The translations under genes and the position numbers were made by a program. The notes under the pieces were generated by a model. It saw only the letters and a list, made by a program, of their open reading frames with translations. It did no database searches and was not told the DNA's origin. Shown here in pieces: positions 1-64,000 of a stretch of DNA of 64,000 bases. How positions within the stretch are numbered: position 1 is the first letter of the stretch; each line of letters starts with the position of its first letter. The stretch is from NCBI RefSeq assembly GCF_030161595.1, contig NZ_BSUM01000001.1:2232001-2296000 (forward strand), given 5' to 3'. The DNA is from Litorihabitans aurantiacus. Lineage in GTDB: Bacteria > Actinomycetota > Actinomycetes > Actinomycetales > Beutenbergiaceae.

Positions 1-362
1 AGCGGCAGCACGGTCTCGGCGAGCACGTCGTAGCCGACGTCGGCGACGACCACCCGGAGCGAGCGCAGGCCCACCTGCAGCCCGACGGCGAGACCGGTGC
101 GGCGCGCGAGGGTGACGAGCGAGGCGCGGCGTCCGCTGCGGGTCGTCGTGCGCGTCTCCACGCTGCCGGCGGCCAGGAGCTGCTTGACGATCGTGGAGAC
201 GGTGGCCGGCGACAGTCCGGTCGCCCCCGCCAGCTCGACCTGGGTGATGCCGCCGAACTGGGCGACGGTGCGCAGGATCCGCGCTGCGTTGGCTTCACGC
301 AGCGACGTCTGCGACCCTGTCGCCGCTCCGCGCCCTGGCACCCGCGCACTATAGCCCGGCAC
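1..362 (-). CDS. ROK-family transcriptional regulator, N-terminal part (cut by window edge)
   Basis: Reading the minus strand from a GTG at 362 (an in-frame alternative GTG is at 341) gives an open frame to the left edge. Its beginning contains SLREANAARILRTVAQFGG followed by a winged helix-turn-helix with LSPATVSTIVKQLLAAG, the typical start of ROK repressors, and then the start of the ROK sugar-kinase-like fold (VGLQVGLRSLRVVVADVGYDVLAE). ROK repressors sense a sugar and repress a linked uptake or catabolic operon. Here the gene is divergent from a monosaccharide ABC transporter, so it is probably that operon's regulator (inference). The C-terminal two thirds lie outside the window. A GGTGG about seven bases before the GTG at 362 favours that start. 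Confidence 0.85.
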   Translation of the reverse strand, partial: MPGYSARVPGRGAATGSQTSLREANAARILRTVAQFGGITQVELAGATGLSPATVSTIVKQLLAAGSVETRTTTRSGRRASLVTLARRTGLAVGLQVGLRSLRVVVADVGYDVLAETVLP

Positions 363-397
363 CTGCACGCCACCGACCCGGCGTCAGCGCCAGAATC

Positions 398-421
398 TTG
401 GCTTCACTTCTCGACGCCAAC
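398..421. promoter_or_regulatory. Candidate operator: TTGGC-N13-GCCAA inverted repeat
   Basis: TTGGC at 398-402 and GCCAA at 416-420 form an inverted repeat just upstream of the ROK gene. The nonamer GACGCCAAC here (413-421) recurs at 547-555 over the -35 box of the transporter promoter. Two copies flanking the divergent control region suggest binding sites for the neighbouring ROK regulator; this is inference from position and repetition. Confidence 0.4.
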
Positions 422-543
422 AGACGGAACGAGCAGTCGGCGAGATTCGTTGCCGTTCCGGCACTCCCCGGCCCCTGTCGCCGGGCTGTCGACGGGGGAC
501 GTCCGCCACGGTGATCACGGAACGGTCACGGTTGAGTTCACGA

Positions 544-573
544 GTTGACGCCAACGGGTCAGAGTCCTAGCGT
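544..573 (+). promoter_or_regulatory. Predicted promoter of the mmsAB-chvE operon with overlapping operator
   Basis: TTGACG at 545-550 and TAGCGT at 568-573, separated by 17 bases, fit a sigma-70-like promoter of an actinobacterium. The -35 box sits inside the small palindrome GTTGACGCCAAC (544-555), which carries the second copy of the GACGCCAAC nonamer, a geometry expected for repression by steric block. The start codon of mmsA follows about 58 bases downstream. Confidence 0.5.
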
Positions 574-631
574 GTGCGTCGTCGCCGGAACGACCCGGCG
601 CGCCCCGCTCGACGACGCGTTGGGAGCATGC

Positions 632-2254
<1,623 letters not shown>

Positions 2255-2279
2255 GCCGGCGGCGGGAGAAGGAAAGACG

Positions 2280-3569
2280 ATGAAGTCACTCAAGCAGTTC
2301 TTCGGCGGTGACGTCCGCCAGTTCAGCATGCTGTTCGCGCTGGTGGCGCTCGTGCTGCTGTTCCAGGGCCTGACCGGTGGTCGCGTCCTCACGCCGAGCA
2401 ACATGATGAACCTCATCAACGGCAACTCGTACGTGCTGATCCTCGCGATCGGCATGGTGATGGTGATCGTCGTGGGCCACATCGACCTGTCGGTCGGGTC
2501 CGTGGCCGCCGTGACCGGCATCGTCGTGGCCCTGGCGATCCGCGACTGGGGCATCCCGTGGTACCTGGGCATCCTGCTCGGCATCGGAGTCGGCCTCGCC
2601 ATCGGCGCGTGGCAGGGCTGGTGGGTCGCGTGGGTCGGCATCCCCGGCTTCATCACCACCCTCGCGGGCATGCTCCTCTTCCGCGGCCTCAACCAGTACA
2701 TCGGCAACTCCAACTCGGTCCCCGTCCCGGAGGAGCTGCGCTACCTCGGTGGCGGGTACCTGCCCGAGTGGGGTCCTGCCGCCACGGGTCTGAACAACTC
2801 CACGCTCGTGCTCGGCCTCGCCGCCATCGCGTGGGTCGTCTGGGCCGAGGTCTCCAAGCGCCGTCGTGCTCTCAAGCTCGGAGCCGAGCCCACGCCGCTG
2901 CTGATCGCCGGCATCCGGCTCGTCGCCGTCGTCGCCGTACTCGGCTACCTGACGTTCCTGTTCGGCAGCGGCCGTCCGGGCACGTCGTTCCCCGTCCCCG
3001 GCGTGCTGCTCGTGCTGCTCGTCATCGCGTACCACGTGCTGACCCAGCGCACCACGATCGGGCGCCACGTCTACGCCGTCGGCGGCAACCGCGCCGCCGC
3101 CGCCCTCTCCGGCGTCAGCACCCGCAAGACCTACTTCTTCGTCATGGCGAACATGTCGGTGCTCGCCGCCGTCGCCGGCATCGTCTACATCGGCCGCGCC
3201 CAGGCCTCCGGTCCGTTCGACGGCACCAACTGGGAGCTCGACGCGATCGCCGCCGTGTTCATCGGTGGCGCGGCGGTCTCGGGCGGCATCGGCACCGTGA
3301 CCGGCTCGATCATCGGCGGTCTCGTGATGGCCACGCTGAACAACGGCCTCCAGCTGATGAACGTCGGCTCCGACTGGACGCAGATCATCAAGGGCCTCGT
3401 GCTCCTCGCCGCCGTCGCCTTCGACGTCTACAACAAGACCCAGGGCAAGCCCTCGATCACGGGGCTCCTGTTCCGCCGGCAGAAGACCCTGATGCAGCAC
3501 ACGAGCCCCGAGCCCACCACCGCGACCAAGGACGTGCCCCGCGCCGGGGCCACCCCGCCCGTCTCCTGA
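2280..3569 (+). CDS. mmsB: Multiple-monosaccharide ABC transporter, permease (MmsB/GguB type)
   Basis: This 429-residue integral membrane protein belongs to the BPD_transp_2 (branched-chain/CUT2 sugar) permease family. It has about ten hydrophobic helices and the family stretch GHIDLSVGSVAAVTG near residues 63-77. The large loop between about residues 145 and 210 and the length above 400 residues are typical of the MmsB/GguB group rather than shorter RbsC/XylH permeases. The ATG at 2280 has a strong GGGAGAAGG ribosome-binding region 26 bases after the mmsA stop. It forms the membrane channel for the sugar bound by ChvE, with ATP hydrolysis by MmsA. The C-terminal 30 residues are hydrophilic and cytoplasmic by prediction. 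Confidence 0.93.
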   Translation: MKSLKQFFGGDVRQFSMLFALVALVLLFQGLTGGRVLTPSNMMNLINGNSYVLILAIGMVMVIVVGHIDLSVGSVAAVTGIVVALAIRDWGIPWYLGILLGIGVGLAIGAWQGWWVAWVGIPGFITTLAGMLLFRGLNQYIGNSNSVPVPEELRYLGGGYLPEWGPAATGLNNSTLVLGLAAIAWVVWAEVSKRRRALKLGAEPTPLLIAGIRLVAVVAVLGYLTFLFGSGRPGTSFPVPGVLLVLLVIAYHVLTQRTTIGRHVYAVGGNRAAAALSGVSTRKTYFFVMANMSVLAAVAGIVYIGRAQASGPFDGTNWELDAIAAVFIGGAAVSGGIGTVTGSIIGGLVMATLNNGLQLMNVGSDWTQIIKGLVLLAAVAFDVYNKTQGKPSITGLLFRRQKTLMQHTSPEPTTATKDVPRAGATPPVS

Positions 3570-3666
3570 ACCCGTGGGCGGCGCACCGCCGCGCACACCT
3601 GATCCATCCATCTCACCTGCAAGGGACCCGCATCCAGTGTCGGATGCACGAGTAGAAGGCAGAACC

Positions 3667-7166
<3,500 letters not shown>

Positions 7167-7198
7167 CGGCGGCGGGCGCCACGCGCCCGACCACGACG

Positions 7199-7245
7199 CC
7201 GCGGGGCGCCGGAGGGACCTGCACGGTCCGGCCGGCGCCCCGCGG
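7199..7245 (+). terminator. Hairpin terminator after icd
   Basis: CCGCGGGGCGCCGG (7199-7212) pairs perfectly with CCGGCGCCCCGCGG (7232-7245), a 14-bp GC stem with a 19-base loop, 33 bases after the icd stop. Confidence 0.75.
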
Positions 7246-7414
7246 CCGTTCGCCACCGCTCGTGCCGCGCACGTGCCCACCCGCCCGCGCGTTCCCGCGC
7301 CGTCCCGATCCGTGACACCCGGCTCACGTCGAGACACCGTCCAGGAATCGGTGCAAGGATGCTCGGCGGCGTCGCTCGACGCCGCGACCACCGAGGATCC
7401 CTAGGAGCTGGACC

Positions 7415-8653
7415 ATGTCCGCAACGAGCTCGGCACCGGCCGAGAGCCGCGACCCGCTCGACCCCGTCGACCCGGCCGGCACGGTCGGTCCCGCGGGCAC
7501 CGTCGATCCCGTCGAGGCGGAGATCGCCCGCGAGACCGACGTCGCGCCGGAGTACGGCCTGCTCGCCCGTCTCGGGGCCGAGGTCTTCGGCACCTTCACG
7601 CTCGTCCTGATCGGCGTCGGGCTCGCGCTCTTCGCCCAGGTCAACGGCGTCGCCGGCAACGGCCTGATCGTCCCGCTCGGCTTCGGCATCGCCGTGCTGG
7701 GCGCCGCGAGCGCGGTCGGTCACGTGTCCGGGGGCCACTTCAACCCCGCCGTCTCGCTCGCCGGGGCCATCGCCGGTCGCATCTCGTGGGCCGACCTGGT
7801 GCCCTACTGGGTCGCCCAGGTGCTGGGTGGGACCGCGGCCGCGGCGCTGCTGTTCACGCTGGTCCCGCCGGACCTGCCGCAGGCCCTGGCCCCGCAGGAC
7901 CCCACCGGCGCGGCCGCGGAAGCCACCACGACGACGTTCTTCGCCGGCACGGCCAACGGCTTCGGCGAGTTCTCCCCGCTGGGCCGGCTCACCAACGGCC
8001 AGTTCGAGTTCTCCCTGGTCCAGGCCCTCCTGGTCGAGGTCGTCGCGACCGCGATCTTCGTCGGCGTCATCCTCGGCGTCACCGACAAGCGCTCGCGCAT
8101 CGCGTACGCGCCGGCCGCGATCGGTCTCACGCTCGCCGTCCTGATCGCCCTCGCGGCCCCGATCACGAACGGTTCGCTGAACCCCGCCCGTGCCACCGCG
8201 GCCGCGCTGTTCTCGGGCGGCGACCTCATCGGTCAGCTGTGGGTCTTCTGGCTCGCACCGCTCCTGGGCGCCGCCATCGCCGGACTCGTCTACCTCCTGG
8301 TCACCCCCGCCCCCAGCGCGGTGCAGGAGTGGCCCGAGACCGAGCCCGCGCAGGGCGAGGAGTCCGTCACGGCGACGGAGGCCACGACGACGACCACGGC
8401 CACCGCGGCGAACCCGCGCGCCGTGGAGGGCGAGGAGTCCGACGTCGACGCGATCGACGCGCTGCTGGCGCGCCAGGACCGGGCCGCGTCCGAGGCCACC
8501 GCCGGGCCTGCCGCCGACCACGCGGCGTTCGTCCCGGAGCCGCGGGACGTCGACGCGCACGAGGCCGCGACGCCGGGCGCCGACACCGAGCCGGGCACCG
8601 AGACGGACGGCGAGTCCGGAACCGACGCGAACGAGGGCAGGCCGCGCGCCTGA
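7415..8653 (+). CDS. MIP-family aquaporin/glycerol channel with long acidic C-terminal tail
   Basis: Residues about 50-300 form a six-helix MIP channel with both NPA boxes: GGHFNPAVSL near residue 110 and GSLNPARATAA near 255. The arginine after the second NPA, part of the selectivity filter, is kept. It lets water or small solutes cross the membrane; water versus glycerol cannot be settled by eye. The ATG at 7415 has AGGAG seven bases upstream. About 50 hydrophilic residues precede the channel, and about 110 follow it, rich in Thr, Glu, Asp and Ala (EATTTTTATAAN and similar), which is unusual: typical aquaporins are 230-300 residues against 412 here. No frame or composition break marks the tail, so it appears to be real coding sequence. 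Confidence 0.9.
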   Translation: MSATSSAPAESRDPLDPVDPAGTVGPAGTVDPVEAEIARETDVAPEYGLLARLGAEVFGTFTLVLIGVGLALFAQVNGVAGNGLIVPLGFGIAVLGAASAVGHVSGGHFNPAVSLAGAIAGRISWADLVPYWVAQVLGGTAAAALLFTLVPPDLPQALAPQDPTGAAAEATTTTFFAGTANGFGEFSPLGRLTNGQFEFSLVQALLVEVVATAIFVGVILGVTDKRSRIAYAPAAIGLTLAVLIALAAPITNGSLNPARATAAALFSGGDLIGQLWVFWLAPLLGAAIAGLVYLLVTPAPSAVQEWPETEPAQGEESVTATEATTTTTATAANPRAVEGEESDVDAIDALLARQDRAASEATAGPAADHAAFVPEPRDVDAHEAATPGADTEPGTETDGESGTDANEGRPRA

Positions 8654-8672
8654 CGCACGCTCCCGTCACCAC

Positions 8673-8727
8673 GCACGAGGCCCCGGTCGGGGTGCTGCAC
8701 CGCAGCACCCCGACCGGGGCCTCGTGC
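8673..8727. terminator. Bidirectional terminator between aquaporin and DUF3017 genes
   Basis: A perfect 26-bp stem (8673-8698 with 8702-8727) encloses a three-base loop. It lies between the convergent ends of the aquaporin gene (8653) and the DUF3017 gene (8735) and would stop transcription from both sides. Confidence 0.9.
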
Positions 8728-8734
8728 CGTCCCG

Positions 8735-8986
8735 TCAGAGGTCGGGGCTGAAGGAGAGGTAGCCGAGGGCCACACCCAGCGCGGCCAGGAGCACGGCGTC
8801 GAAGCCGCGCGAGCGGACGGCGAGAGCCCGGTCGCGCGGGAGGAACGCTCGCGCCGCGGCCAGGACGATCAGCACGAGCGAGAGCGCCTGCATCGCCACG
8901 CGCACCGACGCCAGGGCGAGCAGGGCCGCTCCCACCACACCCGCGAGACCCGTGATCTGGACGACGTTGACCCGCTGGCGCTCCAC
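8735..8986 (-). CDS. DUF3017 small membrane protein
   Basis: An 83-residue protein with three hydrophobic segments (about 8-27, 31-48 and 62-80), separated by a short basic loop (RDRALAVRSRG). Size, topology and position directly downstream of purH match the actinobacterial DUF3017 family, whose function is unknown. The start is GTG at 8986. A 12-bp hairpin (9003-9039) separates it from purH, so it may be expressed partly by read-through. Confidence 0.75.
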   Translation of the reverse strand: MERQRVNVVQITGLAGVVGAALLALASVRVAMQALSLVLIVLAAARAFLPRDRALAVRSRGFDAVLLAALGVALGYLSFSPDL

Positions 8987-9002
8987 CCCGCGACCCTACC
9001 CT

Positions 9003-9039
9003 CGCCGTCGGGCGCCCACCGCGCGATCGCCCGACGGCG
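9003..9039 (-). terminator. Hairpin after purH
   Basis: CGCCGTCGGGCG (9003-9014) pairs with CGCCCGACGGCG (9028-9039), a 12-bp perfect stem just downstream of the purH stop on the minus strand and before the DUF3017 start. Confidence 0.6.
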
Positions 9040-9055
9040 GAGGACCAGGACGAGC

Positions 9056-10702
9056 TCAGTGCGCGAAGTGGCGCGCCCCCGTGAGGTACATCGTCACGCC
9101 GGCCGCCTCGGCCGCCGCGACGACCTCCGCGTCCCGCACCGATCCGCCCGGCTGCACGATGGCGCGCACGCCGGCGTCGATGAGCACCTGCGCGCCGTCG
9201 GCGAACGGGAAGAACGCGTCCGAGGCCGCCACCGCTCCCCTGGCGCGCTCGGCCGACGCGCTCCCGTCGGTGGTGTCGAGACCGTTCGCCCGCTCCACCG
9301 CCAGCCGGCACGAGTCCACGCGGTTGACCTGGCCCATGCCGACGCCGACCGACGCGCCGCCCGAGGCGAGCAGGATCGCGTTGGACTTCACGGCCCGCAC
9401 CGCGCGCCACGCGAACGCGAGGTCGCGCAGCGTGGCGGGGTCGGCCGCCTCACCGGTCGCGAGCGTCCACGACGCCGGGTCGTCACCGCCGCCGCCGCCG
9501 ATCGCGTCGATCGCGTCGCGCTGCTGCAGCAGCACCCCGCCGGAGATCGGGCGGAGCTCGACGCCGCCGCGCACGGGCGGCGCCACCACCAGCACGCGGA
9601 TGTTCTTCTTCCGCTTCAGGATCTCGAGCGCCTCGGGCTCGTAGGACGGCGCGAGGATCACCTCGGTGAAGACCTCGGCGACCTGCGCCGCCATGGCGGC
9701 GCTCACCTCGCGGTTGGCCGCGATCACCCCGCCGAACGCGGAGACCGGGTCGCACGCGTGCGCGGCGGCGTGCGCGTCCGCGACGTCGGTCCCGATCGCG
9801 ATACCGCAGGGGTTGGCGTGCTTGATGATGGCGACGGCGGGCTCGTCGTGGTCGAACGCGGCCCGCCACGCGGCGTCGGCGTCGACGTAGTTGTTGAAGC
9901 TCATCTCCTTGCCGTGCAGCTGCTCGGCCTGCGCCAGGCCGGGGGCAGCCGCGCCGTCGACGTACAGCGCGGCGGCCTGGTGCGGGTTCTCGCCGTAGCG
10001 CAGCACGGCCGCCCGCTCCCACGTGGCCCCGGTCCAGGCGGGGAAGGAGGCCCCCTCCTCCGGCGCCACGACCTCGCCCATCCAGGAGGCGACGTCGACG
10101 TCGTAGCTCGCCGTGTGGCGGAACGCCGCGGCCGCGAGCGTGCGGCGCTGGGCCAGGCTGAACCCGCCGCGGGAGACGGCGGCGGCGACGTCGCCGTAGG
10201 ACGCGGGGTCGACCACGACGGCGACGCTCGGGTGGTTCTTCGCCGCGGCGCGCACCATCGAGGGCCCACCGATGTCGATGAGCTCGATGCAGTCGTCCGC
10301 GCTCGCACCCGAGGCCACGGTGGCGGCGAACGGGTAGAGGTTGACGACCACGAGGTCGAAGGCGTCGATGCCGTGCTCGGCGAGGGTGGCGACGTGCTGC
10401 GGCAGCCGGCGGTCGGCGAGGATGCCGGCGTGCACGCGCGGGTGCAGCGTCTTGACGCGGCCGTCGAGCATCTCGGGGAACTGCGTCACCTGCTCCACGC
10501 CGGTGACGGGGACGCCGGCGGCGGCGATGGTGGCCGCCGTCGAGCCGGTCGAGACGATCTCGACGCCGGCGGCCGCGAGCGCGGTGGCGAGCTCGGTCAG
10601 ACCGGTCTTGTCGTAGACCGAGACGAGGGCGCGGCGGACGGGGACGACGTCGGGCGTCGAGGCCGCGGCGGTCGGGCTGGTGGGGGCGGACGCGTGGGTC
10701 AC
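9056..10702 (-). CDS. purH: Bifunctional AICAR formyltransferase/IMP cyclohydrolase PurH
   Basis: The 548-residue protein carries the last two steps of purine synthesis: formylation of AICAR with 10-formyl-THF and ring closure to IMP. The N-terminal MGS-like cyclohydrolase domain starts at about residue 22 ([17 protein letters not shown]) and contains [16 protein letters not shown]. The C-terminal transformylase domain has [33 protein letters not shown]-type sequence near 290-325, including the KHANPCG box. The start is GTG at 10702 with CTCCT on the plus strand (AGGAG) six bases away. The 20-residue Ala/Thr/Pro extension before the domain is not conserved in type. A ZTP riboswitch lies in its leader, and purN precedes it. 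Confidence 0.97.
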
Positions 10703-10736
10703 GGGGTGCTCCTGGGGACGGGTCGTCGATCAGGTC

Positions 10737-10858
10737 ACCCACCCAGGCGATCGGCGTGTGAGGTCGTGGCCAGCACCGGGCACGCTCCCCGGTGGTTGTC
10801 CACCTCGTGCCGCACCCGCCCGGTGGCGGTGCTGCGGCGTCGCCAGTCACGTACCCGG
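10737..10858 (-). ncRNA. ZTP (pfl) riboswitch in the purH leader
   Basis: Reading the minus strand from about 10858, the leader contains the two conserved halves of the pfl motif. The first is CGTGACTGGCGA (around 10840-10852). The second runs CAACCACCGGGGAGCG into GCCGATCGCCTGGG (around 10740-10800). Their order and spacing, with a GC-rich insert between them, match the ZTP-sensing riboswitch family, which activates purine or folate genes when ZTP accumulates under formyl-folate shortage. Its place immediately upstream of purH fits exactly. The boundaries are approximate, and I cannot fold the RNA here. Confidence 0.85.
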
Positions 10859-10866
10859 CGACGAGT

Positions 10867-11483
10867 CTAGCCGAGCAGCACGCGCCGTCCCTCGACGCGC
10901 CAGCCGCCACGGGCCATGCGCCCGACGACGTCGACCAGCTGGGCGCGCTCGGCCACCTTGATGCGCTCGGTCAGCGTGTCGAGGTCGTCGTCGTCACGCA
11001 CGTCGACGACCGTCTGGGCGATGATCGGGCCGGCGTCGACCCCCTCGTCCACGACGAACAGCGTGGCTCCGGCGACCTTGACGCCGTGGGCGAGCGCGTC
11101 GGCCGGTGCCTGCATCCCGGGAAAGGCGGGCAGCAGCGAGTTGTGCGTGTTGACGTAGCGACCGGCGAACACTGCCAGGAAGTCGGCGCCCACGAGCTTG
11201 AGGAAACCGGCGGAGACCACGAGGTCGGGCTCGAGCTCGGCCACGCGAGCCGTCAGCGCCCGGTCGAAGTCGACGCGCTCGGGGTGGTCGCCCACCCGCT
11301 CGACGAAGGTCGGGATCCCACGCTCCCGGGCCAGCTCGAGACCCGCCGCGGAGTGGCGGTCCGCCCCCACACCGACGATCCGGGCGCCGTACGCCTCGCT
11401 CTCGCACGCCGCCAGCAGCGCGGCGAGGTTGGAGCCTCCCCGGAGATCAGGACGACGACGCGGGCGGGGCTCGGGTGGGTCAC
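10867..11483 (-). CDS. purN: Phosphoribosylglycinamide formyltransferase PurN (frameshifted in this sequence)
   Basis: PurN transfers formyl from 10-formyl-THF to GAR in purine synthesis. From a GTG at 11483 the frame gives THPSPARVVVLISG and then must change frame to continue SNLAALLAACESEAYGARIVGVG. The break is at the CCCC run 11438-11441 (GGGG on the coding strand); adding one G restores the family motif SGGGSNL and a 205-residue protein, the usual PurN length. Downstream features are intact: VSAGFLKLVGADFL, the catalytic NTHNSLLPAFPG (Asn-His) and the Asp of DEGVDAGPII. An intact purN is expected because purH follows, so I regard the break as a sequencing deletion. Confidence 0.88.
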
Positions 11484-11634
11484 CCAGGCAGGGTAGCGGG
11501 CGCGGGCGGACCGGCTCGACCGCGCCCGCCACGCGTACCGACCACCGTCCGCGCCCGCCCCGACCACGATCGGGGACAATGGGAGGAGTCGACCGCCCGC
11601 GCGGCCGGCACGGAACCACGAGGACGGGACGGCA

Positions 11635-12203
11635 GTGACGGACCAGAACACGCCCGGGCACGACGACGCACCTCCCCCGAGGGCGGGGGCTACCCCTCCC
11701 CGCAGCGCGCCCGCGGGGCGGTCGCCCCGCCACCGTCGCCGCCCGCCCCGTCGCTACCGGCGCCCGACGAGCGGCCGTCCTCCCCGGGCCCTCGGCGCGA
11801 CGACCGACGCCCCTCCGCCGGTGGCGGGGACGGCGACGGCGCGCCGGCGCCCGGCGCACGCCGTCGCGCGGTCGAGCTCCTCCTGCTCGTGCTGGCGGCC
11901 CTGCTGGCCACGATGCTCCGGCTGCCCTTCACGGTGCTCGGCCTGCTGCTCGCGGTGGTGGCGATCGTCGTCGGGATCCGCATGCTGATCGCGGCGCGCG
12001 GGACGGGCCGGGTCCAACCGTTGGTCATCGGTGCGCTGGCGATGAGCGGGTTCGTGGTGGTCACCTCGGGGGCCTCGATCGCCGCGTGGCCCGCACAGAT
12101 GGCGCTCCAGGAGTGTCAGGACCGGGCCGTGACCAACACGGCCCGTGCGCAGTGCGAGGCGACGTTCACCGAGAACCTGTTCGACGCCGTCCGCGTCGGC
12201 TGA
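11635..12203 (+). CDS. Hypothetical membrane protein beside perM (frameshifted)
   Basis: A GTG at 11635 starts TDQNTPGHDDAPPP; the frame then has to shift at the C run 11674-11678 to continue EGGGYPSPQRARGAV and a recognisable membrane protein. With one added C the product is 189 residues. About 85 Pro/Arg/Gly-rich cytoplasmic residues are followed by a hydrophobic region (VELLLLVLAALLATML, then VLGLLLAVVAIVVGI), another helix (LVIGALAMSGFVVVTSGAS) and a polar tail with two cysteines (QECQDRAVTN, QCEATFTENL). It resembles small DUF4190-like proteins, but I cannot assign a function. Its 3' end overlaps the end of perM on the opposite strand by 38 bases. Confidence 0.65.
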
Positions 12204-13722
12204 GCAGCCCCCGCGCACCGGAGCTTCCGGTGCGACCGGCCCGCCCGAGGCGACCCAGCACGCGCCCGGCGCGCTCGCGCGCGTCGGCGGCACGCTCGGC
12301 CACGGACCGCAGCACGGGGTAGCGCTCGGCCAGGTCGAGGCGCGCCGCACCCCACACCAGCAGCCACGCGATCGCGCCCCCGCCGGCGGCCGCCCCCGCC
12401 GCCGCGACGCCGAGCGGGAGGGCCGCGGTCCCGACCGCGGTGAGGGGGCCGATCGCCGCGCCGTCGACGCCGCCCGAGAGACCGCCCGCTACGCCGACGA
12501 CGAGGCCCGTCACCCCGGTCGCGACGGCGAGCGCCGCGACCAGGTGCCACGGGTCCGCCGCGAGGCGACGCACCACCGGCACCAGCACCACGGCCGCGAT
12601 CACGACGGCGAGGACGACCACCCCGGGCCCGGGACCGTCACCCGGCTGCGGCAGCGCGGCGAGCACCGGGACCACCGGCAGCGGCCCCTGCCCCACCCCG
12701 GAGGTGGTGACCTCGACGAGGCCGATGGAGAATCCGGGGCCGAGCCACCACGCGAGCGCCCAGACCGCGAGGGTCGGGAGCGCGAGGAGCTGGGCGACCA
12801 CGAGGACCACCGTGCTGAGGGCGTCCGGTCCGAGGGCGCGCTGCAGCTCGACGACCGCGGCGGCGCGGACCAGGACGAGGGCGAGGACCGTCACCGCCCC
12901 GAGGGCGGCGAACGCGACGAGCAGCCGCGCCCCGGCACGGGCCCCCGCCACGCCCGCCGCGACCCACGGGTGGTCCGGCAGCTGCGGCAGCGCGCCGGAG
13001 CGGTGGGCGCCGAGCGTCACCGCGACGGCGATCAGCACCAGCGTCGTGACCACCGCGCGGGGAGTGGGCGAGGTCTCCGCGAGCGTGTAGGCCCCGCTGA
13101 CGGCGACGCCGGCGGCTGCGGCGGCGACCAGGAACGCGACCGGGTGGGTCAGTCGGGCGCGGCGGACGCTCCCGGCGAGCGCGAGCGCGGTCAGCAGCGT
13201 CAGCGCGAGCGGGGCGAGCGTCACGCTCGTGACCGTGCCGTCGGCGGCGACGACCGTCATCTCCTGCCCGAGGCCGAGGAGCCAGCCGGCGCTGCCGCTG
13301 CGGGCGGCGTCGAGCCAGCTCGCCTCGCCCAGGGCCGGGGAGGACACGGTGGCGACGTAGGCGGCCACGACCGGGACGGTCACGAGCAGCCAGGAGAGGA
13401 TGACGGCCTCGAGGCCCGCCCGGAGCGCGCGCAGCGCCTGGGGGCGCAGCACACCGGGCGCACGCGTCACGGGTTCGACGACGGCCCAGCGTCGGCCTCC
13501 GCCGTGGTCGCTCACGCCGCCCGGGGAGGCGAGCTCGAGCGCCCGGGTGTCGGTCTCGTCCGGGGCGTGGTCGACGGCGACGTCCCACCCGGCGGCGTTC
13601 CCGCCCCGGTCGCGCTCGCCCTGCCGCACCACGGTGCGCGGGCGCGTCGTGATCGCGGTGCCGCGCGAGGAGGTGGGGCGCGGCGTGAGGCGGGGAGCGG
13701 CAGGTCGTGACATCACGACCAT
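12166..13722 (-). CDS. perM: DUF6350 polytopic membrane protein (cell division protein PerM family)
   Basis: A 518-residue protein with a hydrophilic N-terminal 90 residues, then about ten to eleven hydrophobic helices and a basic C-terminal tail (RRGRRRTGSR). Together with its place between sucD and purN, this matches the DUF6350/PerM family. In mycobacteria PerM is an integral membrane protein tied to divisome stability and persistence. The start is uncertain: ATG at 13722 (MVVMSRPAAPRL) or the ATG at 13713; neither has a strong ribosome-binding site. Alanine/valine content is very high, as expected for the topology. The function in this organism is inferred from family and synteny only. 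Confidence 0.75.
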   Translation of the reverse strand: MVVMSRPAAPRLTPRPTSSRGTAITTRPRTVVRQGERDRGGNAAGWDVAVDHAPDETDTRALELASPGGVSDHGGGRRWAVVEPVTRAPGVLRPQALRALRAGLEAVILSWLLVTVPVVAAYVATVSSPALGEASWLDAARSGSAGWLLGLGQEMTVVAADGTVTSVTLAPLALTLLTALALAGSVRRARLTHPVAFLVAAAAAGVAVSGAYTLAETSPTPRAVVTTLVLIAVAVTLGAHRSGALPQLPDHPWVAAGVAGARAGARLLVAFAALGAVTVLALVLVRAAAVVELQRALGPDALSTVVLVVAQLLALPTLAVWALAWWLGPGFSIGLVEVTTSGVGQGPLPVVPVLAALPQPGDGPGPGVVVLAVVIAAVVLVPVVRRLAADPWHLVAALAVATGVTGLVVGVAGGLSGGVDGAAIGPLTAVGTAALPLGVAAAGAAAGGGAIAWLLVWGAARLDLAERYPVLRSVAERAADARERAGRVLGRLGRAGRTGSSGARGLLSRRGRRRTGSR

Positions 13723-13731
13723 GGTGCAACG

Positions 13732-13767
13732 CGAGGACGGCGTGGCCCGTGAGCCACGCCGTCCTCG
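13732..13767 (-). terminator. Terminator after sucD
   Basis: A perfect 15-bp stem (13732-13746 with 13753-13767) and a six-base loop lie about 40 bases past the sucD stop on the minus strand, just before perM. Confidence 0.8.
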
Positions 13768-13806
13768 TCGGGGTGCTGGTGCTGCAGGTGCTGCGGGCCC
13801 TGCCGG

Positions 13807-14681
13807 TCAGCCCAGGAGGTCCCGCACGAGCTGTGCGGTCTCGCTCGGCGTCGTGCCGACCTTGACGCCGGCGGCCTCGAGGGCCTCCTTCTTGGCCTGC
13901 GCGGTGCCGGCGGAACCGGACACGATGGCGCCCGCGTGGCCCATCGTCTTGCCCTCGGGGGCGGTGAAGCCCGCCACGTAGCCGACGACGGGCTTGGTCA
14001 CGTTGGCCTTGACGAACTCGGCCGCGCGCTCCTCGGCGTCGCCACCGATCTCACCGATCATCACGATGACCTCGGTGTCGGGGTCGGCCTCGAACGCGGC
14101 GAGCGCGTCGATGTGCGTGGTGCCGATGATCGGGTCGCCGCCGATGCCGATGGCCGTGGAGAAGCCGTACTCCGAGAGCTCGTACATCATCTGGTAGGTC
14201 AGGGTGCCGGACTTCGACACGAGGCCGACCTTGCCCGGACCCGTGATGTTGGCCGGGATGATGCCGACGTTGGACTTGCCGGGGCTGATGATGCCGGGGC
14301 AGTTCGGGCCGATGAGGCGGACCCCTTGGCCTGCGCGAGCGTGAAGAACTCGGCGGAGTCGGCGACCGGGACGCCCTCGGTGATGATGACGACGAGCGGC
14401 ACGCCGGCCTCGATCGCCTCGACGACGGCGCCCTTGGTGTGCGCCGGCGGGACGAAGATGACCGACACGTTCGCACCGGTGGCGGCGACGGCCTCGGTGA
14501 CCGAGCCGAAGACGGGGACGTCGGTGCCGTCGAAGGCGACGGACGTGCCGGCCTTGCGCGGGTTGACACCGCCGACGACGGTCGTGCCCGAGGCGAGCAT
14601 GCGCGTGGTGTGCTTCATGCCCTCCGAGCCGGTCATGCCCTGGACGATGACGCGCGAGTCGGCGTCGATGAAGATGGCCAT
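13807..14681 (-). CDS. sucD: Succinyl-CoA synthetase alpha subunit SucD (frameshifted in this sequence)
   Basis: SucD binds CoA and carries the phospho-histidine of succinyl-CoA synthetase. The frame from the ATG at 14681 gives [21 protein letters not shown] through FFTLAQAKG, then breaks at the CCCC run 14322-14325 (coding-strand GGGG). With one added G it continues [20 protein letters not shown], the invariant family segment. The repaired protein is 291 residues, the normal length. The active-site histidine lies in [13 protein letters not shown] near residue 245. The gene is 36 bases after sucC with its own GAAGGA ribosome-binding site. The break is most likely a sequencing deletion because the two halves are otherwise perfect. 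Confidence 0.95.
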
Positions 14682-14717
14682 GTCTGGTTTCAGTCCTTCG
14701 GGTTCAGGGAGCGGGGC

Positions 14718-15884
14718 TCAGGCGTTGGCCAGCTCGGCAGCCTTGTCGGCGCCGCCGTCCATGGTGTCGGCCAGGGTGACGAGGGGGTGCGCGGCCTGCG
14801 CGAGGATCGCGCGGCCCTCCTCCACGGCGTTGCCGTCGAGACGCACGACCAGCGGCTTGGTCGCGTCGTCGCCGAGGATCTCCAGCGCCTTCACGATGCC
14901 GTTCGCGACCTCGTCGCACGCGGTGATGCCGCCGAAGACGTTGACGAAGACGCTCTTCACCTGGGGGTCGCCGAGGATGACGTCCAGGCCGGCCGCCATG
15001 ACCGAGGCGGACGCGCCGCCACCGATGTCGAGGAAGTTGGCGGGCGTGACGCCGCCGTGCTTCTCGCCGGCGAGGGCGACCACGTCGAGCGTGCTCATGA
15101 CGAGGCCCGCGCCGTTGCCGATGATGCCGACGCTGCCGTCGAGCTTGACGTAGTTGAGGTCGTTCTCGGCTGCCTTGGCCTCGAGCGGGTCGACGGCGGA
15201 GGCGTCCTGGAGATCGGCGTGCTCGGGGTGGCGGAACGAGGCGTTCTCGTCGATCGAGACCTTGCCGTCCAGCGCGACGATCGAGCCGTCGCCGGTGCGG
15301 ACCAGCGGGTTGACCTCGACGAGCGTGGCGTCCTCGGCCTGGTAGACGGTCCACAGCTTCTGGAAGACGTCGGCGACCTCGGGGGCCACGTCGGCGTCGA
15401 AGCCGGCGGCCTGCGCGATCTCGGCCGCCTTGGCGGCGTCGATGCCCACGGTCGGGTCGACGGCGATGCGCGCGAGCGCCTCGGGACGCTCGACCGCGAG
15501 AACCTCGATCTCCATGCCGCCCTCGACGCTGGCCATGGCCAGGTAGGAGCGGTTCGCGCGGTCCAGCAGCACCGAGAAGTAGAACTCCTCGGCGATGTCG
15601 GCGCCCTGCGCGATCATCACGCGGTGGACGGTGTGGCCCTTGATGTCCATCCCGAGGATCGCGGCCGCGTGGTCGTAGGCCTCCTGCGGGGACTTCGCGA
15701 GCTTCACGCCGCCGGCCTTGCCGCGCCCACCGACCTTGACCTGGGCCTTGACGACGACGACGCCGCCTCCCAGCGTCTCGGCCGCCGCGCGGGCTTCCTC
15801 GGGCGTCGTCGCGACGATGCCGCCGAGCACGGGGACACCGTGCTTCTCGAAGACGTCACGTGCCTGGTACTCGAACAGGTCCAC
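14718..15884 (-). CDS. sucC: Succinyl-CoA synthetase beta subunit SucC
   Basis: A 388-residue protein with an ATP-grasp domain ([22 protein letters not shown] at the start, [20 protein letters not shown] near 47-66) and a CoA-ligase domain. The C-terminal half has [20 protein letters not shown] and [18 protein letters not shown], which bind nucleotide and contact the alpha subunit. With SucD it converts succinyl-CoA to succinate with substrate-level phosphorylation. The GTG at 15884 is preceded by GGAAGG. It is the first gene of sucCD. A -10-like TAGGGT and a palindrome related to the icd element lie upstream (15932-15963). Confidence 0.97.
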
Positions 15885-15931
15885 AGAGGTCCTTCCGTTT
15901 CACGCCGGTTCCCGGCGCCTGGATGCCGAAG

Positions 15932-15963
15932 TGTCTCGACGTAGAGACATCGGCTCCACCCTA
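15932..15963 (-). promoter_or_regulatory. sucC promoter region: TAGGGT and TCTCGACGTAGAGA palindrome
   Basis: On the minus strand TAGGGT (15963-15958) is a good -10 candidate. Eight bases downstream lies the inverted repeat seen on the plus strand as TGTCTCGACGTAGAGACA (15932-15949), with TGTCTC/GAGACA arms around an ACGT core. The core matches the element before icd (4903-4916). A downstream position relative to the -10 would suit a repressor acting as a roadblock. Confidence 0.45.
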
Positions 15964-16041
15964 GCCGCCGCGCGGTCGCCGGGGTGCGCCCGAGCACGCC
16001 GGGCACCGCGAGTCGTGGCGCACCTCACGTCGGGCGCGGTG

Positions 16042-16452
16042 TCAGAAGGTCGCGCCCACACCGAACAGGCCGAGGGCCACGACGACGAGCACCGACCCGA
16101 GGACGACCGACACCACGCCGAGCGCCCGCAGGGAGCGCGGGACACGAGCGACCCAGGCGAGCTTGCGGCGCCCGTCGAGCACGACGTCGAGCTGCTGACC
16201 GATCTCCACCGGGCCGCCGGCGAGCGCGTGTCGCGCGGGCACGCGCACCGTCTCGGTGCCGTCGGTGAGCGGGCCGCCCTCGAGGGCGACGTCGAGGTGC
16301 AGCACCACGTCGCGCGCCTGCGGCACGACCTCGGCCACGACGGCGCGGCGGCGCCGGCCCGGCGAGGAGCGCCACAGCGTCAGGACCCCGTTCCCGAGGG
16401 CGAACAATCCGAGGGCGCCCAGGACGAGACCGAGCAGGGTGGCGAAGGGCAC
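16042..16452 (-). CDS. Small membrane protein, DUF3592-like
   Basis: A 136-residue protein with one N-terminal helix (ATLLGLVLGALGLFALGNGVL), a hydrophilic beta-rich middle (AVVAEVVPQARDVVLHLDV, TETVRVPARHALAGGPVEIGQ) and one C-terminal helix (ALGVVSVVLGSVLVVVALGLF). Two helices flanking an extracytoplasmic beta domain resemble the DUF3592 family, but the match is by appearance only. It sits between pcrA and sucC on the same strand, 28 bases after pcrA. The start is GTG at 16452 with no strong ribosome-binding site, so translation after pcrA read-through is possible. Confidence 0.6.
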   Translation of the reverse strand: MPFATLLGLVLGALGLFALGNGVLTLWRSSPGRRRRAVVAEVVPQARDVVLHLDVALEGGPLTDGTETVRVPARHALAGGPVEIGQQLDVVLDGRRKLAWVARVPRSLRALGVVSVVLGSVLVVVALGLFGVGATF

Positions 16453-16479
16453 CGCCCGATCCTAGGGTGCTCGGCTCCG

Positions 16480-19094
16480 CTACAGCTTGGTGACCGGGGA
16501 GTAGCGCAGGAGCAGGCGCTTCGTGCCGCCCGAGCCGAAGTCGATCTTCGCGACGGCGCTGCTGCCGCTGCCCTCCAGCGCCACGACGGTGCCCATCCCG
16601 TAGCTGTCGTGGGTGACGCGCTCGCCGACGGCGAGGCTCGGCACGTCAGCTGCCGCGCGACCCGCTCCCCCACCGGCGCTGCCGGACGCCCCGGTGCGCG
16701 GTGCACCGAAGCTCCGCGTGACACCGCCGCGCGGTCCGGTCCCGCCGGACTCGCCCCGCCGGCCGCTGCCGTAGGCGGGTGAGAAGTCGCCGTCGTCGCC
16801 CCCGCGCGAGGCGCCCCCGTAGCCGCCGCGGGATCCGTACCCGCCGCCCCAGCCGCCGCGCAGCGTCTGCATGGAGGACTCCTCGCGGCGCCAGTCGAGC
16901 ACGTCGGTGGGGACGTCGTCGATGAAGCGCGAGGCGGGCAGCTCGTTGGGCACGCCGAACGCCGTGCGCACCGCGGCGCGGGTGATGTAGAGCCGGTGGC
17001 GCGCCCGCGTGAGGGCCACGTAGGCGAGGCGGCGCTCCTCACCCAGCTGGTCGGGGTCGGCCAGCGAGCGCTGGTGCGGGAACGTGCCGTCCTCGAGGCC
17101 GGTGACGAACACGACCGGGAACTCCAGCCCCTTGGCGGTGTGCACGGTCATGAGCGTGACGACGCCGCCCCCGCCGTCCTCGACCGGGAGCTGGTCCGAG
17201 TCCGCCACGAGGGCGACGCGCTCGAGGAAGTCGGCCAGGTCGCCATCGGGGTCCGAGGCCGAGAACTCCGCCGCGACGGCGTGCAGCTCGGCCAGGTTCT
17301 CCACGCGCGTGGCGTCCTGCGGGTCGTCGCTGGCGCGGAGCTCGGCGAGGTAGCCGGACCGGTCGAGCGCGGCGTCGAGCACCTCGGCCGGGGTCGAGCC
17401 GGCGCCCGCCAGCTCGCGCAGCCCCGCCATCAGCTCGGCGAACTCCCTGACGGCGCCGCTCGCGCGCGCCGGCAGCCCGACCTCCTCGTAGCGGTCGACG
17501 GCGGCGCCGAACGAGATCCGCTCGCGCTCGGCGAACCAGGCCAGGGCGCCCTCGGTACGGTCCCCGATCGCCCGTTTGGGGACGTTGAGGATGCGCCGGA
17601 TGTTGACGGAGTCGTCCGGGTTCGCGATCGCGCGCAGGTACGCGATGGCGTCCTTGACCTCGCGCCGCTCGTAGAAGCGTGTGCCGCCGACGACCTTGTA
17701 CGGGATGCCCGAGCGGATCAGCACCTCCTCGAGGGAGCGCGACTGCGCGTTCGTGCGGTAGAAGACGGCGACGTCGCCCGGCTTCACCCCGTCGGAGTCC
17801 CCCAGGGCGTCGATCTCGTCCGCGACGAAGCGGGCCTCCTCGTGGTCGGAGTCGGCGACGTAGCCCACGACCTTGGGCCCGCTGCCCTCGGCGGTCCACA
17901 GGTTCTTGTCCCGCCGGCCGGGGTTGCGCGAGATGACCGCGTTGGCAGCGGACAGGATGTTCTGGGTCGAGCGGTAGTTCTGCTCGAGCAGGATCGTGCG
18001 CGCCTGCGGGTAGTCCTCCTCGAACTCGAGGATGTTCCGGATCGTGGCGCCGCGGAAGGCGTAGATCGACTGGTCGGCGTCACCCACCACGGTGAGCTGC
18101 GCGGGCGGGACGACGCCGGCGGTGGCCGTCTCCGGCGCGGCGGGCACGCCCTCCCCTCGGGCACCTCCCACCCCTGGGTGGCGACGCCGGCGAGCTCCTT
18201 CACCAGCACGTACTGCGCGTGGTTGGTGTCCTGGTACTCGTCCACCAGCACGTGGCGGAAGCGGCGCCGGTAGCTCTCCGCGACCGCGGGGAACGCCTGG
18301 AGGAGGTGGACGGTGGTGGCGATGAGGTCGTCGAAGTCCAGCGCGTTCGCCTGCCGCAGGCGGTCCTGGTACCCGCGGTAGGCCGCGGCGAGGTTGGCCT
18401 CGTAGACGTTCGTCTCGCTCACCGTGCGCGCGAACTCGTCGGGGTCGATGAGCTCGTTCTTCAGGTCCGAGACCCGGTTGCTGAACGCCTTCGGCGGGAA
18501 ACGCTTCGGATCCAGGTCGAGGCCACGGCACACCAGCTGCATCAGGCGCTGGGAGTCGGCCGAGTCGTAGATCGAGAAGCTCGAGCGCAGGCCGAGCGCG
18601 GCGTGCTCGCGCCGCAGGATGCGCACGCACGCGGAGTGGAACGTGGAGACCCACATGCTGCGCGCGGGCGGCCCCACCAGCTCCTCGACCCGCTCGCGCA
18701 TCTCCGCGGCGGCCTTGTTGGTGAAGGTGATCGCGAGCACCTCGCCCGGCCGCGCCTGGCGCGTGGCGAGCAGGTGCGCGATCCGGTGCGTCAGCACCCG
18801 CGTCTTGCCCGAACCCGCCCCGGCGATGATGAGCAGCGGCCCGCCGCTGTGCTCGACCGCCTCGCGCTGCTGCGGGTTGAGGCCCTCGAGGAGCGACTCC
18901 GGGGTGCGACCCGAGCGCGACCGCCCCGCGCCGCGCACGCCGCCCTCGCCGTCGGGCGCCTCACCCTCCCCGCCGCTGCGGGCGAGCGGGACGATCCCGG
19001 GCAGCCGCGCACCGGGCGCGGTCACCGCGAGGGCGCCGAGCGAGGAGGACGCGTCGCCGCGGCCGGGCAGGAGGTTGTCGAAGAGAGTCGTCAT
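16480..19094 (-). CDS. pcrA: ATP-dependent DNA helicase UvrD/PcrA (frameshifted in this sequence)
   Basis: A superfamily 1A helicase for nucleotide-excision repair and replication-conflict resolution. From the ATG at 19094 the protein has a 75-residue actinobacterial extension, then LNPQQREAVEHSGGPLLIIAGAGSGKTRVL (motif I), ITFTNKAAAEMRERV (Ia), VDEYQDTNHAQY (II), GDADQSIYAFRGA (III), TILLEQNYRST (IV), TAKGLEFPVVFVTGLEDG (V) and RLAYVALTRAR (VI). The frame breaks at the CCCC run 18153-18156, between motifs II and III; one added G joins the halves into 871 residues. The C-terminus ends in the Tudor-like RNA-polymerase-binding fold typical of PcrA (VGERVTHDSYGMGTVVALEG to KRLLLRYSPVTKL). The synteny with sucCD matches mycobacterial uvrD1. 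Confidence 0.95.
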
Positions 19095-19236
19095 GGCCCT
19101 CCCAGGGTAGATCTCGCCACCGACAACGGTCGCCGACGCAGCGCCGGACCGATGAGTTGCGCCCGCGAGAGCGGTCACACCCTCGTCAGCACGGACCCGC
19201 CGCGCGGGCCCGACGCCACCACGCGAGGATCGAGCC

Positions 19237-20126
19237 ATGACCGCAGCAGCCCTCACCCGCACGCTGGAGCGCCCCGGCGCGACCCTCACCTACGACGTCC
19301 GGGGCGACCTCGCCCGCCCCGGCGAGCACCCCTGCTCGTCGCGATCGGCTCACCGATGGGGGCGAGCGGGTTCCCCAGCCTGGCGAGCCACCTGACCGAC
19401 CGGGTCGTGGTCACCTACGACCCGCGTGGCGTGGAGCGCAGCACGCGGCACGACGGCGAGGGCGAGCTCACCCCGCAGGTCCACGCCGCGGACGTCGCGG
19501 CGGTGATCGAGGCGGTCCTCGCCGAGGCACCCGCGGGCCACCCTGTCGACCTGTTCGCCTCGAGCGGGGGCGCGGTGAACGCGCTGGCGCTGGTCGCCTC
19601 GCGGCCCGACCTCGTGCGCACCCTGGTGGCCCACGAGCCACCCCTGTGCACGGTGCTGCCCGACGCCGAGCCGGCACTGGCCGCCGTCGAGCAGCTGTAC
19701 GCGACCTACCGAGCCGACGGCCTGGGACCGGCGATGACGGGCTTCATCGTCCTGTCGCAGCACCGGGGCGAGGTCGACGGCGACGTCCTCGCCTCCCTCC
19801 CCGACCCCGCCGCCTTCTGGCTGCCGACCACCGACGACGGCTCCCGCGGCAACGCCCTGCTCGGGCAGAACCTCCGCGGCATCTGCGGCCACCGGCCCGA
19901 TGTCGACGCGCTGCGGGCGGCGGCGACCCGCGTCGAGGTGGCGGTGGGGGCGGAGTCGGCGGGCGAGCTCGCGCACCGTGCCGGTGAGGCCCTCGCGGCG
20001 GCCCTCGGCTCCGCCCCTGTCGTCCTTCCCGGCGGTCACGGCGGCTTCCTGGGTGACGAGTACGGGATGGTCGGCGAGGCCGAACCGTTCGCGCGGCGCC
20101 TGCGCGAGGTGCTCGACCGCGACTGA
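19237..20126 (+). CDS. Alpha/beta-hydrolase fold protein (frameshifted)
   Basis: From the ATG at 19237 the frame reads MTAAALTRTLERPGATLTYD, then breaks at the CCCC run 19329-19332. With one C added it continues LLVAIGSPMGASGFPSLASHLTDRVVVTYDPRG to give 296 residues. The order of motifs fits an alpha/beta hydrolase: DPRGVERST, then a nucleophile-elbow-like DLFASSGGAVNALALVASRPD in which SSG replaces the classical GxSxG start, and a C-terminal histidine in LPGGHGGFLG. Similar proteins are annotated as probable esterases or haloperoxidase-like hydrolases; the substrate is unknown. It lies divergently from pcrA across 142 bases. Confidence 0.75.
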
Positions 20127-20234
20127 CGCGTCCGGGCGGCGGCCGTGACGGGAGCGCGGGGTGGCGGGGCACGCCGTCGTCGCTCCCCCGCACGGCGGAG
20201 GCGACGTGTCGGTGCCCCTCGCTACGGTGGCCGG

Positions 20235-21660
20235 GTGACGAACGACCCCGGCGAGACGACCTGGCGCCGCCCCGGCCCCACCGTGGGCGAGGGGCGCCGG
20301 GACCTCGCCGTCGCCGTCGGGCTCTTCGCGCTGTCGCTCGGGTCGCTCGTGCTCGGGCGGGCGTTCGGGATGTACGGCGAGGACGGGCAGCGGGTCGCCC
20401 TCCCCTCGCGGTGGGCGTCCTCGCCGTGACGACGCTGCCCCTGGCCTGGCGGCGCCGCTCGCCGAGCCTGGCGGCCGGCGCCGTCGCCCTCGCGTTCGTC
20501 GCCGTCGGTGAGATCCCGGTGCCCGAGGCGACCGTGACGAACATCGCGCTGTTCATGGCGATCTACTCCGTCGGGGCGTGGGAGCAGGACCGCCGCCGCG
20601 CCACGTGGGTGCGCGCCGCCGTCATCGGCGGCATGTTCGTGTGGCTCCTCGTCTCGCTGTTCCGGGCCAGCACGGAGGATCTCGGGTTCGACGGCGCGGG
20701 CGTGGGCGCGATGACGCCCGTGGCGGCATTCATGCTGCAGCAGATCCTGGTGAACGTCCTCTACTTCGCCGGCGCGTTCTGGTTCGGCAACCACGCCTGG
20801 AACGCGGCCCGCGGCCGCGCCGTCGGCGAGCGCCGGGCCGCGGAGCTCGCGCAGGAACGTGCCCGGCTGTCGCAGCAGGCGGTGACGATCGAGCGCCTGC
20901 GCATCGCGCGCGAGCTCCACGACGCGGTCGCGCACCACGTCTCCCTCATGGGAGTCCAGGCCGCGGCCGCCCGGGCACTGCTGGCGCACGACACGCGCGC
21001 CGCCGAGACTCAGATCGAGGCGCTCGAGGACTCCTCGCGCGCCGCCGTCGCCGAGCTCTACGACCTGCTCGGGACGCTGCGCGACGACGAGGCGGGCGAC
21101 CCCGACTCCGCCCCCGGGCTCGCCGACCTCGACGACCTGGTCGCGGAGTCGCGCACCGCGGGGCTGCGCATCGACCTGCAGCGCGTCGGACACCCGCGCG
21201 CCGTCCCGATGCTGGTGTCGCTCAACCTCTACCGGATCACGCAGGAGTCCCTCACCAACGTCCTCAAGCACGCCGGCCCCGGCGCCGCGGTCGCGGTCCG
21301 GCTGCGGTACCTGCCCGCGCAGCTCGAGCTGGAGGTGTCCGACGACGGCGCGGGCCGGCCCGTGCGCGCCCGCGGGGCCGGGCTCGGGCTGCTCGGCATG
21401 CGTGAGCGGGTGGCCACGCTGTCCGGCACCCTCGTCGCGCAGCCGCGGCGCACGGGCGGGTTCCTGGTCAGGGCGAGCGTCCCGCTCTCGCCGACCGGAC
21501 CGGCCGTCACGGCCCCACCGGCCCCGTCGGCGGCCGTCACGGCCTCACCGACCCCGCCGGGCGGCGAGCGGGTGTCCGCCGTCGTTCGCACCGACGTGCC
21601 CGACTCCCCCGGCGCCCCTCCCCCGCCTCACCCGCGTCCGCCCTGGAGAGCACCCGATGA
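20235..21660 (+). CDS. NarL-type sensor histidine kinase (frameshifted)
   Basis: The GTG at 20235 starts TNDPGETTWRRPGPTVGEGR with two hydrophobic helices. The frame breaks at the CCCC run 20402-20405; with one added C, the membrane region continues (AVGVLAVTTLPLAWRRRSP). After five or so helices come the HisKA_3 dimerisation box (RLRIARELHDAVAHHVSLMG, phospho-His in ELHD) and an HATPase domain (LYRITQESLTNVLKHAGPG, VSDDGAGRP, GLGLLGMRERV). Beyond about 21600 the frame runs on into the next gene. A second single-base loss in the C runs at 21606-21624 would end the protein at the TGA 21658-21660, overlapping the regulator's ATG by four bases. The stimulus is unknown; an adjacent exporter is the likely target. 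Confidence 0.85.
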
Positions 21661-22367
21661 CCGTCGACCCCGTCCGCCTCGTCCTGGTGGACGACCACGC
21701 GCTCATGCGCGAGGGCATCCGCACGATCCTGCAGCTGCAGGGCGACCTCGACGTCGTGGGGCAGGCGGGCAGCGGCGAGGAGGCGATCGAGGTGGTGCGC
21801 CGCGAGCGCCCCGACGTCGTGTGCATGGACGTCGAGATGCCCGGGATCGGCGGGCTCGAGGCGACGCGGCGGCTCGTGGCGGACCCCGACGTCGACGCGC
21901 GGGTGCTCGTCCTGACGACCTTCGACCGCGAGGACTACCTGCTCGCCGCGCTGAGCGCGGGCGCCAGCGGCTTCCTGCTGAAGAACTCGCGGCCCGAGCA
22001 GCTCGCCGAGGGCATCCGGACCATCGCCGCGGGCGACTCCCTCCTCTCCCCCGAGGTCACGCGCGCCGTCATCGAGCGGGCAGTGGCCGGCGGTGGCACG
22101 CTCCCGGGTGCGGCCGAGGGCGCCACGGGAGGAGCGAGCCCGAGCGCGGAGGCGAGCGCCGCCGTCGGGACGCTGACCGAGCGCGAGCTCGAGGTCCTCG
22201 CGCTGCTGGCGCAGGGCCTGTCGAACGAGGAGATCGCGGGGCGGATGTTCGTCGGCCGCGCCACGGTCAAGACCCACGTCTCCAACGTGCTGATGAAGCT
22301 GGCCTTGCGCGACCGCGTCCAGGCCGTCGCGTTCGCCTACCGGCACGGCCTGGTCGAGCTCGGCTGA
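21657..22367 (+). CDS. LuxR/NarL-family response regulator
   Basis: A 236-residue protein: an N-terminal receiver domain (LVLVDDHALMREGIRTIL, phospho-acceptor Asp in VVCMDVEMPGIGG near residue 60, conserved Thr in VLTTFDRED and Lys in FLLKNSRP) and a C-terminal helix-turn-helix (LTERELEVLALLAQGLSNEEIAGRMF, TVKTHVSNVLMKL). An Ala/Gly-rich linker of about 25 residues joins them. It overlaps the kinase stop (ATGA), so the pair is translationally coupled. The NatAB-like exporter genes follow after 129 bases and are the obvious candidate target. Confidence 0.94.
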   Translation: MTVDPVRLVLVDDHALMREGIRTILQLQGDLDVVGQAGSGEEAIEVVRRERPDVVCMDVEMPGIGGLEATRRLVADPDVDARVLVLTTFDREDYLLAALSAGASGFLLKNSRPEQLAEGIRTIAAGDSLLSPEVTRAVIERAVAGGGTLPGAAEGATGGASPSAEASAAVGTLTERELEVLALLAQGLSNEEIAGRMFVGRATVKTHVSNVLMKLALRDRVQAVAFAYRHGLVELG

Positions 22368-22430
22368 GAGCCCGCGGCACCCCGGGTCGACCGCGTCTCC
22401 GCCGCGCGGCGGAGAGCGAGATTCACCCGT

Positions 22431-22466
22431 GCGGCTGAGCCGCGGCGGGCACGACGTCCCTAGCGT
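22431..22466 (+). promoter_or_regulatory. Candidate regulator site and -10 upstream of the NatAB-like exporter
   Basis: The 13-base palindrome GCGGCTGAGCCGC (22431-22443; arms of six around a central G) lies 17 bases before a TAGCGT -10 candidate (22461-22466). This places it at the -35 position of the exporter promoter, where a LuxR-type regulator could bind. No measured data support it. Confidence 0.3.
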
Positions 22467-22496
22467 GGAGGCATCCACCAGCGAGAGGGAGACGCG

Positions 22497-23441
22497 ATGA
22501 TCAGCCTCCACGGCGTCAGCAAGAGCTTCGGCACCCGAGAGGTGCTCACCGACCTCAGCTTCGACGTCCAGCGCGGCCGCCTCACCGGCTTCGTCGGCGG
22601 CAACGGGGCCGGCAAGACCACCACGATGCGCATCCTGCTCGGGGTGCTGCGGGCGAGCCGGGGTGAGGTCACCCTGGACGGGCGCCCCATCGACGGTGCC
22701 GCCCTGCGCACGTTCGGCTACATGCCGGAGGAGCGCGGGCTGTACCCGAAGATGGAGATCGGTGAGCAGCTGACCTACCTCGCGCGGCTGCACGGCATCG
22801 ACAAGTCGGGCGCGAAGCGGCGCGCGGGTGACCTGCTGGAGCGCCTCGGCCTCGGTCCGCGCGCGAAGGACAAGCTCGAGTCCCTCTCGCTCGGGAACCA
22901 GCAGCGCGTCCAGGTCGCCGCGGCGCTCGTGCACGACCCCGACGTGCTGATCATGGACGAGCCGTTCTCCGGCCTCGACCCGCTCGCGGTCGACGAGGTC
23001 GTCACGGTCATCGGCGAGCACGCCGCCCGCGGCATCCCCGTGCTGTTCTCCTCCCACCAGCTCGACGTCGTCGAGCGCCTGTGCGACGACCTCGTGATCA
23101 TCGCGGGCGGGGAGATCCGGGCGACCGGCACCCGCGAGGAGCTGCGCGACGCGCACTCCGGCGACCGGTGGGAGCTCGCCGCCGGCAGCGACACCGGCTG
23201 GGTGCGTGAGATCCCCGGTGTCGAGGTGGACGAGCTCGCCGGCGACCACGCGGTCTTCAGCGCGAGCCCCGAGGTCGCGCAGCAGGTGCTGCGCGACGCC
23301 GTCGCACGCGGCGAGGTGGCGACCTTCCGTCCCGTGCGCCCCACCCTCGGCGAGATCTTCCGCGACATCGTCGTGGACCAGCCCCGGCACGACGACGACC
23401 CCGACGCCACGACGTCCACGACCAGCGAGGAGGCCGCCTGA
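22497..23441 (+). CDS. ABC exporter ATP-binding protein, NatA-like
   Basis: A 314-residue ATPase: Walker A GGNGAGKTTT (residues 37-46), Q-loop in MPEERGLYPKM, signature LSLGNQQRVQVAAAL, Walker B LIMDEPFSGLDP and H-loop SSHQLD. The 80-residue C-terminal extension is typical of the DUF4162 group of NatA-like ATPases. It pairs with the ABC-2 permease encoded next; stop and start overlap as TGATG. Such pairs export sodium, drugs or envelope-active compounds; the substrate here is unknown. GAGAGGGAG lies before the ATG. The adjacent kinase/regulator pair suggests inducible expression. Confidence 0.93.
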   Translation: MISLHGVSKSFGTREVLTDLSFDVQRGRLTGFVGGNGAGKTTTMRILLGVLRASRGEVTLDGRPIDGAALRTFGYMPEERGLYPKMEIGEQLTYLARLHGIDKSGAKRRAGDLLERLGLGPRAKDKLESLSLGNQQRVQVAAALVHDPDVLIMDEPFSGLDPLAVDEVVTVIGEHAARGIPVLFSSHQLDVVERLCDDLVIIAGGEIRATGTREELRDAHSGDRWELAAGSDTGWVREIPGVEVDELAGDHAVFSASPEVAQQVLRDAVARGEVATFRPVRPTLGEIFRDIVVDQPRHDDDPDATTSTTSEEAA

Positions 23442-24616
23442 TGTCCAACCTCACCACCGACCCCCGACCCACGGCAGCACGTCCGGACAACCCGTCAGGA
23501 CCGACCGCCGACGACGGCGCGCCCGTCAGCGCCTGGAACGCCACCAAGCTCGTGGCCGAGCGCGAGATCTCCACGCAGGTCCGCACCAAGTCGTTCGTGA
23601 TCTCCACGATCATCACCCTCGTGCTGATCCTCGGCGGGATCATCGCCTCCTCGATCTTCGGCCCGAGCGCGGGTGACGAGCCCGAGCCGGTCGACGTCGC
23701 CGTCGTCGGTGACGCGAGCGAGATCGTCGCCGGCGCCGCGACGCTGACGCCGGTCCCGGCCGACGACGTCGAGGCCGCGCAGGAGCTCGTCCGCTCGGGC
23801 GAGGTGGAGGCCGCCGTCGTCGCCGACGCCGACGCGCCGTCGGGCGTCCGGGTCATCGCCCTCGAGGAGGCTCCCGCCGACGTCGTGCAGGCCCTGTCGG
23901 TCTCACCCGAGGTGGAGATCCTCGAGCCGAGCGACACCTCCGACAACCTGCGGTTCCTCATCGGCGCCGCGTTCGGCTTCGTCTTCATGATCACGGCGAT
24001 CGGTTCGGGCGCGATGATCGTGCAGAACACGGTGCAGGAGAAGCAGTCCCGCGTGGTGGAGATCCTGCTCGCCGCCGTCCCGGCACGGTCGCTGATGGCA
24101 GGCAAGGTGCTCGGCAACAGCGTGATCGGTGTGGGCAACGCCGCCGCGATGGCGGCCGTGGCCGCCCTCGGTCTCGCGGTGACGGGTCAGGGGGCGCTGC
24201 TGGACCTGCTCTCGGCCCCGCTGATCTGGTTCGTGATCTTCTTCCTGTTCGGATTCGTGCTCATCGCCGGCATCTTCGCCGGCGGCGCGTCCCTCGTCTC
24301 GCGGCAGGAGGACACCGGATCGGTGATGACTCCCGCGATGATGCTGATCATGCTGCCGTACTTCGGGGTGGTGTTCCTCTCGGACAACCCCGTCGGCATG
24401 GCGGTGATGTCCTACGTGCCGTTCACCGCACCGGTCGCGATGCCGGTCCGCCTGTTCTTCGGCGAGGCCGCGTGGTGGGAGCCGCTGGTCTCCCTCGGGG
24501 TCCTGGCGCTGGCGACCTTCGTGGTCATCACCCTCGCGAGCAAGATCTACACCAACTCGCTGCTGCGGATGGGCTCGCGGGTCCCGCTGCGCGAGGCGCT
24601 GCGCGGCGGCGCCTGA
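23441..24616 (+). CDS. ABC exporter permease, NatB-like (ABC-2 type)
   Basis: The 391-residue membrane protein has a first helix at about residues 46-68 (SFVISTIITLVLILGGIIASS), a large extracytoplasmic domain of about 110 residues rich in Val, Ala and Glu, and then five to six C-terminal helices (FLIGAAFGFVFMITAIGSGAM onward). This is the ABC2_membrane_3 layout. EKQSRVVEILLAAVPARSLMAGKVLG near 200-225 is the conserved coupling segment of NatB-like permeases. Its start overlaps the ATPase stop by one base. A 20-bp terminator hairpin follows. Confidence 0.92.
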   Translation: MSNLTTDPRPTAARPDNPSGPTADDGAPVSAWNATKLVAEREISTQVRTKSFVISTIITLVLILGGIIASSIFGPSAGDEPEPVDVAVVGDASEIVAGAATLTPVPADDVEAAQELVRSGEVEAAVVADADAPSGVRVIALEEAPADVVQALSVSPEVEILEPSDTSDNLRFLIGAAFGFVFMITAIGSGAMIVQNTVQEKQSRVVEILLAAVPARSLMAGKVLGNSVIGVGNAAAMAAVAALGLAVTGQGALLDLLSAPLIWFVIFFLFGFVLIAGIFAGGASLVSRQEDTGSVMTPAMMLIMLPYFGVVFLSDNPVGMAVMSYVPFTAPVAMPVRLFFGEAAWWEPLVSLGVLALATFVVITLASKIYTNSLLRMGSRVPLREALRGGA

Positions 24617-24637
24617 GTCGCACGACCGACTCCCGGG

Positions 24638-24682
24638 ACGCCGACGGGCGCCGACCCCACGAGGGTCGGCGCCCGTCGGCGT
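24638..24682. terminator. Bidirectional terminator between exporter and sugar-transferase genes
   Basis: A perfect 20-bp stem (24638-24657 with 24663-24682) with a five-base loop lies between the convergent gene ends at 24616 and 24696. Confidence 0.88.
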
Positions 24683-24695
24683 GCTCGGTGGGCGC

Positions 24696-27017
24696 TCAGA
24701 CGCGCCGACGACGCAGGCGGTCGGTCAGTCGGGTGCGCGCACCCCAGTACTTGCGGCGCGCGAGTCCGACGACCCCGGCGTCGCGCGTGGCGTGGGCGAT
24801 CTCGTCGAGCTGCCGCTCGAGGTGAACCAGACGTCCGGTCAGCTCCTCGTACCGCTCGTGCATGAAGCGCGTGAGGTACATGAGGTCGCCGTCGCCGTGC
24901 TCCTCGATGTGGCGGCGGAGCTTCTCGTCCCGGAGCCGGAGGTCGACGTCCCGGTGCGCGTCCGCCGAGGCGATGACGCTGTTGGCGAGCGACCCGGTCG
25001 CGTCGCGGCGCTGGTGCCAGAACGCGAGCGGCTCCTCGTGCAGGACGGTGACGGGCGCGATCGCGGCGAGCCGCAGGTTGAACTCCCAGTCACCGACCAC
25101 GTGCAGCGAGGAGTCGAAGTTGCCGACCCGCTCCAGGGCCGAGCGCCGCAGCAGCATGCTGATGGGCACCATGCGGTTGTAGCGCATGAGGTCGTGGACC
25201 GTCACGAGACGCAGATCCGGCTCGAAGATCTCCCGGCCGACCTCGCGCAGGGGGCCGGCGGGCTCCTCGTCGAGCTCGTCCCCCGATCCGTCCTCGATCC
25301 GCGCGCACTCCTCCTGCGACCGCGTCGTCTCCCACACGATGCAGGTCCGCACCGCCACGGCCAGCTCGTCGGGGTGGTCGCGCAGGTGGCGGACGGTGCG
25401 CGCGAGGAACGCCTCGTGCCAGGTGTCGTCGTCGTCGTGGATCGCGACGAGCTCGGCACTCGCCAGCTCCAGGCCCGCGTTCGAGGCCGCCTCCATCCCG
25501 GTCGAGACGCTGCGGTGCAGCACGCGCAGCCGGCCCTCGAGCCCGACGGCCGAGGCGACGACGTCGTCGACCGCCTCCCGGTCCCCGGCGTCGTTGACGA
25601 CGATCACCTCGGCGCGCGCGAACGTCTGCGCCGCGATGTCGTCCAGGGCGCGGGCGAGCATCGTCGGCCGGTCCTTCGTGCGCACCACGATGCTGACGGC
25701 GGGCGGGCGCTCCTCGGCGCCGGCACCCTCGGCGGCGACCATCTGGACAGGCCCCGGCTCGGGCAGCTCGGGGAACGGCGCGGTGGCGTCATCCGACGCC
25801 CCCGCCGCGAGCACCGCGACGAACGCGTCCCAGGTCGCCTCGGCAGCGCCCCGTGCGCCTTCGCGAGCCGCCGCGAGGGCGGCGGACACCTCGGACCGGC
25901 GCTCCGCGAGGGCCAGCAGCCGCACCCGCAGCAGGTCGGCGTCGGTCTCCACGTCCTCGAGGTCGACGACGGCGCCGCGCACCCCCCAGCGCTCGAGGGC
26001 GCCCTCGAGCCGCACGCGGCTGAACTCGTCGGGAGCGATCCCGAGGACCGGCACGCCCGCCTCGCAGGCGAAGACGGCCGGGTGGTAGCGCGTCGTCACC
26101 ACGACGGCGGCCTCCCGGGCCCGCCGCGCTGCGACCAGCGCGTGCTCGATCGGCAGGGAGACCGCGGGCGCCCGGAGCGCCGCCGCGATGCGGTCGTGGA
26201 TCTCGACGTCCCCGCCGCGCGTACCCGGCACAGCCATGTGGGGCACGAGATGGACGGGCGCCCCGACGCTCGCGGCGAGCACGTCCAGGGCCGCGACGAC
26301 GCGGGGCAGTGCGGCGTCGTCGACCCCGAGGCTGCCCGCGGCGATCGTGACGACGACGGCTCCGGCCGAGGAGGGCGGATCCTGCGTCGCCGCCTCGACG
26401 CTGCCCGGGACGGGGACGTCGGCCAGGAAGCTCGCGTCGTCGAGCACGCGGTGGACCGGCGCACCGGGCACGAGTCGCGTCAGCAGGGCGTGGGTCGCGT
26501 CCTCGCGCGCGCCGACGGCGAGCACACCCTCCAGCCCCGCGCGCAGCGCGGCGACGTCGGCACGGGAGAGCGCCGGTCCCACGGTCTGCCCCGTCACCAC
26601 GGCGGGCAGGCCGAGCGAGCGCGCGACGGCGAGGGCCGCCAGCCGCTCGTGCAGGAGCCAGCCGTAGCGCGAGTTCATGTTGCCGCCGCCCGCGATCACC
26701 AGGGCGTCGCACGAGGCGAGGGCGTCGCGGAACGCGTGGATCTGGTCGCTCCGCGGGAGCGCCGAGGAGTCACCGGCGAGCAGGTCGTGGATCTCGTCGA
26801 GGTAGCGCTCGCGGTCGGCCGGCGCCCAGGGGAACTCGAGCGTGGGACGGGCCTCGACGTCGGGGCCGAAGCGGGCGCGGGTGTCCTCGAGGTCGCGGGT
26901 CAGCAGGACCGGTGTGTGGGATCGCGTGCTCAGCGCGTGGACCACCGCATGCGTCATGGCCTCGTCGCCGACGTGGTACACGCGCTGCCCGACGTCTCCC
27001 AGGACCGCAACACGCAT
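24696..27017 (-). CDS. Polysaccharide pyruvyl transferase fused to family 2 glycosyltransferase
   Basis: A 773-residue two-domain protein. Residues about 1-400 match the polysaccharide pyruvyl transferase family (start MRVAVLGDVGQRVYHVGDEA, ALVIAGGGNMNSRYG near 112, VVTGQTVGPALS near 145, [22 protein letters not shown] near 310-330), which puts pyruvate ketals on surface sugars. Residues about 435-650 form a GT-A glycosyltransferase (SIVVRTKDRPTMLARALDDI, VIVVNDAGDREAV, HDDDDTWHEAFLA with the metal-binding DDD, and VVGDWEFNLRLA). A basic coiled tail of about 100 residues ends in RTRLTDRLRRRRV. It is likely cytoplasmic, modifying a cell-wall glycopolymer. It stands alone with no other sugar genes beside it. 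The start is ATG at 27017. Confidence 0.85.
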   Translation of the reverse strand: MRVAVLGDVGQRVYHVGDEAMTHAVVHALSTRSHTPVLLTRDLEDTRARFGPDVEARPTLEFPWAPADRERYLDEIHDLLAGDSSALPRSDQIHAFRDALASCDALVIAGGGNMNSRYGWLLHERLAALAVARSLGLPAVVTGQTVGPALSRADVAALRAGLEGVLAVGAREDATHALLTRLVPGAPVHRVLDDASFLADVPVPGSVEAATQDPPSSAGAVVVTIAAGSLGVDDAALPRVVAALDVLAASVGAPVHLVPHMAVPGTRGGDVEIHDRIAAALRAPAVSLPIEHALVAARRAREAAVVVTTRYHPAVFACEAGVPVLGIAPDEFSRVRLEGALERWGVRGAVVDLEDVETDADLLRVRLLALAERRSEVSAALAAAREGARGAAEATWDAFVAVLAAGASDDATAPFPELPEPGPVQMVAAEGAGAEERPPAVSIVVRTKDRPTMLARALDDIAAQTFARAEVIVVNDAGDREAVDDVVASAVGLEGRLRVLHRSVSTGMEAASNAGLELASAELVAIHDDDDTWHEAFLARTVRHLRDHPDELAVAVRTCIVWETTRSQEECARIEDGSGDELDEEPAGPLREVGREIFEPDLRLVTVHDLMRYNRMVPISMLLRRSALERVGNFDSSLHVVGDWEFNLRLAAIAPVTVLHEEPLAFWHQRRDATGSLANSVIASADAHRDVDLRLRDEKLRRHIEEHGDGDLMYLTRFMHERYEELTGRLVHLERQLDEIAHATRDAGVVGLARRKYWGARTRLTDRLRRRRV

Positions 27018-27059
27018 GACGGCGAGCCTAGCGGCTCGAACAGCCGCGGGTGCCCCGTG

Positions 27060-27779
27060 TCACAGGAGGCGCCGGTCCGCCGCCCACCGCGTGAGCTCGT
27101 AGCGCGAGGACAGCTGCAGCTTGCGCAGCACTGCCGAGACGTGGGTCTCGACCGTCTTGATCGAGATGAACAGCTCGCCCGCGACCTCCCGGTAGGAGCG
27201 GCCCCGGGCGATGAGGCGCATCACCTCGCGCTCGCGCGCCGTCAGGCGGTCGAGCTCGTCGTCGCCCGCGGCCTGCTCGGCCACACCCGCCACCCCGACC
27301 GCGCCGAACGCGTCCAGCACGAAGCCCGCGAGCCGCGGCGAGAACACGGCGTCTCCCCCGGCCACGCGCACGACGGCGTCGCACAGCGCCTCCGGGCCGA
27401 TGGACTTGGTGACGTACCCGCGGGCGCCGGCACGGATGACGCCGACGACGTCCTCCGCGGCGTCGCTCACCGACAGCGCGAGGAAGCGCACGTCGGGCGC
27501 CAGGTCGGCGCAGCGGCGCGCCACCTCGGCGCCACCCCCGCCGTCGCCCCCGGGCAGGTGGACGTCCAGGAGCACGACGGCGGGGCGCCGCTCGCGCACG
27601 ACGCGGGCGGCGGACTCGACGTCGGCCGCCTCGCCGACCACCTGGAGCCGGGTGTCCAGGGACGCGCGCACCCCGGCGCGGAACATGTCGTGGTCGTCGA
27701 CGAGGACGACGGGCACCCGTGGCTCCGCCGTGGTGTCGGTGGCTGTGCCGGTGGTCGCACTCGTGCTGGTCACGCTCAT
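27060..27779 (-). CDS. LuxR-family response regulator of the PspC kinase
   Basis: A 239-residue receiver/helix-turn-helix protein: a Thr/Ser-rich leader of about 22 residues, then VPVVLVDDHDMFRAGVRASL, phospho-Asp in VVLLDVHLPGGDG near residue 75, ALSVSDAAED, VTKSIGPE (conserved Lys), and a C-terminal LuxR domain (LTAREREVMRLIARGRSYREVAGELF, SIKTVETHVSAVLRKL). The ATG at 27779 overlaps the stop of the upstream kinase by four bases. Related kinase/regulator pairs with a PspC sensor respond to envelope stress. The divergent pspC-like genes at 29242-31268 are likely targets (inference). Confidence 0.93.
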   Translation of the reverse strand: MSVTSTSATTGTATDTTAEPRVPVVLVDDHDMFRAGVRASLDTRLQVVGEAADVESAARVVRERRPAVVLLDVHLPGGDGGGGAEVARRCADLAPDVRFLALSVSDAAEDVVGVIRAGARGYVTKSIGPEALCDAVVRVAGGDAVFSPRLAGFVLDAFGAVGVAGVAEQAAGDDELDRLTAREREVMRLIARGRSYREVAGELFISIKTVETHVSAVLRKLQLSSRYELTRWAADRRLL

Positions 27780-29116
27780 CGCTCCTCGCCCTCGCCCCGA
27801 ACCGTTCGGGGGAGATGGATCCGTACCTCGGTGCCGCCGTCGGGCACGTCCCGCACCCCGGCCTCGCCGCCGCGCCGCCGGATGCGGCCCAGGATGGACT
27901 CGCGCACGCCGAACCGGTCGGACGGGATCTCCTCGGGGTCGAACCCGTCGCCGTGGTCGCGGACGAAGACCTCCACCGCGCCGTCGGCGGCCTCGAGGTA
28001 GACGGAGACGGGCGGGCGGCCGTGCGCGACGGCGTTCAGCAGCGCCTCGCGCGTCGCCGCGAGGACGGCGTGGGTCCCCTCCGTCGGGACGACGTCGCCG
28101 ACGACGACCGTCTCGATCTGGGGCGCGGTGCCGTCGGCGTGGGTGCGCGTGTCCTCGATCTCGGCGACCACCTCCTTGACCTGCACCGCGAACGATGTCG
28201 CCGCGGGCGCCCGGTCGTCGTAGAGCCACGAGCGCAGGTCGCGCTCCTGGGCGCGCGCGAGGCGCACCACCTCGGGCTCGCTGGAGCGGGTGCGGATCAG
28301 CGCGAGGGTCTGCAGCACGGAGTCGTGCAGGTGCGCGGCGATGTCGGCGCGCTCGGACTCGCGCTCGCGCTCGGCGCGGGCGTCCCCGAGCTCGCGCACC
28401 AGGCGCAGCCACCAGGGCGCGAGCACGAGCGCGACGCCGGCCAGCACGGCGATCGCCGCGAGCGCCGACTGCACCATCACCATGGGTTCGGCGCGCTGCC
28501 CGACGAGCAGGAACACCCCGGTGGCGGTGATCGCGATGCCGCCGGAGAGGCGGGCGGCGCCGACGCGTCCCCGCCCCGTGGCGGAGGTGGCGCCCGACAT
28601 GCCGGCCGATCCCGGCCCCGCCGCGGACGCGGGGCGCCGCGCGTCGAGCTCGCTCCAGGCGAGGGCGGCCCCGGCGAGCAGCAGCAGCACGGGGACGACC
28701 CAGCGCGGGCCGGTCCCCTCCCCCACACGCGAGGCGAGAAGCAGGGCGGCGACGGCGAGCAGGCCCAGGGCGACGACGACGTCGCTCACCGCGATCCCGC
28801 GCCGCCCCGCGCCGGTCTGGCCGTTCGTCAGCGGCTTCGACAGCCGGGTCCAGGCCGGCGGCGCGGCGGGCCGCCCCGGTTCCCCGCTCGGCACCGTGAC
28901 CCACCAGAACAGGTAGGCCACGACGCCGGCGCCGCCGAGCAGCGTCGCGAGCGCCAGCCCGGCGCGGACGATGCGGACGTCGAGCCCGAGGTGCGCGGCC
29001 ATGCCCGCGCCGACCCCTGCCACCCAGCGGTCGCGCGTCGGCCGCAGCAGGCTCGGGCGTGCCGGCGCGGCGGCACGCCCGGCGCCGGGCGTCGCGGGAG
29101 GGGCGGAGGAGGTCAC
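27776..29116 (-). CDS. Sensor histidine kinase with N-terminal PspC domain
   Basis: The 446-residue kinase begins with a PspC domain (residues about 24-75: LLRPTRDRWVAGVGAGMAAHL, ALATLLGGAGVVAYLFWW). About four more helices follow (IAVSDVVVALGLLAVAALLLA, WVVPVLLLLAGAALAW and others), then a HisKA_3-like helix with phospho-His in IAAHLHDSVLQTLAL near residue 272, and an HATPase region (TREALLNAVAHGRPP, VRDHGDGFDPE, FGVRESILGRI). PspC-headed NarL-type kinases are an actinobacterial family. The start is GTG at 29116. It is translationally coupled to its regulator and divergent from another PspC gene across 125 bases. Confidence 0.93.
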   Translation of the reverse strand: MTSSAPPATPGAGRAAAPARPSLLRPTRDRWVAGVGAGMAAHLGLDVRIVRAGLALATLLGGAGVVAYLFWWVTVPSGEPGRPAAPPAWTRLSKPLTNGQTGAGRRGIAVSDVVVALGLLAVAALLLASRVGEGTGPRWVVPVLLLLAGAALAWSELDARRPASAAGPGSAGMSGATSATGRGRVGAARLSGGIAITATGVFLLVGQRAEPMVMVQSALAAIAVLAGVALVLAPWWLRLVRELGDARAERERESERADIAAHLHDSVLQTLALIRTRSSEPEVVRLARAQERDLRSWLYDDRAPAATSFAVQVKEVVAEIEDTRTHADGTAPQIETVVVGDVVPTEGTHAVLAATREALLNAVAHGRPPVSVYLEAADGAVEVFVRDHGDGFDPEEIPSDRFGVRESILGRIRRRGGEAGVRDVPDGGTEVRIHLPRTVRGEGEER

Positions 29117-29166
29117 CGCTCGATCGTGGCACGCCCGGCGGACCCCGGACAGCCGCGCGGCGCGAT

Positions 29167-29179
29167 CTCAGGGTCTGAG
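29167..29179. promoter_or_regulatory. Candidate operator between divergent PspC genes
   Basis: CTCAGGGTCTGAG is a 13-base palindrome (five-base arms, three-base centre) in the 125-base region between the kinase gene and the divergent PspC-domain gene. It may be a site for the LuxR-type regulator; this rests on position only. Confidence 0.3.
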
Positions 29180-29241
29180 GCGCCGATGATCAGGGCGGTC
29201 CCCCATGGTCCCGGAGCACGCGGGGCGGCCAGGCTGGAGCC

Positions 29242-30705
29242 ATGTCCTCCTCGCCCCCGCCGGCGACACCGCCGGCCACACCGCCGTCGCCCGCCGACCC
29301 GAGCGGGACGACGCCGTCGCCCGCACCGTTCTGGACCCGGCTGCGCTCCTCGGCATCACCCGCAGCGAGCCGCGCTGGATCGGCGGGGTCGCCGGCGGCC
29401 TCGCCACCCGCTGGAACCTCGACCCGCTCGTGGTGCGCGGGTTGTTCGCCGCGTCGCTCGTGCTGGGCGGCATCGGTTTCCTGGCCTACGGCGTCGCGTG
29501 GGCGCTCCTGCCGGAACCGGACGGCCGCATCCACGCCGAGCGGGCGCTGCGCGGCAACGTCGACGTCGCGCTCGTCGGGATCGGCCTCATGGTGCTGGCC
29601 GGCGTCGGACCGGGCCGCTGGATCGGTCTCGGCTGGGTCGGCGACGGCGCGTGGGGCGGGCTGCGCGGCGGCGGGTTCGCGATCGTGGCGCTCGCTGCCT
29701 GGATCGCCTGGCACCACCACCGCGGCGGGCGTGCGGGTGCTCGTGGACGGGGCCGAGGCCCCGGCGGCGCCGCCGGCGGCAGCGCCGGGTCCGGCGCGAC
29801 GGGTGCGGGCCCGGACGCCCGGGCGACGACGAGCGCCACCGCCGACCCGTCGTGGGGGACGCCGTCGCCCGCCGCCACGTCACCCGCGCCCACGGTGCAG
29901 GACCTCACCGATCCCTACGGCTCCCCCGAGCCCGCCGCGCCGACCGCGTCCCGCGCGTCCGGCAGCGCGGGTACGTCCTCGGCCACGACACCGGGCGACC
30001 CCGACGGTCCCGCCCCCGCCACGGGCGGCTCCTGGCCGGTCCCCGCCCGGGTGCGCGGACCGGGGGCGGGATGGTCGCCGTCGTGACGGCGCTGGCGGTG
30101 CTCGCCGTCGCCGGGCTGCTGCTCGCGAACCGCACCGGGGCGATCGCCGGGACGGGGTGGGCGCTCGCGATCGGCGTCGTCGTCGTGCTCGTCGGTGCCG
30201 GGATCGTGGTGACCGGGCTGCGCGGACGCCGCAGCGGCGTGCTGTCGCTGCTCGCGATCGTCGGTCTGGTCGCCGCGCCGTCGGCCGTGACCCAGGCGCA
30301 GGGGTGGGGCTGGGACTGGTCCGCGACCCAGGCGTTCGGCGAGGCCGACGTCACCCCGACGACGCGCGACGCCGCCGCGGAGGGCGTGCGGCTGGGCGCG
30401 GGGAACGCCCGCGTGGACCTCACGGCGGTCCCGCTGACGGCCACCACCCTGACCGTGCCCGTCTCCGTCAACGCGGGTGAGGTCGAGGTGGTCGTCCCCG
30501 CGGGTGCCGACGTGCGTGCCGAGATCGACGTGTTCGCGGGTCAGGTGAGCTGGACGGTCGACGGGCAGTCCGAGCAGGCGTCCGGTCGCATCGCGGACGA
30601 CCTCGTCTACACGACCTCCGGCGTCGACGCCGGAGCCACCCCCAGCTGGTGCTCGACCTGCGGGTCGGGGCCGGCGACGTCACGATCACGGAGGCCGACG
30701 CATGA
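29242..30705 (+). CDS. PspC-domain membrane protein with LiaF-like C-terminus (frameshifted at three places)
   Basis: From the ATG at 29242 a Pro/Ser/Thr-rich head leads, after a one-base break between 29242 and 29352, into a PspC domain (LGITRSEPRWIGGVAGGLATRWN, VVRGLFAASLVLGGIGFLAYG). More helices and a Gly/Ala/Pro-rich linker follow. A second break at the GGGGG run 30062-30066 leads into further helices (VVTALAVLAVAGLLLAN). A third at CCCCC 30639-30643 restores the end of a beta-rich domain (EVEVVVPAGADVRAEIDVFAG, then VLDLRVGAGDVTITEADA). Restoring three bases gives 488 residues. The end overlaps the next ATG (ATGA at 30702-30705). A PspC sensor plus a LiaF-like domain suggests membrane-stress sensing with the divergent kinase. 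Confidence 0.78.
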
Positions 30706-31268
30706 GCACGACGCCCGGGGGCGACCGCCCCGACGAGACCCAGCGTGCCGGCGACCCGGGCGATCCCGGCGGGTTCGTCCGGTTCGGCCAGTTCACAGGC
30801 GCCGACGGTGCCGGCAGCGGCAGTGGGGCGACAGGGGCGCCCGACGCCGAGCGCCGCAGTCCCGGCGCGAGCGCTCCCGGATGGGCTGGCCCCGGGCGGG
30901 GTGCGCCGTGGCACGGCTACACGGGCCGCGGATACACCGGGCACGGGTCCGGTGAGCAGGCGTCCGGCGAGCAGGGGTCCGACGGGCAGGGCGGCAGCGG
31001 GTACGGCTACCCGGGGTACGGGCACCCGTGGCACCCGTCCGCGGGGCGCGGCCGAGGCGGCTGGGAGGCTCGGCCGGTGTCCCGCGGCCCGCGGCCGGGG
31101 ACCGTGATCTGGGGACTGCTCGTGATCGCCGTCGGGGTCCTGACGATCGTGGCCTCCACCGGGATCTCCCTGGACCTCGAGCTGGCCGCCATCATCGGGC
31201 TGGCCGCCGCCGGCGGGCTGCTCCTGCTGACCGCGGTGCTGGGCGCCGCGCGAGCCCGGCGCCGCTGA
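30702..31268 (+). CDS. Hypothetical membrane protein coupled to the PspC gene
   Basis: A 188-residue protein with about 120 Gly/Pro/Ser/Tyr-rich hydrophilic residues (HGYTGRGYTGHGSGEQASGE, YGYPGYGHPWHPS) followed by two helices (GTVIWGLLVIAVGVLTIVAS and LAAIIGLAAAGGLLLLTAV) and an Arg-rich end. Its ATG overlaps the stop of the PspC gene, so the two are cotranscribed and coupled. Small two-helix proteins of this kind follow PspC genes in related actinobacteria. Function is unknown; a role in envelope-stress signalling is inferred from context. Confidence 0.78.
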   Translation: MSTTPGGDRPDETQRAGDPGDPGGFVRFGQFTGADGAGSGSGATGAPDAERRSPGASAPGWAGPGRGAPWHGYTGRGYTGHGSGEQASGEQGSDGQGGSGYGYPGYGHPWHPSAGRGRGGWEARPVSRGPRPGTVIWGLLVIAVGVLTIVASTGISLDLELAAIIGLAAAGGLLLLTAVLGAARARRR

Positions 31269-31288
31269 GGCCTCAGCCGCCACCACCG

Positions 31289-31349
31289 GTTCGCTGCGCA
31301 CGAATGGGGTCTTCAGCCGTGTTGAAGACCCCATTCGTGCGCAGCGAAC
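31289..31349. repeat. Perfect 27-bp hairpin (first of two)
   Basis: Bases 31289-31315 are exactly reverse-complementary to 31323-31349, leaving a seven-base loop. The arm contains GCACGAATGGGGTCTTCA, less GC-rich than its surroundings. It starts 21 bases after the last gene and may act as its terminator, but the length and unusual sequence make a dispersed palindromic element equally possible. No gene fits the short frames that start inside the arms. Confidence 0.85.
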
Positions 31350-31379
31350 GCTCACCCCGGCCACCCTGGCCACCGCGCC

Positions 31380-31419
31380 ACCCGGTCCAACCCGGTCCAA
31401 CCCGGTCCACCCGGTCCAC
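31380..31419. repeat. Tandem ACCCGGTCCA decamer repeats
   Basis: Three consecutive copies of ACCCGGTCCA (31380-31409) and a slightly shortened fourth lie between the two long hairpins. No protein frame explains them. Confidence 0.8.
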
Positions 31420-31432
31420 CCCGACCACCGCA

Positions 31433-31487
31433 CCGTGCGCACTTTCTGCTGCTTCACCGGCCGCGAAGCAGCAGAAAGTGCGCACGG
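31433..31487. repeat. Perfect 23-bp hairpin (second of two)
   Basis: Bases 31433-31455 pair exactly with 31465-31487 around a nine-base loop. The arm contains TGCGCACTTTCTGCTGCTTC; like the first hairpin it carries TGCGCAC and lower GC than the neighbourhood. It is too far (165 bases) from the upstream gene to be its primary terminator, and 147 bases from the end of the convergent glycosyltransferase gene. Confidence 0.85.
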
Positions 31488-31549
31488 GGCGAGGTGGTGG
31501 GCGGCAGCAGCAGCCGGCCTCGGCAGCAGCCGGCGGAAGCAGCAGCGGA

Positions 31550-31619
31550 TAGCGGCGGCGCCGGCAGTTCAGGGACGGCGGCGGCGCCCGCAGTTCAGGA
31601 ACGGCGGCGGCGCCGGCAC
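31550..31619. repeat. 27-base imperfect direct repeats (GGCGGCGGCGCC..CAGTTCAGG)
   Basis: GGCGGCGGCGCC recurs three times with a 27-base period. The first two copies are followed by the same CAGTTCAGG-A segment (31564 and 31591). They fill most of the remaining gap before the glycosyltransferase stop at 31635. In all, 31269-31634 is gene-free and consists mainly of these repeats and the two hairpins. Confidence 0.75.
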
Positions 31620-31634
31620 CACACGCCCCCGGAG

Positions 31635-32828
31635 TCAGAAGGGCAGCAGCCGGCGGGCGCGGGCGTACTCCCGCTCCGCCGCGGCCAGCACGTCGCGCCA
31701 GTCCGCCGCGGGCGGCACCGCCCGGTTGTGGGCCGCGATCCGCTCCCGCAGGCCCTCCTCGCGCGCCAGGCGCACGACGGCGGCCACCAGCCCGGCGTCG
31801 TCGTCGGCCAGCAGACCCTCGCGCTCGTCCGTGACGAACGACGTGATGCCGGTGCCGGCCAGCGCCACCACGGGCAGCCCCGACGTCCGGGCCTCCAGCG
31901 CGGCGATGCCGAAGGCCTCCAGCCGCGCGGGTGAGACGAAGGCGTCGTGCCGCGCGTACAGCGCCGGCAGGTCGCCGCGCGGCACGCGCCCGAGCAGGTG
32001 CACCGCGTCCGCCACCCCGAGCCGCTCCGCCTCGCGGCGCACGGCGGCGACGTCGGGCCCGTCCCCCGCGATGCTCAGCTCGACGGCGCCGCTCCCCAGC
32101 ACCTCGCGCGCCCCGGCCAGCGTGCGCACCAGCGTGCGGGTGCGCTTGCGCGGCGCGACCCGCTGCGTCGCGACCAGGCGGAGCACGCCGTCGTCCGCGC
32201 GCGCCTCGCCCGCGGGTGCCCAGGCGGCGACGTCCAGACCGTTCGGCAGCACCCCCACCTCGCCCGGCGCACCCTCCACGGGGAACGCGTGCGCCACCCG
32301 CTGCGCCGCGACGTCGCTGACGGCCGAGAGCGCCGCGCTCTCCCCGTCCCAGCGCAGCGCCCGGGCGCCGAACCGCAGCGGAGCCTCGACGCCGTCGAGC
32401 ATGCAGTGCCAGGTGATCGCGAGCGGGAGCCGCGCGGCCCGCGCCGAGCGTGCGCCCTGGAACGCGAACGGGGACAGCACGCCCGCGTGCACGTGCACGA
32501 CGTCGGGAGCGAGCGCGCGCAGGCGGCGGGCGATCAGCGCGGACCCCCGCGGGTGCACCGGGAGGCCCGCGACGAGGCGCGAGGCGATCCGGTGCAGGCG
32601 GACGCCGCCCGCCGTCGTCGTGACCGACCGGTAGCGGTCACCGCCGGCACCACCAGCACCGCCGGCCCCTCCCGGGGCGTCGCCGTCGTCCCCCGGCGCG
32701 CCCGCCGTCGCGGTGAGCACGTGCACCTCGTGCCCCGCGGCCACCTGGTGCGCCGCGAGGTCGCCCACCTGCGTCTCGATCCCGCCCACGCGTGGCGCGA
32801 AGCAGTCCGAGACGTGCACGATCCTCAC
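31635..32828 (-). CDS. Family 4 glycosyltransferase
   Basis: A 397-residue GT-B fold transferase. The N-terminal half has MRIVHVSDCFAPRVGGIETQ, with the glycine pair typical of GT4 acceptor domains, and PDVVHVHAGVLSPFAF. The C-terminal half has LPNGLDVAAWAP near 205, RLVATQRVAPRKRTRTLV, LSIAGDGPDVAAVRREAERLG, VHLLGRVPRGDLPALYARHDAFVSPARLEAFGIAALEA with the EX7E nucleotide-sugar site, and GLPVVALAGTGI. It probably builds a cell-wall glycolipid or polysaccharide using a nucleotide-sugar donor; the acceptor is unknown. A Gly/Ala-rich insert lies near residues 47-65. GTG at 32828 is the start. It lies 45 bases downstream of guaA on the same strand. Confidence 0.9.
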   Translation of the reverse strand: MRIVHVSDCFAPRVGGIETQVGDLAAHQVAAGHEVHVLTATAGAPGDDGDAPGGAGGAGGAGGDRYRSVTTTAGGVRLHRIASRLVAGLPVHPRGSALIARRLRALAPDVVHVHAGVLSPFAFQGARSARAARLPLAITWHCMLDGVEAPLRFGARALRWDGESAALSAVSDVAAQRVAHAFPVEGAPGEVGVLPNGLDVAAWAPAGEARADDGVLRLVATQRVAPRKRTRTLVRTLAGAREVLGSGAVELSIAGDGPDVAAVRREAERLGVADAVHLLGRVPRGDLPALYARHDAFVSPARLEAFGIAALEARTSGLPVVALAGTGITSFVTDEREGLLADDDAGLVAAVVRLAREEGLRERIAAHNRAVPPAADWRDVLAAAEREYARARRLLPF

Positions 32829-32871
32829 GACACCGTCCTCACGCCACGACCCGCCCGGCGACCACCACGGG

Positions 32872-34454
<1,583 letters not shown>

Positions 34455-34463
34455 GCGGCCAGT

Positions 34464-34868
34464 TTAGGCGCGACGCGCGCGCACGCTCTCCACCGGCCAG
34501 GCCGCCGCGCGCTTCTCCACGACGAACGACAGGACGGGCACGACGCCGCCGAGCACCAGGACAACGAGCCGCCCCAGGGTCCAGCGCGCCTTCGACCACA
34601 GGTCGAACACCGTCACGATGTAGACGACGTAGACCCAGCCGTGCACGAACGGCACCCAGCCGAAGTAGGTGTCCACCCACGGCAGCTTCAGGACGTAGTC
34701 CAGCACCATCTCGACGCACAGCAGCAGCAGAAACGCCCCGGTGATGAACGCCATCACGCGGTAGCGGCCGAACGGCTTGCGCGTCCGCTCCGCCACGGCC
34801 GCGGCGGGAGCGCCGGGGGTCGATCCTGCGGGCTCGGCTGCGGGGGACGACGGCGCGGGCTGACTCAT
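34464..34868 (-). CDS. DUF3817 membrane protein
   Basis: A 134-residue protein with three hydrophobic segments (RVMAFITGAFLLLLCVEMVLDY, YFGWVPFVHGWVYVVYIVTVF, LGRLVVLVLGGVVPVLSFVVE) after a 30-residue Pro/Ala-rich head. FVHGW-YVVYI and the position directly upstream of guaA match the DUF3817 family (an integral membrane protein of unknown function). The ATG at 34868 is favoured by the GAGGATGGGGG just before it; a longer in-frame start at 34934 lacks a ribosome-binding site. Its stop lies nine bases before the guaA start, so it is probably cotranscribed with guaA. Confidence 0.82.
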   Translation of the reverse strand: MSQPAPSSPAAEPAGSTPGAPAAAVAERTRKPFGRYRVMAFITGAFLLLLCVEMVLDYVLKLPWVDTYFGWVPFVHGWVYVVYIVTVFDLWSKARWTLGRLVVLVLGGVVPVLSFVVEKRAAAWPVESVRARRA

Positions 34869-34940
34869 GCCCCCATCCTCGCAAAGGTCGCCGGCGGGAT
34901 CGTCGCGGGTGCGCGCCGCCGTCGCGAACCTCACGTCCGC

Positions 34941-34962
34941 GGTCGCTTAAATCGTTGCGACC
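34941..34962. promoter_or_regulatory. Inverted repeat GGTCGC-N10-GCGACC upstream of ABC exporter operon
   Basis: GGTCGC (34941-34946) and GCGACC (34957-34962) flank a relatively AT-rich TTAAATCGTT in the 123-base divergent region between DUF3817/guaA and the exporter pair. It is 29 bases before the exporter GTG and could be an operator or promoter element. Confidence 0.35.
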
Positions 34963-34991
34963 CCAGGAGCGACCTCACCTAGGCTCGCACG

Positions 34992-36842
34992 GTGCTCCAG
35001 CTCCACCGCCCCGCCACGTCCCACGCCCCGACCTCCGGCGTGGGGCGCTACCTGTGGTGGCGTGCGGGTCAGCAGAAGGGCCTCGTCGTCGCGGGTGTCG
35101 CCCTCGGCGTCGTGCACGCCATGACCCAGGCAGGCGCGCCGTACGTGCTCGGCCGCGCCGTCGACGACGGCCTCGAGCAGGGGATCTCCCCCGCGCTGCT
35201 CACGTGGGCCGGCGCGCTGCTCGGCCTGTGGGTGCTGCGCGCGCTCACCGGCGTGATCGCGCACCGGGTCGACGTCGCGAACTGGCTGCGCGCGTGCCTC
35301 GGCACGATCCACCTCATGGGGGCCACGGTCGCCGCCACCGGCGAGAACGTGCGCCGCACGCTGCCCACGGGCGAGGTCGTGGCCACCGTCGCCTCCGACT
35401 CGCCGCGCATCGGCGAGATCTACGCGTTCGCGGGGCGGTTCTTCGGCGGGCTCATCGCCTACGTCGCCGTCGCGATCATCCTCCTGCACGCCTCGGCGCC
35501 CCTCGGTCTGGCGGTGCTGCTCGGCATCCCCCTGGTGGCCGGGATCCTCGCGATCATCGTGCGACCGCTGCAGCGGCGCCAGGCCGAGCACCGCGAGCAG
35601 AACGGCCGCCTGACCACCCTTGGCGCGGACACCGTCTCCGGCCTGCGCATCCTGCGCGGCATCGGCGGCGAGGAGGCGTTCACCGCCCGGTACCGCGCGC
35701 AGTCGCAGCGCGTGCGGGAGGCGGGGGTGCGCGTGGCCGGCACGCAGTCGCTGCTGGACATGATGCAGACGCTGCTGCCCGGCCTCTTCCTCGCCGGTGT
35801 CATCTGGTACGGCGCCCGCCTCGCGATCGCGGGCGACATCGCGCCGGGCGAGCTCGTGGCCTTCTACGGGTACGCCGCGTTCCTGACGGCACCGCTCAAC
35901 GACGCGACGCAGGGCGTGCAGATCTTCACGCGCGCCCGCATCGCCGCGCGGCGCGTGCTCGACGTGCTGCGCGTGCCGCCGGCCGTGACCGACGTCGGCG
36001 CGACGTCGACCCTCCCGACCGGCCCCGCCGTGCTGGAGGACCCCTCGAGCGGGCTGCGCGTCGAGCCCGGGACGTTCGTCGCGCTCGTGGCGGCCGACCC
36101 CGACGAGACGGCCGCGCTCGCCACGCGCCTGGGACGGTTCGACGACGCGGGCGGCGCCGCGAGCCCGCTGCTGGGCGGCGTCGCGCTCGCGGACGTCCCC
36201 CTGTCGGAGGTCCGCCGCCGCGTCGTCGTCTCCGAGGCGACGCCGAGCATCTTCACCGGTGTGCTGGCCGACGAGCTCGACGTGCGCGAGCGCGGTGACT
36301 CGGGCGCCGTCGCGCACGCCATGACGGTCGCCGACGCCGGTGACGTCATCACATCCGTCCCCGGCGGCCTGGGCGGCACCGTGGCCGAGAAGGGCCGCTC
36401 GCTCTCCGGCGGGCAGCGCCAGCGCGTCGCCCTCGCCCGGGCGCTCATGACCGACGCGGAGGTGCTCGTGCTGATCGAGCCGACCTCCGCCGTCGACGCC
36501 CACACGGAGGCGCGCATCGCGAGCCGCCTGCGCCCCGCGCGCGAGGGCCGCACGACGGTCGTGGTCTCGGCGAGCCCGCTCGTGCTGGACCAGGTCGACG
36601 AGGTCGTGCTGGTCGAGGACGGGCGCGTCGCCGCGCGCGGCAGCCACCACGAGCTGATGCACGACGCCGAGCTCGCGGTGCGCGGCGAGGTCACCGGGGC
36701 GCGGGCCGAGGCCGCCGTGGCCTACCGGCGCGTCGTGAGCCGCAGCGTCGACGACGACGCGCCCGCCGAGACGCCGGGCGAGACCGACCTGACCGACACG
36801 ACCGACCTGACCGAGCAGACACTGACGGGAGGTGCCCGATGA
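34992..36842 (+). CDS. ABC exporter half-transporter with degenerate nucleotide-binding motifs
   Basis: A 616-residue half-exporter: six helices (residues about 20-310) and an ABC domain. Its Walker A position (about 364) reads VALVAADPDETAALATRL with no GxxGxGK[ST]. Walker B reads VLVLIEPTSAVD with Ile in place of the Asp, and the H-loop region reads VVVSASPLVLD without His. The signature LSGGQRQRVALARAL near 470 is perfect. So this subunit cannot form a normal Walker site but can complete the partner's. It is coupled to the next gene by an ATGA overlap, and the two form a heterodimer. GTG at 34992 is the start. The C-terminal 40 residues are Thr/Asp-rich. The substrate is unknown (drug, peptide or lipid). 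Confidence 0.9.
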   Translation: MLQLHRPATSHAPTSGVGRYLWWRAGQQKGLVVAGVALGVVHAMTQAGAPYVLGRAVDDGLEQGISPALLTWAGALLGLWVLRALTGVIAHRVDVANWLRACLGTIHLMGATVAATGENVRRTLPTGEVVATVASDSPRIGEIYAFAGRFFGGLIAYVAVAIILLHASAPLGLAVLLGIPLVAGILAIIVRPLQRRQAEHREQNGRLTTLGADTVSGLRILRGIGGEEAFTARYRAQSQRVREAGVRVAGTQSLLDMMQTLLPGLFLAGVIWYGARLAIAGDIAPGELVAFYGYAAFLTAPLNDATQGVQIFTRARIAARRVLDVLRVPPAVTDVGATSTLPTGPAVLEDPSSGLRVEPGTFVALVAADPDETAALATRLGRFDDAGGAASPLLGGVALADVPLSEVRRRVVVSEATPSIFTGVLADELDVRERGDSGAVAHAMTVADAGDVITSVPGGLGGTVAEKGRSLSGGQRQRVALARALMTDAEVLVLIEPTSAVDAHTEARIASRLRPAREGRTTVVVSASPLVLDQVDEVVLVEDGRVAARGSHHELMHDAELAVRGEVTGARAEAAVAYRRVVSRSVDDDAPAETPGETDLTDTTDLTEQTLTGGAR

Positions 36843-38578
36843 GCACCACGCTCCCCATCGCGGACGGCCCCCAGCTGCGCCGCGACGCCGGCGCCCTGCT
36901 GCGCCGCCACGCGGGCGGCTTCACGCGCGTCGGGCTGCTCCAGGGCCTCGCGGCCACGGCCGGTCTCGCCGGCCCGTTCCTGCTCGGCCGGATCGTCGAC
37001 GACGTGGTGGGCGGGACGGACGTCTCCGCCGTCGACCAGGCCGTCCTCGTACTGGTCGTCGCGGTGCTCGCCCAGGCGATCACGGTGCGCTTCGCCCAGC
37101 GCTCCTCGATGGTGCTCGGCGAGACGATCTTCGCGCAGCTGCGCGAGGAGTTCATCGCGCGCATCACCGCGCTGCCGCTCTCGACCGTCGAGAAGGCGGG
37201 CACGGGCGACCTCGTGGGACGCACGACCAACGACGTCGACCGCGTGCAGCACACCGTGCGCTTCGGCATCCCGCGCGTGCTCGTCGCGGTCACCACGATC
37301 CTCCTGACCGTCGTGGCCGCGGCGCTGACCAGCTGGGTGGTCGCGCTGGCGCTCGTGGTCGGCGTCCCGATCCTGCTGATCGCCGTGCGCCGGTACCTCG
37401 CGCGCGCCACGACGGCCTACCTGCGCGAGTCGGCCGCCTACACCGCGATCAACGGCACCTTCACCGAGACCGTCGAGGGCGCGCGCACCGTCGAGGCGCT
37501 GGCGCTCGCGCGCCGTCGCCGGCTGCGGGGCGACGCCGACCTCGCCGAGACGGTCGAGGCCGAGTGGGCCACCCTGCGGCTGCGCCAGCAGCTCTTCCCC
37601 GCCGTCGACATGGCCTTCGGGCTGCCGAGCGTCGTGGTGCTGCTCTGGGGCGGCTACCTCGTCTCGCAGGGGCAGGTCACCGTCGGCGCGGTCACGACCG
37701 TGGCGCTGTACACCGTGCAGCTGATGAACCCCGTGTGGGAGCTCATCTTCTGGGTCGACGAGATCCAGGTGGCGACCGTCTCGCTCGCCCGCATCTTCGG
37801 GATCTCCCGCGTCGCCCCGGACCGCACGGCCACGGACGAGCAGCCCGACGACGAGCACATCGTGGCCAGCGACGTCACCTACGCCTACCGCGAGGGCGTC
37901 CCCGTCCTGCACGGCATCGACCTCGACCTCGCCGTCGGCGAGCGCCTCGCGGTCGTCGGCCCCTCCGGCGCCGGGAAGTCGACGTTCGGGCGGATGCTCG
38001 CGGGTGTCCACCCGCCCACGGGCGGCCGCGTCGCCGTCGGCGGGGTGCCGCTGGTCGACCTCCCGCTCGACGAGCTGCGCGGGCACGTCGCCCTGGTCAC
38101 CCAGGAGCACCACGTGTTCGTGGGCACGCTCGCGGACAACCTGCGGCTCGCGAAGCCGGCGGCCGACGACGACGAGATCGCCGCCGCGCTCGGCGCCGTC
38201 GACGCACTCGGGTGGGCCCGCGCCCTACCGTCCGGGTTCGACACCGAGGTGGGCTCGGGGAGCCACGAGCTGACGCCCGCCCAGGCGCAGCAGCTCGCGC
38301 TGGCGCGCCTGGTGCTGCTGGACCCGCACACCCTGGTGCTCGATGAGGCGACCTCGCTCATCGACCCGCGCCAGGCGCGCGACCTCGAGGCCTCGCTCGC
38401 CGGGGTGCTCGAGGGGCGCACCGTCGTCGCGATCGCCCACCGCCTGTACACGGCGCACGACGCCGACCGCGTCGCCGTCATCGACGCCGGGCGCATCACG
38501 GAGATCGGCCCGCACCACGACCTCGTCGAGCGCGGCGGCGACTACGCCGCGCTGTGGCACTCCTGGCAGAGCGAGTAG
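36839..38578 (+). CDS. ABC exporter half-transporter, catalytic partner
   Basis: A 579-residue half-exporter with six helices (residues about 30-310) and an ABC domain with a perfect Walker A (GPSGAGKST near 374), Walker B (TLVLDEATSLID near 499) and H-loop (IAHRL). Its signature is degraded: LTPAQAQQLALARL replaces LSGGQxQR near 477. Complementation with the partner's intact LSGGQ gives one competent ATP site and one wholly degenerate site. ATG at 36839 overlaps the previous stop. The gene ends at 38578 with no clear hairpin after it. Confidence 0.92.
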   Translation: MSTTLPIADGPQLRRDAGALLRRHAGGFTRVGLLQGLAATAGLAGPFLLGRIVDDVVGGTDVSAVDQAVLVLVVAVLAQAITVRFAQRSSMVLGETIFAQLREEFIARITALPLSTVEKAGTGDLVGRTTNDVDRVQHTVRFGIPRVLVAVTTILLTVVAAALTSWVVALALVVGVPILLIAVRRYLARATTAYLRESAAYTAINGTFTETVEGARTVEALALARRRRLRGDADLAETVEAEWATLRLRQQLFPAVDMAFGLPSVVVLLWGGYLVSQGQVTVGAVTTVALYTVQLMNPVWELIFWVDEIQVATVSLARIFGISRVAPDRTATDEQPDDEHIVASDVTYAYREGVPVLHGIDLDLAVGERLAVVGPSGAGKSTFGRMLAGVHPPTGGRVAVGGVPLVDLPLDELRGHVALVTQEHHVFVGTLADNLRLAKPAADDDEIAAALGAVDALGWARALPSGFDTEVGSGSHELTPAQAQQLALARLVLLDPHTLVLDEATSLIDPRQARDLEASLAGVLEGRTVVAIAHRLYTAHDADRVAVIDAGRITEIGPHHDLVERGGDYAALWHSWQSE

Positions 38579-38630
38579 TCCGCACCGGTCGCGTGCCGGC
38601 CGGGTGCGCTGCGGATGCCCTGGTCGCGGT

Positions 38631-39530
38631 CTACCGGGCGTCGGCCCGGGGCGCACCGGCCGCGTCGACCTCGGCGTCCTCGCGCCGCGCGAGAGCCTCG
38701 TCCCGCACCAGGCGGTACCAGACGAGCAGCGCGAACGCGCCGAACACGTACCACTCGATCGCGTAGGCGAGGTTGCGGATGTCGACGCCGCCCCCGCCGT
38801 CGAGCGAGGGCGCCGGCACGGCGACGAGTCCGCCCAGCCCGGCGGTCGAGGCCTCGTTCGGCACGAGGTAGGCGTTGTAGATCGGCAGCCCCCACGTGCC
38901 GGCGAAGTAGGCGGGGCTGATCGAGTCGACCTGGCCGGGCGGCAGCGCCGCGTTCTCGAACGCCTCCCCCGCCGTGACGGCCCCGGTCACGGTCACGGTG
39001 CCGCCGGGCGCGGGCGGCACGTCGTCGGTGCCGGCGCTCCACCCGCGCACGACGGCGAGCCACGCGCCCGTCGCCTCCACCCGCAGGGGCGTGACGACGA
39101 GGTAGCCCGTCTCGCCGTCGACCACGCGACCCGGGACGAGCTGCTGGCCCGCGGGGTCGAACGTGCCGGTGACCGCGAGGGGATGGCCGACGAGCGAGCC
39201 CATGACGTGGGCGCCGGGCTCGAGCGCGTCGGTGAGCGGACGGGGCGGCGCGTCGGACAGCGCGGCCTCGGCCGCGTCGCGCGCCGCGTCCGCGCGCTCG
39301 AACGCGCGGTCGATCTGCCACGCCCCGAGGCGGATGCAGACGAGGGCGGCGACGACGATGAGCGCGAGGAGACCGAGCATGCGCGGTGAGCCTGCCGCCG
39401 CCAGCAGCTCGCGGGGTGCCGGACGAGGCGGCCTGCCCGCGGACGGCGCCGGTTCGGAGGCAGGCTCCGCGGCCGGGACCGGTGTCGCCGACGGGGCCGC
39501 GCCGTCGGCGGGAGCAGGGTCGTCGAGCAC
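38631..39530 (-). CDS. SURF1-family protein (cytochrome oxidase assembly)
   Basis: A 299-residue membrane protein with an N-terminal helix (MLGLLALIVVAALVCIRLGAWQIDR near 51-75) carrying the SURF1 GxWQ-R motif. A large extracytoplasmic domain follows (VTGTFDPAGQQLVPGRVVDGETGYLVVTPL, WLAVVRGW), then a C-terminal helix (RNLAYAIEWYVFGAFALLVWYRLVR) with the family NLxYAxEW motif. SURF1 proteins assist heme a3/CuB assembly of aa3-type cytochrome c oxidase. A Pro/Ala-rich cytoplasmic head of about 45 residues precedes the first helix. The start is GTG at 39530. The gene converges with the ABC exporter (52-base gap). Confidence 0.93.
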   Translation of the reverse strand: MLDDPAPADGAAPSATPVPAAEPASEPAPSAGRPPRPAPRELLAAAGSPRMLGLLALIVVAALVCIRLGAWQIDRAFERADAARDAAEAALSDAPPRPLTDALEPGAHVMGSLVGHPLAVTGTFDPAGQQLVPGRVVDGETGYLVVTPLRVEATGAWLAVVRGWSAGTDDVPPAPGGTVTVTGAVTAGEAFENAALPPGQVDSISPAYFAGTWGLPIYNAYLVPNEASTAGLGGLVAVPAPSLDGGGGVDIRNLAYAIEWYVFGAFALLVWYRLVRDEALARREDAEVDAAGAPRADAR

Positions 39531-39715
39531 ACGTCCAGCCTACGTCCGTCGCACCGGTCGCTCCCGCGAGCCGCGACCGCCTCGTCGACCCGGCGCACGC
39601 GGACGCGTGAGAACGCTCACAGCAGCCTGGCGCACGGCCGCGGAACGCCCACGGCACCAGCGGCCCGGGACGTAGGGCACTCGCGCCGCCCCCCGAAAGA
39701 CGGCAAGGTGGAGGC

Positions 39716-42253
39716 ATGGCTACGGAGAACGGGGTCACCCCCTCCACGACGACCGCGCCGGGGTGGGCCCGCCGCCCCGACACCGCCCTCGAGCAGACAG
39801 TGCTGGAACGCATCGACCGGTGGTGGCGCGCGGCCAACTACCTCTCCGTGGGGCAGATCTACCTGCTCGCCAACCCGCTGCTCACGACTCCGCTCGACCG
39901 CGACGACGTCAAGCCGCGCCTGCTCGGCCACTGGGGCACGACCCCGGGTCTGAACTTCCTCTACGCCCACATGAACCGCGTGATCTCCGAGCGCGACGTG
40001 GACGCCATCTACATCACCGGTCCCGGTCACGGCGGCCCCGGCCTCGTGGCCAACTCCTACCTCGAGGGCACCTACACCGAGACGTACTCCGACGTCACTC
40101 AGGACGCGGAGGGCATGCGCCGTCTGTTCCGCCAGTTCTCCTTCCCCGGCGGGATCCCCAGCCACGTCGCGCCCGAGACGCCCGGATCCATCCACGAGGG
40201 CGGGGAGCTCGGCTACGCGCTGAGCCACGCCTACGGGGCCGCGTTCGACAACCCCGACCTCCTCGTACTGGCCGTGGTCGGCGACGGCGAGGCCGAGACG
40301 GGTCCGCTCGCCACCTCCTGGCACTCCAACAAGTTCGTCAATCCCGCGACCGACGGCGTCGTGCTGCCGGTGCTGCACCTCAACGGGTACAAGATCGCCA
40401 ACCCGACCGTGCTCGCGCGCATCGGCCAGGACGAGCTGCACGACCTCATGCGCGGCTACGGCCACACGCCGTACGAGTTCGTGGCCGGGTTCGACGACGA
40501 GGACCGCAGCTCCATCCACCGCCGCTACGCCGCGCTGCTGGACGAGGTGCTCGACGAGATCGTGGCGATCAAGGAGCGCGCCGCCGCGGGCGACACGTCA
40601 CGCCCGATGTGGCCCATGATCATCTTCCGCACCCCCAAGGGCTGGACCTGCCCCGAGATCATCGACGGCAAGAAGGCCGAGGACTCGTGGCGGGCCCACC
40701 AGGTGCCGCTCGCGAACGCCCGCGACACCCCCGAGCACCTGCAGGTGCTGGCCGACTGGCTGGGCTCCTACCGCGCCGAGGAGCTGTTCGACGCCGACGG
40801 TCGGCTCGACGCGGACGTCGCCTCGCTGGCGCCACGCGGAGAGAGGCGCATGAGCGCGAGCCCGCACGCCAACGGTGGTCTGCTGCTGCGCGACCTCCGC
40901 CTGCCGGACTTCCGCGAGTTCGCCGTCGACGTCCCGGCACCCGGTGCGTCGATCGCCGAGAGCACCAAGGTCCTCGGCCAGTGGCTCACCGAGGTGATCC
41001 GCCGCAACCCCGACAGCTTCCGCATCTTCGGTCCCGACGAGACCGCGTCCAACCGCCTCCAGGCCGTGTTCGCCGAGACCGACAAGGTCTGGAACGCCGA
41101 CGTCGTGCCGGGGGCGGACACCGACGAGCACCTCTCGCCCGAGGGCCGCGTGGTGGAGATGCTCAGCGAGCACCAGTGCCAGGGTTGGCTCGAGGGCTAC
41201 CTGCTGACGGGTCGCCACGGCCTGTTCAACTGCTACGAGGCCTTCATCCACATCGTCGACTCGATGCTCAACCAGCACGCCAAGTGGCTCAAGGTGACGC
41301 GCGAGATCCCGTGGCGCCGCCCGATCGGCTCGCTGAACTACCTGCTCTCGAGCCACGTCTGGCGCCAGGACCACAACGGCTTCAGCCACCAGGACCCCGG
41401 CTTCATCGACCACGTCGTGAACAAGAAGCCCGAGGTCGTGCGGGTCTACCTGCCGGCGGACGCCAACACCCTGCTGTCCACCTACGACCACTGCCTGCGC
41501 AGCCGCGACTACGTCAACGTCGTCGTCGCGGGCAAGCAGCCCGCCCCGCAGTTCCTGACGATGGACGAGGCCGTCGCGCACTGCACGCGCGGTCTGGGCA
41601 TCTGGGAGTGGGCGGGGACGGAGTCCGACGGCGAGGCCCCCGACGTCGTGCTGGCGTGCGCCGGGGACGTGCCGACCGTGGAGACGCTCGCGGCGGCCGA
41701 CCTGCTGCGGCAGCACGTGCCGGATCTGAAGGTCCGCGTGGTCAACGTCGTCGACCTCATGCGCCTGATGGACTCCACCGAGCACCCGCACGGTCTGACC
41801 GACTCGGACTTCGACGGCATCTTCACCACCGACCGGCCCGTCATCTTCGCCTACCACGGCTACCCGTGGCTCATCCACCGCCTCACCTACCGCCGCACCA
41901 ACCACGGCAACCTGCACGTGCGCGGGTACAAGGAGGAGGGCACCACCACCACGCCCTTCGACATGGTGATGCTCAACGACCTGGACAGGTACAAGCTCGT
42001 GATCGACACCATCGACCGCGTCCCCGGCCTCGCGGCCCGCTACGCCGGCCTGCGCCAGCGCATGGAGGACAAGCGCATCGAGGCCCGCCAGTACACGCGT
42101 CTGCACGGCGAGGATCTGCCGGAGGTGGCCGACTGGGTCTGGCCCGACGACGGCGACCGTGCCGGCAGCGCCGACGCCGGCGGTGCGCCGACCACGTCGC
42201 GCCGCCGGGGCGCCGCGTCCGCCACCGCCTCGACGGGCGGGGACAACGAGTGA
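39716..42253 (+). CDS. xfp: Xylulose-5-phosphate/fructose-6-phosphate phosphoketolase
   Basis: An 845-residue thiamine-diphosphate enzyme cleaving xylulose-5-P (and probably fructose-6-P) with phosphate to acetyl-phosphate. Hallmarks include [20 protein letters not shown] near 75, [10 protein letters not shown] near 98, the signature [20 protein letters not shown] near 162, the TPP-binding [17 protein letters not shown] near 188, and the second family signature ([25 protein letters not shown]) near 505. GGTGGAG precedes the ATG at 39716. The gene is the first of a tightly coupled xfp-pta-ackA operon, with its TGA overlapping the pta GTG. A Ser/Ala/Gly-rich tail of about 35 residues extends beyond the catalytic domain. 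Confidence 0.97.
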
Positions 42254-44328
42254 CCCGCTCCGTCTACCTCGCCTCGCCCGAGGGCAACACCGGCAAGTCG
42301 ACGATCGCGCTCGGCCTGCTCGACATGTTCACGGCGCGCGTGCAGAGGGTCGGGGTCTTCCGTCCGGTCGTCGCTGCCGAGGGGTCCGACCGCGTCCTCG
42401 AGCTGCTGCTGCGTCACGACGGCGTCGACCTCGACTACGAGGACTGCGTGGGCGTCACCTACGAGCAGGTGCACGCCGACGCCGACGCCGCGCTCGACAC
42501 GATCCTCACCAAGGCGCGCGCGCTCGCCGAGCAGTGCCAGGTCCTCGTCGTCGTCGGGTCCGACTACACCGACGTCGCCGGTCCGACCGAGCTCGCCTTC
42601 AACGCGCGGGTGGCGGCGAACCTCGGCGCGCCCGTCGTGCTCGTCCTCGGTGCCCAGGGGCGCACGCCCGCCCAGGTCCGCCAGGTCAGCGAGGTCGCGA
42701 TCGGCGAGCTGAGCGCGCGCCACGCGCGCGTCGCGGGCATCGTGGCCAACCGCTGCGACCCCGACGAGCTCGACGCTTTCCGCTCCGGCCTGGAGGCCGA
42801 CGTCCCCGTGTGGACGTTCCCCGAGGTCCCGCTGCTCTCGGCCCCGTCGGTCCGCGACCTCATGACGGCGCTCGACGGCGAGATGGTCGCCGGCGAGGAG
42901 TCGCTGCTGGACCGCGAGGCCGAGCACATGCTCGTGGGCGCGATGGGCATCAACCACATGCTCGACCGGCTGCAGGAGGGCTCGTTCGTCATCACGCCCG
43001 CGGACCGCGGCGACGCCGTCGTGGCTCTGCTCGCCGCGCACACCGCCGGCGACTTCCCGACCCTGGCGGGACTCGCCCTCAACGGCGGGTTCGACCTCGA
43101 CCCGCAGATCGACCGGCTCGTGCGGAGCCTCGGCAAGCGCCTGCCGATCCTGCGCACCGACCTCGGCACGTTCACCGCCGCCAAGGTGGTGGCGGGCACG
43201 CGCGGCCTGCTCAGCTCGGGCAGCCAGCGCAAGGTCGAGCTCGCCCGCAGCGCCTTCGAGGCGCACGTCGACGCGGACGCCGTCCTGGCGGCGCTCGACG
43301 TCGAGGCCTCCGACGTCGTGACCCCCTTGATGTTCGAGCACATGCTCTACGAGCGCGCCCGCGCATCCCGCCGGCACATCGTGCTGCCCGAGGGCACCGA
43401 CGACCGCGTGCTGCGCGCCGCGAGCACCGTGCTCTCCCGCGGCGTCGCCGACCTGACGATCCTCGGCGTCGAGCAGGACGTGCGCCAGCGCGCCGTCGAG
43501 CTCGGGCTCGACCTGACCGAGGCGAGGGTGATCGACCCGGTGACCTCCGACCTGCTGGAGCAGCTCGCGCAGGAGTACGCGCGCCTGCGCGAGCACAAGG
43601 GCATGACGGTCGAGCGGGCGCGCGAGATCGTGATCGACGTGTCCTACTTCGGCACGCTGATGGTGCACCTCGGACTCGCCGACGGCATGGTCTCGGGTGC
43701 GCAGCACACGACCGCCCACACGATCCGCCCCTCGTTCGAGACGATCAAGACCGCTCCGGGCGTCTCGATCGTGTCCTCGTGCTTCTTCATGTGCCTGGCG
43801 GACGAGGTGCTCGTGTACGCCGACTGCGCCGTCAACCCCGACCCCGACGCCGAGCAGCTCGCCGACATCGCGATCTCGTCGGCGCGCTCGGCCGTGCAGT
43901 TCGGCGTCGAGCCGCGCATCGCGATGCTCTCCTACTCCACGGGCGAGTCCGGCAGCGGCGCCGACGTCGAGAAGGTGCGCGCCGCGACCGAGCTCGTGCG
44001 GCAGCGGGCGCCCGAGCTGGTGGTCGAGGGGCCGATCCAGTACGACGCCGCCGTCGACCCCGGTGTCGCGGCCTCGAAGATGCCCGGCTCGCCCGTCGCG
44101 GGGCAGGCGACCGTGCTGATCTTCCCGGACCTCAACACCGGCAACAACACGTACAAGGCGGTGCAGCGCACGTCCGGCGCCGTCGCCGTCGGGCCCGTGC
44201 TGCAGGGGCTGAACAAGCCGGTCAACGACCTCTCGCGCGGCGCGACGGTCAAGGACATCATCACCACGGTCGCCATCACGGCGATCCAGGCGCAGGACGC
44301 CGCGGCGTCCGCAGGGAAGGACGCATGA
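42250..44328 (+). CDS. pta: Phosphate acetyltransferase (long form)
   Basis: A 692-residue enzyme interconverting acetyl-phosphate and acetyl-CoA. It has the long-form architecture: an N-terminal dethiobiotin-synthetase-like P-loop domain ([19 protein letters not shown] at 9-27), a middle DRTGG-type domain (about 225-340), and the C-terminal PTA_PTB catalytic domain from about 360 ([73 protein letters not shown]). The start is GTG at 42250, overlapping the xfp stop. Its own stop overlaps the ackA ATG. No breaks are visible. Confidence 0.97.
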
Positions 44329-45542
44329 CCGACCAGCATCGCCCGATCGAGCCTTCCGGCCGGTCCGTCCTCGTCCTGAACTCGGGCAGCTCGTCGCTGA
44401 AGTACCAGCTGGTCGACGCGGAGACCGAGCAGGCGCTGGCCGCCGGGATCGTGGAGAAGGTCGGTGAGGACGACGCGAACGTGCGCCACGAGGTGGGCGG
44501 GGAGCGGACCGAGCGCACGCTCGCCGTCGCCGACCACGCGGCGGCGCTCGAGGTCGTGCTGGGGCTGTTCGAGGAGCTGGGCCCGCCGCTCGCGGACGCG
44601 GGCATCGTGGCCGTCGGCCACCGGGTGGTCCACGGCGGCACGCGCCTGGTCGAGACCACGGTGATCGACGACGCCGTGGAGGCCGACATCGAGGCGCTCT
44701 CGCCGCTCGCGCCGCTGCACAACCCGGCCAACCTCACCGGGATCCGGGGTGCGCGGCGCCTGCTGCCCGACGTGCCGCACGTGGCCGTCTGCGACACCGC
44801 CTTCTTCGCCACCCTGCCCGACGCCGCGGCCACCTACGCGCTGAACGCCGAGGTCGCGCGCGCCCACCAGGTGCGGCGCTACGGCGCGCACGGGACCTCC
44901 CACCGCTACGTCTCGCGCGAGGCCGCGGCGTTCCTGGGCCGCGACGTCGCCGACCTGCACCAGATCGTGCTGCACCTCGGCAACGGCGCGTCGGCCTCGG
45001 CCGTGCGCGACGGCCGCGCGATCGACACCTCCATGGGCCTGACCCCGCTCGAGGGTCTCGTGATGGGCACGCGGTCGGGCGACCTCGACCCCGCGATCGT
45101 GATCCACCTGCACCGCAACGGCGGCCTGTCGGTCGACGAGATCGACGACCTGCTCAACCGCCGCTCGGGCGTCAAGGGGCTCGCGGGTGTGAGCGACATG
45201 CGCGAGCTGCGCGCGCTCGTGGACGCGGGCGACGAGGACGCGCGGCTCGCGCTGGAGGTGTACCTCCTGCGGCTGCGCAAGTACGTCGGCGCCTACCACG
45301 CGGAGCTCGGCCGGCTGGACGTGCTCACGTTCACCGCGGGGATCGGAGAGAACGACGCCGCGATCCGCGCGGGCGCCGTCGCGGGCCTGGAGGGTTGGGG
45401 CATCGAGATCGACGCCGAGCGCAACGCGGCCCGCACGCCCGGGCCGCGCGTCATCTCGCCCGACGGCGCACGCGTGACAGTCCTGGTGGTCCCCACCAAC
45501 GAGGAGCTCGAGATCACGCGCCAGACCCTCGCCGCCATCTGA
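44325..45542 (+). CDS. ackA: Acetate kinase
   Basis: A 405-residue kinase making acetate and ATP from acetyl-phosphate. The family signatures are [15 protein letters not shown] near 15-29, [12 protein letters not shown] near 99, the phosphate-binding [48 protein letters not shown] with the catalytic His/Arg, [37 protein letters not shown], and [13 protein letters not shown] near 333. ATG at 44325 overlaps the pta stop. A terminator hairpin follows at 45617-45654, after a pair of GCGAGGTACT repeats. Confidence 0.98.
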
Positions 45543-45574
45543 CGCGAGGTACTTCTGGGCACTCGCGAGGTACT
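45543..45574. repeat. Pair of CGCGAGGTACT repeats after ackA
   Basis: CGCGAGGTACT occurs at 45543-45553 and again at 45564-45574, a 21-base period. A second pair with 20-base spacing lies at 45852-45881, so a 40-base block is imperfectly duplicated about 300 bases apart, flanking an otherwise gene-free stretch. Confidence 0.7.
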
Positions 45575-45616
45575 CGGGGATGACCACGAGAGATCCCGCG
45601 ACCAGCCAGTCCCGCA

Positions 45617-45654
45617 CGAGGGCCCGCCACCGCCGATGCGTTGGCGGGCCCTCG
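45617..45654 (+). terminator. Terminator of the xfp-pta-ackA operon
   Basis: CGAGGGCCCGCCA (45617-45629) pairs perfectly with TGGCGGGCCCTCG (45642-45654), a 13-bp stem with a 12-base loop, 75 bases beyond the ackA stop. Confidence 0.8.
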
Positions 45655-45708
45655 CCGTCGTGCGACGCCTCTCGTGGCTCGCGCGTCGCGGGAGCCGACC
45701 GGTTGAGA

Positions 45709-45807
45709 CCTCGCTCAGGGAGGCCGATCCGCGAGCGGCGCGGCGCGTCGTGGCCGACACGCCGTGGAACGGGCCCGCTCGACGAAGACGTGCCTCCCTC
45801 AGCGAGG
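45709..45807. repeat. 16-base inverted repeat with 67-base spacer
   Basis: CCTCGCTCAGGGAGGC (45709-45724) and GCCTCCCTCAGCGAGG (45792-45807) are reverse complements with one mismatch. They lie in the 346-base gene-free stretch between ackA and the small lipoprotein gene. No protein frame with sense fills the spacer. Confidence 0.6.
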
Positions 45808-45851
45808 CCGGTGGTCCCGAGGCGGGACGGCCGGTCGGACGCCCCGCGCGG

Positions 45852-45881
45852 GCGAGGTACTCCAGACGTCCGCGAGGTACT
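45852..45881. repeat. Second pair of GCGAGGTACT repeats, before the lipoprotein gene
   Basis: GCGAGGTACT occurs at 45852-45861 and 45872-45881. The second copy is followed by TTCGGGC and the ATG at 45889, and its GAGGT could serve as ribosome-binding site. A related GAGGTACGTTCGAGC precedes the unrelated gene starting at 49174 on the minus strand. Confidence 0.65.
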
Positions 45882-45888
45882 TTCGGGC

Positions 45889-46287
45889 ATGCTCACGGCC
45901 GGATCGACGATCGTCGGCCGGGGTGCGCCCGGCATCGCTGTCGCTGTCGCCGTGGTCGTCGCTGCCGTCGCGGCCTCGTGCTCCGGTCCGGCAGCACCCC
46001 AGCCGTTCGCGGTCCACGCGCCAGGTCCGGTCGTCGCCGACGCGGAGATCTCCGGCGTCCTGCAGCTGACCGACGGCTGCCTCACCGTCGGCGGCTACCC
46101 GCTCTCGCTGGTCGAGTCGGCGGTCTGGGACGCTCGAGGCGGCTTCCTCACGCTCGAGGGTGAGGACCACGCCGTCGGGAGCGAGGTGTCGTGGGGCGGT
46201 GCGTACAGCGACGCCTCCGCCGTCGCCAACCTGCCTGCAGGCTGTACGGGCGAGGAGGTCGCGACGGTCCACGCCGTCGGGCCCTAG
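45889..46287 (+). CDS. Small putative lipoprotein of unknown function
   Basis: A 132-residue product from the ATG at 45889. Residues 1-30 form a signal peptide (GIAVAVAVVVAAVAASC) with a weak lipobox AASC at Cys31. The mature part is a compact acidic domain with two cysteines (LQLTDGCLTVGGYPLSLVES and LPAGCTGEEVATVHAVGP) that could form a disulphide, and aromatic/glycine-rich strands (AVWDARGGFLTLEGEDHAVG). I do not recognise the family. The frame is open further upstream, but that region is noncoding in character (terminator and repeats), so the internal ATG is chosen. The 3' end forms part of a shared terminator. Confidence 0.65.
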   Translation: MLTAGSTIVGRGAPGIAVAVAVVVAAVAASCSGPAAPQPFAVHAPGPVVADAEISGVLQLTDGCLTVGGYPLSLVESAVWDARGGFLTLEGEDHAVGSEVSWGGAYSDASAVANLPAGCTGEEVATVHAVGP

Positions 46288-46307
46288 TTCTCGCCGGCCC
46301 GACGGCG
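46272..46307. terminator. Bidirectional terminator between lipoprotein gene and fumC
   Basis: CGCCGTCGGGCC (46272-46283) pairs with GGCCCGACGGCG (46296-46307), a 12-bp perfect stem that overlaps the last codons of the lipoprotein gene and lies 13 bases past the fumC stop. Confidence 0.75.
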
Positions 46308-46320
46308 CGTCCCGAGGTCG

Positions 46321-47721
46321 CTAGTTGCGCGGCGTCGTCATCGCGGCGACGTCGAGCGCGACGTCGAGCTGCTCGGTCGTGACCTCGCCCCGCTCGACGT
46401 AGCCGAGGTCGATGACGGCCTCACGGATCGTGATGCCCTTCTTCACCGAGTGCTTGGCGATCGCGGCGGCGGCCTCGTAGCCGATGACGCGGTTGAGCGG
46501 CGTGACGATCGACGGCGAGGACTCCGCCAGCTCCCGGCAGCGCTCGACGTTCGCGGTGATCCCGTCGACGCAGCGCTCGGCGAGGACGCGCGAGACGTTG
46601 CCGAGCAGGGTGATCGACTCGAGCAGGTTGCGCGCCATCACGGGCAGCATGACGTTCAGCTCGAACAGGCCGGTGGAGCCGGAGAACGCGATGGCCTGGT
46701 CGTTGCCGATGACCTGGGCGCACACCTGCAGCGCGGCCTCGGGCAGCACCGGGTTGACCTTGCCGGGCATGATCGAGGAGCCGGGCTGCAGGTCGGGCAG
46801 CGCGATCTCGCCGAGGCCGGTGCGCGGGCCGGAACCCATCCAGCGCAGGTCGTTGCAGATCTTCACGAGCGAGACCGCGACGGTGCGCAGCGCGCCGGAC
46901 GTCTCCACGAAGGAGTCCATCGCGCCCTGGGCCTCGAAGTGGTCGCGCGCCTCGACGACCGGCAGGCCCGTCTGCTCGGCCACGTAGCCGATGACCTTCT
47001 GCGGGAAGCCCGCCGGGGTGTTGATGCCGGTCCCGACGGCGGTGCCGCCCTGGGGCAGCTCGGCGAGCCTCTCGAGGGTGGCGCGCACGCGTGCGATCCC
47101 GTAGCGGATCTGCGTCGCGTAGCCGGCGAACTCCTGCCCGAGCATGACGGGCGTCGCGTCCATGAGGTGCGTGCGGCCCGACTTCACGACGCCCGAGAAC
47201 TCCGCCGCCTTCGCCTCGAGCGAGGCCGCGAGCGTCTCCAGGCCGGGGAGCAGGACGTTCGTGACCGCCTCGAGCGCGGCGACGTGGATCGAGGAGGGGA
47301 ACACGTCGTTGCTCGACTGCGAGGCGTTGACGTGGTCGTTGGGGTGGACCGGGCGTCCGAGGGTCCGGCTCGCGAGCGTCGCGATGACCTCGTTGGTGTT
47401 CATGTTCGAGGAGGTGCCGGACCCGGTCTGGAAGACGTCGACCGGGAAGTCGTGGTCGAGCTCGCCGGCGACGACGCGGTCGGCCGCCGTCGCGATGGCC
47501 TCGGCGACGTCCGTTTCGAGCACGCCGAGGTCGGCGTTCGCCCGCGCGGCCGCCTTCTTGATGTGCGCCAGGGCGGCGATGTGGTGGCGCGAGAGCGTCG
47601 TGCCGGAGATCGGGAAGTTCTCCACGGCCCGCTGGGTCTGCGCCGCGTACGTGGCGTCCTTCGGGACCCTGACCTCCCCCATCGTGTCGTGCTCGATGCG
47701 GTACTCGGTCTCCGCGGCCAT
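46321..47721 (-). CDS. fumC: Fumarate hydratase class II FumC
   Basis: A 466-residue cytoplasmic fumarase of the citric-acid cycle. Motifs are [25 protein letters not shown] near the start, [18 protein letters not shown] near 95, [21 protein letters not shown] near 125, [21 protein letters not shown] with the active-site His, [13 protein letters not shown], and the superfamily signature [15 protein letters not shown] near 318. ATG at 47721 has GAAGGAG eight bases upstream; the longer in-frame start at 47763 overlaps that site and is rejected. It is monocistronic with a shared terminator. It lacks the palindrome found before icd and sucC. Confidence 0.97.
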
Positions 47722-47794
47722 GCGGGTGCTCCTTCGTGGGGTGGGGTCGTGGTGGAACCTCACCCAGTCTGCCAGGCCGGTGCCGGCCGACGGC

Positions 47795-48740
47795 TCAGCG
47801 CTCCCGCCGCGCGAGGGCGTCGATCGCCCGGCAGGTCAGCTCCATCTCGCGCTCACCCCCGTGGCCCTCGGACTCCACGACGTGCAGCTCGCTGCCCGGC
47901 CACGCCCGGTGCAGGCGCCACGGCGTGATCACCGGTCCGCTGATGTCGCGGCGGCCGTGGATCAGCACGCCGGGGATCTGCGCCAGCTCGTCGGCCCGGG
48001 CGAGAACGCTCCGGTCCCCCGCGAGGAAGCAGTCGTGGGCCCAGAAGTGGGTGACGAGGGTCGCGAAGTTCGCTCGCCCTCGCGCGTCCGCATGGAGCTG
48101 ACCCGGCTGCCAGCCCGGGTCGAGCGAGACGTGCGTGGACTCCCACGCGTCCCACGCGTCCGCCGCCGACGCGCGAACGGCAGGATCGCCGTCACGCATC
48201 AGCCGCGCGTAGCGGGCGACGACGCGCTCATCCGCGGGCACACCGGCCGCGAACTCTCCCACGCCTCCGGGAACACCCGCCCGACCCCCTCGGTGATCCA
48301 GTCGATCTCCTCCCGCCCACCGGTCGTGACAGCGGTGAGCACCAGCGCCGTCACCCGCGCCGGGTGGGCCAGCGCGTACGCGAGGGCGAGGGTCGACCCC
48401 CACGAGACGCCGTGCACGAGCCACGCCTCGACTCCGAGGTGCTCCCGCAGCGCCTCGAGGTCCGCGATCAGGACGTCCGTCGTGATGGCGTCGAGGTTCT
48501 CGAGGTCGTCGATCGCCCACGGGGTGCTGCGCCCGCACCCACGCTGGTCCAGCCCGACGACGAGGTGCCGCTCCGGGTCGAACCGCCGCCGATATCCCCC
48601 CGGACCGAGGCCGCTCCCCGGCCCACCGTGCAGGTAGAGGGCAGGCCGACCCCCGGGTGGCCCGAGGCCTCCCAGAAGATGCAGGCGCCGTCGGGCCGAT
48701 CGATCCATCCGTGCTCGAACGGCTCGATCGGCGGGTGCAT
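47795..48740 (-). CDS. Prolyl aminopeptidase-like alpha/beta hydrolase, S33 family (frameshifted twice)
   Basis: The frame from the ATG at 48740 ([20 protein letters not shown]) breaks at the CCCCC run 48650-48654. With one added G it continues [14 protein letters not shown], the oxyanion motif HGGPGSG of proline iminopeptidases, then [11 protein letters not shown] and the nucleophile Ser in [19 protein letters not shown] near 115. A second one-base break near 48256-48260 leads to [18 protein letters not shown] and the catalytic Asp/His segment ([17 protein letters not shown]). The repaired length is 315 residues, normal for the family. It removes N-terminal proline from peptides or acts on a related substrate; the assignment is by motif. 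Confidence 0.85.
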
Positions 48741-48823
48741 CCGGGCACGCTACCCCGCCGAGAACGTCACCCGCCGCGTGGCGCGAAACTGCGACACGGA
48801 CCAGGCCGGTGCCGGGCGACGGC

Positions 48824-49174
48824 TCAGCCGGTCGGGCGCAGCACGCCCTCCTCGACGGGGAACGCGACGGAGAAGTACACCTGCGGGGCCGTCATGTCTC
48901 CCCAGTCGTCCTTCTTCACCCGCAGCCCGTCGGCCGACACCTCGACGATGAGGACGCGCAACCACGTGCCGTCCTCGCGGCGCAGCTCGTACGGGTCGGC
49001 GAGGTAGGAGATCCCGAGGGCGTCTAGCGTCTCCTCGGCGGTCAACCAGTCGACCGGCCCCGTCCTGCGACGACCGAGGAGATCGACGACGACGAAGTCC
49101 TCCCCGACCGGCTCCATCCATCCCAGGAGCTCACGGTCGCCGGGACGACGGTGCTCGATCCATGCGCTGCGCAT
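48824..49174 (-). CDS. Hypothetical protein
   Basis: A 116-residue soluble protein from the ATG at 49174 (MRSAWIEHRRPGDRELLGWM). It contains FVVVDLLGRRRTGPVDWLTAEETLDALGISYLADPYELR and a charged beta-rich end (VLIVEVSADGLRVKKDDWG). No signal peptide, helix repeat or known motif is evident. Similar short proteins occur as stand-alone genes in actinobacteria, but I cannot name a family. A GAGGTAC about ten bases upstream may be its ribosome-binding site. Neighbours on the same strand are the S33 hydrolase and a GNAT protein. Confidence 0.6.
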   Translation of the reverse strand: MRSAWIEHRRPGDRELLGWMEPVGEDFVVVDLLGRRRTGPVDWLTAEETLDALGISYLADPYELRREDGTWLRVLIVEVSADGLRVKKDDWGDMTAPQVYFSVAFPVEEGVLRPTG

Positions 49175-49231
49175 CGCTCGAACGTACCTCGGACACGACA
49201 CCGCGTGCCGGGTGACCGTCCCGCCCCGCGC

Positions 49232-49654
49232 TCAGCCCTCGAGCCAGCGCCCGTACACCGCCGTGTCCTGCCGCTCGTACCCCAGGTGCGGGTACAGCGA
49301 CGCCGCCGGGTTACCCTCGCGCACCATGAGCTGCACCTTGCGGGCGCCGGCCCGCGCGAGCCAGGTCTCCGCCGTCGTGACGAGCGTGCGGGCGAGGCCG
49401 GCCCCGCGCCGCGTCGGGTCGACCGCCAGGTAGTACAGCCAGCCGCGGTGGCCGTCGTAGCCCGCGAGGACCGAGCCGACCATCCGCTCGTCCTCGAGCG
49501 CGACGACGACGGTCGACGTCGGCCCCGCGATCGCCTGCGCGAGGTCGCGCTCGGGCGGGTTCCAGGGCCGCGTCAGGCCGCACCCCTCCCACAGGGTGAC
49601 GACGGCGGAGCGCACCTTCGCCGTCGCCCCCTCCTCCAGGTGCACCAGTTCCAT
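49232..49654 (-). CDS. GNAT-family N-acetyltransferase
   Basis: A 140-residue single-domain acetyltransferase. The CoA-binding signature is LYYLAVDPTRRGAGLARTLVTTAETWL (R/Q-x-x-G-x-G/A near residues 83-89), preceded by VVVALEDERMVGSVLAGYDGHRGW. The last part (VQLMVREGNPAASLYPHLGYERQD) has the typical N-A-x-x-x-Y-x-x-x-G-F/Y ending of YpeA-like proteins. It transfers acetyl from acetyl-CoA to an amine; the substrate is unknown. ATG at 49654 is the only sensible start. It lies 42 bases after guaB3 on the same strand. Confidence 0.9.
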   Translation of the reverse strand: MELVHLEEGATAKVRSAVVTLWEGCGLTRPWNPPERDLAQAIAGPTSTVVVALEDERMVGSVLAGYDGHRGWLYYLAVDPTRRGAGLARTLVTTAETWLARAGARKVQLMVREGNPAASLYPHLGYERQDTAVYGRWLEG

Positions 49655-49696
49655 CGAGTCCCCCTCGACGGCCGACGAGACCGTCGGCCGAGTCGC

Positions 49697-50821
49697 TCAG
49701 CGCGGCGCGTAGGGCGACACCACGACCTCGACGCGCTGGAACTCCTTGACGTCGGAGAACCCGGTCGTGGCCATCGCCTTGCGCAGCGCGCCGATCATGT
49801 TCAGCGTGCCGTCGGCCCGCCCGCCGGGGCCGTGCAGCACCTCGCGCAGCGTGCCCACGGTGCCCACGCGCACGCGCTCGCCGCGCGGCAGGTCGGGGTG
49901 GTGCGCCTCGGAGCCCCAGTGCCAGCCGCGGCCCGGCGCCTCCGTCGCACGCGCGAGCGCGGCCCCGAGCATCACGGCGTCGGCGCCGCACGCGATCGCC
50001 TTGACCAGGTCGCCGCTGCGCCCGACGCTGCCGTCCGCGATCACGTGCACGTACCGGCCGCCGGACTCGTCGAGGTAGTCGCGGCGCGCAGCCGCGACGT
50101 CGGCGACCGCCGTCGCCATCGGGGCGTGGATTCCGAGGCTCGTGCGGGTGGTGTTGGCCGCTCCCCCGCCGAAACCGACGAGCACGCCCGCCGCACCGGT
50201 GCGCATCAGGTGCAGCGCGGCGGTGTAGGTGGCGGCGCCGCCGACGATCACCGGCACGTCGAGCTCGTAGATGAAGCGCTTGAGGTTCAGCGGCTCCGCC
50301 TCGGAGGAGACGTGCTCGGCCGAGACGGTCGTGCCGCGGATGACGAAGAGGTCGACGCCGGCCGCCACCACGGTGCGCCAGTGCTCCTGCGTGCGCTGCG
50401 GCGAGAGGGCGCCGGCGACGGTCACGCCCGCCGCCCTGATCTCGCGGATCCGCTCGTGGATCAGCTCGGGCACGATCGGCGAGGCGTACAGCTCCTGCAT
50501 CCGGCGCGTGGCGTCACCCGCGGGGATCGTCGCGATCTCCTCGAGCAGCGGCACCGGGTCCTCGTAGCGCGTCCACAGGCCCTCGAGGTCGAGCACGCCG
50601 ATGCCGCCGAGACGGCCGAGCTCGATCGCGGTCTCCGGGCTCATCACCGAGTCCATCGGCGCCGCGAGGACCGGGACGTCGACCTGGTAGGCGTCGATCT
50701 GCCACGTCACCGAGACGTCGTCCGGGGTGCGGGTGCGCCTGCTGGGCACGACGGCGATGTCGTCGAAGGTGTAGGCGCGACGCCCACGCTTGCCGCGGCC
50801 GATCTCGATCTCGTTGCTCAC
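49697..50821 (-). CDS. guaB3: GuaB3-family IMP dehydrogenase-related protein
   Basis: A 374-residue TIM-barrel protein with the GuaB3 start SNEIEIGRGKRGRRAYTFDDI, VPSRRTRTPDDVS, VPVLAAPMDSVMSPETAIELG and LGGIGVLDLEGLW. The active-site loop reads VGFGGGAANTTRTSLGI: the catalytic Cys of true IMP dehydrogenases (GxICTTR) is missing, as in other actinobacterial GuaB3 proteins. Further on are VHVIADGSVGRSGDLVKAIACGADAVMLGAALA and the C-terminal DVKEFQRVEVVV. It lacks the CBS pair of GuaB2. The family's role in purine balance is not firmly established. GTG at 50821 is chosen for the conserved SNEIEIG start; another GTG lies two codons upstream. Confidence 0.9.
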   Translation of the reverse strand: MSNEIEIGRGKRGRRAYTFDDIAVVPSRRTRTPDDVSVTWQIDAYQVDVPVLAAPMDSVMSPETAIELGRLGGIGVLDLEGLWTRYEDPVPLLEEIATIPAGDATRRMQELYASPIVPELIHERIREIRAAGVTVAGALSPQRTQEHWRTVVAAGVDLFVIRGTTVSAEHVSSEAEPLNLKRFIYELDVPVIVGGAATYTAALHLMRTGAAGVLVGFGGGAANTTRTSLGIHAPMATAVADVAAARRDYLDESGGRYVHVIADGSVGRSGDLVKAIACGADAVMLGAALARATEAPGRGWHWGSEAHHPDLPRGERVRVGTVGTLREVLHGPGGRADGTLNMIGALRKAMATTGFSDVKEFQRVEVVVSPYAPR

Positions 50822-50951
50822 GGTCACCCAGGCTACCGGCCGCGCCGACGACGGGCCGGGCGACGCCGCATCCACGGCAGATCCTGCGTCGATCCGCGGG
50901 CGGTACGCGGGTCGCGGGGAGGATGTCGGTCCCGGGTGGCAGGGTGGGGGC

Positions 50952-51781
50952 ATGGCGACGAGCGGGTGGACCACGGGCAGGGTGCTCGGCTTCGACACGG
51001 AGACGACCGGGGTCGACGTCGCGAACGACCGCATCGTGACGGCGGCGCTCGTGATGCGCGAGGGGCTCGCCGGGCTCTCGCGGACCCGCACCTGGATCAT
51101 CGACCCCGGGGTCGAGATCCCCGAGGCCGCCTCGGCGATCCACGGGGTGACGACGGCGTACGCCCGCGAGCACGGCCGGCCGCCCCGCGAGGTGCTCGAG
51201 GAGCTCGCGCAGGCCCTCGCCGGGGCGATGGCCGATGGCGTGCCGGTCGTCGCGTTCAACGCCACGTTCGACCTCACGATCCTCGAGCACGAGCTCGCGC
51301 GGCACGACCTGCCCACGCTGACCGACCGGCTCGGGCGCGCGCCCGGCCCCGCGGTCGACCCCCTCGTGCTCGACCGGGCGCTCGACCGCTACCGTCCCGG
51401 CAAGCGCCGGCTCGGCAACCTCGCGGAGCACTACGGCGTCGTCGCCACCGGTGAGCTGCACGCGGCCGACGTCGACGTCGACGCCACCCTGGACGTGCTC
51501 GGCGCCCTGGTGCGGCGCTTCCCCGAGCTGGCCGAGGTGCCGCTGACCGCGATGCACGAGCGCCAGATCCGCGCCCACCACGCGTGGGCCCGCGGGTTCA
51601 ACGCCTGGCTGCGCGAGAACGGCTACGACCGCCCCCGGCCGACGGCAGCTGGCCGCTGCAGGGCGCCTACGCCCTGCCCGAGGAGGTGCTGGCCGAGATC
51701 GTGCAGCGGGCCCGGGCCGCGGCGACCGCCCAGCGCGTGGACCTGCCCACCGGCGCGGCCCCCGTGACCGCCACCGCCTGA
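50952..51781 (+). CDS. 3'-5' exonuclease, DnaQ-like (frameshifted)
   Basis: A DEDD-family exonuclease resembling the epsilon subunit of DNA polymerase III. Exo I is VLGFDTETTGVDVANDRIVTAAL near residue 10, Exo II VVAFNATFDLTILEHELARH near 100, and Exo III ADVDVDATLDVLGALVRRF near 178. The frame breaks at the CCCCC run 51632-51636; with one C added it continues ADGSWPLQGAYALPEEVLAEIVQRAR to 276 residues. The stretch DGSWPL after the nuclease domain is typical of actinobacterial stand-alone exonucleases. The start is ATG at 50952 with GGGTGGGGG before it. It is divergent from guaB3 across 130 bases. A repair or RNA-processing role is possible. Confidence 0.9.
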
Positions 51782-51852
51782 CCGCCACCGCCTGACCCCA
51801 ACGCCTGACCGACGCCCTGACCGACGCCGCCTGACCACCACCGCCCGACCGC
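51771..51852. repeat. Degenerate tandem repeat of TGACCGCCACCGCC units
   Basis: Beginning inside the last codons of the exonuclease gene, units close to TGACCGCCACCGCC recur at 14-16-base spacing about six times (TGACCGCCACCGCC, TGACCGCCACCGCC, TGACCCCAACGCC, TGACCGACGCCC and so on). Each unit contains TGA, so stop codons recur through the tract. No function is apparent. Confidence 0.7.
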
Positions 51853-51894
51853 GCCTGCCGGGCCCGCGGCGGGCACCGCCGTCGATCCTCGCGC

Positions 51895-53168
51895 TCAGCG
51901 CGCCGCGGCGGGCCGTTCGTCCATCGCGACCAGCGTGGCCGCCAGCACCTGGATGCCCTGGACGACGTCGTCGATCTCGGTCAGCTCCTCCGGGCAGTGG
52001 CTCCGCCCGCCGACCGAGGGCACGAAGATCATCCCCATCGGGCCGAGGTGCGCCAGGTGCGCGGCGTCGTGCCCGGCCCCCGAGGGCACCGCCTGCCACG
52101 ACAGCCCCAGCGCGTCCGCCCCGGCACCGATGAGGTCCTGCACGAGCGGATCCGCGCGGACGGGATCCTGGTCGCTGAGCCACTCCGCCACGAGGTCGAC
52201 GCCGCGCGCCGACGCCTCCGCCCCGATCGCCTCGACCACGCGACGGCGCGCCCCGGTCAGCCAGTCCGCCTCGGTCGAGCGCAGCTCGGCCCACAGCCGG
52301 GCGCGGTCGGGCACGACGTTGAACGCGCCCGGCTCGGCCTCGAGCCGACCCACGGTCGAGACGCCGTGCACCGGCGCGCCGCACCCTCGCGCTCGATCGC
52401 GACGACGGCGGCCGCCGCGGCCGCGAGGGCGTCGTGCCGGCGGTCCATCGGCATCGTCCCCGCGTGGTCCGCCCGCCCCGAGAACCGGGCCAGCAAGCGG
52501 TCGATCCCGGCGATCGCCGTGACGACGCCGATCGCCGTCCCCGAGTCCTGCAGCACCGGCCCCTGCTCGACGTGCAGCTCGACGTACCCGTGCAGCGACC
52601 CCGGCGCCCACGCCTGCCCGACCGCCGCCGCCGGGTCGAGGCCGAACGCCGTCATCGCGTCCCCGAGCCGGGTGCCGTCCTCGCCGATCCGGTCGAGGTG
52701 GTCGCGCTCGAGCAGACCGGCGATCGATCGAGAGCCCAGGCACGAGACGCCGAACGGGTTGGCCTCCTCGCCGAGGAAGTCGACCACCACGAGGTCGCGG
52801 GCGAGCGGCCGACCGCTCTCGCGCAGGAGCCGCGCCACCTCGACGGCGCCGACCACGCCGACGATCCCGTCGAACCGGCCGCCGCCGTGCACCGTGTCGG
52901 TGTGCGACCCGGTCATGAGCGGCGGGGCCGACCGGTCCCTCCCGGGCAGGACGCCGACGACGTTGCCCGCCGCGTCGATGCGCGCCTCGAGCCCCGCGTC
53001 GCGCATGTGCGCGAGCGTCCACTGACGGGAGGCCCGGTAGGCGTCGGAGAACAGACGCCGGGTCCAGCCCGGCTGCGCGGACTCCGTGTACGACCCCGCC
53101 AGGTGCGCGATCGCGGCGGCCACCCGCTCGGGCTCGGGCGCCAGGAGGGCGGGGTCGACGAGGCTCAC
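51895..53168 (-). CDS. M20-family N-carbamoyl-L-amino acid hydrolase (frameshifted); proposed last step to glutamate
   Basis: A binuclear-metal amidase of the AllC/HyuC group. The metal ligands are visible: GSHTDTVHGGGRFDG near 95, LGEEANPFG near 130, RADHAGTMPMDRRHDAL near 220 and the final His in GGRSHCPEELTE near 385. VELHVEQGPVLQDSG is the family signature. The frame breaks at CC 52379-52380; one added G joins it to APVHGVSTVGRLEAEPGAFNVVPD, giving 424 residues, the usual length. GTG at 53168 lies 13 bases after the permease stop, last in the operon. It would hydrolyse an N-carbamoyl amino acid, here by inference N-carbamoyl-L-glutamate; allantoate or ureidoglycine are alternatives. Confidence 0.85.
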
Positions 53169-53181
53169 CGCGGTGACCGGC

Positions 53182-54000
53182 TCACGAGCGGCGCGGTGCC
53201 GACGCCCCGGCCGGATCCGCATCGGCACCGTCGCCGTCCGCCCCGTCCCGCGGCCCCGCCCCGTCGGCCGAGACCGACGCCGTGACCGCGGCCGGCCCGG
53301 CCACGCGGCTGTCGATCGCCGCGAGCAGGGCCGCGTCGCGCACCGCGAGCCGCCCCGACCCCGGCTGCACGAGCCGGACGACGAGCGCCAGCAGCCCGTC
53401 GAGCACCAGGGCGAGCGCCGTCACCAGCACGGCGCCCACCAGGACGCGGGTGTAGTCGTAGAGCGCGAGCCCGTCGAAGATGTACCGGCCGAGCCCGCCG
53501 AGGTTGACGAACGCGGCGATCGTCGCCGTCGCCACGACCTGGAGCGTGGCCCCGCGCAGGCCCCCGACCACGAGCGGGAGCGCGTTCGGCACCTCGACGC
53601 GCCACAGCACCTGCCACTGCGTCATGCCCATCGCGTTCGCGGCGTCGACGGCGCTGCGGTCCACGTTCGCGATCCCCGCGTACACCCCGGCGAGCAGCGG
53701 CGGGACGGCGAGCGCCACGAGCGCCGTGATCGGCGGGATGAGGGTCGAGCTCATGAGGAGCACGAGCAGCGTCATCAGACCGAGGCTGGGCAGCGCGCGC
53801 ATCGTGTTGGCGAGTCCGACGATGATGCCCTCGCCCCTGCCGGTGTGCCCGATCACGAGCCCGAGCGGGACGGCGATGAGCGCGCCGACGGCCAGCGCCA
53901 GCACCGAGTAGTACAGGTGCTCACCCAGCCGCGCCGGGATGCCGGTGCTGCCGGCCCAGTTCGCGCCGTCGGCCAGGTAGGTGAAGAACTCAGCGAACAT
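53182..54000 (-). CDS. Quaternary-amine (OpuC/EgtU-type) ABC transporter permease 2
   Basis: A 272-residue BPD_transp_1 permease with six hydrophobic helices (HLYYSVLALAVGALIAVPLGLVIGH onward). The coupling EAA loop is VDAANAMGMTQWQVLWRVEVPNALPLVVGGL near 135-165, and further segments are AFVNLGGLGRYIFDGLALYDY. This is the OpuCB/OpuCD/YehW type used for glycine betaine, choline, carnitine or ergothioneine. A hydrophilic Ala/Asp-rich tail of about 45 residues is unusual. ATG at 54000 overlaps the end of the preceding permease gene by 11 bases. It makes the transmembrane channel with permease 1. Confidence 0.92.
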   Translation of the reverse strand: MFAEFFTYLADGANWAGSTGIPARLGEHLYYSVLALAVGALIAVPLGLVIGHTGRGEGIIVGLANTMRALPSLGLMTLLVLLMSSTLIPPITALVALAVPPLLAGVYAGIANVDRSAVDAANAMGMTQWQVLWRVEVPNALPLVVGGLRGATLQVVATATIAAFVNLGGLGRYIFDGLALYDYTRVLVGAVLVTALALVLDGLLALVVRLVQPGSGRLAVRDAALLAAIDSRVAGPAAVTASVSADGAGPRDGADGDGADADPAGASAPRRS

Positions 54001-54718
54001 CGCGCGCCGCCTCTCGCAGTCGTCCGACCTCGGGGAGCTTCTGGGCGAGCGCGCGCAGGCGGCGCTCGGAGGCCCGCAGGCTCGATCCGCGGATCCAGGG
54101 GGTCAGGGCCCGGCCGATCAGGGCGATCACCCGGTCGAACACGATCGCCAGCGCCAGGATCAGCACGAGCCCGGTGAGGATCTGCTCGGGGAAGTCGCGC
54201 TGGTAGCCGGAGGTGAACAGCTGCCCGAGCCCACCGATGCCGATCACCGCGCCGACCGAGACCATCGAGACGTTGGTGACCGCCACGACGCGCGTACCGG
54301 CCACGAGCACCGGGATCGAGAGCGGGAGGTCGACGGCGAGCGCGCGCCGCCACGAGGAGTAGCCGATGGCCGTGGCCGCCTCACGCGTGGACGCGGGAAC
54401 CGCGTCGAGCGCCTCGAACGTCGTGCGCACCGAGAGCGCCACCGTGTAGAGGGTCAGGGCGACCACGACGTTGATCGGATCGAGCACCCGCGTCCCGATC
54501 ACGGCGGGCAGCACCACGAACAGCGCGAGCGACGGGATCGTGAAGATCGCGCTCGAGATCACGATGGCCACGGTGCGGCTGCGGCGCCGGTCGCGCAGCA
54601 GCAGGCCGATCGGCAGCGCCAGCGCGACCCCGATGACCGTCGGGACGACGGCGAGGTAGAGGTGGTCGAGCAGGTAGCCCTGCACCACCTCCCAGTTGCG
54701 TACTCCCCAGAGGTTCAC
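53990..54718 (-). CDS. Quaternary-amine (OpuC/EgtU-type) ABC transporter permease 1
   Basis: A 242-residue BPD_transp_1 permease: MNLWGVRNWEVVQGYLLDHLYLAVVPTVIGVALALPIGLLL at the start, five to six helices, and the EAA loop EAATAIGYSSWRRALAVDLPLSIPVLVAGTRVVAV near 135-170, followed by GAVIGIGGLGQLFTSGYQRD. It is the partner of permease 2. GTG at 54718 overlaps the ATPase stop by four bases. The C-terminal 30 residues are charged (ERRLRALAQKLPEVGRLRE). A heterodimeric pair of separate permeases without a fused binding domain is the OpuC arrangement. Confidence 0.92.
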   Translation of the reverse strand: MNLWGVRNWEVVQGYLLDHLYLAVVPTVIGVALALPIGLLLRDRRRSRTVAIVISSAIFTIPSLALFVVLPAVIGTRVLDPINVVVALTLYTVALSVRTTFEALDAVPASTREAATAIGYSSWRRALAVDLPLSIPVLVAGTRVVAVTNVSMVSVGAVIGIGGLGQLFTSGYQRDFPEQILTGLVLILALAIVFDRVIALIGRALTPWIRGSSLRASERRLRALAQKLPEVGRLREAARDVR

Positions 54719-55878
54719 GAGAGCGCGTCCTGCGTCGCGTCGGCCGGTGCCACGGGCGCGTCGCGGAGCACGACGTCGTCACCCGCCGCGTCCTTCTGAC
54801 GCGCCAGGGCGGCGAGCACGTCCGGCGCGGTGACGACGCCGAGGAGGCGACCGCCGTCGTCGACCACCACGCCCTGCTCCGAGGGCGAGGACAGCACGGC
54901 GTCGAGCGACTGGCGCAGCGTGCGCTCCGGCGTCGTCAGCGACCCGAGCGGCGCGAGGGCGGCGGCGCCGTGCTGCGCCGCGAGCGTCTGCCGCGTGGCG
55001 TTGACCCAGCCGAGGGGGCGGCGGGCGTCGTCGACCGCGAGCACCCAGGCCCCCGCCGGCAGGGTCGGGAGGTTCTCGACGTCACCGAGGGCCACGGTCT
55101 CGACGTCGAGGACGGGCAGCCCGGCGGCGGGGTGGAACGACATCGCGCGGAACCCGCGGTCGCGCCCCACGAGCCCGGTGACGAAGTCGTTGGCGGGCCG
55201 CGTCAGGACGTTCTCGGGGGTGTCGATCTGCTGCAGCACGCCGCCGGTGCCGAACACCGCGACGCGGTCGCCCAGGCGCACGGCCTCGTCGATGTCGTGA
55301 GTGACGAACACGATCGTCTTCTTCAGCTCCGACTGCAGGCGGAGCATCTCGCGCTGCAGGTCGTCGCGCACCACCGGGTCGACGGCGGAGAACGGCTCGT
55401 CCATCAGCAGGATCGGCGGGTCGGCGGCCAGGGCCCGCGCGACCCCGACGCGCTGCTGCTGACCGCCGGAGAGCTGGGCCGGGTAGCGCGTGGCCATCTT
55501 GAGGTCGAGACCGACGCGCTCCATCGCCTCGAGCGCCGCGATGCGCGCCTTGCGCTTCGGCGTGCCCTGGAGCACGAGCACCGTGGCGACGTTGTCGACC
55601 ACCGTCCGGTGCGGCATCAGGCCGGCGTTCTGGATGACGTAGCCGATCCCGAGCCGGAGCCGCGTGGGGCGCACGGTGCGGATGTCCTCGCCGCCCACGG
55701 TGATGACGCCGTCGGTCGGGTCGATCATGCGGTTGATCATCCGCATCGACGTCGTCTTGCCGCAGCCGGAGGGGCCGACGAAGACCGTGAAGGACCCGTC
55801 GGCGATCTCCAGGTTCAGGTCGTCGACACCGATCGTCCCGTCGGGGAACTGCTTGGTGACGTGCTCGAACGTGATCAT
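54715..55878 (-). CDS. Quaternary-amine (OpuCA/EgtV-type) ABC transporter ATP-binding protein with CBS domains
   Basis: A 387-residue ATPase of the ProV/OpuCA class: Walker A VGPSGCGKTTS near residue 35, Q-loop YVIQNAGLMPH, signature LSGGQQQRVGVARAL near 138, Walker B ILLMDEPFSAVDP near 158 and H-loop VTHDIDEA. The last 120 residues contain a CBS pair (WVNATRQTLAAQHGAAAL, then PSEQGVVVDDGGRLLGVVTAPDVLAAL), which in OpuCA senses ionic strength or nucleotide. ATG at 55878 overlaps the stop of the ammonia-lyase-like gene by four bases, tying uptake to catabolism. The substrate is inferred from the operon to be a betaine such as ergothioneine. Confidence 0.94.
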   Translation of the reverse strand: MITFEHVTKQFPDGTIGVDDLNLEIADGSFTVFVGPSGCGKTTSMRMINRMIDPTDGVITVGGEDIRTVRPTRLRLGIGYVIQNAGLMPHRTVVDNVATVLVLQGTPKRKARIAALEAMERVGLDLKMATRYPAQLSGGQQQRVGVARALAADPPILLMDEPFSAVDPVVRDDLQREMLRLQSELKKTIVFVTHDIDEAVRLGDRVAVFGTGGVLQQIDTPENVLTRPANDFVTGLVGRDRGFRAMSFHPAAGLPVLDVETVALGDVENLPTLPAGAWVLAVDDARRPLGWVNATRQTLAAQHGAAALAPLGSLTTPERTLRQSLDAVLSSPSEQGVVVDDGGRLLGVVTAPDVLAALARQKDAAGDDVVLRDAPVAPADATQDALS

Positions 55879-57659
55879 GGGGATCCTCTCAGGCGGTGCC
55901 GCAGGGCACCGGGGTCGTCGACGAGGTCGGCCGGGGTGGTGTCGGACAGGTGTTCGTGCTGGGCGTGCCAGGTCGCGTCGCGCACGGCGCGCGAGGAGGT
56001 CGCGGTCGCGGCGATGGCGACCAGGGGGCGTACGCGCTCGATGACGTCGTGCGCCACCTCCCGGGAGTCCAGGGAGTGCAGCAGCTGCGCGACGGCGCCG
56101 TGCAGCCCGTGCACCCCGGCCCCGAGGCGCCGGTGCGTGCCGGGGGCGTCAGACGCGCCGGATGGGCCGGACGCACCGCGTCGCTCGATGTCGGCCGTCA
56201 GCGCGTCGGTCGCCAGGAGCGCCTCGATCGCCAGGAGGATCTCGGTCGCCTCCAGGGCGTCGATCGTGGCGAGCACGGCGGCGAAGGCCTGCGAGCTGTG
56301 GTCCTCCACGCCGTCGCCGACGGTCGTGCCCGCGGTCGAGAGCGGGTTCGCCAGGTGCTTGAGGCGCACCACGATCTGCGACGCGGTGTTGGCGAGGATG
56401 ACCGGCGGCAGGAAGCCGCCGGTCGAGCTCGCGGCGGTGATCTGGTCCACGAGCGGCCGGTCGGACCGCACCCGCTGCACGAGCGAGGCGATGCGCCGCT
56501 CCGCCAGCATCCCGACGTGGGCCAGGACGAGGCGGGTGGACTCGGCCGCGATCGCGAGCTCGAGGACGGAGAAGTTGCCGGTGGGGCGCACCACGCCGGC
56601 CTCGACGTCGACCAGCGGGTTGTCGGTGGGCGAGTTCAGCTCGACGGTGAGGATCTCGCGCAGGTCGGAGGCCACCTGGTGCAGCACGCCGTGGACCTGC
56701 GGGACCGTGCGCACCGACAGCGCGTCCTGCAGCGACACGGTGGCGATCCGGCCCTGCGCCAGGTCCCCGCCCGCCGTCGCCTCGCGCACCGCGGCCGCCG
56801 AGGCCACCTGCCCGGGCAGCGGCCGCGCCTCGGCGACGATCTCGTCGAACGGCGCCAGGCTGGCGCCGAGCGCCTCGACGGTCATCGCCGCCACGAGGTC
56901 CGTCGAGCACACGAGCGTGTCCAGCTGCAGCGAGGCGAGGCAGGCCAGCCCGATCGAGGCGGAGTTGGCGCCGACCAGCGCGAGGGCGTCCTTGGGCCCG
57001 AGCGCGACGGGCGCCAGGCCCGCAGCCGCGAGCGCCTCGCCGCCGGGGACGCGCTCACCGCCGGGGCCGAAGGTGCTGCCGCGGCCCACGAGCACCGCGC
57101 CGATCGCGGCGAGCGGCGCGAGGTCGGCCGCGCCGACGGATCCGAACCGCGTCACGACCGGGGTGATGTCCGCCTCGACGAGGGCGACCAGGGCCTCGAA
57201 GGTGGAGACCGAGATCCCCGATCCGCCCTGCGCCAGACCGGCCAGGCGGGCCGCGAGGATCGCCCGCGACTGGGCGGGGCTGAGGGCCTCGCCCACGCCC
57301 GCGGCGTGCGAGGCCAGCACGAACTGCTGGAACTCCTGCTGCAGCTCAGCCGGGATCTCCTGGTCGCGCATCGGCCCCAGGCCCCGGTTGACGCCGTAGC
57401 TCGGCACTCCCGAGGTCAGGACGCTCTCGATCACGGCGCGGGCCCGCGTGAGGGTGGCGATGGTCTCGCGGGGTGCCCGGACGCTCGCCCCACCCACCGC
57501 GACGAGCGCCACCTCGCTGGGTGTCAGGCGCGCCGTCCCGAGCTCGATGACCGTCCGGCCGGCGGCAGCACCGTGCCCGGATGGACCGGCGGCGTGCGCG
57601 CCGCTCGGCCCACCCGGGCGTACCGGCTCCGCTGCGGCCGGACGGTGGTCGAGACTCAT
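55875..57659 (-). CDS. Aromatic amino acid lyase superfamily protein lacking the MIO motif; proposed ergothionase
   Basis: A 594-residue homologue of histidine ammonia-lyase (HutH) with the HAL fold throughout (SYGVNRGLG near 86, SHAAGVGEALS near 116, LVGANSASIGLACLASLQ near 231, NSPTDNPLV near 340). Two catalytic features of HAL are gone. The MIO-forming ASG triad normally within GSVGASGDLAPL reads GSVGAADLAPL (near 173), one residue shorter and without the Ser. The essential Tyr of QDPYSLR reads QDALSVR (near 311). The HAL-superfamily enzyme known to work without MIO is ergothionase, which eliminates trimethylamine from ergothioneine. The gene sits between the binding protein (one base away) and ATPase of a betaine transporter. 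Start ATG 57659. Ergothionase is inference; a non-catalytic paralogue is the alternative. Confidence 0.75.
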   Translation of the reverse strand: MSLDHRPAAAEPVRPGGPSGAHAAGPSGHGAAAGRTVIELGTARLTPSEVALVAVGGASVRAPRETIATLTRARAVIESVLTSGVPSYGVNRGLGPMRDQEIPAELQQEFQQFVLASHAAGVGEALSPAQSRAILAARLAGLAQGGSGISVSTFEALVALVEADITPVVTRFGSVGAADLAPLAAIGAVLVGRGSTFGPGGERVPGGEALAAAGLAPVALGPKDALALVGANSASIGLACLASLQLDTLVCSTDLVAAMTVEALGASLAPFDEIVAEARPLPGQVASAAAVREATAGGDLAQGRIATVSLQDALSVRTVPQVHGVLHQVASDLREILTVELNSPTDNPLVDVEAGVVRPTGNFSVLELAIAAESTRLVLAHVGMLAERRIASLVQRVRSDRPLVDQITAASSTGGFLPPVILANTASQIVVRLKHLANPLSTAGTTVGDGVEDHSSQAFAAVLATIDALEATEILLAIEALLATDALTADIERRGASGPSGASDAPGTHRRLGAGVHGLHGAVAQLLHSLDSREVAHDVIERVRPLVAIAATATSSRAVRDATWHAQHEHLSDTTPADLVDDPGALRHRLRGSP

Positions 57660-57660
57660 G

Positions 57661-58611
57661 TCAGCCGATGAGGCCCTTCTCCTCGAGCCACTCGCGTGCT
57701 GCGGTCTCGGGCTCGGCCTTCTCGTCGCCCGAGACACGCGTGTTCAGGGCGATGAGGTCCTCGGTGGTCAGCTCGGCCGAGAGCGCGTCGAGCACCTGCG
57801 TGATCTCGTCGGTCACCTCGTCCGCGTTCAGCACCGGCACGACGTTCTGCGCGGCGAAGTTCGCGTCGGGGTCCTCCAGGACGACGAAGCCCTCGGACTC
57901 GATCGCCGGCGTCGTGGTGAAGATGTTGGCCGCCTGCACCTCGCCGTCCTTGAGCGCCGCGACGGTGGCGGGGCCGCCGCCGTCGGCGATCGGGACGAAC
58001 CGCACCGGCTCGAAGCCGTACACGGCGGCGAGCCCGGGCAGGCCCGCGGGACGCTCGGCGAACTCGGCGTTCGCGGCGAACGCCGTCTCGGCGTTGTAGG
58101 CCGCGAGGTCACCGATCGTGGTGAGGTTCCAGTCCTCCGCCGTCTCCGCCGTGACGACGACCGCGTCCTTGTTCTCGGCCGGCGCCGGCGTCAGCGCCGC
58201 GAGCCCCTCGGCCTCGAGCGCCGCCGGGAGCGCGGCGTCGATGTCCTCCGCCGACGTCGCGGTCGCCTCGGTGTCGAGGAACCGCAGCAGGTTGCCGGTG
58301 TAGTCGGGGATGAGGTCGATCGAACCGTCCTCGAGCGCGGGGATGTACGCCTCGCGCGAGCCGATCTGGAGACGGGTGTCGACGGTCAGGCCGGCGTCCT
58401 CCAGGGCGATCGCGTAGAGGTGGGCCACGATCTCGGACTCGGGGAAGTTGGCGGCGCCGACGGTGATGGAACCGCCGCCCGAGCCGGAGCCGGTGTCGGA
58501 GTCGTCGCCCCCGCCGCCGGTGAGCGGGTCGCCGCCGCCCGAGCAGGCGGTCAGCGTGAGGGCAGCGGCCGCCGCGATCGTGATGAGGGTCGTGCTCTTC
58601 CTGCGGGACAT
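57661..58611 (-). CDS. Quaternary-amine (OpuAC/EgtU-type) substrate-binding lipoprotein
   Basis: A 316-residue precursor with a lipoprotein signal (TTLITIAAAAALTLTAC, lipobox LTAC, Cys23) and a Gly/Ser/Asp-rich linker. The mature domain is OpuAC-like: ITVGAANFPESEIVAHLYAIALEDAGLTVD, QIGSREAYIPALEDGSIDLIPDYTGNLL, and later QAANIFTTTPAIESEGFVVLEDPD. It captures a trimethylammonium-type or related solute outside the cell. ATG at 58611 has GAGGAG six bases upstream. A leader of 85 bases with three 14-base repeats separates it from the DUF917 gene, which may allow separate mRNA processing. The ligand is inferred from the operon. Confidence 0.92.
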   Translation of the reverse strand: MSRRKSTTLITIAAAAALTLTACSGGGDPLTGGGGDDSDTGSGSGGGSITVGAANFPESEIVAHLYAIALEDAGLTVDTRLQIGSREAYIPALEDGSIDLIPDYTGNLLRFLDTEATATSAEDIDAALPAALEAEGLAALTPAPAENKDAVVVTAETAEDWNLTTIGDLAAYNAETAFAANAEFAERPAGLPGLAAVYGFEPVRFVPIADGGGPATVAALKDGEVQAANIFTTTPAIESEGFVVLEDPDANFAAQNVVPVLNADEVTDEITQVLDALSAELTTEDLIALNTRVSGDEKAEPETAAREWLEEKGLIG

Positions 58612-58636
58612 GGGTGCTCCTCGGTGGATGTGGTGC

Positions 58637-58674
58637 GTCGTGGTGGTGCAGTCGTGGTGGTTCGGTCGTGGTGG
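58637..58674 (-). repeat. Three 14-base-period repeats in the binding-protein leader
   Basis: GTCGTGGTGG (plus strand) occurs at 58637-58646, 58651-58660 and 58665-58674, exactly 14 bases apart, in the 85 bases between the DUF917 stop and the binding-protein start. No frame runs through with recognisable protein. Confidence 0.7.
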
Positions 58675-58696
58675 GTTCACGTGTGGTCGGCGAGTC

Positions 58697-59794
58697 TCAG
58701 GTGGTCCTCGCGGGCAGGTACCTCAGGAGCTCGATACCCATGATGTCCTCACACTCGGCCAGGGACACAGGATCCGTCGCCGAGCTCGCGAGGGGAAGGG
58801 TGGTCGCGTCCACGACCACGACGACGACCTCGAAGCCGCCGTCGCCCGCGTCCTTGACGGCCAGCGGGAGGCCGGAGTCGGCCCGCAGGATCGCGATCGT
58901 GTCGGGGTAGGTGGCCAGGCGCTCGCCGCCCGAGGTCACCGCCATGTACTCGTTGAGGTACGGGACCTCGACGTCGTCGACGCGGAAGGTGCCGTGGTCC
59001 CAGCCGCCGCGCGTCGCCGTGGGGACGGCGTGCTCGAGCGCCCCGCGTGCCACGACCCGACCGCCGGTCCGCGCCAGCACGGCGTCGATCACCGCGGCAC
59101 CCTTGTTGCGTCGGCGCGAGTCGAGCTCCGCGGCCATCGCCTCGCCGAGGTCGAGGGCGATGGTGACGGCACCGATCGCGGCGTGCTCCTTCACCCAGTC
59201 GAGCTCGACGACGTTGCGCGCCGAGGCGATGAAGCCGCCGGTGCGCACCGAGATGTCGCGCAGCACGTCGTCGCACGTGGTGACGAGCCCGGTGCTCACG
59301 GACAGGAAGTGGCCGTGCAGGGCGCGGTTGCCGCCCGAGACGACCTGGGTCGTGGTGTAGCCGGGGCGTGTGGTGAGGCCCAGCGATCCCAGCTTGCCGG
59401 TGGGGTGCGCGCGGACGTCGCCCGCGGCGTCCAGCACCTTCACCCCGAGCAGGGAGGACTGGATCCAGCCGTTGACGGTCGTGGAGTACCCGTTCTGGCC
59501 CGTCATCACCGCGGTGATGGGGTGCTCGGAGACGCGCATCAGCTCGCGCAGCGCGTCGACGTAGTCGACCGGCCGGATCTCCCAGTTCTTCGCCGCCGGG
59601 GCGCCGATGGCCGCCACCGTCGCCACCCAGGAGTCCGCCGGCAGCTCGTCGACCCCCGCGAGCACGGGGGTGTTCACCGTGGTCGCGAGCCCGCCCATGA
59701 GCACGCCGTGGTGCTCCCAGCCGCCCCCGCCGCACGCGAACACGCCGCCACCCAGCACGGCGTGACGCGCGTCCCTGTCCGTCAGCTCACGCAT
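58697..59794 (-). CDS. DUF917-family protein; proposed thiohydantoin desulfurase
   Basis: A 365-residue protein with the DUF917 N-terminal pattern (AVLGGGVFACGGGGWEHHG near 12-30, WVATVAAIGAPAAKNWEI, PITAVMTGQNGYSTTVNGWIQSSLLGVKVLDAAGDVRAHPTGKLGSLGL, containing GRAHPT-like residues). The C-terminal half holds VSGGNRALHGHFLSVSTGLV and the DVEVPYLNEYMAV end of the family. To my knowledge the N-terminal family is now named for S-methyl-thiohydantoin desulfurase. In this operon it would remove sulphur from the thiohydantoin propionate made by the urocanase-like enzyme. Its ATG (59794) overlaps the urocanase stop by eight bases, with GGGAGG before it. DUF917 members are also found with hydantoinase genes of unknown role. 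Confidence 0.78.
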   Translation of the reverse strand: MRELTDRDARHAVLGGGVFACGGGGWEHHGVLMGGLATTVNTPVLAGVDELPADSWVATVAAIGAPAAKNWEIRPVDYVDALRELMRVSEHPITAVMTGQNGYSTTVNGWIQSSLLGVKVLDAAGDVRAHPTGKLGSLGLTTRPGYTTTQVVSGGNRALHGHFLSVSTGLVTTCDDVLRDISVRTGGFIASARNVVELDWVKEHAAIGAVTIALDLGEAMAAELDSRRRNKGAAVIDAVLARTGGRVVARGALEHAVPTATRGGWDHGTFRVDDVEVPYLNEYMAVTSGGERLATYPDTIAILRADSGLPLAVKDAGDGGFEVVVVVVDATTLPLASSATDPVSLAECEDIMGIELLRYLPARTT

Positions 59795-61548
59795 CGCTGC
59801 CTCCCTCGCTCCGTCCGAACCATGCCACGGGGGACCGACACGTCTCCCCGCCCGCCGCCGCCGAGTCGGCCGCCTCGGGGTAGCCCGCCTGGGCGTGCCG
59901 CAGCACGCCGAGCCCGCTGTCGCCGTCGAGCGCCCGCACCAGGCGGTCCGCGGTGGCGGCCTCGCCGTCGGCCACGATCGAGACCCCCGCCGACTGCATC
60001 CAGCCGGCGTAGCCGCCGCCGCCCGAGTGGATCGCGACGAGGTCGGCACCCGTGGCGGCCAGCACCATCGCGTCCAGGAGCGGCCAGTCGGTCACGCCGT
60101 CGGAACCGTCGCGCATGCCCTCCGTGCCGATGCGCGGGTGCGTCATCGAGGCGGAGTCGAGGTGGTCGCGGGAGAACAGCACGGGCGCCGTCAGCTCGCC
60201 GTCGGCGACGAGCTCGTTGACCCGGAGCGCGAGCGCCGAGCGCTCCCCGTGCCCCAGCCAGCACGAGCGCGCCGGCAGCCCCTGCTCCGGCACGTGCGCG
60301 CGCGCCAGCGCGATCCACGCGGCGACCTCCGGGCGCCGCGGGAACATCGCGGCGACCTCGTCGTCGATGCGGTCAAGGTCGCGCGCGTCGCCCGACAGCG
60401 CGATCCACCGGAACGGCCCGATCCCGCGCGCGAACAGCGGGCGCAGGTAGCCCTCCATGAAGCCGGGGATCGTGAGGATCCGCTCCTCGGCGTCCGCCCG
60501 CGAGCCTCCGCCGTCCGGCACCGTGTCGTCGAGCGCGGCGATCGCCTGCACGCGCAGGTTGTTGCCGTTCTCGAACACCACGGACCCGGCCGCGGCGAAC
60601 GCCAGCATCGCCTCGACCTGACGCGCGATCGAGGCGCGCGCGTCCCGCTCGACGCGTTGCGGGTCGCTCTCGCGGACGCTCGCCCACGCCTCGAGCGTGT
60701 AGCCCACGGGCAGGTAGCCGTAGCGGACGTCGTGCGCCGCCGTCTGATCGGTCACGACGTCGGGCACCACCCCCGGCGCGCGATGTCCTCGAAGACCTCG
60801 GCCGCGTTCCCCAGGAGCCCGACGGCGAGCACCTCGCCCGCCTCCCGGCCGCGGTCGAGCGCCGCGAGCGCCGCGGAGAGATCGCGCGCGACGACGTCGA
60901 GCCCGCCCGCGGCCCGCAGCCGCTCGATCTTGGCGGGATCGGCCTCGACGGTGAGCGAGGACAGCCCGAGGATCGCCGCACTGATCGGCTGCGAGGAGCC
61001 CATGCCGCCCATGCCCGCCGTGAGCATCCAGCGCCCGCGCAGGTGCTCCGGTGTGCGCCCACCGAAGTGGCGGGTGGCGACGGCGCCGAGCAGCTCGTAG
61101 GTCCCGGCGAGGACCCCTGGCGGCCGATGTACTGCCACGCGGCGGCCGTGAGACCGCCCCAGATCGTCCGGCCCTGCGCGTGGCGCTCGTAGAACCGCTC
61201 GGGTGTGGCCCAGGTGCCCACCGTGTTGTTGACGGCGGAGAGCACCAGCGGGGCGCCGTCGTGCGTCGGGAGGGTGCCGACCGGGAGGCCGGACTGCAGC
61301 ACGAGGGTGTCGGAGACGTCGATCTCCAGCAGCGCGCGAGCGATGCGGGCCGCGGCGTCCCAGTCGCGGGCCGCCTTGCCCAGCGAGGCGTAGATGACGA
61401 GGTCCTGCGGCCGCTCCCCCACCTCCAGCACGTTCTCGAACATCCGCAGGAGCCCCTCGGCGCGCCAGCTGCGCGCGCGCAGGGTGGTGCCGCGGTGCGC
61501 GCGCAGCGGCTCGCGGCCGCCGGCGAGCAGCGGGCTGACGACGCTCAC
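59787..61548 (-). CDS. Urocanate hydratase family protein (frameshifted twice); proposed (S-methyl-)thiourocanate hydratase
   Basis: A urocanase homologue: RGTTLRARSWRAEGLLRMFEN at the start, DTLVLQSGLPVGTLPTHDGAPLVL, the NAD-binding MLTAGMGGMGSSQPISAAI near 170, FENGNNLRVQA, and ARSCWLGHGERSALALRVNELV with the catalytic Cys, then DHLDSASMTHPRIGTEGMRDGSDGVTDWPLL. True urocanases have LHHGGGVGMGFSQHSG; here it is IHSGGGGYAGWMQSAG, so the substrate pocket differs. Breaks at CCCC 61114-61117 and CCCCC 60770-60774 are repaired by one base each to give 587 residues, close to the family's 550-560. GTG at 61548; stop overlaps DUF917. The divergence and neighbours suggest thiourocanate as substrate; plain urocanate is the alternative. 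Confidence 0.83.
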
Positions 61549-61720
61549 GCGGTCACCCCGCGACCGATCCGGCGCGGCGATGCGCCGACCTCGCGGCGGG
61601 GCACCGGCGTGCCCGGAGACCCGTCCCCATGCGGCAACGAGTACTGCAGGCCCGTCCGTCGTCGCAATCCCGTCCCGCTCGTCTCACGATGCGGACGCCG
61701 CCGAGGTGCCTCCGTGGCCG

Positions 61721-63115
61721 TCACAGGAGCTCCCCGCGACCGTCGCGCGAGGTGAGCCCCGCCGCCCGGGACCACACCAGCTCGCCGCGCGCGATCGTGT
61801 GGGTGACGACGACGCCGGGCCGCACGCCGTCGTACGGCGACCAGCCCGCGTTCGAGTGCAGGCGCGCCTCGTCGATCACGGCCGCGTCGTCGAACGCGAG
61901 GACGGCGACGTCCGCGTCCTTGCCGACCTCGAGCGACCCCTTGCGGTCCGCGAGACCGTAGCGGCGCGCCGGCGCGATCGTCAGCGCCTCCAGCGCACGG
62001 GTGAACGTCTCGGGCCCGCGGGCCATCGCCCCGCCGAGCGTCACGGCCGCGAGGGTCTCGACGCCGGGCGCGCCCGAGTGGTTGTCGAGGATGACCTCGT
62101 GGTCCTTGAGCGCGGCCGGCCACGGGGCGTGGTCGCTCGAGATGACCGGCACCCGCCCCGCGGCGACGTGCCGCCACAGGCCCTCCCGGTCCGCGCCCTC
62201 GCGCAGCGGCGGGTTGATCTTGAGCCGGCCGCGCCGCGTCGCGAGGTCGGCGCTCGTGAAGGTCAGGTAGTGGGGGCAGGTCTCGAACGTGACGTCGGCG
62301 CCCTGCTCGCGGTACCAGAGGGCGAGGTCCACGCTGCGGGGCAGCGAGAGGTGGCACAGGTGCAGCGCGCTCCCGGTGGCGGCGGCGATCTCCATCGCGG
62401 TCAGCGCGCCGAGCGTCTCCGCGACGGGCGGGCGGGTACGGGTGTGGGCCTGCACGTCCTCCGGGTCGCGGTTGGCCGCCTCCTCGGCGAGCAGGCCCTT
62501 GACGACCTCGTTGTTCTCCACGTGGGCGCAGAGCGTGCGCCCCGTGCCGGCGACGGCGGCCGTGACGCTCAGGAGGTCGCGGTCGTCGATGCGCGGGAAC
62601 CGGACGGGATCGGTGTCGAAGAGGCTGACCTTGAAGCCGCGCACCCCGTCGTCCGCGAGCGCCTCGGCCCGTCGCCAGCCGCCCCGCGGCTCGAGCGTCC
62701 CCAGCAGCGCGACGTCGACGTGCGCCTGGTCCGAGACGAGGTCCTGCTTCGCCCGCAGCCGGTCGACGGTGTTGATCGGCCCGGTGGCGTCGAACGGCAT
62801 CTCCACGATCGTCGTGACCCCGCCGGCGGCCGCGCTGCGCGTGGCGGCGCGCAGTCCCTCGTGCGTGTGACTCAGCGAGTGCACGTGGGCGTCCACGACG
62901 CCGGGGATCACGCGGTCCTCACCCACGTCGATCCGGCGCGCACCCGTGCGGTCCTCGTGACGGGTCGCCGTGACGCGGCTGATGCGCTCACCCGAGATCC
63001 ACACCTCGCCGGGGCGCCAGGCACCGTCGAGCAGGAGCGTGCCCGCGACGACGAGGGTCGGGTCGGGCGAGGGCGCGGCGACGCCGGACGTCTGCTCGCT
63101 GGGGCCTGTCGGCAC
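61721..63115 (-). CDS. Cyclic amidohydrolase (hydantoinase/dihydroorotase family); proposed hydantoin-propionate hydrolase
   Basis: A 464-residue metal-dependent amidohydrolase: GVVDAHVHSLSHTHEGL gives the HxH metal ligands near 70, DGVRGFKVSLFDTDPV holds the candidate carboxylated Lys near 160, LHLCHLSLPRSVDLALWY a metal His near 245, and VISSDHAPWPAAL the catalytic Asp near 315. The C-terminal composite-domain strands (GSLEVGKDADVAVLAFDDA) fit allantoinase, dihydroorotase and hydantoinase. Pyrimidine genes are absent here, while a carbamoyl amino acid hydrolase closes the operon, so hydantoin-5-propionate is the likely substrate. GTG at 63115 has GAGGAGAGG before it. It is the first gene; 172 bases with no recognised feature follow it before the urocanase-like gene. 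Confidence 0.85.
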   Translation of the reverse strand: MPTGPSEQTSGVAAPSPDPTLVVAGTLLLDGAWRPGEVWISGERISRVTATRHEDRTGARRIDVGEDRVIPGVVDAHVHSLSHTHEGLRAATRSAAAGGVTTIVEMPFDATGPINTVDRLRAKQDLVSDQAHVDVALLGTLEPRGGWRRAEALADDGVRGFKVSLFDTDPVRFPRIDDRDLLSVTAAVAGTGRTLCAHVENNEVVKGLLAEEAANRDPEDVQAHTRTRPPVAETLGALTAMEIAAATGSALHLCHLSLPRSVDLALWYREQGADVTFETCPHYLTFTSADLATRRGRLKINPPLREGADREGLWRHVAAGRVPVISSDHAPWPAALKDHEVILDNHSGAPGVETLAAVTLGGAMARGPETFTRALEALTIAPARRYGLADRKGSLEVGKDADVAVLAFDDAAVIDEARLHSNAGWSPYDGVRPGVVVTHTIARGELVWSRAAGLTSRDGRGELL

Positions 63116-63198
63116 GGTCTCACCTCTCCTCGCGCGCGGCTCACGACCCTACGGGGGCCGGGGCCGCACGCCTAGGGCCTTCCTGTCCCAGGGCCCCA

Positions 63199-63221
63199 TT
63201 TGATACAATCATCAGTACAAA
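63199..63221. promoter_or_regulatory. AT-rich imperfect palindrome in the divergent promoter region
   Basis: TTTGATAC (63199-63206) and GTACAAA (63215-63221) form an imperfect inverted repeat around AATCATCA, the most AT-rich spot in the region. It lies between the first gene of the catabolic operon (start 63115, minus) and a membrane-protein gene (start 63237, plus). The look is that of a GntR-type operator; no regulator gene is inside the window. It also supplies -10-like TATCAA on the minus strand. Confidence 0.4.
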
Positions 63222-63236
63222 CCTGGGGAGGCTGAC

Positions 63237-64000
63237 ATGAGCTGGTGGTACTGGATCCCGGTCCTCTCGGTGTTCTGCCTGGCGCGGCTGTGGCGGGCGA
63301 GCGACACGCCCGTGATGTCGGACGTGCTGCGCACCTCCGAGCGCTGGCGGCTGCCGATGACGGCGGTCGCGCACGCCGACGCGGTGCGCCGCACCCGCCG
63401 CATCGCCGTGGGCGAGACGCTCGGCGCCGCCGTCGGCGTGCTGCTCGGAGGCGTGGGCCTCGCGCTCGCCGGTGGCGCTCCCGACTACCCCTACCCGATC
63501 CTGTTCGGGTTCGTCCTCGGGATGACGTTCGGCTCGACGCTGGGTGCGGCCGGCGCCGACCCCGCGCCTCCGGCCGACGCCCGGGTGGCCCACGCCAGGG
63601 ACGTCTCGGTCGACGACCTCCAGCCGCGGTGGCTGACCGCACTGGTCTGGCTGGTCCCGGCCGGCGCTGTGGTGGCCACCGGGGTCGTCACCGCGATCCG
63701 CCCCGACCCGTGGCAGGCGCCGGGCAGCGGGGTCGCCGCGGTGGTCGCCGCCTTCGCCACGGTCGCCGGGCTCGGCCTCTTCGCCATCGTCCGCCACCGG
63801 GCGCTGCGCACCCCGCGAACGGCCCGGACCGACCTGGAGCTCGCCTGGCAGGACGGGTTCGTCGCACGCTCGGTGACGCTGGCCTCCACCGCCGTGCTCG
63901 TCCCCGCCCTGGCGCTCCTCGCGATCGCGATCGTCCCGGACGCCGCGGACGGTGGGCTGCCCTTCGCGGTAGTGATGCTCATCGCGCTCGGGCCGATCCT
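63237..64000 (+). CDS. Polytopic membrane protein, 5' part (cut by window edge)
   Basis: An open frame from the ATG at 63237 (GGGGAGG about six bases upstream) to the right edge, 254 codons so far. The product begins MSWWYWIPVLSVFCLARLWRA and has several hydrophobic helices: ETLGAAVGVLLGGVGLALAGG, PILFGFVLGMTFGSTLGAAG, WLTALVWLVPAGAVVATGVV, VAAVVAAFATVAGLGLFAIV and VPALALLAIAIVP. Charged loops contain VAHARDVSVDDLQPRW and LRTPRTARTDLELAWQDGF. I do not recognise a family with certainty; proteins of this look accompany GntR/YtrA regulators in actinobacteria, which would agree with the nearby palindrome. Confidence 0.75.
   Translation, partial: MSWWYWIPVLSVFCLARLWRASDTPVMSDVLRTSERWRLPMTAVAHADAVRRTRRIAVGETLGAAVGVLLGGVGLALAGGAPDYPYPILFGFVLGMTFGSTLGAAGADPAPPADARVAHARDVSVDDLQPRWLTALVWLVPAGAVVATGVVTAIRPDPWQAPGSGVAAVVAAFATVAGLGLFAIVRHRALRTPRTARTDLELAWQDGFVARSVTLASTAVLVPALALLAIAIVPDAADGGLPFAVVMLIALGPI

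Follow-up and report, generated by a model that had tools for sequence, protein, structure and literature searches.

Two adjacent hairpins between convergent genes of Litorihabitans aurantiacus as putative members of a dispersed, untagged REP-like intergenic family

The 64,000-nucleotide stretch of Litorihabitans aurantiacus DNA analyzed here (the window) contains, at 31269-31634, a gap between a plus-strand gene for a 188-aa protein and a convergent glycosyltransferase gene on the minus strand. The gap holds two long hairpins, H1 and H2, and several tandem arrays (Table 1). An earlier inspection of the letters alone (the sequence-only reading) had reported perfect stems of 27 bp and 23 bp, which we recovered at the same positions, the second as the perfect part of a longer stem. 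It had also pointed to TGCGCAC in the arms of both hairpins and to a GC content lower than that of their surroundings, and both observations hold (H1, 0.61; 59-nt core of H2, 0.66; window, 0.74). As for the repeats around the stems, the decamer array is as described; the later array has a unit of 26 bases, not 27.

Table 1. Genes, hairpins and tandem arrays in and around the gap (window positions)
Feature	Position	Strand	Details
Upstream gene	30702..31268	+	188 aa; stop 20 nt before H1; no Pfam or NCBIfam match at E 0.001
Hairpin H1	31289..31349		27-bp perfect palindrome, 7-nt loop; arms 31289-31315 / 31323-31349; 59-nt core 31290-31348; joint model R3, 72.9 bits
Decamer tandem array	31380..31423		ACCCGGTCCA, 4.5 copies; between H1 and H2
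Hairpin H2	31429..31491		27 nt at 96%, 9-nt loop; perfect part 23 bp, 31433-31487; 59-nt core 31431-31489; joint model R3, 74.7 bits
16-base tandem array	31500..31546		2.9 copies
26-base tandem array	31552..31618		2.6 copies
Convergent gene	31635..32828	-	family 4 / group 1 glycosyltransferase

When 64 kb of first-order Markov sequence was simulated 60 times, chance gave a longest perfect stem of 15 bp (median 11). Stem length alone does not set H1 and H2 apart, since the window has two other long perfect hairpins, of 26 bp at 8673-8727 (loop 3) and of 20 bp at 24638-24682 (loop 5). What distinguishes H1 and H2 from these is the recurrence of their arms elsewhere. The two other hairpins, which lie in convergent gaps and have no match to the joint model R3, are probably ordinary terminators.

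A BLAST search of each hairpin against the window's genome (G000) returned further copies. Using covariance models built from aligned copies (alignment A1, all 13 H1 copies; alignment A2, all 9 H2 copies), we found at least 13 H1 and at least 9 H2 places among the best 90-92 candidates scored per genome. The copies thus form a dispersed family of extragenic palindromes within one genome. The sequence-only reading had suggested a dispersed palindromic element, with the proviso that arms found nowhere else would make the hairpins ordinary terminators; the genome-wide arm search shows that the arms do recur, and one-off terminators were rejected on this count. All sites lie on contig C1, at 130k (H2-H1-H2), 159k, 204k, 205k, 527k, 2176k, 2263k (the window), 2654k, 2759k, 2802k, 2913k (H1-H1-H2), 3360k, 3552k and 3553k. 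Both types are present at all six multi-hairpin sites, and by hand count seven of eight neighbouring pairs are heterotypic (p 0.038 vs random pairing), with 10-79 nt between heterotypic neighbours. At two of the both-type sites the order is gene-H2-H1, the genes being glycosyltransferase paralogues, so that these sites may represent one duplication and not independent events. Cruder searches were less informative: a two-mismatch pattern search of G000 was swamped (703 matches vs 489 in the control), and the 14 stretches that came up in genome contigs for exact 17-mers, each with a single match and from unrelated organisms, look like chance hits.

Other long hairpins were encountered along the way. 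A third family, H3, lies beside the H1 copy at 3360k (C1:3360554-3360674) and occurs, in part incompletely, at about nine other places in G000. A hairpin with a 40-nt stem and a 6-nt loop at C1:3361906, between co-directional genes, has no R3 match.

The repeated unit is about 59 nt long: a 9-nt loop is enclosed by 25-base arms that carry a TGCGC-like core close to their base (positions 6-10) and have CTTC/GAAG at their tip. We collected 44 copies from three species of the genus: 13 H1, 9 H2, 16 from a second species (G001) and 6 from a third (G002). Thirty-four of them align without gaps over 59 columns (alignment A4), a statement that is true of these rows only, as H1 2759496 and H2 2759386 each require a one-base gap. 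Besides these two, A4 omits H1 2913636 of G000, the G001 copies 2426893, 3023386, 3319680, 3320717, 3340443 and 3360815, and the 44-nt match C10:248052 of G002. Covariation between the arms in A4 is 0.511 vs 0.171+-0.014 after shuffling (0/500 shuffles), and both sides have changed in 18 of 25 pairs. Within single families the signal is clear for H2 (0/500) and moderate for H1 (7/500). Joint covariation would arise in any collection of hairpins whose arms differ; it shows that pairing is kept. Either selection or correction of one arm by the other, for which quasi-palindrome repair is a possible route, may be responsible.

The G001 copies follow a different pattern. Their pairing is below that of shuffles (88.5% vs 90.8%) because the two arms are distinct: position 13 is a conserved mismatch, with C in 15/16 copies on one arm and G in 14/16 on the other, and position 15 has G vs A between the arms in 13/16 each, the copies having been oriented by position 13 and not by position 15. 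The core of the outer arm hardly varies, and the arm changes of the inner stem are uncompensated. The element in G001 therefore has a polarity, sequence rather than pairing being what appears conserved there. This polarity follows transcription at six of seven co-directional sites (hand count), which is not significant.

The G001 family comprises at least 16 copies with arms starting CGTTGCGCGCAC, and two further copies turned up in fetched stretches, indicating that the genome searches undercount; these two, at 3023832 and 2146004, stand outside every alignment and context count. In G002, with an E threshold of 1e-4, R3 identifies at least 10 places, two adjacent pairs among them; five of the 10 had been found earlier and were included in A4. 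Outside the genus few genomes match: the R1 and R2 searches, with the best 90-92 candidates scored per genome, give matches in at least 6/56 and at least 5/56 other genomes, respectively, at E 0.01. Searches of the order and class with R3, scoring the best 22 candidates per genome, match at E 1e-4 at least 12 of 248 genomes of the order, nine of them outside the genus (9/245 others), and at least 8 of 246 genomes in a class-wide draw, three of them outside the order. Two genomes, G157 and G114, have at least five R3 places each; two others, G021 and G022, are matched by R2 and unmatched by R3 at 1e-4. In the order beyond the genus, the best R3 scores per genome are 38.1-51.5 bits (best 22 candidates scored), and the hairpins inspected have a similar layout in other letters, although R3 itself favours a 9-nt loop, so that the layout of its matches is not independent evidence. 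When R3 was run on 35 sources, including ordinary hairpins of the window and of G001 with stems as long as 40 nt, the best non-family match reached about 23 bits, the status of low-scoring matches being our own judgement. A family link beyond the genus is likely, though not proven. The element sequence itself is genome-specific, each species having its own version.

Are the sites older than the sequences they carry? An artificial joined query served to locate the flanking-gene orthologues, whose surroundings were then fetched and compared. At three of the 14 G000 sites, a relative has an element scoring 30 bits or more flanked by the same two neighbours: 204k (G001, 67.7 bits), 130k (G002, 52.7 bits) and 2176k (G002, 38.5 bits). 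Two more sites have such an element beside one same neighbour. These are 205k, where G001 has two elements and G002 one of 30.6 bits, with an extra plus-strand gene before the right-hand orthologue in both, and 3553k (G002, 30.5 bits), which was judged by its downstream gene only. Weaker matches of 22-23 bits occur for 130k in G001 and 204k in G002. The other nine sites are not all proven absences, as several had one flank or none matched. The G000 copies at 204k and 205k differ from G000 H2 copies at 6-11 of 50 arm bases and from G001 copies at 18-24 of 50 (five compared in each case). At these two sites, both shared with G001, the copies are thus closer to others of G000 than to their counterparts in position. 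Sequences peculiar to each genome at a shared place imply that copies were homogenised or that insertion recurred there, and suggest that sites can persist while their sequences are replaced. The recent origin proposed by the sequence-only reading is accordingly borne out for the arm sequences, which are genome-specific, and not for all sites, some being common to other species of the genus.

Gene context was obtained with our own ORF predictor followed by hand corrections. The window site was called convergent by hand, as the predictor's score cut had dropped the weak plus-strand gene. At 527k, where the element follows a tRNA-Leu and precedes a plus-strand gene, a long ORF running through the element was discounted by hand. 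At 159k a frame whose end we take to resemble SAICAR synthase stops 18 nt before the hairpin, although the predictor's ORF, in another frame, overlaps it. Given the corrections at 527k and 159k, all 22 G000 copies are intergenic. Of note, a gene at L143:3928-4935, which we take to be SAICAR-synthase-like, apparently has its N- and C-terminal parts in different frames, either through a frameshift or through a sequencing error.

The 14 G000 sites comprise 7 convergent, 5 co-directional and 2 divergent gaps, and the 15 G001 sites 6, 7 and 2, respectively. Pooled, this gives 13 convergent, 12 co-directional and 4 divergent sites out of 29, a count in which sites common to the species are not independent. 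Convergent gaps make up 13/29 element sites vs 22/133 other gaps of at least 60 nt (Fisher p 0.002); in G001 alone the difference is not significant (6/15 vs 16/75, p 0.18). Among the stretches fetched from G000 and G001, strong hairpins of the ordinary kind occur in 9/21 convergent, 14/65 co-directional and 0/33 divergent gaps, and hence behave like 3'-end signals. The element family shares this bias, yet has four divergent sites. Neighbouring genes are diverse in function, with no Pfam match for 9 of the 20 tested, and a common function of the neighbours was rejected. Several element pairs flank exactly one predicted gene: 2872283/2872880, 3319680/3320717, 3339101/3340443 and 3359484/3360600 on contig C2 of G001, and 204403/205678 and 3552052/3553007 in G000. 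Five of the six enclosed genes have no Pfam match.

These distributions raise the question of whether the hairpins are ordinary intrinsic terminators that evolved locally and look alike through shared terminator constraints. The enrichment in convergent gaps would agree with this, as would the unrelated strong hairpins found beside element-free orthologues (of 159k in G001 and of 2263k in G002). No U-tract follows the hairpins: within 12 nt of the 22 copies, the longest T run after is 1 and the longest A run before is 3, and a search of 31000-31900 returned no terminator-like site. However, a study of high-GC Streptomyces reports terminators with long stable hairpins and little or no U-tract (PMC12207403), which makes the missing U-tract compatible with termination in a high-GC genome. 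H1 and H2 resemble the terminators reported there in their long stable hairpins, little U and position at 3' ends, and differ in being a sequence family, in forming doublets and in occupying some divergent sites. A 59-nt sequence common to the copies is unexpected of unrelated terminators, the doublets and divergent sites fit them poorly, and the ordinary strong hairpins of these genomes have loops of 3-6 nt in 18/23 cases and are absent from R3 matches up to E 1. We therefore consider local, independent terminators quite unlikely. The sequence-only reading had also mentioned a structured RNA, which would fit arms that change together and a placement enriched at the 3' ends of genes. Known RNA families were rejected on Rfam matches that all fall below the curated score (14 matches, 12 of them to microRNA hairpin models).

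Tandem arrays such as those in the window accompany the elements in G000, where they occur in 9/12 element gaps vs 7/50 other gaps (p 8e-5); element gaps are longer, arrays being found in 3/14 of the other gaps of at least 250 nt, and the gap filter of this test excluded the element sites at 159k and 527k. The association is marginal in G002 (4/10 vs 9/70) and absent in G001 (5/15 vs 17/72).

The position of the sites along the chromosome bears on another explanation, in which the copies are DNA sites for a chromosome-organising protein of the nucleoid or origin region and the hairpin is incidental to inverted TGCGCA half sites. With neighbours merged, all H1/H2 clusters of G000 lie within the dnaA-proximal 57% of the half-chromosome (p 0.006), and all G001 clusters found by R1/R2 within the dnaA-proximal 50% (p 0.002). 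Together with the nearly invariant outer arm core and the uncompensated inner stem of G001, this would suit protein sites. However, this bias came to light post hoc, in two genomes of common ancestry, and H3 does not have it (p 0.16); furthermore, the copies are few, their placement depends on gene orientation, and the arms co-change in H2 and in the joint alignment. Protein sites as the whole explanation thus appear decidedly improbable, whereas a DNA-level role of some kind would be compatible with the conservation of the outer arms and with where the clusters lie relative to dnaA.

We looked for a means by which copies could spread. The Y1/RAYT transposase domain (PF01797) was found in none of five genomes, vs 5 of 14 in the control, and no consistent tag is seen within 12 nt of the 22 copies: GTAG/CTAC occurs at 2/22 and CGTC/GACG at 4/22, in no fixed place. 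Absence of the domain and of a consistent tag makes a RAYT route unlikely, and RAYT-driven REPs were rejected. Integron attC was set aside as an identity, since the outer bases of the element run, as we understand attC, the wrong way. No match was found for H1 in plasmids, for H2 in phages or for one exact arm pattern per type in viral contigs, and a phage or plasmid origin was rejected for these queries. No mobilising or homogenising enzyme emerged from a search that covered Y1.

A further candidate is a minimal miniature element (MITE) made of the two terminal inverted repeats of a DDE insertion sequence, back to back. MITEs such as NEMIS, named in PMC3733652, are likewise intergenic and have inverted repeats; the H1/H2 arms of 25-27 bp fall within the range of MITE terminal repeats given there as background, and the elements are dispersed and multi-copy. 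In contrast to MITEs, they lack an internal region, and a search for abutting target-site duplications 3-9 bases long yielded nothing beyond a 3-base match at 1 of the 22 copies. No parent insertion sequence appeared either, in similar DNA from G000, from 38 related genomes searched with H1, or from the plasmids, phages and viral contigs queried above. A MITE origin is accordingly very improbable.

The closest resemblance is to REP and BIME sequences, which according to PMC3733652 are also dispersed, intergenic and genome-specific, form doublets of two types and prefer convergent or co-directional gaps. H1 and H2 share the intergenic location, the convergent or co-directional preference (25/29 sites) and the frequent doublets (the six multi-hairpin sites of G000). 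As that paper presents them, REP units tagged with GTAG/CGTC are 20-40 bp long and of high copy number, whereas here the unit is about 59 nt with at least 9-13 copies per type, without a consistent tag and without a Y1/RAYT gene in the five genomes. Because tag, RAYT, length and copy number all differ, we do not class the family as tagged REP. The same paper lists untagged REP-like families in M. tuberculosis, D. radiodurans, Bordetella, Brucella and Cyanobacteria and states that more likely exist; these are likewise dispersed palindromic repeats without a terminal tag, and we liken H1 and H2 to them by description only. The 25-9-25 layout and the similarity across genera are features of the H1/H2 family in the present analysis. 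By analogy, the family may work like REP, as far as can be seen. No title or abstract among the open-access literature matches listed describes such elements in this group.

We favour, with a probability of roughly 0.6, the reading that H1 and H2 are adjacent members, of two types, of a dispersed, untagged REP-like intergenic family that has spread or been homogenised and has a role at 3' ends. Copies would have spread and/or been homogenised inside each genome by a process other than Y1/RAYT. When transcribed, the element probably acts at the 3' end: its hairpin may be a stop without U-tract, a stabiliser or a barrier to antisense transcription. Such a long hairpin would end or protect transcripts and limit read-through into the opposing gene, and in the window the two hairpins would serve both convergent genes. 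The divergent sites (4/29) make little sense under a 3'-end role. We may also hypothesize, as a speculative extension that we hold unlikely, a widespread class of palindromes of fixed geometry (25-base arms, 9-nt loop, TGCGC, CTTC/GAAG) in the genomes of high-GC bacteria, spread and concertedly rewritten by a hairpin-recognising enzyme that has no relation to RAYTs. Were this so, each genome having its own sequence at partly ancestral sites would mean that element and enzyme co-evolve in the manner of a private recognition code.

If the untagged family is real, it would represent a REP-like system without its known engine, which keeps positions and rewrites sequence genome-wide, and the concerted evolution of palindromes would become testable outside RAYT hosts. 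The elements also provide a concrete set of hairpins without U-tract for the study of convergent transcript ends in high-GC bacteria, and they call for caution: a long hairpin between convergent genes is not always a simple terminator.
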